IMG/VR virus record: IMGVR_UViG_3300036790_000525
Span: 1 to 26,520 of that record
Reading direction: 5' to 3' (one strand)
DNA: 26,520 nucleotides
Source: a virus
The first letter of the stretch is position 1. Every line of letters begins with the position of its first letter. The notes under the pieces are model-generated. The model searched no databases and had not been told where the DNA came from. It saw only the letters and a list, made by a program, of their open reading frames with translations. Positions 1-26,520 of this stretch are shown piece by piece. The position numbers were made by a program, and so were the translations under genes.

Positions 1-634
1 ACTCGGAGCTGCGCACCGCGCGGAACTGGGTCTTGCGGATCGGCACCTGCTGACTCTTGTTGGCCGTGGTGCGGACCCGGCAGATGGCCCGGAAGTTGGA
101 GAGCGAGGTGATGCCCTTGATGATCTCCGGCACCCAGTCCACCGGGGCCAGGTAGCCGCCCGTGGTGTCGTCGCCGATCGACAGCGCCTTGTATTCGCCG
201 TCGACGGTGGCCAGCAGCGTCTTCTGCTCGTCGGTGACCGGCAGGTTCAGCAGCATCAGCGCGTTGGCGCGCAGCCAGTCGTTGGCCCGCGACTTGGTGG
301 CGGCGCGGCGCTGGTCGCGGTCGGCGAGCAGGTTGTAGGCGCCGTGTTCGGCGCCCGGCCGGCTCAGCTTCACCATCAGGGCGTCGAGCTGGGTCTTCAG
401 CTCATTGGCCTCTTCCTTGGCCTGGCGGGCCTCGCCGAGCGCGACGGTGTGCGCGGCCTTGATGTCCTCGTACTTGTCGAGCGCGCCGTTCAGGCGCTCG
501 ACCTTGTCGACGATCAGCGGGTCGACGGCGCCCTTCTTCTCGATCTCGGCGAGACGGTTGTCGTTCGCCGCCTTGAACTGCTCGAACGCCGTGCCGAGCT
601 CGTTGATGTCTTCCTTGGTGGCCGCTTCCGGCAT
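1..634 (-). CDS. HK97-type major capsid protein (3' end outside window)
   Basis: Open frame from an ATG at 634 to the window edge, about 211 residues without a stop. The N-terminal part (residues about 5-90) is charged, helical and coiled-coil-like, as expected for the scaffolding delta domain that prohead protease removes. It is followed by a segment reading SIGDDTTGGYLAPVDWVPEI at about residues 150-169, the typical entry into the HK97 capsid fold, and then a region rich in short hydrophobic and basic stretches. Its place directly downstream of prohead protease and portal is the standard HK97 order. The C-terminal half is missing because the window stops. Structural role: shell subunit of the phage head. 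The family call is from motif and order; no alignment was run. Confidence 0.93.
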   Translation of the reverse strand, partial: MPEAATKEDINELGTAFEQFKAANDNRLAEIEKKGAVDPLIVDKVERLNGALDKYEDIKAAHTVALGEARQAKEEANELKTQLDALMVKLSRPGAEHGAYNLLADRDQRRAATKSRANDWLRANALMLLNLPVTDEQKTLLATVDGEYKALSIGDDTTGGYLAPVDWVPEIIKGITSLSNFRAICRVRTTANKSQQVPIRKTQFRAVRSSE

Positions 635-666
635 TGCGGTGCTCCGCGATCAGATGTGGATGGGGG

Positions 667-1770
667 TCAGGCCAGGGCGGCCCGCAAGCGCGCCGCGAGG
701 GCGCGCACGTCGTCCGAGGTCGCCGCGTCGCGCGGCTCCTGATCCGGACCCTCTGCAGCATCGCGCAGCAGGTAGGCTTTGAAGGCCCGGGCGCCCTTGG
801 CGGCGTCCGTGCGCGAGAACCCTTCGTCGCGAAGGGCGGCCTCCAGGCCGCGCATGTCGTCAAAGGCCTGGGCGAAGAGCGGCGAGAAGCTCTTCACGGC
901 CGTGATCCTGGCCATCGGGTTGGCCCCGAAGGTTACCGGCGAGATCTCGTTGAGATGCACCTCGGTGAGCCGGCGCCGCGGATCGCCGGCCTTGGTCGGC
1001 CGGGTGAAGCGGCGGGGCATGTAGCCGATCGACTGGTCGGTCAGCTCGCCCGCCTTCATGGCGCCGTAGATTCGCTTGCCGTGCTCGGTGTCGAGGTTGA
1101 TCAGCTGGCCGCGGGTGGCGAGGCCCTGGGTGTCGGGCGAGAGCGCCGTCCAGCTGCCGATCGGCAGCAGGTCGGTCGGCGTCGCCTGCATGCCGGGCGC
1201 GAGGCCGCCGTGGTTGAGCAGCATCTTCGGCATGCGGCCCGTGGCGCGGGCCTTGGCCAGGGTCGCGTCGAACGCGCCCGGCATCATCACGTCGCCGTAG
1301 CCGTCGAGGACGTTGAAGACGCTGCCGTAGCCGTCGAACTGGCCAGGCCTGGTCCCGTTCTCCTCGGCGAACTTGAACTCGAACGGCGCGATCTTGGTCT
1401 CGAAGCCGAGCGCCGAGAGCCGGGCCTCCGCGTCGCCGGCGGCGTCGATCTTGTCGAGCAGCTCGGCGGCGGCGGCCTCGACGGCGCCCGCGCCCTCGGC
1501 GGAGGCGCGCTGCTTCGCGGCGATGACCCCGGCGCGGTAGACCTTCCCGTCCTTGACGACGGGGTACTGCCAATAGGCCCGGGTCTTGTCGGCCGCGGCC
1601 GGATCGAGCCCGAGGTGCGCCTCGCCATAGGCGCCCCAGTTGTCGCCGCCCTGGCCGAGCAGCGCGTCGCCGTCCTCGGCCGAGAACGACCAGGGCGACG
1701 CGCGGTCGACCTTGCCGGCCGCGATCAGCGAGCGCGCATAGGCCAGCCCGGCCGGGTTCAGATCGGTCAT
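667..1770 (-). CDS. HK97-type prohead protease with an extra N-terminal domain
   Basis: 367 residues, serine protease of the S78 type that matures the prohead. The protease core begins near residue 120. PKMLLNHGG carries the likely catalytic histidine (H187) and TDQSIGYMP the likely nucleophile (S247). ISPVTFGANPMA at about 276-287 is a usual signature near the end of the core. Residues 1-115 form an additional domain (WSFSAEDGDALLG, tryptophan- and tyrosine-rich, ending in a helical stretch), which makes the protein longer than minimal prohead proteases of about 200 residues. The ATG at 1770 is preceded by AAGGACC at suitable spacing. A longer in-frame extension to 2136 exists but only shadows the upstream gene. 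Followed by the capsid gene. Confidence 0.93.
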   Translation of the reverse strand: MTDLNPAGLAYARSLIAAGKVDRASPWSFSAEDGDALLGQGGDNWGAYGEAHLGLDPAAADKTRAYWQYPVVKDGKVYRAGVIAAKQRASAEGAGAVEAAAAELLDKIDAAGDAEARLSALGFETKIAPFEFKFAEENGTRPGQFDGYGSVFNVLDGYGDVMMPGAFDATLAKARATGRMPKMLLNHGGLAPGMQATPTDLLPIGSWTALSPDTQGLATRGQLINLDTEHGKRIYGAMKAGELTDQSIGYMPRRFTRPTKAGDPRRRLTEVHLNEISPVTFGANPMARITAVKSFSPLFAQAFDDMRGLEAALRDEGFSRTDAAKGARAFKAYLLRDAAEGPDQEPRDAATSDDVRALAARLRAALA

Positions 1771-1781
1771 CGATGGGTCCT

Positions 1782-1913
1782 TCAGGCGCGCCGGTGCGCC
1801 GACTCGAGCGCCGCCGCGGCTGGGCGCCTGGCGCAGAGCGCGCCGCCACTGGTGGCGATCGCCAGCGCCAGCCGGCTGGGCGTGGCGAAGAGGAAGCGGC
1901 GCAGGTCGCTCAT
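1782..1913 (-). CDS. small hypothetical protein, 43 aa
   Basis: Short frame starting MSDLRRFLFATPSRL, with a modestly hydrophobic centre (LALAIATSGGALC) and a basic, alanine-rich tail. Its ATG overlaps the TGA of the upstream gene as ATGA (1910-1913), the same coupling used at neighbouring junctions. It stops 11 bases before the protease start, leaving just room for that gene's ribosome binding site. Function not recognised. The call rests on the overlap and on filling the gap exactly. Confidence 0.5.
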   Translation of the reverse strand: MSDLRRFLFATPSRLALAIATSGGALCARRPAAAALESAHRRA

Positions 1914-2161
1914 CGGGCGCTCTTGAACTCGGCGTTGAAGAAATCTTCGGGCGTCTCGGCCGGGCGGACCGCCGCCAGCTCGACGTCGTGCGGCAGCAGC
2001 AGAATCGGGTGAGCGGACGGGATCGCGGCGCGGAGGGCGTCGCGCAGGCGAAGCGCCGCCTCTTGGGTGAGGCGGCCGTACAGCTGGGCGACGACGATCT
2101 CGCCGGGCGAAAGCCGCAGGCGCCGCACGTCGACATCGGTCTCGGCCACGGTCGCCTTCAT
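1910..2161 (-). CDS. hypothetical head-operon protein, 83 aa
   Basis: Begins MKATVAETDVDVRRL and ends FFNAEFKSAR. Helical, with mixed charges, no cysteine cluster and no membrane segment. The start is fixed by an ATGA overlap with the stop of the upstream gene (2158-2161), and its own TGA overlaps the next ATG (1910-1913). Located between portal and protease, so probably a small accessory structural or assembly protein, but no family was recognised. Confidence 0.75.
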   Translation of the reverse strand: MKATVAETDVDVRRLRLSPGEIVVAQLYGRLTQEAALRLRDALRAAIPSAHPILLLPHDVELAAVRPAETPEDFFNAEFKSAR

Positions 2162-2505
2162 GCGGTCTGTCTCCGGTCCCGGAAGGTGTGCCGCCAAGTC
2201 CAGCGGCCGCGCTGGATATCGACGGCGACGAGACGGGCGCGATGGATGATCGGGCGCACCGGCAGCCACCAGGTCCACGGGTGAAGCTCGAACAGCGTCC
2301 AGGAGGGCCCGCGGAGCAGCGTCAGCCGCCGGGTGAAGAAGACGTAGCCCTGACGGATGGGCGTCTTCGGAGCCCAGTAGAGGGTGACGGCGAAGAGCCG
2401 ATGGCTCTCCCAATCACGGCCAGCGCACAGGGCGACGCTTGGGCGCCAAAACGAACGGCGTTCGCCGCAATCCCACCAGGTGCGCCAGCGGAAGCCGATG
2501 ATCAT
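2158..2505 (-). CDS. hypothetical Trp/Arg-rich protein, 115 aa
   Basis: Starts MIIGFRWRTWWDCGERRSFW. Strikingly rich in tryptophan and arginine throughout, with no clear membrane helix. The ATG at 2505 overlaps the portal stop as ATGA (2502-2505), and its own stop overlaps the next start. Sits immediately after the portal gene. Function not recognised; a role in head or connector assembly is only a guess from position. A palindrome (CGAACG-G-CGTTCG, 2452-2464) lies inside its N-terminal coding part. Confidence 0.7.
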   Translation of the reverse strand: MIIGFRWRTWWDCGERRSFWRPSVALCAGRDWESHRLFAVTLYWAPKTPIRQGYVFFTRRLTLLRGPSWTLFELHPWTWWLPVRPIIHRARLVAVDIQRGRWTWRHTFRDRRQTA

Positions 2506-3896
2506 GCGTGCCCCGCGGAATAGGCGACGGCGCGGCGCACGCTGGCGTCGACGCGCGAGCTGAACTCGGCGACGGCGCGGTCGTCGGTCGGCAGGCCGCC
2601 TTCCTGGTCGAGCCAGCTGCGGACCTCGCCGGCGACGCAGGCCTTGACCCGCTTGGCCAGCGCCTGCTGCTGCGCCTGGCCCTCCGGAGAGTCGGCCGCG
2701 GCGTCGGTCTGCGAGCCCATGTTGAGCGGCACCAACGGCTCATCGAGGCCGGCAAGCGGCTGCAAGCCTTCGAAGCGGCGGGCGTCGTTGCGGGTCAGCC
2801 AGCCGTTGGTGATGCCGGAGGCGTAGAACTGGGCCCGCGCCATGGTGTCGCCGCGGATCAGCTCGCGGACGTCGAAGCGCACCCGAAGCCCGCTGCGCAC
2901 GCCCAGCACGTCGCGCCGCAGCACCTGGGCGAAGCGCACCAGCCACGGCATCAGCGTGTAGTTGACGTGGCCCTGGAAGAAGCTCTCGGCCGAGGCGAAG
3001 GTGGCCGTCTTGTCCGTGTAGCCCACCATGTGGGGGAAGACCCGGAAGTGGCGGCAGATCTCCTCGACCTGGTAGCGGCGGGTCTCCAGGTGCTGGGCGT
3101 CGACGCCCGTCATGGCGAACGGGGTGAAGGTGGCGCCCTTGTCGAGCACCATCATCTTGAAGGCCTGGTCGCGGCTGTAGCCGGCCGAGGCCTCCTTGAG
3201 GCGCTCGCGGGCTTCCTCGCCGAGGCTGCCGTCGATCGACAGCAGGCCGCCCGGGCGCGCGCCGTTGGCGAACAGCCGCTCTTGCGCCTCCTCGGTGGCG
3301 ATGGAGAGGCCGATCGACTCGCGGGCCAGGCGCACGGCGTCCATGCCGAGCACGCCGTCCCAGGAGAGGCCGCGCAGGTGGACGACCTGGCTGGGCAGGA
3401 ACTCGCCCACCAGGCCGTAGGGGTCCTGCACGCGGTAGACGAGGCCGTAGTTCCTGAGGCGCTCGACCTGGACGAGGTTCCAGGGGACCGGCAGCAGCTC
3501 GCGGACCTGGCCCTGGTAGACGTTCTTGACCGCCAGCGCGTTGTTGCACAGCGCCGCGTGGGCCATCATCGTTTCGAACAGCTCGAACGAGGTCATCCAG
3601 TCGTTGGGCGCCTGGCAGAGCAGGTCGACCAGCTGGCCTTCGAGAACCTGGGTCTCCGAATTGCTGGCCGCATCGAACCGGGTGATGTGGCGCGGCAGCT
3701 GGGCCACGCCCTCGGCCAGCACCCGCGTGCAGCCGAGGACCGTCGAGACCTTCAGCGCCGTGTCGATGTTGACCGACGTGCCGGCCTTCGACGTGGCCTG
3801 GCCCATCAGGGCCGCCCAGGTCAGCGCCGAGAAGTCGGTCACCTTGGTGTTCATGCCGGCGAGGTTCGCCGCCATGGTGTCGAAGAGGCCGCTCAC
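2502..3896 (-). CDS. phage portal protein (HK97 family)
   Basis: 464 residues from a GTG at 3896 that overlaps the upstream TGA (GTGA). An in-frame extension to 4004 only shadows the upstream gene. Recognisable portal features: VSTVLGCTRVLAEGVAQLP in the N-terminal domain, NDWMTSFELFETMMAHAALCNNALA, the clip/stem region, and FRVFPHMVGYTDKTATFASAE followed by FYASGITNGWLTRNDAR near the end of the family domain. The last 50 residues are glutamine/alanine-rich. The portal forms the dodecameric DNA channel at one head vertex and is the docking point for terminase. Length is normal for the family (about 400-480). Confidence 0.95.
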   Translation of the reverse strand: MSGLFDTMAANLAGMNTKVTDFSALTWAALMGQATSKAGTSVNIDTALKVSTVLGCTRVLAEGVAQLPRHITRFDAASNSETQVLEGQLVDLLCQAPNDWMTSFELFETMMAHAALCNNALAVKNVYQGQVRELLPVPWNLVQVERLRNYGLVYRVQDPYGLVGEFLPSQVVHLRGLSWDGVLGMDAVRLARESIGLSIATEEAQERLFANGARPGGLLSIDGSLGEEARERLKEASAGYSRDQAFKMMVLDKGATFTPFAMTGVDAQHLETRRYQVEEICRHFRVFPHMVGYTDKTATFASAESFFQGHVNYTLMPWLVRFAQVLRRDVLGVRSGLRVRFDVRELIRGDTMARAQFYASGITNGWLTRNDARRFEGLQPLAGLDEPLVPLNMGSQTDAAADSPEGQAQQQALAKRVKACVAGEVRSWLDQEGGLPTDDRAVAEFSSRVDASVRRAVAYSAGHA

Positions 3897-4138
3897 CCGG
3901 GCTTGCCCCCGGTGGGCGTCTTGGGCGGCGCCGGGCGCGGCCGGGTGAGCACGGTGAAGGCCACCAGCTCCAGGCCGAGGACGATCCAGCCGAGCGGCGG
4001 CCACGCCAGGTGAAACCCGAAGGCGATGGCGCCGGCGCCGGCGACGCCGGCGAGGTCGCGGCCGGCGTCGCGGCCGTGCGCCGCGAGCCAGGGCTGCGCC
4101 CGCCGGCGCGCACGCTGCAGGGCCGCGCCTAGCTTCAT
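3893..4138 (-). CDS. small membrane protein between terminase and portal, 81 aa
   Basis: Starts MKLGAALQRARRRAQPW. Two hydrophobic stretches, about residues 30-45 (LAGVAGAGAIAFGF) and 49-64 (LGWIVLGLELVAFTVL), follow a basic N-terminus; the tail is proline- and lysine-rich. The likely topology is a helical hairpin in the inner membrane. The stop overlaps the portal GTG start, so expression is probably coupled to portal. No family recognised. Confidence 0.8.
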   Translation of the reverse strand: MKLGAALQRARRRAQPWLAAHGRDAGRDLAGVAGAGAIAFGFHLAWPPLGWIVLGLELVAFTVLTRPRPAPPKTPTGGKPG

Positions 4139-4152
4139 GCGCGCCCTCCGCG

Positions 4153-5979
4153 TCAGATCATCAGGACCGCGCTGGTCTCGAGGTAGGAGTTGCCGGCGGC
4201 GGTCGGGTTGCGGCTCATCAGGTGGTGGGCGCACAAGATCGCGATCAGCACGTCGATCTTGGCCGTGCCGCAGGCCTGCTTGGTGATCAGCACGGCGTTG
4301 CCGCGCTGCTCGACCTTGGCGTTGCCGACGTTCCAGTTCAGCAGCGGCGAGCCGCTGTGGTCTGCGCCGCCCTTCTTCAGCCGACGCTCCAGACCCTTGA
4401 TGTCGCCGTGCAGGCGGTAGCCCTGGGCGACCGGGACCATCTGCTCTTCGGTCAGGCCGCGGCGGTCGAGCTCGTCGACGATGTCGGCGACGCCATGCGG
4501 GTCGAGGCCGACGGCGGCAGCCGCGGGCAGCAGGCCCGCATCGCGCACCCTGACGATGATGTCGGCCAGCTCGACGACGTCGTCGCCGGCGACGCGCGGA
4601 GGCTCGCCCTCCCCGTCCGCGTCCTCGCTCGGATCCTCGCCCTCGTCTTCGTCGTCGTCGTCGAGCGGCGGTCCGCCGTTGTGGCCGATGATGACGAGGT
4701 CGCCGTCCTTGTCGAAATCCTTCAGGCGCTCGGCGATGTCCTTGCGCCGCTCGAGCACGTCGTCGTGGGCCCAGGCCTTGCCCCAGATCAGCCACTTGCC
4801 GGTGCCGCGCTCGCGGCCGATCAAAGCGAGGCCGAGCAGGTCGTCGAGGCCGCCGCCGTCGATGCCGGCGACGATCACCTCGGAGCGGGCGATCAGCTCG
4901 TCGAGGGTCAGCGACTTGTCGGCGCGGGCCAGCCAGTAGGCTGCGCCGCGCCAGCCGCCGGCGTGCATCGCCAGGCCGATCTGAATGTTGAGGTGCTGGG
5001 AGGCCCAGCGCCGCAGCTCCTCCTCGCCCTTCTCGCGGGCGCCTTCGAAGTCCTCGATCAGGCGGTCGATGGTGACCGAGCGGCCGAGGTTGGGGGTGAC
5101 CATCGGCCAGAGGGCCGGGTCCATCCACTGCTTGTCGTCGGAGGTCTGGACGGCCTCCGGGAACTCGTAGAGCACCGGCAGCATGCGCACGCGCGGGCCG
5201 GTGATGCGGCCGTCGCGCACGCCGCGGGCGTATTCCAGCTCGGTCTTGAAGAGGCCGACCGGCTCCGAATCCGACTGGGTCGTGATGATGACCAGCAGCG
5301 ATTCCGGGTTGGCGAGGAAGCCGCCGCGGATCTGGCCGAACACGTTGGCGGCGCCCTTCAGCAGCGCCAGCACATGCAGCTCGTCGACGATCGCCACCAC
5401 GGGCTTGGCGCCGGTGAGGATCTTCGCGTCGAAGGTTTTGATCTTGAGCCGCGCCCTCGTCTTGAGGTCGAGGATGGTTTTCGTGTGTTCCTGGGGCAGG
5501 AACCGCCGCTGCAGGAACCGGCCCTGCGGATCGTGCTCGGCGTCGGCGTCGATCATGCCGACGGCCTGCTGGAAGCCGGTCTCGGCGATCGCCTGGGTGG
5601 GGCCGAGGATGAGCATCTCGGCGCGCGGCCGGACGTTCATCAGCATCGCCGTCAGGCCGATGGCCGCGGCGCCCGTGGTCTTGGAGTTCTTCTTCGGGAC
5701 GAGGCAGAACACCTCGCCGACGCGGCGGCGCCCCGTGGCCGGGTCGATGGAGCCGAAGATCGCGCGGACGATGTCGCGCTGCCAGTCGCCGGCGGCCTCG
5801 GCCATGGTCGGCTGGCCGGGGACGTCGGGGATCCGCAGGCGGTTGAAGATGCCGACCGCGCGGGCGGCCTCGGCTTCGTCGAGCGGCAGCCTGGGGACGA
5901 GGGAGCGGCCCTCGCGCAGGCGTTGTTCCCAGTCCGGGCAGGCGAACGACCAGTCGGTCAGTGCACCAGGCCGTCCCAT
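4153..5979 (-). CDS. terL: terminase large subunit with acidic insertion
   Basis: 608 residues. ATPase domain: variant Walker A LVPKKNSKTT at 93-102, Walker B VAIVDELH at 195-202 (D199, E200). Nuclease domain: AGIDGGGLDD at 371-380 (D374 the first metal ligand) and the closing KIDVLIAILCAHH at 574-586 (D576). These are the ATP-driven motor and headful/site endonuclease that package DNA through the portal. Residues about 423-465 hold an unusual insertion: IIGHNGGPPLD followed by a run of Asp/Glu/Ser and then EPPRVAGDD; the rest of the nuclease domain resumes at about 466. The ATG at 5979 overlaps the terS stop by 22 bases. It is longer than many relatives partly because of the insertion. Confidence 0.96.
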   Translation of the reverse strand: MGRPGALTDWSFACPDWEQRLREGRSLVPRLPLDEAEAARAVGIFNRLRIPDVPGQPTMAEAAGDWQRDIVRAIFGSIDPATGRRRVGEVFCLVPKKNSKTTGAAAIGLTAMLMNVRPRAEMLILGPTQAIAETGFQQAVGMIDADAEHDPQGRFLQRRFLPQEHTKTILDLKTRARLKIKTFDAKILTGAKPVVAIVDELHVLALLKGAANVFGQIRGGFLANPESLLVIITTQSDSEPVGLFKTELEYARGVRDGRITGPRVRMLPVLYEFPEAVQTSDDKQWMDPALWPMVTPNLGRSVTIDRLIEDFEGAREKGEEELRRWASQHLNIQIGLAMHAGGWRGAAYWLARADKSLTLDELIARSEVIVAGIDGGGLDDLLGLALIGRERGTGKWLIWGKAWAHDDVLERRKDIAERLKDFDKDGDLVIIGHNGGPPLDDDDEDEGEDPSEDADGEGEPPRVAGDDVVELADIIVRVRDAGLLPAAAAVGLDPHGVADIVDELDRRGLTEEQMVPVAQGYRLHGDIKGLERRLKKGGADHSGSPLLNWNVGNAKVEQRGNAVLITKQACGTAKIDVLIAILCAHHLMSRNPTAAGNSYLETSAVLMI

Positions 5980-6494
5980 CCGGTGCCCTCGTGCGCGGTC
6001 TGGGCTGCGGCGTCGCGCGCGGCCTTCTTGCCGAGCTTGTCGGCGGCCTTGCGCGCGGCCGGCGCGGCGGCCGGCTCGTCATCCTCGGCGGCCAGCTGCT
6101 CCAGGCGGCGCATCGCGCCGATCGAGCCGTCGCGCGCCTTGGCCAGCAGCATCACCGCCAGCTCGCCCTTGAGCAGCGACCTCGCGTCGGCCAGCTCCGG
6201 CCCGTAGTGCTTCCTCAGCGTCGGCGCCGACAGCCCGACGGCCGCCGAGATCTGCGCCAGCGACCGCTTCGCCACCGTCAACGCCATCACCTGGTCGGCG
6301 ATGGCCTGGTCACGCTCGTGCCCCGGCCTTCCCTGCCCCTTCCGCCAGGCCGCGGCCGACCCCGAAATTTTCTTCGAACCAGAAAAAAATCCTTGAATGT
6401 CTTGGTCCCCGGTCGCGGGCGGCGACCCCCCCGAGGATTTACCCCCCCTACCCCGTGAGGCCGCGGCGCTCTTGGCGCTGCTTCTCGCCGTCAT
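5958..6494 (-). CDS. terS: terminase small subunit, helix-turn-helix type
   Basis: 178 residues. The first 60 are Gly/Ser/Lys-rich and probably disordered. A helix-turn-helix at about 76-100 (RSLAQISAAVGLSAPTLRKH) would bind the packaging-start DNA. It is followed by a helical segment (LAVMLLAKARDGSIGAMRRLEQL) likely to oligomerise, and an Ala/Lys-rich tail. Position directly before the large subunit and after an HNH nuclease is the usual HK97-type order. The ATG at 6494 overlaps the end of the HNH gene by 47 bases. A start further downstream is possible because the N-terminus is low-complexity. Confidence 0.85.
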   Translation of the reverse strand: MTARSSAKSAAASRGRGGKSSGGSPPATGDQDIQGFFSGSKKISGSAAAWRKGQGRPGHERDQAIADQVMALTVAKRSLAQISAAVGLSAPTLRKHYGPELADARSLLKGELAVMLLAKARDGSIGAMRRLEQLAAEDDEPAAAPAARKAADKLGKKAARDAAAQTAHEGTGWDGLVH

Positions 6495-6795
6495 GGTGTG
6501 GCTTCCAGAGGCACTGCAGGTTGTCGGGGTCCCAGAACAGGATGGGGTCGCCGCGATGCGGCTTGATGTGGTCGGCGACGAGGAGGGAGGTGTCGGGCTC
6601 GAAGGTGTTGCAGCCGCAGCGGCAGGTGTAGCCGTCGCGCTCCAGGACCCAGAGCCGCAGATCCTTCCAGCTCTTGGTCCAGAACCAGCGGCGCCAGGGC
6701 TCGAGCACCAGCGAGTGGCCCTCTGAATCGGAGGGCGACGTCAGCCGCGGGGGGAGTGCCTTCAGCCGCGGAGGCAGCGCCTTCAGACGCGCCAC
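6448..6795 (-). CDS. HNH endonuclease adjacent to terminase
   Basis: 115 residues. Core: CRCGCN near residues 58-63, LVADHIKPH at 72-80 (H76 the general base), DPDNLQCLWKPHH at 89-101 (N92 and H100/H101), the full H-N-H beta-beta-alpha-metal motif with a cysteine set. Such nucleases next to terminase genes assist DNA cutting and packaging in HK97-like phages. Odd feature: the N-terminus carries two tandem copies of LKALPPR (about residues 4-18), encoded by a direct repeat of 21 bases near 6739-6787. Overlaps the upstream gene by 13 bases. Confidence 0.9.
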   Translation of the reverse strand: MARLKALPPRLKALPPRLTSPSDSEGHSLVLEPWRRWFWTKSWKDLRLWVLERDGYTCRCGCNTFEPDTSLLVADHIKPHRGDPILFWDPDNLQCLWKPHHDGEKQRQERRGLTG

Positions 6796-7172
6796 ACGGC
6801 CTCGCCTGCAACGCCGTCGCGCTGCTCCTGGCTAAGCAGGAACCGGCGGAGATCGTCGGCGCGCTCGAACGGCTCGGCGAGCAGCTCCAGGCTTTGGACG
6901 GCAGCCGTGGCGGCCGAACTGAACGGGGTGCTGAAGAGCCACCGCACGTCGCCTTGCGGGTGTCTCACGACGCAGCCCTGCAGCTGATCCGCATCGCGCT
7001 CGCGCAGGTACGTGGCGACCCAGACGAAGCGGAGCCACGATCCGCACACCTTGGCGGCGATGTCGCTCCCCGCGCTGAGCACCAGCAAGGACGGCGGCCG
7101 CAGCGCCCGCGGCAGGTCGATGGCGGCGAGACGCTCGTTGGGGAAGACGTAGGCGTCGCGGTAGCGCTGCAT
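6783..7172 (-). CDS. hypothetical phage protein, 129 aa
   Basis: Starts MQRYRDAYVFPNERLAAIDL. Alternating beta-like and helical stretches (PPSLLVLSAGSDIAAKVCGSWLRF, VRWLFSTPFSSAATAAVQSLELL); no metal cluster or signal peptide. The ATG at 7172 overlaps the TGA of the upstream gene as ATGA. Its stop runs into the HNH gene. Lies in the packaging operon; function not recognised. Confidence 0.75.
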   Translation of the reverse strand: MQRYRDAYVFPNERLAAIDLPRALRPPSLLVLSAGSDIAAKVCGSWLRFVWVATYLRERDADQLQGCVVRHPQGDVRWLFSTPFSSAATAAVQSLELLAEPFERADDLRRFLLSQEQRDGVAGEAVWRV

Positions 7173-7600
7173 CACTTGGCCGGGATGTACTCGAGCGATG
7201 GCGCGCCGAGCTCGATCGAGATCACGTCGTCGAACATGGCCGCGTGCTCGGGCTTCAGCTTCAGCAGCTCGGTGATCGAGGCGCTGGCCTTCCAGGCGAT
7301 CAGGCGGTCGGCGAGCAGCTGGCCGACGTCGCCGGCCGCCTCGACCAGCTTGGCGATCGCCGGCTCGATCTTGGCCTGGTCGACCTTGGCCGAGCGCTTG
7401 ACCTCGACCTTCAGCGCCGACTTGTCCTCGTACGTCATCGACGACGTGCCGGCGGTGTCGACCTGCTGCGCGCCGAACTCGGCGATGATCAGCGCGAAGC
7501 GCAAGGCGAGCTCGCGCTCCTTCAGCTTCTTCAGCTCGGCCGCGGCCGCCGTCCATTCCTGGATGGCGAGGCGGCGCGCCAGGTCGCGCTTGGTGGGCAT
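7172..7600 (-). CDS. hypothetical helical phage protein, 142 aa
   Basis: Starts MPTKRDLARRLAIQEWTAAAAELKKLKERELALR, a long amphipathic helix. A central segment YEDKSALKVEVKRSAKVDQAKIEPAI and a C-terminal helical half ending IELGAPSLEYIPAK follow. The layout (N-terminal helical hairpin, then a small lysine-rich core, about 140 residues) recalls a common small phage protein of unknown function found near terminase or recombination genes; this is an impression, not an alignment. The start overlaps the upstream stop by one base (TGATG). Confidence 0.8.
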   Translation of the reverse strand: MPTKRDLARRLAIQEWTAAAAELKKLKERELALRFALIIAEFGAQQVDTAGTSSMTYEDKSALKVEVKRSAKVDQAKIEPAIAKLVEAAGDVGQLLADRLIAWKASASITELLKLKPEHAAMFDDVISIELGAPSLEYIPAK

Positions 7601-7938
7601 CAGCAGCCTGCGAAGGTGTTGTCGTTGGCAGGGCGGCGCGCGGCGAAGTCGCCCATCACGCGGCTCACCGACGCCGGCGTGGCGAACGTCACCGTCACCG
7701 GCCGGCGCCGCAGCCGCGCGTCAGCGCCGGCCGGCGTCGCGTGGTAGACCGGCGACGGCTGCACTTCGCCCAGTTCGCCGACCTTGCCGCCCAGGCGGCG
7801 CAGGTCGCTGACCAGCTGGCTCTTCTCGGTGTGGAACGCCTCGGGGTCGAGCCGGCGCGGGCATAGCCTTTCGACGCGGGCGGCCAGCGCCTGCAGTTGC
7901 GCCTGCGCCTGGCGCGCGGTGAGCGGTGAAGCGGTCAA
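7600..7938 (-). CDS. hypothetical phage protein, 112 aa
   Basis: N-terminal helix rich in Gln/Ala/Arg (TARQAQAQLQALAARVERL), middle segment SQLVSDLRRLGGKVGEL, basic C-terminal half ending ARRPANDNTFAGC. The first codon appears to be TTG at 7938, overlapping the TGA of the recombinase gene (TTGA), so translation is probably coupled; no clear independent ribosome site is visible. Function not recognised. Confidence 0.65.
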   Translation of the reverse strand: MTASPLTARQAQAQLQALAARVERLCPRRLDPEAFHTEKSQLVSDLRRLGGKVGELGEVQPSPVYHATPAGADARLRRRPVTVTFATPASVSRVMGDFAARRPANDNTFAGC

Positions 7939-8921
7939 AGGCCCGACTTTCTGGCGGCGCTCATGGCGAAGCGGTCCGCCTCCTCGATGTAAATCCCGGT
8001 CGTCTCGGGTCGGGCGTGGCGCGCGTGGCGCTGCAGCTCGCCCATCGCGGCGCCGCCGCGATGCATGCTGGTGATGCCGCCTCGCCTGAGCGAGTGGCCG
8101 GAGAAGGCGGACGGGTCGAGCCCAATGCTGCCCACCGCGGCTTTCACGATATTGGCTATGGCGCGGCCGCTGAGCTGATTGTCATGAACCCGTCCGTGTC
8201 GGTCGATCTGACGGAAGATCGGGCCCGACAAGATGTCGGCCGCCGCGATCCAGGCGCGCAGCGCCTCGACCGGACAGCACTGTGTGCCGAAGGGCACGGC
8301 GATGACGGCGCCGCGGCCTTCCTGGTCGCCCTTGGACTGGGCGACATGGATCTCCATGCCCTCGCTGACGAACTCGACGCGGATCCGCGCCCACTCATCC
8401 AGCGACAGCGCGGCCAGCTCGGAGCGGCGCATCACCGAGGCGAAGCCCACCAGCAGGACCGCTCGATCGCGCGAGCCCACCAGGCTGTCCGGCAACCGCT
8501 TCAGCGCCCGCTTCAGGTCGTTGCCGACGAAGCCGCGCTTGCGGCGCGGCGGGCGGCCGTGCCGCCGTCGGATGCCCTTCATCAGGGCCTTCACCTTCGG
8601 GTGCCGGCCCGGCTCGGGCAGCGGCTCCGGCTTGGCGCCGCGGCAGACGAAGTTCAGGGCCGACAGGTGGAGCGACAGCGTCGACGCCGCGAGCTGGGGC
8701 GCGCGGGCGGTAAGGTAGGCTACGACGATGTCCGCCTCCGCCGGGGAGGCGCGGACGCCGACGCTGTCACACCAGCTCTGGAAGCTCGCGAAGGCTCCCT
8801 TGAAAGCGCGCCAGGTGTTCGGAGATACGCCCGCCTGGGCGTACTCGCTCGCGGCTTCCTTGAGCTGGTCCAGGAGGGCGACGTCGCGGCCATCGGCCAC
8901 GACGAGCGCCGTGTTGGTCAT
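7935..8921 (-). CDS. tyrosine recombinase / phage integrase family
   Basis: 328 residues. N-terminal SAM-like DNA-binding domain about 15-125 (NTWRAFKGAFASFQSWC, AYLTARAPQLAASTL). Catalytic domain about 130-325 with the complete set: R165 in VMRRSELAAL, K197 in AQSKGDQ, H276 and R279 in GHSLRRGG, H302 in RHARHARPETT and the nucleophile Y311 in TGIYIEE. All residues for strand cleavage are present, so it should be active. It lies in the head operon, not beside the attachment site, and the prophage also has a serine integrase. It may therefore resolve multimers, invert or excise DNA, or serve a second site. The ATG at 8921 has no good ribosome site; a 15-base palindrome sits just upstream. Confidence 0.93.
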   Translation of the reverse strand: MTNTALVVADGRDVALLDQLKEAASEYAQAGVSPNTWRAFKGAFASFQSWCDSVGVRASPAEADIVVAYLTARAPQLAASTLSLHLSALNFVCRGAKPEPLPEPGRHPKVKALMKGIRRRHGRPPRRKRGFVGNDLKRALKRLPDSLVGSRDRAVLLVGFASVMRRSELAALSLDEWARIRVEFVSEGMEIHVAQSKGDQEGRGAVIAVPFGTQCCPVEALRAWIAAADILSGPIFRQIDRHGRVHDNQLSGRAIANIVKAAVGSIGLDPSAFSGHSLRRGGITSMHRGGAAMGELQRHARHARPETTGIYIEEADRFAMSAARKSGL

Positions 8922-8923
8922 TG

Positions 8924-8938
8924 GCGAACGCCGTTCGC
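8924..8938. repeat. palindrome GCGAACG-C-CGTTCGC before the tyrosine recombinase
   Basis: Perfect 7-base inverted repeat around one central base, filling the 18-base gap between the 74-residue gene and the recombinase ATG. Related palindromes occur at 2452-2464 and 19499-19513, and the latter shares five more flanking bases. In RNA it would form a hairpin where the ribosome site should be. An operator, a translational switch or a recombinase site are all possible. Confidence 0.5.
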
Positions 8939-8939
8939 G

Positions 8940-9164
8940 TCAGCGCCTTGCAAACCGGGTGACGCGCTCGGTCGTGATGGCCGAGACGTCGTCCAGCCGC
9001 AGGTAGTGCGGGAAGCCGACCGAGTGCTCGGCGTTCAGGGAGTGCAGGTCGTTGCCGTGGAAGGTGCACTTCATCACACGACAGAGGAACCGCAACCGTT
9101 CGCCGCTCCTCAGGTGCACAGTGACGCGGTGCTTGAACAGCCAATCCCAGAGGTCGAAGCGCAT
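8940..9164 (-). CDS. hypothetical protein, 74 aa
   Basis: MRFDLWDWLFKHRVTVHLRSGERLRFLCRVMKC... Beta-rich pattern with VTVHLRSGERLRFLC resembling a small barrel-like fold; ends VTRFARR. The ATG at 9164 is preceded by GAGGGA at about 4 bases, a fair ribosome site. It is the first gene of the leftward head and packaging operon and is separated from the recombinase by 18 bases. Function not recognised. Confidence 0.6.
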   Translation of the reverse strand: MRFDLWDWLFKHRVTVHLRSGERLRFLCRVMKCTFHGNDLHSLNAEHSVGFPHYLRLDDVSAITTERVTRFARR

Positions 9165-9401
9165 CGGTCCCTCACGAGGCTATCGACGGCTCGGCGGCTA
9201 CAGACGATCTGAATGGGTATTGGCCGAAGCCGCAGGGCTCCTGATCCCGCCGAAGTCCCGAGCCCTTTTTCTGCGCCCGGAGGCGCGCCGCCGAATGAGT
9301 GCGGCGCCAATCCCACCAATGCAGGCCACGGGCTTTGCCGGCGTGACGGCCCGTGGCACGATTGGCCCGAGGCCGGCGACGGTCCATCAGGAGAAAGTCC
9401 G
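9165..9401. promoter_or_regulatory. divergent intergenic region with a 9-bp inverted repeat
   Basis: About 240 bases between divergent genes, so likely to hold the promoter of the head operon. The arms GCCACGGGC (9325-9333) and GCCCGTGGC (9349-9357) form a perfect 9-base inverted repeat with a 15-base loop, a candidate operator or terminator. No clear -35/-10 pair was found. Frames through it look like non-coding translation. Confidence 0.4.
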
Positions 9402-9626
9402 ATGGTTGTTGAAGGCGCCGAGTGCGTCGCGTCGGCCAGGCGATTGATCGCGGCTGGCTTTCACCCGGTCTCGTTTGAGAGCGCGGGCGCGTCGAACTTC
9501 CCGCGGACGATCAAAGTGGTTTGGGAGCACCAAACGATCCGTCAGAAGGGATGGAAGACGGGCGGCAAACCCTGCGCTTCGGGCAGGATCAAGAACCCCA
9601 GTTTGACGAGGTGTGGGCGCTGCTGA
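9402..9626 (+). CDS. hypothetical small protein, 74 aa
   Basis: MVVEGAECVASARRLIAAGFHPVSFESAGASNF... then a tryptophan- and lysine-rich half (VVWEHQTIRQKGWKTGGKPC) and an end with a cysteine (CGRC). The ATG at 9402 has a strong ribosome site, AGGAG eight bases upstream, which selects this start over longer frames beginning at 9213. Transcribed against the head operon and followed by a strong hairpin at 9646-9668, so probably an independent moron-type gene. Function unknown. Confidence 0.55.
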   Translation: MVVEGAECVASARRLIAAGFHPVSFESAGASNFPRTIKVVWEHQTIRQKGWKTGGKPCASGRIKNPSLTRCGRC

Positions 9627-9645
9627 CAGCGGCCATGTGAAGTGT

Positions 9646-9668
9646 GCGGCGGCCGCTTCAGCCGCCGC
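9646..9668. terminator. hairpin between convergent genes
   Basis: GCGGCGGC (9646-9653), loop of 7, GCCGCCGC (9661-9668): a perfect 8-base GC stem directly after the plus-strand 74-residue gene and before the end of the minus-strand gene at 9717. No T-run follows, so an intrinsic terminator of the weak GC-rich type or a transcription roadblock is the best reading. A palindrome GCAGGCCTGC also lies at about 9696-9705. Confidence 0.5.
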
Positions 9669-9716
9669 TTCGCCCGGCCAAGCCGGGGCAGATGGGCAGG
9701 CCTGCAGGCCGCCCTC

Positions 9717-9998
9717 TCAGAATTCGTCGTCGTCGTTGAAGATCGTCTCGAGGTCGAAGACCGGACGTCGGCCGCGGGCTGGGAACAGCTGATCCTCGCG
9801 CTTCGTCAGGCAGTAGATGCCGGCGTGCTTCAGGCTCACAACGCCGATGAACACGTGGCAGAAGAAGAAGCCCCAGCCGAGCCGGCCGAAGGAGCGCACC
9901 TGGTGCTGCTCGCCGGGCTTGGCCCAGTCGCGCCACCAGTTGCTCGTGAGCCATTCGCTGAACGGTGTGCCCCAGAAGAAGCGCCGCTCGCGGATCAT
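9717..9998 (-). CDS. hypothetical membrane-associated protein, 93 aa
   Basis: Starts MIRERRFFWGTPFSEWLTSNWWRDW. One hydrophobic stretch at about 44-58 (LGWGFFFCHVFIGVV) suggests a single membrane helix. It ends in an acidic tail (FNDDDEF). The ATG at 9998 has AGGACA upstream at normal spacing; a longer frame to 10205 is a shadow. Diverges from the plus-strand gene at 10042 with only 43 bases between. Function unknown; possibly a lysogenic conversion or superinfection factor. Confidence 0.65.
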   Translation of the reverse strand: MIRERRFFWGTPFSEWLTSNWWRDWAKPGEQHQVRSFGRLGWGFFFCHVFIGVVSLKHAGIYCLTKREDQLFPARGRRPVFDLETIFNDDDEF

Positions 9999-10041
9999 GG
10001 GCTGTCCTGTGTTAGAACGGCGTCGGCAAGGGAGGTCCCAA

Positions 10042-10302
10042 GTGACGACGCGAAGAGAGTTGTTCGGGCTGCTGGCCGGCGCGGCCGTCGCGCCGTTGAT
10101 CGACCCGCGGCCCGCGTTCGCGAGCGGCGGCATCATGGCGGAACGCTTGCCGCTGGTGGGCGAGGTTCCTTGCGAGAGCTTCCCGCCCGCCGGCGTGTGG
10201 ATCATCGAGACGCCGGCGGCAGGGCCCAGCGAATTTATGCTTGTCTGCCGGCACGTCGCGAAGCGCCTCGCCGAGCGCGACCACTACGCGAGGGCCGCGT
10301 GA
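10042..10302 (+). CDS. small protein with Tat-like signal sequence, 86 aa
   Basis: GTG start with GGGAGG seven bases upstream. Begins MTTRRELFGLLAGAAVAPLI: twin arginine followed by Leu-Phe and a hydrophobic core, then ALA-like processing context near PRPAFASGG (about 22-30). This fits a twin-arginine export signal, giving a mature protein of about 55-60 residues with PCESFPPAGVWIIETP and VCRHVAKRLAERD. Exported small proteins in prophages are often conversion factors, but no family was recognised. Stop overlaps the next possible start (GTGA at 10299). Confidence 0.65.
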   Translation: MTTRRELFGLLAGAAVAPLIDPRPAFASGGIMAERLPLVGEVPCESFPPAGVWIIETPAAGPSEFMLVCRHVAKRLAERDHYARAA

Positions 10303-10445
10303 GGATCTGTACCGCCTACGAGGTCCAAGAGCTTCAGTCGGCGAGCCGCGTCATCTCCTACTGGCGCGAGGACACCGGTCGGAGCAGTGAGCAAAACACG
10401 CGACTTCCCAGTCGGCGAGGACGTTGCGCTTGCGGCTCTCCTTGA
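10299..10445 (+). CDS. possible small protein, 48 aa
   Basis: GTG at 10299 overlaps the TGA of the preceding gene. The first 30 residues (RICTAYEVQELQSASRVISYWREDTGRSS) look protein-like; the last 16 (TRLPSRRGRCACGSP) look like an off-frame reading of the next ORF at 10387. A frame change near 10390 would fuse the two, so this may be one gene split by a frameshift. Confidence 0.35.
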   Translation: MRICTAYEVQELQSASRVISYWREDTGRSSEQNTRLPSRRGRCACGSP

Positions 10446-10491
10446 AGCGCTGAAAGCGACCATCCGGGCTGCGGCCCGCTCTAGGAATTGA
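10387..10491 (+). CDS. possible small helical protein, 34 aa
   Basis: GTG start; translation begins MSKTRDFPVGEDVALAALLE and continues as an amphipathic helix to AAARSRN. Overlaps the end of the 48-residue frame in the +1 register. GGAG lies close upstream. Either a separate short gene or the C-terminal half of the preceding one. Confidence 0.35.
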   Translation: MSKTRDFPVGEDVALAALLEALKATIRAAARSRN

Positions 10492-10600
10492 CGCCCGGGG
10501 GGCCGGCTGCAAGGGCGCCTGCCAGCTGTCCCGCTACCGGCCACTCACCCCTTTCGGGCGGGCGTCATTCCTGGCTTCCGACAATAGGCACTATCGGAAG
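10492..10600. terminator. convergent intergenic region with inverted repeat
   Basis: Lies between plus-strand genes ending at 10491 and a minus-strand gene ending at 10601. CTTCCGA (10575-10581) and TCGGAAG (10594-10600) pair across 12 bases, starting right at the minus-strand stop codon. A likely terminator for the minus gene; no T-tract is visible. Confidence 0.4.
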
Positions 10601-10900
10601 TCAGAGCAGCTCGTCTGGACGACGCCCGAGGATCAACAAACCCGGCAGCACCGATTGCTTGCAAAGCGCCGGCGGCATCAGCAGCGCGCGCCTTATGTCG
10701 GCCTTCATTGCGTCCAACACGGCATCGAACAACGGCCGCGTCACGCCGTAGTCGACCTGCTGCGTCAATGTCTCGACCTGGAGATCTGCACGGGCGCCGA
10801 GCCGTTGCCGCCGCTCCAGCATCAGCTGGTGCTCGTCCGCCCCCTCGCGCGCCAGGCGCCGGGCATCGAAGCCGATGACGACATCGCCGCTGTCGCTCAT
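10601..10900 (-). CDS. hypothetical protein, 99 aa
   Basis: Starts MSDSGDVVIGFDARRLAREG; helical central part (LMLERRQRLGARADLQVETLTQQVD) and an end IRRALLMPPALCKQSVLPGLLILGRRPDELL. The ATG at 10900 is chosen because the alternative at 10960 would force translation through a strong hairpin; no convincing ribosome site is visible for either. Lone minus-strand gene between hairpins; function unknown. Confidence 0.55.
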   Translation of the reverse strand: MSDSGDVVIGFDARRLAREGADEHQLMLERRQRLGARADLQVETLTQQVDYGVTRPLFDAVLDAMKADIRRALLMPPALCKQSVLPGLLILGRRPDELL

Positions 10901-10917
10901 GGCCAGCCCAAATACAC

Positions 10918-10949
10918 GAACCCCCGGGGGTCGGAGCTCCCGGGGGTTC
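10918..10949. terminator. 11-bp perfect GC hairpin
   Basis: GAACCCCCGGG (10918-10928) pairs perfectly with CCCGGGGGTTC (10939-10949) across a 10-base loop. It lies between two minus-strand genes (start at 10900, end at 11041), 17 bases upstream of the 10900 ATG. It could terminate transcription from the replication operon or form a 5' leader structure. No T-run follows on the minus strand, although TTCGTGTATTTG is mildly T-rich. Confidence 0.5.
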
Positions 10950-11040
10950 GCGAATTGCATCTTGGGGTCCCAGGCGCAGAACGCCCGAGTGACGACAGAC
11001 CTAGACCTCCGTGCGCACGGCCGTCAAGTCCCATGCGCAC

Positions 11041-11754
11041 TCAGCCGGCCGCGCCGGCCTCCGAGCCGTTGTCGTTCATCGACCCGAACGGGCGGTAGTT
11101 GTCGTTGGCCACCTTGCGCAGGTGGGCGTCCATCGCGTCGACGTCGTCATAGCCGAGGCGCAGGTTCTCCAGCGTGTGGGCCATTACCTCGCCCTGGCGG
11201 TGGCGCTCGGCGACGCCGGTCCTGGCGTAGATCACGTCGCGCCACGGCGGGTGCTCGCCCTTCAGCATCGGGTCGGTGAAGCCGTCGAGCACGCGGCGGT
11301 CGCGGCCGCCGATGCGGCCCCGCACCCGCTCCACCCGCCGGCTGGCGTCGACCATCACCTGCGTCACGCCGTCGTGGGCCAGAGCGCCGCCGGCGTCGGC
11401 CGCCGGCTCCAGGCGCCAGCCGTCGCTCTCCTTGGCGCCGGCCGCCAGCATCACGTCGCGCACGTAGCGCTGCGAGGCGATGAACTGGTCCTTGGAGACG
11501 CCGCCGGCGCGCCAGCAGAGGGTGAAGCCGTCGGCGCGCTCGGCCATGATCACCTTGTCGCGGGGCCCGTCGCGCCCGAGGCGCAGCGTCAGCGACTCGT
11601 CTCCGTGCAGCTGCCGCCGCAGCAGTGGCTCGCCGGCTATGCCCCATGTCCCCGGGTCGGCGCGCCGTTGCCGCTCGATCGCCCGGCGCTCGCCCGCGCG
11701 GGCCATGATCACCTGCGGATCCGCCGGCGCGCGTCGCTTGCCCGTCTTCGCCAA
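11041..11754 (-). CDS. hypothetical protein, 237 aa, last gene of the replication operon
   Basis: Begins MAKTGKRRAPADPQVIMARAGERRAIERQRR (basic, helical) and continues with GEPLLRRQLHGDESLTLRL, DKVIMAERADGFTLCWRAGG and a helical C-terminal half (VMAHTLENLRLGYDDVDAMDAHLRKVAND). The first codon is TTG at 11754 with GGGGGAGG seven bases upstream, a very strong ribosome site. A regulator acting on late genes would fit the position, but no motif proves it. Preceded by a gap with DnaA-box-like sites. Confidence 0.7.
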   Translation of the reverse strand: MAKTGKRRAPADPQVIMARAGERRAIERQRRADPGTWGIAGEPLLRRQLHGDESLTLRLGRDGPRDKVIMAERADGFTLCWRAGGVSKDQFIASQRYVRDVMLAAGAKESDGWRLEPAADAGGALAHDGVTQVMVDASRRVERVRGRIGGRDRRVLDGFTDPMLKGEHPPWRDVIYARTGVAERHRQGEVMAHTLENLRLGYDDVDAMDAHLRKVANDNYRPFGSMNDNGSEAGAAG

Positions 11755-11769
11755 AAGACAGCCTCCCCC

Positions 11770-11785
11770 AACGGTGCTTACCGTT
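11770..11785. repeat. inverted repeat AACGGT-GCTT-ACCGTT
   Basis: Perfect 6-base arms with a 4-base spacer, 6 bases from the DnaA-box-like site at 11791 and about 16 bases upstream of the TTG start at 11754. A candidate operator for the 237-residue gene. Confidence 0.4.
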
Positions 11786-11790
11786 AACTC

Positions 11791-11810
11791 TTATCCACAG
11801 CTTGTCCACT
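11791..11810. promoter_or_regulatory. two DnaA-box-like sites
   Basis: TTATCCACA at 11791-11799 matches the bacterial DnaA box consensus exactly, and TTGTCCACT follows at 11802-11810 on the same strand. They lie in an 81-base intergenic gap within the replication-related operon. They could belong to a phage origin or a DnaA-responsive promoter. TGGACA on the minus strand of the second site also resembles a -35 element. Confidence 0.5.
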
Positions 11811-11835
11811 GGCGCGACGCGGCGCAGCGCCGCAA

Positions 11836-12282
11836 TCAGGTCAGCTCCATCTCGGGGGCTTCGAGGTCAGGCGGCCGGTCGCGCATCTGGCCATCCTTGA
11901 ACATGAACAGCGGCTGCTCACCCGCCGGCCCGATCACGATCAGTGCGCCCAGCGCCGAGGTCCGCGTCAGGCCCTCGATGAGCACGCGCCAGTCGTTCGG
12001 CCGCGCCGGGTCGTAGAAGCCGATCAGCCGCTCCAGCTCGTCGCCCTCGTGGGTGTGGAAGACGATGCCGACCCGGTCGGGCCGCGCCCGCTTCGGGAAC
12101 GCGCCCTGCGCCCACAGGCAGACGAACTCGCGGCAGGTCCGCGGCCGGCTGGCGTAGACGCGGCAGCCCCGCGAACAGACGTGCGCGCACTTCACCGCCG
12201 GCGGCTTTGGCGGCGACAAGTCCTCGACGCCTAGCAGTGTGCAGCACAGCGTGCAGTCGCCGCAGCGGCGCGCGGCCTTCAC
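11836..12282 (-). CDS. YkgJ-like cysteine-cluster protein
   Basis: 148 residues from a GTG at 12282 overlapping the upstream stop (GTGA). N-terminal cluster CGDCTLCC at residues 7-14, then KCAHVCSRGCRVYASRPRTC and FVCLW, the CxxCxxCC pattern with downstream cysteines of the zinc/iron-chelating YkgJ family. The C-terminal part (VGIVFHTHEGDELERLIGFYDP, LGALIVIGPAG, PLFMFKDG) is a small alpha-beta domain. Members occur in bacteria and phages; the biochemical role is unsettled. Probably metal binding in the cytoplasm. Confidence 0.8.
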   Translation of the reverse strand: MKAARRCGDCTLCCTLLGVEDLSPPKPPAVKCAHVCSRGCRVYASRPRTCREFVCLWAQGAFPKRARPDRVGIVFHTHEGDELERLIGFYDPARPNDWRVLIEGLTRTSALGALIVIGPAGEQPLFMFKDGQMRDRPPDLEAPEMELT

Positions 12283-12929
12283 CGGCGCGGATCCCGCATA
12301 GTCGCCGGCGGCTGTGCTGCAGGATCGCAGCCCTGCTCGGCCTCGCGGGCTTGCAGCCACAGCGCGCGGCGCTCGCGGCGGGCGAAGGCGGCGAAGGCGG
12401 CCAGCTGGTCGCGCAGCTCGGCGTCGCCGTCGATCCTGGCCTCGAACGCCCGGTCTTCGGCCTCGCTGGCCCAGCTGCGCATGACGTCGGCCTCTTCGTG
12501 GAGCATCTCGGCCACCGTCTTCGGCCGCCAGCCTTCCAACGCGCGCAACAGCGCCAGCCGCGGCGCGACCAGCTCGTCGCAGGCTTTGAGCATCTCGCCC
12601 AGCTCGGGGAACCAGTTGCCCTTCCCGCGCCGCTGGATGAAGCGCTGCGCCATCGCGCTCACCACGTCGATCGGGAAGGCCGTCAGGGCGCCGACATAGA
12701 CGCGCAGCGTCACCTGGACGGTCTCGATCGACTCCGTGCGCCGCGCGCTCACCGCCTGCACCGCGGCCACCTCGCGGCCGACCGCGCCCGGATCGGCCGG
12801 CGCCAGATGGCTGCGGATCGCCGCGGCCGCCGCCGCGGCCGCCTCGGCCGACGGCGCGTCGACGTGGGCGACGATGCGCCCGGCGCAGTCGCCATCCAGC
12901 GAGACCCGGGTCTCACCGCTGAGCCTCAC
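12279..12929 (-). CDS. possible helicase-loader-like replication protein
   Basis: About 216 residues from the GTG at 12929 (a TTG at 13022 would add 31 residues but overlap the upstream gene by 110 bases). Ala-rich helical N-terminal part, then LTAFPIDVVSAMAQRFIQRRGKGNWFPELGEMLKACDEL, a pattern seen in lambda P-like or related phage replication partners (hydrophobic helix, then FP-x-L-x-E-M near a Cys-Asp). The C-terminal third is a long charged helix (AFAAFARRERRALWLQAREAEQG). Its place just after the replication-organiser-like gene supports a helicase-loading role, but no Walker motif is present, so it is not a DnaC-type ATPase. Confidence 0.65.
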   Translation of the reverse strand: MRLSGETRVSLDGDCAGRIVAHVDAPSAEAAAAAAAAIRSHLAPADPGAVGREVAAVQAVSARRTESIETVQVTLRVYVGALTAFPIDVVSAMAQRFIQRRGKGNWFPELGEMLKACDELVAPRLALLRALEGWRPKTVAEMLHEEADVMRSWASEAEDRAFEARIDGDAELRDQLAAFAAFARRERRALWLQAREAEQGCDPAAQPPATMRDPRR

Positions 12930-13806
12930 GGAAATCCCGAGCGAGGACGTCAACCATCGATCCAGGCTCCGATCCACCAGCGCCGGCGTCTGCGGCCCGG
13001 CGCTTACGACCAGGTCTTTCAAGGGGAAGCTCCTGTTGCTCAGCGGCGCGCACGCCGGCGAGCCGGCTGTTGCGGGCCGTCAGGATCGGCTCGACGAAGT
13101 AGCGGAGGGTGCGGATGGAGCCGGGGTTGAGGTGAGGCAGCCGGGCGCGGATCGCCGGCAGGATGTCCAGGTCCACCTCGCAAGGCGGCCCGTCGCCGCC
13201 GTCGGCCAGCCCGAGGATCACCGAGACGTCGCTGAGGCCCGGCGCGGCGCGGTCCCCCAGCGTGGCGAGCAGCAGGGTCAGCAGGCCCTCGGCGCTATGC
13301 TGCGCAGGCACGCGCAAATTCGAGCCGTCGCCCGGTGTGGTGTAGTAATCTTCTTCTTCTCTAGTCTCGTCTCCGTGACCAACCGTGACAGGCTCTAGCG
13401 GCAGTTGAATCGCCGCGTCCGCCCGCGCCTCGGCCCGCTGCCGCGCCGCCCGCTCCTCCTGCAGCTCCTCCAGCAGCCGCTGGCGCTCCTTGCGGGCATC
13501 GGCCGTCGGGTCCTTGGCCTGCCACTTGTCCCAGCCGAGGATACGCACGCCGTCGTGCACGCGGCCGTGCATGGCGTCGAAGATCCGCGTCACGGCGCCC
13601 GGCGGCCAGTGCGCGTAGTGGGCCTGCCATTCGTCGGCCCGGAAGCCGCGCAGGTCGCCGCGGTCGTCGACGACCGAGGCCGCCGTCAGCATGGCCATCG
13701 CCAAGGTGATCACCCGCTCCTCCGGCTCGCAGGCGCGCACGGCCACCCAGCGCCACACCGGGTCGGTGATGAAGCCCTCCGAAACCTTCAGCCAGCCGAA
13801 GCTCAT
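12913..13806 (-). CDS. phage replication-organiser-like protein
   Basis: 297 residues. N-terminal domain (about 1-100) begins MSFGWLKVSEGFITDPVWRWVA and includes ERVITLAMAMLTAASVVDDRGDLRG and FDAMHGRVHDGVRILGWDKWQAKD, the winged-helix layout of phage replisome organisers (lambda O or related initiators). A coiled coil of about 35 residues follows (KERQRLLEELQEERAARQRAEA), then a less ordered acidic stretch and a C-terminal helical domain (LDILPAIRARLPHLNPGSIRTLRYFVEPILTA). The ATG at 13806 overlaps the upstream stop as ATGA. It likely binds the phage origin and recruits helicase; the origin was not located. Confidence 0.7.
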   Translation of the reverse strand: MSFGWLKVSEGFITDPVWRWVAVRACEPEERVITLAMAMLTAASVVDDRGDLRGFRADEWQAHYAHWPPGAVTRIFDAMHGRVHDGVRILGWDKWQAKDPTADARKERQRLLEELQEERAARQRAEARADAAIQLPLEPVTVGHGDETREEEDYYTTPGDGSNLRVPAQHSAEGLLTLLLATLGDRAAPGLSDVSVILGLADGGDGPPCEVDLDILPAIRARLPHLNPGSIRTLRYFVEPILTARNSRLAGVRAAEQQELPLERPGRKRRAADAGAGGSEPGSMVDVLARDFREAQR

Positions 13807-14228
13807 GCGAAGACGCGCTCCCGTTCCAGCAGCGCCGCGTGGGTGGCCCTGACGTGGTCGACCAGTTCCAGCAGCCCGATCTCGATCGCCCGGGCCTTGC
13901 GCGGCGTCATGTCGTTGGAGAGCAGCGCCAGGCGCACCAGGCGCTGCAGGCCGGCGGCGGCTTCGACGGTTCCGCAGGCCTCGGCCGTGAGGTCGTCGGG
14001 CCGGCTCGCCAGCGGGCAGTCCTCCATCAGCGCCCGGCTGATGATCGGCTTGCCGCATGCAAGTTCGAGTTGATTGACCACGTCGACCGGCAGCGAGGCG
14101 CCGGAGGTGTGGTCCTGGCATTCGGCCAGGCGGGTCTTCTTCAAACGGCAGGCGCGCGAGCTCCCGTCCAGCCCGCCGTGCTCGGCGTACAGCTGGTGGG
14201 TGAGCTGCGCCAAGAGGCGCGGGTTCAC
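13803..14228 (-). CDS. CII-like phage regulatory protein
   Basis: 141 residues from GTG at 14228 with GGGAG seven bases upstream. LTHQLYAEHGGLDGSSRACRLKKTRLAECQDHTSG is a helix-turn-helix-like stretch, followed by SLPVDVVNQLELACGKPIISRALME, a pairing typical of CII-type phage regulators that decide between lysis and lysogeny. The C-terminal helices (AGLQRLVRLALLSNDMTPRKARAIEIGLLELVDHV) probably oligomerise. The gene heads the replication cluster and is preceded by a 7-base inverted repeat and a long leader. The assignment rests on pattern memory. Confidence 0.6.
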   Translation of the reverse strand: MNPRLLAQLTHQLYAEHGGLDGSSRACRLKKTRLAECQDHTSGASLPVDVVNQLELACGKPIISRALMEDCPLASRPDDLTAEACGTVEAAAGLQRLVRLALLSNDMTPRKARAIEIGLLELVDHVRATHAALLERERVFA

Positions 14229-14268
14229 CGGAATTCTCCCAGGCTTTTCCGGCGGACAGGCACACCAA

Positions 14269-14303
14269 TCCGTGCACCCTGATCGACATCAGGGCGGTGC
14301 GGA
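14269..14303. promoter_or_regulatory. inverted repeat upstream of the CII-like gene
   Basis: Core CCCTGAT (14277-14283), spacer CGAC, ATCAGGG (14288-14294). Outer bases also pair imperfectly (TCCGTGCA left, TGCGGA right), giving an extended cruciform 40-70 bases upstream of the GTG at 14228. An operator or leader hairpin controlling the replication cluster is likely. Confidence 0.5.
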
Positions 14304-14811
14304 CGACGTTAAGCGGGGGAGGCTAGACTGACGCGCAAGCACCCATATGTGCTACGAGCAACATCGCGGCACGCGGGACGACACCCGTGGGAGCCTGGGC
14401 ATGAGCACCTCCTGCCGCCGTCGCACGCGATCGGTCGGAGGCCCGAAGCCGGGCTTAAGATGGAGACGAAGGGTCGGGCCCGCTGGCGCAGGCGCGGCGG
14501 AGCGACATCCTGGGCGCAGCGCCGGCGAAGCCTGACTATTCGCTATGCAGCTTTAACGTCGGCCTTCCGGCCACCAGCGGTCCCGGTCGGGGCGGGCGAG
14601 CATCGCGCGCCTGGACCGGGACGGCGCGGCCCGGGCAATCCTCGGGCGCCGCGGCAGGGCCGCAGGCCTAGGGGATGTCCAGGCCGGGTTCCTCACGTTG
14701 GCCAGCCCCCGCAGCGGGAGCGGCAAGTCGGTGTCAGGGGACGCACAACGCACGGTCCGGCGCCGCGGCTCATCGGCCGGCGCTCTGGGGCGCATGTGTG
14801 TCCCCGCCCCG
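14304..14811. other. intergenic leader region, no clear gene
   Basis: About 500 bases upstream of the CII-like gene. On the minus strand at 14402-14352 a 16-codon frame (MPRLPRVSSRVPRCCS) starts five bases after a perfect AGGAGGT site, the best ribosome site in the region and a possible leader peptide. A proline/arginine-rich 88-residue minus frame (14553-14819) overlaps the end of the gene at 14812. A plus-strand frame over about 14580-14810 without a start codon has some protein-like character. None is convincing as a standard gene. A leader RNA or decayed gene would both fit. Confidence 0.35.
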
Positions 14812-15228
14812 TCAGCCATGGGCGACGGCTCCGGGCGGCTCGGCCCGCATCAGCGAGCGGATCAGCGCCACCAGCGCGACCAGCGCGGCGCCGCCCGTCT
14901 CCTCCATGACGCGCTTGAACCAGCGCACGTCGTCGGCCGACAGTGGCTCGGCGCTGGAGATCACCAGGTCGGTGCGCTCGCCGGCGCCCGGCTGCTCGGC
15001 CGCCACCTGGTCGGCGATCCGCGCCAGGCCGTGGCCGATGCGCCGGGCTTCGGCCGGCGTGATGGCGATGTTGGCGCTGAGGTTGATGCGCGCCGTCGCG
15101 GCGATGCGCAGGCTGAGCGTCATCGCCCCGTCGGCGGGGTCGATCGCCATGGTCAGCGCCATCGCCTCAGGCGGCGAGGCCCGTCCCAGCCCGACCAGCA
15201 GCTCTGCCCAGGGCGCGCCGTCGATCAT
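14812..15228 (-). CDS. hypothetical protein, 138 aa
   Basis: Starts MIDGAPWAELLVGLGRASPP. The central part ALTMAIDPADGAMTLSLRIAATARINLSANIAITPAEARRIG is beta-rich, and the C-terminal half is helical with ADDVRWFKRVMEETGG and a hydrophobic LVALVALIRSLM. The ATG at 15228 overlaps the stop of the 29-residue ORF (ATGA). Early gene under the leftward promoter. Function not recognised. Confidence 0.7.
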   Translation of the reverse strand: MIDGAPWAELLVGLGRASPPEAMALTMAIDPADGAMTLSLRIAATARINLSANIAITPAEARRIGHGLARIADQVAAEQPGAGERTDLVISSAEPLSADDVRWFKRVMEETGGAALVALVALIRSLMRAEPPGAVAHG

Positions 15229-15314
15229 GGCGCACGCCGATCGTGGAGGGTGGGGAACGCGCGTCGGCGGAGTCCGAGTCCTAGCGGCTCAACTTGGCCG
15301 CGGCTGAGGTTCAT
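15225..15314 (-). CDS. possible 29-aa ORF in the early left operon
   Basis: ATG at 15314 with GGGAG about ten bases upstream. Reads MNLSRGQVEPLGLGLRRRAF and ends HDRRAP; its TGA overlaps the ATG of the next gene as ATGA. It fills the gap between the zinc-ribbon gene and the 138-residue gene. If the upstream C-tract were one base shorter, the zinc-ribbon frame would also end in ATGA at this start. Confidence 0.45.
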   Translation of the reverse strand: MNLSRGQVEPLGLGLRRRAFPTLHDRRAP

Positions 15315-15338
15315 GGCGGCGCACTCCCGCTCACGCCC

Positions 15339-15527
15339 CTACCCAAAATCGGGGGGGGGGGGTGACGTGGAAAGCCTAAGCCCCGCAGCCACGCGCGCTT
15401 GGCGCAGACCGAGCGGATCCGTCTCGAACCCGCAAAGGGGGCAGTAGCCGTGGCGCAGATCCTCGGGATGCCAGCTCGACCGGCCGCAGGTGGGGCAGAC
15501 GTAGGGCAGCCCGCCGGCGACGCTCAT
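15339..15527 (-). CDS. zinc-ribbon protein, 62 aa, with C12 tract
   Basis: MSVAGGLPYVCPTCGRSSWH then GYCPLCGFETDPLG: two CxxC pairs (about residues 11-14 and 33-36), a rubredoxin-like zinc ribbon. The ATG at 15527 overlaps the stop of the Cro-like gene as ATGA. Near the 3' end a run of 12 C on the coding strand (15351-15362) encodes four prolines, then DFG and a stop. With one C fewer the frame would continue for 12 codons past the tract (PPPPILGRGVSGSAPP) and end in ATGA at the 29-residue ORF. Probably a small DNA- or RNA-binding regulator. Confidence 0.75.
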   Translation of the reverse strand: MSVAGGLPYVCPTCGRSSWHPEDLRHGYCPLCGFETDPLGLRQARVAAGLRLSTSPPPPDFG

Positions 15528-15760
15528 GGCGCGGCCTGGTCGCGGGAAATCTGGCCGATCAGCGCGGCGGCCTTCGGGCAGGTCTCCGCGGCCGGAACCT
15601 GGCCTCCTGACCACGCCTGGATACGCAACGCCAGTCTCAGCGGCATCTCGTCCTTGCCGCTCTCCAGTCGGGAGAAATAGCCCTTGGACCGCAGACCAAG
15701 CTCGGTCGCGGCCTCCTGCTGCGTAAGTCCCCGCTGTTTTCGGTACGATTCGAGCTTCAT
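15524..15760 (-). CDS. Cro-like XRE-family repressor, 78 aa
   Basis: MKLESYRKQRGLTQQEAATELGLRSKGYFSRLESGKDEMPLRLALRIQAW: a classic XRE helix-turn-helix (about residues 5-55), recognition helix near SKGYFSRLE, followed by a short tail. A GTG one codon upstream (15763) could also be used. First gene of the leftward early operon. A promoter with TTGACA at 15795-15800 places the transcript start about 3-7 bases before GTGATG, so the mRNA may be leaderless, which fits the lack of a ribosome site. It would compete with the CI-like protein for the palindromes. Confidence 0.85.
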   Translation of the reverse strand: MKLESYRKQRGLTQQEAATELGLRSKGYFSRLESGKDEMPLRLALRIQAWSGGQVPAAETCPKAAALIGQISRDQAAP

Positions 15761-15771
15761 CACGACTCGCG

Positions 15772-15800
15772 ATCGTTTGGATTTTCCAAACGGATGTCAA
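15772..15800 (-). promoter_or_regulatory. leftward early promoter with embedded operator O1
   Basis: On the minus strand TTGACA (15800-15795) is followed after 17 bases by AACGAT (15777-15772) as a weak -10. The palindrome GTTTGGATTTTCCAAAC (15775-15791) fills the spacer and touches the -10, the usual place for a repressor to block polymerase. The consensus -35 is perfect. The start point and -10 are inferred. Confidence 0.65.
15775..15791. promoter_or_regulatory. operator O1, perfect palindrome
   Basis: GTTTGGA-TTT-TCCAAAC, 7-base arms, 3-base spacer. Two further copies flank the other end of the repressor region (16901-16917 with one mismatch, 16936-16952 with more differences). I saw none elsewhere in the window. 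Likely the binding site of the Cro-like and CI-like proteins. Confidence 0.75.
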
Positions 15801-15860
15801 CCAAGCCGGGTTAAGGAAACCTCTCCGGACTGTCGCGGGCAGTCAGGCGATCATCCGGTG

Positions 15861-16190
15861 ATGGGCGTCGTCCAAGAAGAGGACTGGTATCTTCGGGCGT
15901 GGCTTGCCCACTTTGGCAAGCGCCAGGCCGCGCTGATCAACGAGCTCGGGTGGGACAAAGCAAAGGCCAGCTTCGTTTGGAACGGCCGCCAGCCCTACAA
16001 GCGCAGCCTGGTGAACGAGGTCGCCAGGTGGCTGGGCATCCGGCCGTTCGAGCTGCTGATGCACCCGAGGGACGCGCTAGCGCTGCGCCGGCTGCGTGAG
16101 ACCGCCGTGATGATCGCCGCCGAGGAAGACGGCGTTCCATGGGAAGGTCCCGACGACGAGCCGACCATGCGACGCGCCGGCGGCCGTTAG
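15861..16190 (+). CDS. CI-like HTH repressor, 109 aa
   Basis: MGVVQEEDWYLRAWLAHFGKRQAALINELGWDKAKASFVWNGRQPYKRSLVNEVARWLGIRPFELLMHP: a helix-turn-helix domain of the short repressor type common in alphaproteobacterial prophages (about residues 9-70), followed by LALRRLRETAVMIAAEEDG, a helical dimer region. No protease-like C-terminal domain (no LexA/CI Ser-Lys cleavage module), so induction must work otherwise. The ATG at 15861 has a GTG one codon earlier (15858); the ribosome site is weak. Transcribed away from the Cro-like gene and followed after 7 bases by the BRCT gene, almost certainly in one unit. Confidence 0.8.
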   Translation: MGVVQEEDWYLRAWLAHFGKRQAALINELGWDKAKASFVWNGRQPYKRSLVNEVARWLGIRPFELLMHPRDALALRRLRETAVMIAAEEDGVPWEGPDDEPTMRRAGGR

Positions 16191-16197
16191 GCCCGCT

Positions 16198-16893
16198 ATG
16201 GGGCTGCTGATCCTCCTCATCGTCTTCGTGGTCCTGGTCTACATGGCCGCACGAATCGCCTTCGGCGGGGCGAAGCCGCCTCCGTCTCGCCCTCCCCTGC
16301 CGCCGCCCGTCGACATACACGAAGAGGTACGGGCCGTGGTCCGCCAGCTGGCCGACGGTGTGCAGGAAGATCGCGAGGAGCTTGCGTCGGCCATGCAGGA
16401 GTTCCGCGAGGCTGCAACCGCCGCCCAACGGTCAGCCGCAGCCCTCGCAGCCGCGGCAGCTGAACGGTCGTTCGCCCCGGGCAAGCCCCCAAGGCCGAGC
16501 CCGCGAACCGAGCTGCGCCAGGTCCTCGAGCACAAGGCCGCACCGCCGAATCAGTCGGAGCGTCTCGGCTACTGGACGACGCCGCCCGTCCCGATCGTCG
16601 AAGACGCGACGATCCTTGCCCGCGTCAGGGCGCTGAATGAGCTCGGCCAGCGCGCCGAGATCTGTTTCACCGGCTGGACCGACGAGGAGAAGGAAGAAAT
16701 GCGTGCCCAGGCCGAGGCGATCGGCCTCACCTTCCGCCACGACGTCGCCCATCACCTGACGTTCATCTGCGTCGGCAAGACGCCCGGCGCGAAGAAGCTG
16801 GAGAAAGCCGCCGAGCAGGGCGTCGCCGTGATCAGCGGCGACCAATTCGACCGCGTGGTCTGCGGCAACGAGGCCAAAGACATACCCTTCTGA
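16198..16893 (+). CDS. membrane-anchored coiled-coil protein with C-terminal BRCT-like domain
   Basis: 231 residues. Residues 2-20 (GLLILLIVFVVLVYMAARI) form one membrane helix; 24-38 is a proline-rich linker; 40-92 is a long Ala/Glu/Arg helix, likely a coiled coil. Residues 150-222 read QRAEICFTGWTDEEKEEM and CVGKTPGAKKLEKAAEQG, then VAVISGDQFDRVV, the strand-helix order of a BRCT domain: an FTG turn, an IG in place of the GG, a Thr-Pro-Gly-x-Lys-Lys loop and Ile-Ser-x-x-x-Phe at the end. BRCT domains bind phosphopeptides or DNA ends and occur in bacterial NAD ligases. Anchoring to the membrane, with the domain on the cytoplasmic side, is unusual. Cotranscribed with the repressor, so probably expressed in the lysogen. 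Confidence 0.75.
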   Translation: MGLLILLIVFVVLVYMAARIAFGGAKPPPSRPPLPPPVDIHEEVRAVVRQLADGVQEDREELASAMQEFREAATAAQRSAAALAAAAAERSFAPGKPPRPSPRTELRQVLEHKAAPPNQSERLGYWTTPPVPIVEDATILARVRALNELGQRAEICFTGWTDEEKEEMRAQAEAIGLTFRHDVAHHLTFICVGKTPGAKKLEKAAEQGVAVISGDQFDRVVCGNEAKDIPF

Positions 16894-16900
16894 GGGTATG
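16881..16900 (+). terminator. hairpin spanning the BRCT gene stop codon
   Basis: CATACCC (16881-16887), loop TTCTGA holding the TGA stop, GGGTATG (16894-16900). A T-containing stretch (TTGGATTTT) follows. Probably ends the repressor-BRCT transcript just before the rightward operators. Confidence 0.55.
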
Positions 16901-16917
16901 GCTTGGATTTTCCAAAC
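16901..16917. promoter_or_regulatory. operator O2
   Basis: GCTTGGATTTTCCAAAC, one mismatch from O1. Lies upstream of the rightward -35 element at 16926 and right after the hairpin at the end of the BRCT gene. Confidence 0.65.
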
Positions 16918-16925
16918 TTAGCGAC

Positions 16926-16952
16926 TTGACCTCCAGTTTGGAATAATCAAAC
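16926..16952 (+). promoter_or_regulatory. rightward early promoter with operator O3
   Basis: TTGACC (16926-16931), then TCCA, then GTTTGGAATAATCAAAC (16936-16952). The order -35, TCC, palindrome copies the leftward promoter almost base for base, which is good evidence for a second, repressor-controlled early promoter. The -10 is not clear (AAACTT at 17 bases is the best candidate). It would drive the 16-gene plus-strand operon. Confidence 0.6.
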
Positions 16953-16954
16953 TT

Positions 16955-17059
16955 CCGAATCGGTCCCCCGGGCCGGTTCGGCTGGCGATGTCGTCAAGGG
17001 CTTCTAGGACGTAAGCCCTGGAGCCGCCTCGGGGGACGCTTCGCAAGGAGGCGTCCTCA
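16955..17059 (+). promoter_or_regulatory. structured 5' leader of the early right operon
   Basis: Two hairpins: AGGGCTT (16997-17003) with AAGCCCT (17013-17019), and GGGGACGC (17032-17039) with GCGTCCTC (17051-17058, one G-U pair). The second encloses the ribosome site AAGGAGG (17045-17051) in its loop and stem base, immediately before the ATG at 17060. This may be a site of translational control or antitermination for the whole operon. Confidence 0.5.
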
Positions 17060-17410
17060 ATGCCGGTCTCGCCCACAGCGGCAGCCCACCCCACCCCCGC
17101 CGCCCGGCTCGACGCCGCCGCGGCCCTTTGGCTGGCCGAGGCGGCCGCCAGGGCGCAGGCGCTCAGCGCCGACGGCGCCAGCCTCTACATCGCGCTGAAG
17201 CCCGACCGCTTCGTCGTCCACGGCGTGCGCGGCGAGCGCTCGGCGATGCGCGAGGCGCTGTTCGCCGCCGCCGAGCCGCTCGACTCCAACCTGCTGGTCG
17301 CCGCGGTGATCGCCGTCGCCCACCAGCTGGCGGTCGGCCACACGCCGCCGCGGCCGCGCCGCCTCCCCGCCTGGTCGCGCCCCCCGCGCCGGCTGAGGGC
17401 CGTGTCTTGA
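17060..17410 (+). CDS. hypothetical protein, 116 aa, first early right gene
   Basis: MPVSPTAAAHPTPAARLDAAAALWLAEAAARAQAL..., Ala-rich helix, then SLYIALKPDRFVVHGVRGERSAM (beta-rich), helix LLVAAVIAVAHQLAV, basic proline-rich tail. The strongest ribosome site of the operon (AAGGAGG) precedes the ATG. Stop overlaps the next start (TTGA). Unknown function. Confidence 0.75.
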   Translation: MPVSPTAAAHPTPAARLDAAAALWLAEAAARAQALSADGASLYIALKPDRFVVHGVRGERSAMREALFAAAEPLDSNLLVAAVIAVAHQLAVGHTPPRPRRLPAWSRPPRRLRAVS

Positions 17411-17721
17411 GCCTGCCCGCCGACGTCATCGAGCAGGCCACCGCCGACAAGGACGGCCGCCGCCTCGCCGCACGGCTGTTCGCCCAATTGGGCCTGGCCG
17501 ACGGCGCCCTGAGCATCCCGCGGCTGGAGGCAGAGCTGGCCGTCGCGATGGCGCTCAGCGCCGGCGCCGACATCGAGGCGGCCCACCACATGGGCGAGCG
17601 TCATTGCCGCGTCTGCGGCTGCACCCAGCTCACCGCCTGCCGCGGCCCTGACGGTCCGTGCGCCTGGGTCCCTGGCGAAGACCTCTGCACCGTCTGCGCC
17701 GCCTTTCCGGAGCCGGTATGA
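17407..17721 (+). CDS. cysteine-rich small phage protein, 104 aa
   Basis: TTG start overlapping the previous stop. N-terminal helical part (SLPADVIEQATADKDGRR, LEAELAVAMALSAG), then HCRVCGCTQLTACRGPDG, PCAW and LCTVCAAF: a cysteine-rich end of the type CxxCGCTxxxACxxxxGxCxW...LCxxC, often found in phage accessory proteins and probably zinc-binding. Stop overlaps the ParB-like start as ATGA. Confidence 0.75.
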   Translation: MSLPADVIEQATADKDGRRLAARLFAQLGLADGALSIPRLEAELAVAMALSAGADIEAAHHMGERHCRVCGCTQLTACRGPDGPCAWVPGEDLCTVCAAFPEPV

Positions 17722-19202
17722 CCCAGGCCCTCACCAGCCAGGCGCTGACGCACGCCGACATGCTGCGCTGGCTGCGCGAGCGTCCCGGCGGCGCGGCCGC
17801 CGGCGAGATCGCCGCGGCGCTGCAGCTGGACCGTTCCAACCTGCGCCGCGACTTAGGCCGCCTGCAGGCCGAGAAGCACCTCGACGTCGAGGGCGACGGC
17901 ATGTCGGCCAAGGTGGCGCTGGCGGCCCGCGGCCGCGCCGCGCTCGACATCCTCGACGGCCGCGAGCGCCGCGTCGGCGACATCGCCGGCATCCCCTGGC
18001 GCCAGATCGGCGCCAACCCGCACAACCCGCGCAAGACCTTCGAGGACATCGAGGAGCTTGCCGACCTCATCGAGGCGAAGGGCCTGCTGCAGAACCTCGT
18101 GGTCAACCCGGCGACGCCCGAGCAGCTGGCGGCCGAGCCGGCCTACACCCACTACGTCAACGCCGGCGAGCGCCGCCATCGGGCGATCGGCCTGCTGGTG
18201 AAGCTCGGCCGCCGGCCGCCCGACTGGCCGGTGCCCTGCAGCGTCAAGACGCTGGACCAGCTGGCCCAGCGCGAGGTCGCGCTGCTGGAGAACCTAAGCC
18301 AACGCGCCCTGCCGGCCATGGACGAGGCGCGCGCCTTCGCCGAGCTGCGCGACGACTTCCAGCTCTCCACCGAACAGATCGCCGACCGCGCCGGCTGCAC
18401 CCTGCGCAACGTGCAGTACCGCCTGCAGCTGCTGCAGCTGTCCCCCGAGGATCAGGCCGCGGTCGCGGCCAAGACCCTGAAGCTCGAGGACGCCCGCGCC
18501 AAGCTGGCCACCCCGCGCGAGCCGAAAGCCGCCGCGCCGCCGGCGCTGGAGGGCGAGGTCGGGCTGTTCGACGAGGACGAGGAAGCCGCTGCGCCCTCTG
18601 CTCCCCCGGCGGGGGAGCTGTCGGCGCAGCCGACTGAGGGGGCCTACGGCCTCGGGCGCATTCGCAAACTGCTCGATGCCGACCCGCCGCCGGCGCGCGA
18701 GATCCGCGCGGCGCCCGAGCCGCCGGCGCCGGTGATCGTGCAAAAGCCGGTGCTGGCGATCGGCCCGGCGTCGCTGCGCTACGAGGGCGCGATCGACGTG
18801 CTGCGCGTCATCGCCGAGCACCCGGGCCAGTCGGTCGGCGCCATGTGGTCGGCTTGCGGCCTCCACGGCATGACCCAGAGCGCCATCCGCCGGCGCATCC
18901 GCGGCTTCGAGGGCGACGGCCTGGTCACCGCCTACCCGGGCCGCCTGACCGACGCCGGCAAGGCCCAGCTGGCCGCGATCGACGCCGCCATGGCCGCACC
19001 GAAGTCGCCATGGCCGGCGCCGTCCGTCACCCGTGAGGCGGCGATCGCCGCGGCCGAGGGGCGCCTGGCCAAGGCCCGCGACGCCCTGCGCGAGGGCGAG
19101 CCGCTCATCACCGACATCCGCCGTGTCGCCCACGCCGAGTGCTGGGCGCCCGCGCCGGCGGCCGACTTCCTGGAGCTGGTGCTGGAGGCGCTGCGCGCAT
19201 GA
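17718..19202 (+). CDS. ParB-like nuclease/partition-type protein with winged-helix ends
   Basis: 494 residues. Residues about 10-75: a winged helix (LRWLRERPGGAAAGEIAAAL, LQLDRSNLRRDLGRLQAE). ParB domain about 88-250: WRQIGANPHNPRKTFEDIEELADLIEAKGLLQNLVV (box I-like), GERRHRA at 150-156 (box II, CTP/phosphate site), ENLSQRALPAMDEARAFAEL at 191-210 (box III), then a HTH (LSTEQIADRAGCTLRNVQYRLQLLQLS). A Pro/Ala linker with an acidic patch near 280-345. A second winged helix about 352-420 (YEGAIDVLRVIAEHPGQ...). No ParA is present, so a transcription or DNA-clamp role is more likely than plasmid-style partition. Confidence 0.88.
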   Translation: MTQALTSQALTHADMLRWLRERPGGAAAGEIAAALQLDRSNLRRDLGRLQAEKHLDVEGDGMSAKVALAARGRAALDILDGRERRVGDIAGIPWRQIGANPHNPRKTFEDIEELADLIEAKGLLQNLVVNPATPEQLAAEPAYTHYVNAGERRHRAIGLLVKLGRRPPDWPVPCSVKTLDQLAQREVALLENLSQRALPAMDEARAFAELRDDFQLSTEQIADRAGCTLRNVQYRLQLLQLSPEDQAAVAAKTLKLEDARAKLATPREPKAAAPPALEGEVGLFDEDEEAAAPSAPPAGELSAQPTEGAYGLGRIRKLLDADPPPAREIRAAPEPPAPVIVQKPVLAIGPASLRYEGAIDVLRVIAEHPGQSVGAMWSACGLHGMTQSAIRRRIRGFEGDGLVTAYPGRLTDAGKAQLAAIDAAMAAPKSPWPAPSVTREAAIAAAEGRLAKARDALREGEPLITDIRRVAHAECWAPAPAADFLELVLEALRA

Positions 19203-19282
19203 GCTGGGGCCCCATCATCCTGCTGGTCTTCGTCGTCATCGTCGTGGCGGCCTTCCTCACCGGCCCGGCCGACCGCGGATGA
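19199..19282 (+). CDS. 27-aa single-helix membrane peptide
   Basis: MSWGPIILLVFVVIVVAAFL followed by TGPADRG: one membrane helix and nothing else. The ATG overlaps the ParB-like stop and its TGA overlaps the next start (both ATGA), which argues strongly that it is translated. Possibly a membrane-active peptide; function unknown. Confidence 0.6.
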   Translation: MSWGPIILLVFVVIVVAAFLTGPADRG

Positions 19283-19536
19283 GCGACGCGGCCGCCATCA
19301 CCGGCGTCGAGCCCACCCGCGCCGAGCACCTGCAGTGGGCCAAGGCCCGGGCGCTGGCCGCCGTCGACGCCGACCCCGCGCCGCGCAGCCTCTACGAGGC
19401 GGCCGCGCAGTTCTACGTCGACCTCTCCAGGCGCCCGGAGACCAGCGTCCACATCTTCGTCGGCGCCCGCGGCATGCGGCTGGGCTGGGCCGGCGAAGCG
19501 AACGCCGTTCGCCAATGGATCGAGGGCTTCGAGTGA
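19279..19536 (+). CDS. hypothetical protein, 85 aa
   Basis: MSDAAAITGVEPTRAEHLQWAKARALAAVDADPAPRSLYEAAAQFYVDLSRRPETSVHIFVGARGMRLGWAGEANAVRQWIEGFE in outline: an N-terminal helix with an acidic end, then a beta segment and a C-terminal helix. Starts by ATGA overlap with the micropeptide. Ends by GTGA overlap with the next gene. Contains a copy of the palindrome GCGAACGCCGTTCGC (19499-19513). Unknown function. Confidence 0.75.
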   Translation: MSDAAAITGVEPTRAEHLQWAKARALAAVDADPAPRSLYEAAAQFYVDLSRRPETSVHIFVGARGMRLGWAGEANAVRQWIEGFE

Positions 19537-19781
19537 AGAACAAGCTGGCCGACCTCAACAACCACCTCTTCGCCCAGCTGGAGCGGCTATCCGAAGAGGA
19601 CATGAGCGCCGAGAAGATCGAGACGGAGGCCAAGCGGGCCGACGCCATCGTCGCGCTGTCGGAGCAGATCCTTCGCGGCGCCGACCTCAACCTCAAGGCC
19701 GTGCACATCGTCGCCAACCACGGCGACCGCTTCCGGCCAATGCTGCCGTCACTCGGAAAAAGCTCGGGAGACGCGGAATGA
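19533..19781 (+). CDS. small helical phage protein, 82 aa
   Basis: Begins MKNKLADLNNHLFAQLERLSE and has DADAIVALSEQILRG-like helical content to LNLKAVHIVANHG. The opening NKLADLNNHLFAQLERL is a familiar start of a small phage protein of unknown role. GTG start overlapping the upstream stop; ATGA overlap with the HNH gene downstream. Confidence 0.75.
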   Translation: MKNKLADLNNHLFAQLERLSEEDMSAEKIETEAKRADAIVALSEQILRGADLNLKAVHIVANHGDRFRPMLPSLGKSSGDAE

Positions 19782-20461
19782 GCAGGGGCGCGCCGATCCG
19801 CTACAGCGCCGCCGAGATGGCGTGGCTGGAGGTCAACCGCCTGCTGCCGATCGGCGAATACCATCGCGCGTTCTGCGAAGCCTTCCGACGCACCACTGTC
19901 GCCGCGGCGAACCTGCACGCGCTGCGAAAGCGCAAGGGCTGGAGGACCGGCCGCACGGGCCAGTTCGCCAAGGGGGCCGTGCCGGTCAACAAAGGCCGGC
20001 GGTGCCCCGACGGGACCGGTGGCCGGCACCCGAACGCGGTGCGCACGCACTTCCGGCCCGGGGCGCGAACGGGCCGGGCCGCCAAGCTCTACAAGCCGAT
20101 CGGCGCCGAGCGCCTGAGCAAGGGCGGCTATCTGGAGCGGAAGATCCACGACGGCCTGCCGCTGCAATCCCGCTGGCGCGCCGTCCACCTGATCCGCTGG
20201 GAGGCGGCCAACGGCCCCGTCCCTGACGGCCACTGCCTGAAGTGCCTGGACGGCCAGCGCGCCAACACCGACCCGGCGAACTGGCTGCCGATCCCGCGCG
20301 GGCTGCTGCCGCGCCTCAACGGCGGCCCCGCCAAGTCGTTCATGGCCTACGACGAGGCGTCGCCTGAAGTACGGCCTGCGCTCCTCAGCATCGCCAGGCT
20401 CGACCATCGCGCCCGCGCCTCGAGGAAGGCCGCGGCCCGCACGACCGAGAGCGCCAGCTGA
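19778..20461 (+). CDS. HNH endonuclease of the homing-type group
   Basis: 227 residues. N-terminal HTH-like part (YSAAEMAWLEVNRLLPIGEYHRAFC, RRTTVAAANLHALRKRKGW), basic linker, and the HNH-like domain at about 115-195: WRAVHLIRWEAANGPVPDGHCLKCLDG (H near 137) and ANTDPANWLPIPRGLLPRLNGG (N, then the closing Asn). Domain order resembles mobile HNH nucleases found in phages. Unlike the one beside the terminase it lies in the early operon and may be a free-standing homing nuclease. Start ATGA-coupled; stop overlaps the next ATG by one base. Confidence 0.85.
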   Translation: MSRGAPIRYSAAEMAWLEVNRLLPIGEYHRAFCEAFRRTTVAAANLHALRKRKGWRTGRTGQFAKGAVPVNKGRRCPDGTGGRHPNAVRTHFRPGARTGRAAKLYKPIGAERLSKGGYLERKIHDGLPLQSRWRAVHLIRWEAANGPVPDGHCLKCLDGQRANTDPANWLPIPRGLLPRLNGGPAKSFMAYDEASPEVRPALLSIARLDHRARASRKAAARTTESAS

Positions 20462-20700
20462 TGGCCACGGAAACCGCCGGCCAAACCGTCTCGCACGCCG
20501 ACCTGGTCCGCGCCCGCGCCGCCGGCGAGCTGGCCGCGCTCGGCGAGGAGCTGGTCGAGCTGTCGCACCGCGCCGGCGGCCAGGCCGTGCTGGCCGAGCG
20601 CGCCGGCCAGCGCGACGAGAAGCTGAAGCAGGAAGCTCGCTCCGCCGCCTTTCTCGAAGCCGGCACCCGCGTCGTCGAGCTGTCGCGGAGGCTGGGCTGA
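20461..20700 (+). CDS. hypothetical helical protein, 79 aa
   Basis: MATETAGQTVSHADLVRARAAGELAALGEELVELSHRAGG..., almost all helix with heptad-like leucines and glutamates. TGATG overlap at both ends with its neighbours. Unknown function. Confidence 0.7.
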   Translation: MATETAGQTVSHADLVRARAAGELAALGEELVELSHRAGGQAVLAERAGQRDEKLKQEARSAAFLEAGTRVVELSRRLG

Positions 20701-21041
20701 TGCCCCGCCGCATCCCCATCGCCGCCGCGCGGGAGTTGGCCAAGCAGCTCGGGCTTCGCCAGGTGATCCTGCTGGCGTGGGATGGCGAGCGCACCCACGT
20801 CGTCACCTACGGCAAGACCGTCGAGGACTGCGACCAGGCCGCGCAGGGCGGCGACAAGCTCAAGGCCGCGTTGGGCTGGCCGGAAAGCCTCAACGCCATC
20901 CCCTCGCGGGTGAAGGCGCTGCAGGCCAAGGTCGACCGCCTCGAAGCGGCGATCAGCTGGGCGTTGGGCGAGGGCGACAAGGGCCTGGACCGCAAGGCCT
21001 CGGGCCTGTTCGTGCACCTGGCGAAGGCGCTGGAGGCGTGA
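20700..21041 (+). CDS. hypothetical phage protein, 113 aa
   Basis: MPRRIPIAAARELAKQLGLRQVILLAWDGERTHVVTYGKTVEDCDQAAQGGDKLK: an alpha-beta start reminiscent of a common small phage protein (LA-x-Q-L-G-x-x-Q-V-I then H-V-V-T-Y-G-K), followed by KVDRLEAAISWALGE as a coil. Unknown biochemical role. Start TGATG-coupled, stop overlaps the methylase GTG (GTGA). Confidence 0.75.
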   Translation: MPRRIPIAAARELAKQLGLRQVILLAWDGERTHVVTYGKTVEDCDQAAQGGDKLKAALGWPESLNAIPSRVKALQAKVDRLEAAISWALGEGDKGLDRKASGLFVHLAKALEA

Positions 21042-22033
21042 GCGGGCCGACGCGGCCAGCGCTGCGCTACATGGGCGGCAAGTGGCGGCTGGCGCCGAAG
21101 ATCATCGAGCACTTTGCGCCGCACCGGACCTACGTCGAGCCGTTCGGCGGCGCCGCCTCGGTGCTGCTGCGCAAGGGGCGCGCCTTCCAGGAGATCTACA
21201 ACGACCTCGACGGCGAGATCGTCAACCTGTTCCGGGTGCTGCGCGATGCGGCGACGGCGGCCGAGCTGGCGCGCCAGGTGGCGCTGACGCCGTGGGCGCG
21301 CGAGGAGTTCGAGCTCAGCTATCATCTGCCGGCCGAGAGCCCGGTGGAGATGGCGCGACGCACCATGGCGCGCAGCTTCATGGGCTTCGGCTCGACAGCC
21401 GTGGCGCTGCGCCGGCGCACGGGGTTTCGCGCCGGCAGCGGCCGGAATGGCAAGCATCCGGCCCGCGACTGGATGGGCATGCCGGCGGCGATCGGCGCGC
21501 TCGCCGAGCGCCTGGCCGGTGTGGTGATCGAGCATCGGCCGGCGCTGCAGGTGATGGCGGCCAGCGACGATCCCGCCACCCTGATCTACGCCGACCCTCC
21601 CTACGTGCATGCCACCCGCAGCCCCAAGCGCATCTTCGGGGAGCTCGAGCACGCCTACGCGCACGAGATGACCGACGCCGACCACCAGGCGCTGCTGGCG
21701 TGGCTGGACGGCTGCCTGAGCATGGTGGTGCTGTCCGGCTACCGCTCGCCGCTCTACGACGCGGCGCTGCAGGGCTGGCGGCGCATCGACCTGGCGGCGC
21801 TGGCCGACGGCGCGCGGCCTCGCATCGAGTGCCTGTGGCTGAACCGCGCCGCCTGCGCCGGCCTGGGCGACCTGTTCCAGCGCGAGGCGGCTCTCCGCTG
21901 GGCGCTGGGCGAGGGCGTTGACGTTCCCTCGGAGCGGCTCGATGCGGCTGTCGCTGACTTCGCCGCGCGCGTCCGGCCGCAACCAGAGTGGTGGCGCAAC
22001 CGCCTGCGCGAGCTGGCGGGGCTCGACCCGTGA
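21038..22033 (+). CDS. dam: D12-class N6-adenine DNA methyltransferase
   Basis: 331 residues. YMGGKWRLAPKIIEH (SAM-binding start) near 11-25, TYVEPFGGAASVLL at 31-44 (FxGxG-type motif I), IYADPPYVHATRSPK near 183-197 with the catalytic DPPY at 186-189, C-terminal target-recognition helices. Product: N6-methyladenine on a specific short sequence; the target cannot be told from sequence alone. Phage Dam-type enzymes protect DNA from host restriction and may time replication or transcription. GTG start coupled by overlap on both sides. Confidence 0.93.
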   Translation: MSGPTRPALRYMGGKWRLAPKIIEHFAPHRTYVEPFGGAASVLLRKGRAFQEIYNDLDGEIVNLFRVLRDAATAAELARQVALTPWAREEFELSYHLPAESPVEMARRTMARSFMGFGSTAVALRRRTGFRAGSGRNGKHPARDWMGMPAAIGALAERLAGVVIEHRPALQVMAASDDPATLIYADPPYVHATRSPKRIFGELEHAYAHEMTDADHQALLAWLDGCLSMVVLSGYRSPLYDAALQGWRRIDLAALADGARPRIECLWLNRAACAGLGDLFQREAALRWALGEGVDVPSERLDAAVADFAARVRPQPEWWRNRLRELAGLDP

Positions 22034-23823
22034 CCCGCGCCCAGGCCTTCCACTTCGGCGGGGTGATGATCGACCCGATCGCCTTCGCCAGCCAGGGAAA
22101 CGCGATCCTCGGCATCCGCGACAGCGGCAAGACCTACACGGCGATGGAGTTGGCCGAGAACCTCTATGAGGCGAGCATCCCGTTCACCGCCTTCGACCCG
22201 ATCGGCATCTGGCGCTTCCTGCGCGCGCCGGGGCCCGGCAAGGGCGGCCGCGGCTATCCGGTCGTCGTCGCCGGCGGCGCCGAGGGCGACCTGCCGCTGA
22301 CGCCGGAGTCGGCCCCGGCGATCGTCGAGGCGGCGATGCGGTCGGGCGTCAGCCTGGTGATCGACCTGTTCGACATCAACCTCTCCAAGACCCAGTGGCG
22401 GGCCATCGTGCGCGACTCGGTGAAGGCGCTGCTGCACGGCAACCGCGACCACGGCCTGCGCCACGTCTTCCTGGAGGAGGCCGCCGAGTTCATCCCCCAG
22501 AAGCCGACCGACTGGCTGGTCTACGCCGAGCTGGAGAAGCTGGCGCGGATGGGCGGCAACTGCGGCCTCGGCTTCACCCTGATCAACCAGCGCTCGCAGG
22601 AGGTGGCCAAGGCGATCCTGGAGCTTTGCGACAACGTCTTCCTGCACCGCCAGCGCGGCAAGAACGCCCTGGAGAACCTCGACAAGTGGCTGCTGGCCGC
22701 CGGCGAGGCCGAGCGCAAGGCGATCATGGCCTCGCTGCCGGACATGCCGCAGGGCGATTGCTGGGCCTGGCTGGGCGGCGACGATCCCAAGCCGCCGCAG
22801 CTGATCCACGTGCCGCCGAAGCGCTCGCTGCATCCGGACCGGCGCCAGCTGCACGGCGCCAACGCCGTGCGCCCCACCCTGCCCGCGGCCGAGGTCGCCG
22901 ACATCAGCCGCTTCGTCGCGCGGATGAAGCTGGAGCTGCACGCGGCCGAGACGGCCGCGGCCGAGGCGGTGCGCACTCAGCTCGCAAAGCCGCCGGCGCC
23001 GATTTCGGCCGAGCAAAAGGCCGAGCTGGGCTGGTTCACCCAATCCGACATCGAGGCGGCCGAGCGGCGCGGCTACGAGCTCGGCCAGGCCGAGGCGGCC
23101 GCCAAGTTCGCCGAGGGCCTTCGCACCCTCGCAAGCGGCGCGGAGCTGCTCAAGGCGGCCACGGCCGACCTGCGGGCCGACATCGAGGAATTGGCGTCGC
23201 AGCCGACGCGCCCGGCTGTCGCGCCATACCGCTCGCCGCGCGTAGCCCGTGAGGCCGAAGGGCTCCCGGCGCTGGACGTGGTGCTCGCGCCCGCACCGGC
23301 GTCGGATGAGGCGGACCGGCCGCGGGCGAGCCGCGCGGCGCTGACGCCGACGCAGCTGACCCTGCTGAAGTCGCTCCGCTGGTGGCGAGCGATGGGCCAC
23401 CCGGCCGTCAGCCGCCGGCAGCTCGCGGCGATCGCGGGGCTGAAGAACGGCTCAAGCCACCTGCGCGGCCGCCTGGCCGAGCTGTCGGCCGCCGGCCTGG
23501 TCGAATACCCGTCGCCCGGCGACGTCGCCTTGACGCCGGCGGGCGCGGACGCAGCGCCGGCGCCGGACATGCAGCACACCCTTGTAGACTCGATCCGCGC
23601 CATCCTGACGCCGACGCAGCTGCAGCTGTTCGAGGTCCTGCGCGGGCGGCGGGAGGGCATCAGCCGCGATGATCTGGCAGACGCCGCAGCTCTGACGCCC
23701 GGCTCCTCACATCTTCGCGCGCGCCTGGCCGAGCTGTCGGCGCACGAGCTGGTCGAGTACCCGAAGCCGGGCTTTGTCCGGCTGCAGGATTGGGTGGTCG
23801 AGCCACAGGGCGGTCGCGCATGA
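22030..23823 (+). CDS. HerA/FtsK-like ATPase with two C-terminal winged helices
   Basis: 597 residues. Walker A GIRDSGKT at 28-35, Walker B HVFLEEA at about 145-151 (E149/E150), and LINQRSQEVAK near 184-194 as the sensor-like arginine region, the layout of HerA/VirD4-type hexameric ATPases that pump or remodel DNA. A helical linker (about 290-390) follows. Then two near-copies of a winged helix: LTPTQLTLLKSL to LRGRLAELSAAGLVEYP (about 437-500), and LTPTQLQLFEVL to LRARLAELSAHELVEYP (about 525-587). The duplication suggests DNA recognition by the C-terminus. No NurA partner nuclease is visible. Substrate not known. Confidence 0.85.
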   Translation: MTRAQAFHFGGVMIDPIAFASQGNAILGIRDSGKTYTAMELAENLYEASIPFTAFDPIGIWRFLRAPGPGKGGRGYPVVVAGGAEGDLPLTPESAPAIVEAAMRSGVSLVIDLFDINLSKTQWRAIVRDSVKALLHGNRDHGLRHVFLEEAAEFIPQKPTDWLVYAELEKLARMGGNCGLGFTLINQRSQEVAKAILELCDNVFLHRQRGKNALENLDKWLLAAGEAERKAIMASLPDMPQGDCWAWLGGDDPKPPQLIHVPPKRSLHPDRRQLHGANAVRPTLPAAEVADISRFVARMKLELHAAETAAAEAVRTQLAKPPAPISAEQKAELGWFTQSDIEAAERRGYELGQAEAAAKFAEGLRTLASGAELLKAATADLRADIEELASQPTRPAVAPYRSPRVAREAEGLPALDVVLAPAPASDEADRPRASRAALTPTQLTLLKSLRWWRAMGHPAVSRRQLAAIAGLKNGSSHLRGRLAELSAAGLVEYPSPGDVALTPAGADAAPAPDMQHTLVDSIRAILTPTQLQLFEVLRGRREGISRDDLADAAALTPGSSHLRARLAELSAHELVEYPKPGFVRLQDWVVEPQGGRA

Positions 23824-24110
23824 GCGCCTTCGACATCATCCAGCTTGCCTTCGCGCTGGCCGAGCTACGAGCGTGCGCCGAGTACCAGACTTGCGGCGGC
23901 TGCGGCTGGGAGGCCGACATGGCGCCGACCTGCCGGCGCTGCGCCCACTGGAGCCAGTGGCTCGGCAGCACCGGCGACTGCCTGGTCTATGCCGACAAGC
24001 GCCGCGCCGCGCTGCTTGCCGCCGACGCGGACCCGGCCGCGTGGCCCGTGGTTCCGGCGAGGATGACCGCCAGCGACGACACCTGCGACGACTGGGAGAG
24101 CGCCGCGTGA
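23820..24110 (+). CDS. cysteine-rich small protein, 96 aa
   Basis: N-terminal helix MSAFDIIQLAFALAELRACA, then CGGCGWEADMAPTCRRCAHW and a further cysteine (GDCLVY), probably a zinc-binding knuckle. The tail is acidic (DDTCDDWESAA). Starts by ATGA overlap with the ATPase, ends by GTGA overlap. Unknown function. Confidence 0.75.
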   Translation: MSAFDIIQLAFALAELRACAEYQTCGGCGWEADMAPTCRRCAHWSQWLGSTGDCLVYADKRRAALLAADADPAAWPVVPARMTASDDTCDDWESAA

Positions 24111-24241
24111 AGCCGCGCCCGCCCGAGCCCGCGCCGAAGCCGCCGCCGTCGCCGGCGGTGCTGGAACTGGCGCGGGCGATCGGGCGCCTGGCGGCGGCCG
24201 AGCAGGTGCGGCTTGCGTCGAAGGCGCCGGCGCAGCGATGA
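24107..24241 (+). CDS. short proline-rich protein, 44 aa
   Basis: GTG start; MKPRPPEPAPKPPPSPAVLEL, then an Ala/Arg helix (LARAIGRLAAAEQVRLASKA). Overlaps its neighbours at both ends (GTGA, ATGA). Too short to classify. Confidence 0.55.
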   Translation: MKPRPPEPAPKPPPSPAVLELARAIGRLAAAEQVRLASKAPAQR

Positions 24242-24486
24242 TCCGGGCGCAGCAGCTATCGGGAGGGCTGATGGCCCGCCGCAAGCGGCCTCGGCCGCCG
24301 TCCGTCACCCAGATCGAGATCACGGCGCCGGTGCGCGCCTTCGTCGCCCACATGGTCCCGCCCGACGTGCGGATCGTCAGCCTCGGCTTCACCGGCCCCT
24401 ACGAGCTGACCGTCGGCTACATCAACTCCGCCGGGGAGCACGTGCTCTGCAAGTGGATCGCAGTCGAAGATCGGATCATGGACTGA
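24238..24486 (+). CDS. hypothetical protein, 82 aa
   Basis: MIRAQQLSGGLMARRKRPRP, then a beta-rich core (TQIEITAPVRAFVAHMV, VRIVSLGFTGPYELTVGYINSAG, HVLCKWIAVEDRIMD). The ATG at 24238 overlaps the upstream stop; ATG at 24271 has GGGAGGG four bases upstream and could be the true start, giving 71 residues. Unknown function. Confidence 0.65.
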   Translation: MIRAQQLSGGLMARRKRPRPPSVTQIEITAPVRAFVAHMVPPDVRIVSLGFTGPYELTVGYINSAGEHVLCKWIAVEDRIMD

Positions 24487-24734
24487 TGCGCTTCATGTGC
24501 CCGTACTGCGGCGCTCTCAAGGACCGCCTGCGACTGGCGGGGGCCATCGATCACGATGGCCCGCCGCTGGCCTTCGTGGTTTGCAACAATTGCTTGGGAA
24601 CCATCGCGTTCGCGCCGAACGGCGATCCCGCGACAGTGCGTATGGCGACCGACGAAGAGCTGGCGGAGATCGTCGCAACCAAACTCGGGAAGCATTCGTT
24701 CGAGCACGCGCTGCTTAAAAGGGCCGGCGCCTGA
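24486..24734 (+). CDS. zinc-ribbon-like small protein, 82 aa
   Basis: MRFMCPYCGALKDRLRLAG, then VVCNNCLGTIAF: CxxC pairs at about residues 5-8 and 34-37, the arrangement of a compact zinc ribbon, followed by an acidic helix (ATDEELAEIVATKLG) and a basic end. TGATG overlap with the genes on both sides. Unknown target. Confidence 0.7.
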   Translation: MRFMCPYCGALKDRLRLAGAIDHDGPPLAFVVCNNCLGTIAFAPNGDPATVRMATDEELAEIVATKLGKHSFEHALLKRAGA

Positions 24735-26356
24735 TGCGCGCCGCCCTCTACGCCCGCTACTCGGACGACCTGCAGCGGCCGGCGTCGATCGTCGACCAGG
24801 TGGCGCTTTGCCGGCGCGTCGCCGAGCAGATCGGCGCCGAAGTGGTGGAGATCTACACCGACGCGGCGATCAGCGGCTTCGCGTCGGCCAACCGGCCGGG
24901 GCTCCTGGCGCTGCTCGAGGCGGCCCATCGGCGCCAGTTCGACGTGGTCATCGCCGAGGCGATCGACCGGCTGTCGCGCGGCGGCTCGGGCGCCTGGTCG
25001 ATCTACGAGGACATGCAGACGCTCGGCATCGAGATCGTCACGGCCGAGGAGCAGACCGTCGACGAGATGAAGGTCGGCAGCAAGGCGATGTTCAGCGCCA
25101 TGTTCCTCAAGGGCCTGGCCGCCAAGACCCGCCGGGGCCTCGCCGGCGTCGCCCGCGAGGGCCGCCACGCCGGCGGCCGCGTCTACGGCTACAAGCGGGT
25201 GATCGGCTTCGACGCCGCCGGCGAGCCGATCCGCGGCCGCATCGAGATCGAGGAGGCGGAGGCCGAGGTCGTGCGGCGGATCTTCCGCGAGTACGTCGCC
25301 GGCGCGTCGCCGCGGGCGATCGCCGCCCGGCTGAACGCCGAGGGCGTGCCCGGCCCGCGCGGCGGCCCCTGGAACGCCTCGACCATCAACGGCAACGCCG
25401 CGCGCGGCAACGGCGTCCTGCACAACCAGCTCTACAGCGGCTGGATCGTCTGGGGCCGGCAGACCTGGGTGAAGGACCGCCGCACCGGCAAGCGGCGCTC
25501 GCGCAAGGCCGACCCGGCGAACGCCGTGCGCACCCGCGTGCCGGAGCTGCAGATCGTCGACGACCCGCTGTGGGCAGCCGCGCAGGCCGCCTATGCGCAG
25601 GCATCGGCCGGGCCGATGCCCTCCGCGGCCAGGCGCCCGAAGCACCTGCTGTCGGGCCTGGTCCGCTGCGGCGTCTGCGACGGCGCCATGACCATGCAGG
25701 GTCCGGACCGGCGCTTCGTCTGCATCACCCGCAAGGAGCGCGGGATCGCCGGCTGCAGCAACGGTCGCACCGCCAAGGCGCCCGACATCGAGGCGCGGAT
25801 CCTGGTGGTGCTGCGCGAGGAGCTGCTGCACCCGGCGGCGATCGCCGCGGCCGTCGAGGCCTACCGCGCCCACGCTGACGCCGCCCGCCACGCCAGCCAG
25901 CGCCGGCGCAGCGAGCTGGAGCGCGAGCTGGGCGAGGCCAAGCGCCGCGCTGCACGCCTGGTCGACCAGCTGGCCGACGGCGCGGTCACCGGCCGGGCGA
26001 TCGCCGACCGCCTGGCCGAGCTGGAGGCGAGGCGCGCGGAACTGGAGGGCGACCTGGCGCGCCTCGAGGCGGCCGCGGCCGGGCAGCTCAGGGTGCTGCA
26101 CCCGCGCGCGGCAGAGTTCTATCGGGAGAAGGTGGAGGCGCTGAAGGCCGCGCTCGAGGCGAGCGGGCCGGATGGCCTGGAGCGGGACGAAGCCCGCCAG
26201 GCGTTCCGCCAGGTCGTGCGCGCCGTCATGGTCTACCCGCTGGCTGAGCGGGGACAGTACGAGCTGGCGATTGCAGGTGATTTGGCCGACCTCCTCCGGC
26301 TCTCGCCGGAGGGGCCTGCTTCGCTTGCGGCTTCCCCCCGGTACTTAGGGGGAAGT

Positions 26357-26371
<15 letters not shown>
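24734..26371 (+). CDS. int: large serine recombinase (phage integrase)
   Basis: 545 residues. Catalytic N-terminal domain about 1-145: ALYARYSDD with nucleophile S10, R8, then SANRPGLLALL (R54) and AIDRLSRGG (D78, R79). Recombinase domain about 145-290 (GGRVYGYKRVIGFD). Zinc ribbon about 305-345 (LVRCGVCDGAM, CSNG). Coiled coil about 385-460 (RRRSELERELGEAKRRAARLVDQL). C-terminal tail short. Length is usual for the class. Start TGATG-coupled to the previous gene, which is unusual for an integrase since it ties expression to the early operon. The last codons and the stop fall inside the tRNA gene, so the attachment site overlaps the coding end. Confidence 0.94.
26293..26312. repeat. inverted repeat near the integrase 3' end
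   Basis: CCTCCGGC (26293-26300), TCTC, GCCGGAGG (26305-26312): perfect 8-base arms. Followed by a second repeat CTTCCCCC (26331-26338) and GGGGGAAG (26348-26355). Both lie within the last codons of the integrase, about 5-65 bases before the tRNA. They may be part of the attachment site or a terminator for the early operon. Confidence 0.45.
26331..26355. repeat. second inverted repeat next to the tRNA 3' end
   Basis: CTTCCCCC and GGGGGAAG, arms of 8 with a 9-base spacer, ending two bases from the tRNA CCA position (26357). Confidence 0.45.
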
Positions 26372-26433
<62 letters not shown>

Positions 26434-26520
26434 GCAACCGCAAGGCCGGCTTCGGGGCCGGCAAAGGATACGTGAAGAAGGGTCGGACAGATCCGTAAGT
26501 AAACGACATCCTCTTGGCAG
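26434..26520. other. host upstream region of the tRNA
   Basis: 87 bases 5' of the tRNA. The repeated GCCGGC around TTCGGG (about 26445-26462) could form a small hairpin. No gene seen. Presumably the tRNA promoter region. Confidence 0.4.

Follow-up and report, generated by a model that had tools for sequence, protein, structure and literature searches.

Organization of the immunity region

The window, i.e. the whole stretch of viral DNA that was analysed (26,520 nucleotides; IMG/VR record IMGVR_UViG_3300036790_000525), carries an immunity region in which the order cro - operator - repressor - cargo gene - two operators matches the order cro - OR - cI - rexA - rexB - OL of lambda (Table 1). The Cro-like protein scored above the cut-off with the Pfam models HTH_31 (32.1 bits) and HTH_3 (26 bits) and was assigned to the transcription regulators in PHROG. 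The repressor gave a weak match to HTH_31 (18.2 bits, under the cut-off), and it shares 42% identity with the "CI repressor" of both Pseudanabaena phage Pam1 and Microcystis phage Mae-JY04. Relatives that are 41-54% identical to it were present in 11 IMG/VR contigs; the plasmid collection held no relative, and the phylum samples (398 genomes) gave only weak matches.

Three copies of an operator with the consensus TTTGGAwwwTCCAAA bracket the repressor-BRCT unit, while 0.08 matches are expected by chance in the whole window. The first-pass annotation had placed the cargo gene in a rex-like position between the repressor and the "rightward early promoter", and the operators bear out this position; the promoter so named, however, is equivalent to lambda OL/PL, on the side away from cro. 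A promoter scan detected no sigma-70-type promoter in the immunity region, so the case for expression of the cargo gene is built on gene order: because the gene lies between the repressor and the operator pair away from cro, we infer that repressor and cargo are expressed together in the lysogen. The hairpin over the cargo stop codon came from a scan that found 4 terminator-like sites in total where 1.4 would be expected by chance.

Further to the right of the immunity region there are ParB-like, HNH, methyltransferase and serine-recombinase genes. The window also carries an integrase gene of the phrog_1 class (7935-8921, minus strand) and a second one of the phrog_95/DNA invertase type (24734-26371, plus strand), which ends within the tRNA-Met gene at 26357-26433; this tRNA gene may serve as an attachment site. 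A run of about 12 G residues (15350-15361) is located downstream of the leftward Cro-like gene.

Table 1. Features in and around the immunity region (positions refer to the window)
Feature	Position	Strand	Remarks
Leftward early gene, weakly like phage replication initiation protein	12913-13851	-	phrog_3729, 1.2e-5
Cro-like HTH protein, 79 aa	15524-15763	-	Start of leftward early operon; divergent from repressor
OR-like operator palindrome, TTTGGATTTTCCAAA	15776-15790		Between cro-like gene and repressor
Repressor-like HTH protein, 109 aa	15861-16190	+	No self-cleavage domain
Cargo gene, 231 aa	16198-16893	+	Membrane helix, proline-rich linker, long helix, BRCT
Transmembrane helix (predicted), residues 2-22	16201-16263	+	AlphaFold2 and hydropathy
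Long helix (modelled), residues 40-91 (52 residues)	16315-16470	+	AlphaFold2
BRCT domain, residues 154-226	16657-16875	+	Pfam, AlphaFold2, Foldseek, VIA-align, PDB profile search
Hairpin over cargo stop codon, CATACCCTTCTGAGGGTATG	16881-16900	+	Possible weak terminator of repressor-cargo mRNA
Operator 2, CTTGGATTTTCCAAA	16902-16916		First site of OL-like pair; 8 nt past cargo stop
Operator 3, TTTGGAATAATCAAA	16937-16951		35 nt from operator 2
Start of rightward early operon	17060-19202	+	Under operator pair; two small ORFs, then ParB-like gene (17718-19202)

The cargo gene and the architecture of its product

The open reading frame at 16198-16893 was confirmed at exactly the coordinates first given for it, and it starts 7 nt past the stop codon of the repressor gene. 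Since GC-rich DNA gives many spurious open reading frames on both strands, we considered whether the frame is mis-called or its arrangement due to chance. However, its GC content at the three codon positions (0.73/0.48/0.84) has a coding-type profile like that of the repressor gene (0.72/0.47/0.83), its BRCT domain scored above the Pfam cut-offs and was modelled by AlphaFold2 with a pLDDT of about 95, and the operators follow 8 nt past its stop codon. These data contradict a chance origin, which we regard as highly improbable.

The annotated single membrane helix is upheld both by hydropathy (Kyte-Doolittle 2.82 across 19 residues) and by the AlphaFold2 model, which was built with 29 BRCT relatives in the alignment. 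The helix is preceded by just Met-Gly and followed by basic residues, and because of the positive-inside rule the BRCT domain is expected on the cytoplasmic side. The model also predicts a single long helix where a coiled coil of about 50 residues had been proposed; the length of the helical stretch stands, while the heptad signal is marginal (116 of 2000 shuffles were equally good) and a coiled coil is not established.

In a whole-protein search of viral contigs no full-length relative of the cargo protein was detected, and matches in the phage and plasmid collections were confined to the BRCT part. Moreover, Pfam gave no match to a WYL domain in the cargo protein; the model has the membrane helix and the long helix instead.

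The BRCT domain and its phosphate pocket

BRCT domains are best known for reading phosphate marks in eukaryotic DNA repair. The C-terminal domain of the cargo protein, annotated as BRCT-like, is a genuine BRCT domain. Residues 155-215 matched PF00533 with 25.0 bits (cut-off 21.3) and PF12738 (PTCB-BRCT) with 28.2 bits (cut-off 22), and AlphaFold2 modelled residues 154-226 as beta-alpha-beta-beta-alpha-beta-alpha (pLDDT about 95), i.e. the BRCT fold. The best Foldseek match was the RFC1 BRCT domain (4.4e-5) followed by LigA, while VIA-align gave Z scores of 10.1 for Rad4, 9.9 for TopBP1 and 9.6 for RFC1. In a profile search against PDB sequences LigA (2.1e-7) and RFC1 (1.6e-6) were recovered, and these two are the nearest solved relatives.

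The RFC1 BRCT domain uses T415, G416, R423 and K458 to bind a DNA end through its 5'-phosphate. Profile alignment to RFC1 showed that all four pocket positions are kept in the cargo protein, as T158, G159, K165 and K200, and in an alignment of 30 BRCT rows, the remaining rows being 23-37% identical to the cargo protein, T was present in 30 of 30, G in 30 of 30, K or R in 29 of 30 and K in 30 of 30. Because the same pocket takes phosphopeptides in other BRCT domains, the expected class of ligand would be a phosphate, and not DNA specifically. RFC1 is a clamp loader and LigA a ligase, whereas the BRCT domain of the cargo protein has the same pocket residues but is membrane tethered and carries no enzyme.

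An exchangeable slot in phages with related repressors

We asked how the region behind the repressor is built in phages with related repressors. Scoring covered the eight loci for which the search gave both an upstream palindrome and downstream copies (the window, L084, L085, L087, L089, L090, L094 and L201); in all eight a palindrome precedes the repressor, and the 1.5 kb behind the repressor contain exactly two copies, spaced 34-35 nt apart. For each locus none of 300 random sequences contained such an operator pair. The palindrome search gave no such operator set in L086, L088 and L093, and L091 and L092 end too early to be judged.

The stretch between repressor and operator pair differs among these phages. 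The pair begins 9-10 nt past the repressor in L085 and L094, where the slot is empty, and 0-8 nt past the stop codon of a cargo gene in the window, L084, L087 and L090. The cargo is a WYL-TerB fusion in L084 (8318-9097; WYL 1.4e-10, and TerB 8e-4, which is under its cut-off), a small membrane-helix protein in L087 and a protein of the Rap1a family with a signal-peptide-like start in L090 (2708-3022; 6.9e-20). No cargo was identified in L089 and L201, where the distance from repressor to pair is 518 and 173 nt, respectively. The corresponding slot of Pam1 (L202:4284-4877) holds an unannotated membrane-helix protein with a proline stretch, flanked on both sides by operator-like repeats as judged by eye. 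Hence the operator-bounded slot is a site for exchangeable cargo, the expression of which would be linked to the repressor as judged from gene order. It offers a route to more exclusion genes through inspection of whatever separates a repressor of this kind from its 34-35-nt operator pair. Pam1 and Mae-JY04, deposited as cyanophages, have the repressor and slot layout in common with the window phage.

A family of repressor-linked BRCT proteins

Scans with BRCT alignments identified about 150 IMG/VR contigs each and 18 bacterial genomes; for the latter a four-sequence alignment was used, the eight-sequence one being too diverse as a query. In the usual family member, which is 155-190 aa long, a linker joins an N-terminal WYL-like domain to the BRCT domain, and the BRCT domain of the cargo protein matched the corresponding PHROG family, phrog_2561, with 2.1e-15. 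The WYL match was under the Pfam cut-off in the members tested. For the Billgrantia relative, however, AlphaFold2 gave a confident beta-rich domain at the WYL position, and the model matches PafBC, a DNA-damage activator that is triggered by single-stranded DNA on its WYL domains (PMC11804915).

BRCT genes recur next to prophage repressors: when the gene directly upstream of family members was examined, 22 of 54 products matched Phage_CI_repr, 20 HTH_3 and 8 Peptidase_S24 (the groups may overlap), and in Vibrio phage PV94 the gene starts 26 nt after the CI repressor. Of the outcomes that the first-pass annotation had listed as refuting its reading, neither a fold unlike BRCT nor a lack of conservation next to repressors was observed. 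The cargo protein and the WYL-BRCT proteins thus have in common the C-terminal BRCT domain, with the motif FTG[FW]...C.G..(A/P)G..K, and a gene placed directly after the repressor (usually so in the WYL-BRCT proteins), while the cargo protein differs in that one membrane helix and the long helix take the place of the WYL domain.

A link to the membrane was predicted in several other family members. N-terminal hydrophobic helices are fused to the protein in six relatives (L122, L131, L170, L173, L177 and L178), the genes of which lie directly after a repressor or close to one. These anchored forms, from Billgrantia, Pasteurellaceae and two IMG/VR phages, resemble the cargo protein in the succession of hydrophobic helix or helices, linker and C-terminal BRCT domain; they differ from it in having a WYL-like domain and, in the one modelled (L170, three hydrophobic helices), more than one hydrophobic helix. 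In other cases (pENTAS02 (L203), L019, L114, L116, L129 and L118) a separate gene for a membrane protein is situated between the repressor and the BRCT gene. In pENTAS02, a phage-plasmid of Enterobacter soli, the BRCT protein (P0008) is preceded by one whose hydrophobic helix is C-terminal (P0007). As far as can be predicted from these sequences, membrane attachment is recurrent in the family, not universal, and on the family tree the membrane-anchored state has to change three or more times. The BRCT domain of the window forms a long branch in this tree, such that its placement is not firm.

The pENTAS02 genes are arranged in a row of repressor, P0007, P0008 and integrase (L203:3346-4858), and relatives of P0007 are encoded in L019, L107, L114, L116 and L129. 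A reversed order, with an N-terminal BRCT domain, a WYL-like stretch and an unknown C-terminal domain, was seen in L116 (5971-6855) and L129 (5992-6879).

Location at ssrA in E. coli prophages

A sequence match to the WYL-BRCT gene (product WP_000391795) was present in 172 of 5426 complete E. coli genomes, so that its function could be studied in laboratory strains. As read in two of the 172 genomes and in three phage or plasmid records, the gene is the last one of E. coli P2-like prophages at ssrA, between ogr and the attachment site. P2-like phages bear antiviral hotspots, of which one that has been described is situated elsewhere, between gpA and gpQ (PMC9122126). In L206 (6001-6483) the gene is directly 3' of ssrA; it is often labelled hypothetical protein or DNA ligase, and in E. 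coli P2-like prophages the product also bears the label "BRCT domain-containing protein". We rejected "DNA ligase", which is also the PHROG label of the relatives, as a function; the BRCT part alone is in common. In Aestuariicella an AbiGi-antitoxin-like gene (L167:6100-6654) is located upstream of the WYL-BRCT gene. The ssrA location and the AbiGi-like neighbour favour an accessory function expressed in the lysogen over a fixed partner of one repressor.

These contexts bear on the possibility that the cargo protein modulates the repressor, i.e. that it senses DNA damage (ends or gaps) and in response influences either the repressor or the lytic switch, rendering the prophage inducible despite a non-cleavable repressor. 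The gene is directly 3' of the repressor gene with a gap of 7 nt, the repressor has 109 residues without an S24 domain, and in relatives the BRCT domain is fused to a WYL domain with a model that matches PafBC. Precedents exist: RexA of lambda biases the lytic switch (PMC11077077), and Hex of bacteriophage 434, as the cargo product would be a small protein from the repressor mRNA and the same slot, protects its own repressor and blocks RecA-driven cleavage (PMC3564112), although the repressor of the window, unlike that of 434, has no cleavage domain. On the other hand, members of the family are found both with self-cleaving S24 repressors (8 of 54) and with repressors of unrelated families, those of E. 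coli lie at ssrA, remote from the repressor, and next to the same type of repressor some slots are empty while others carry unrelated cargo. The self-cleaving repressors beside relatives and the ssrA location argue against a role purely as an induction sensor, and a membrane tether is hard to reconcile with action on a DNA-bound repressor. Taken together, this weakens the earlier suggestion that the protein couples repressor state to DNA damage and so offsets the missing cleavage domain, and we consider modulation of the repressor unlikely. The idea that the gene owes its existence to a repressor unable to cleave itself is likewise unsupported, given the Peptidase_S24 repressors among the upstream neighbours.

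Comparison with Rex systems

A rex-type slot and a defence gene pair behind a CI-like repressor are already known: lambda RexAB is the precedent in the same slot (PMC11077077), and in RexABpp of the P. putida prophage P1 the defence genes are downstream of a CI-like repressor (PMC12894663). As in these systems, the cargo gene lies between the repressor and the operators away from cro, and as in RexA/RexB one part of the product is DNA-related and one part is in the membrane. Transcription together with the repressor has been shown for lambda rex and, judging by gene order, would apply to the cargo gene. The window slot differs from RexAB in having one cargo gene and one protein instead of two; moreover, RexB has four membrane helices, and the single helix of the window protein does not correspond to a RexB-type channel, while its BRCT domain stands against the RexA fold in Rex. 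The cargo protein had no match to Rex in Pfam or PHROG, although a missing match is weak evidence.

In the literature searched, which included few subscription journals, we found nothing relevant on BRCT domains together with prophage repressors, WYL domains or superinfection. No description of a BRCT cargo in the slot, of the repressor-linked WYL-BRCT family or of its membrane-anchored forms was found there.

Possible function of the cargo protein

We suggest, with moderate confidence, that the gene is cargo (a moron) in a rex-like slot, made with the repressor, and that it most likely acts as a phosphate-triggered superinfection-exclusion or abortive-defence factor. According to this proposal repressor and cargo would be produced together in the lysogen, the cargo product being a single-pass protein of the inner membrane, in which the long helix would hold the BRCT domain, with an intact pocket of the RFC1/LigA type, over the cytoplasm. 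The domain would then recognize a phosphate-bearing target that arises when a rival phage infects, whether a phosphoprotein or DNA with a 5'-phosphorylated end or gap; the tether would restrict recognition to the inner membrane face or relay a signal to the membrane. The first-pass annotation had raised the exclusion of incoming phages and the sensing of DNA ends, and either remains plausible. Points against the proposal are the lack of a full-length relative in the collections searched, the long branch of the BRCT domain in the tree, the missing WYL domain that most relatives have, and the fact that cargo of such a slot may have other uses, as 434 Hex does in protecting its repressor.

An alternative is that the protein is a lysogenic-conversion or DNA-maintenance factor without an anti-phage role, e.g. 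a membrane tether for repair or for prophage DNA, or a neutral moron. Most BRCT domains work in DNA repair and replication, and the closest ones here are those of LigA and RFC1; the slot cargo in relatives is also diverse, and includes the Rap1a-family protein. However, no catalytic repair domain is attached to the BRCT domain, and a neutral passenger is at variance with the recurrence next to repressors in many unrelated prophages and with the strict conservation of the phosphate pocket. We regard this alternative as doubtful.

Within the preferred reading of an exclusion or defence factor, a more specific version is that of a one-protein Rex-like factor, in which the membrane-tethered BRCT domain senses 5'-phosphorylated ends or gaps in the injected or replicating DNA of a rival phage; this we put forward only tentatively. 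If true, the end-sensor would belong to a broad, undescribed class of repressor-linked prophage proteins, often of the WYL-BRCT type. A widespread prophage family with a BRCT domain and intact pocket in the repressor operon, often with WYL and in several cases anchored, would represent a new kind of sensor expressed by lysogens. In PADLOC the cargo protein matched PDC-S48 in the BRCT part only (profile positions 325-405 of 411), short of a full-length match, and this library entry is itself a candidate defence family.
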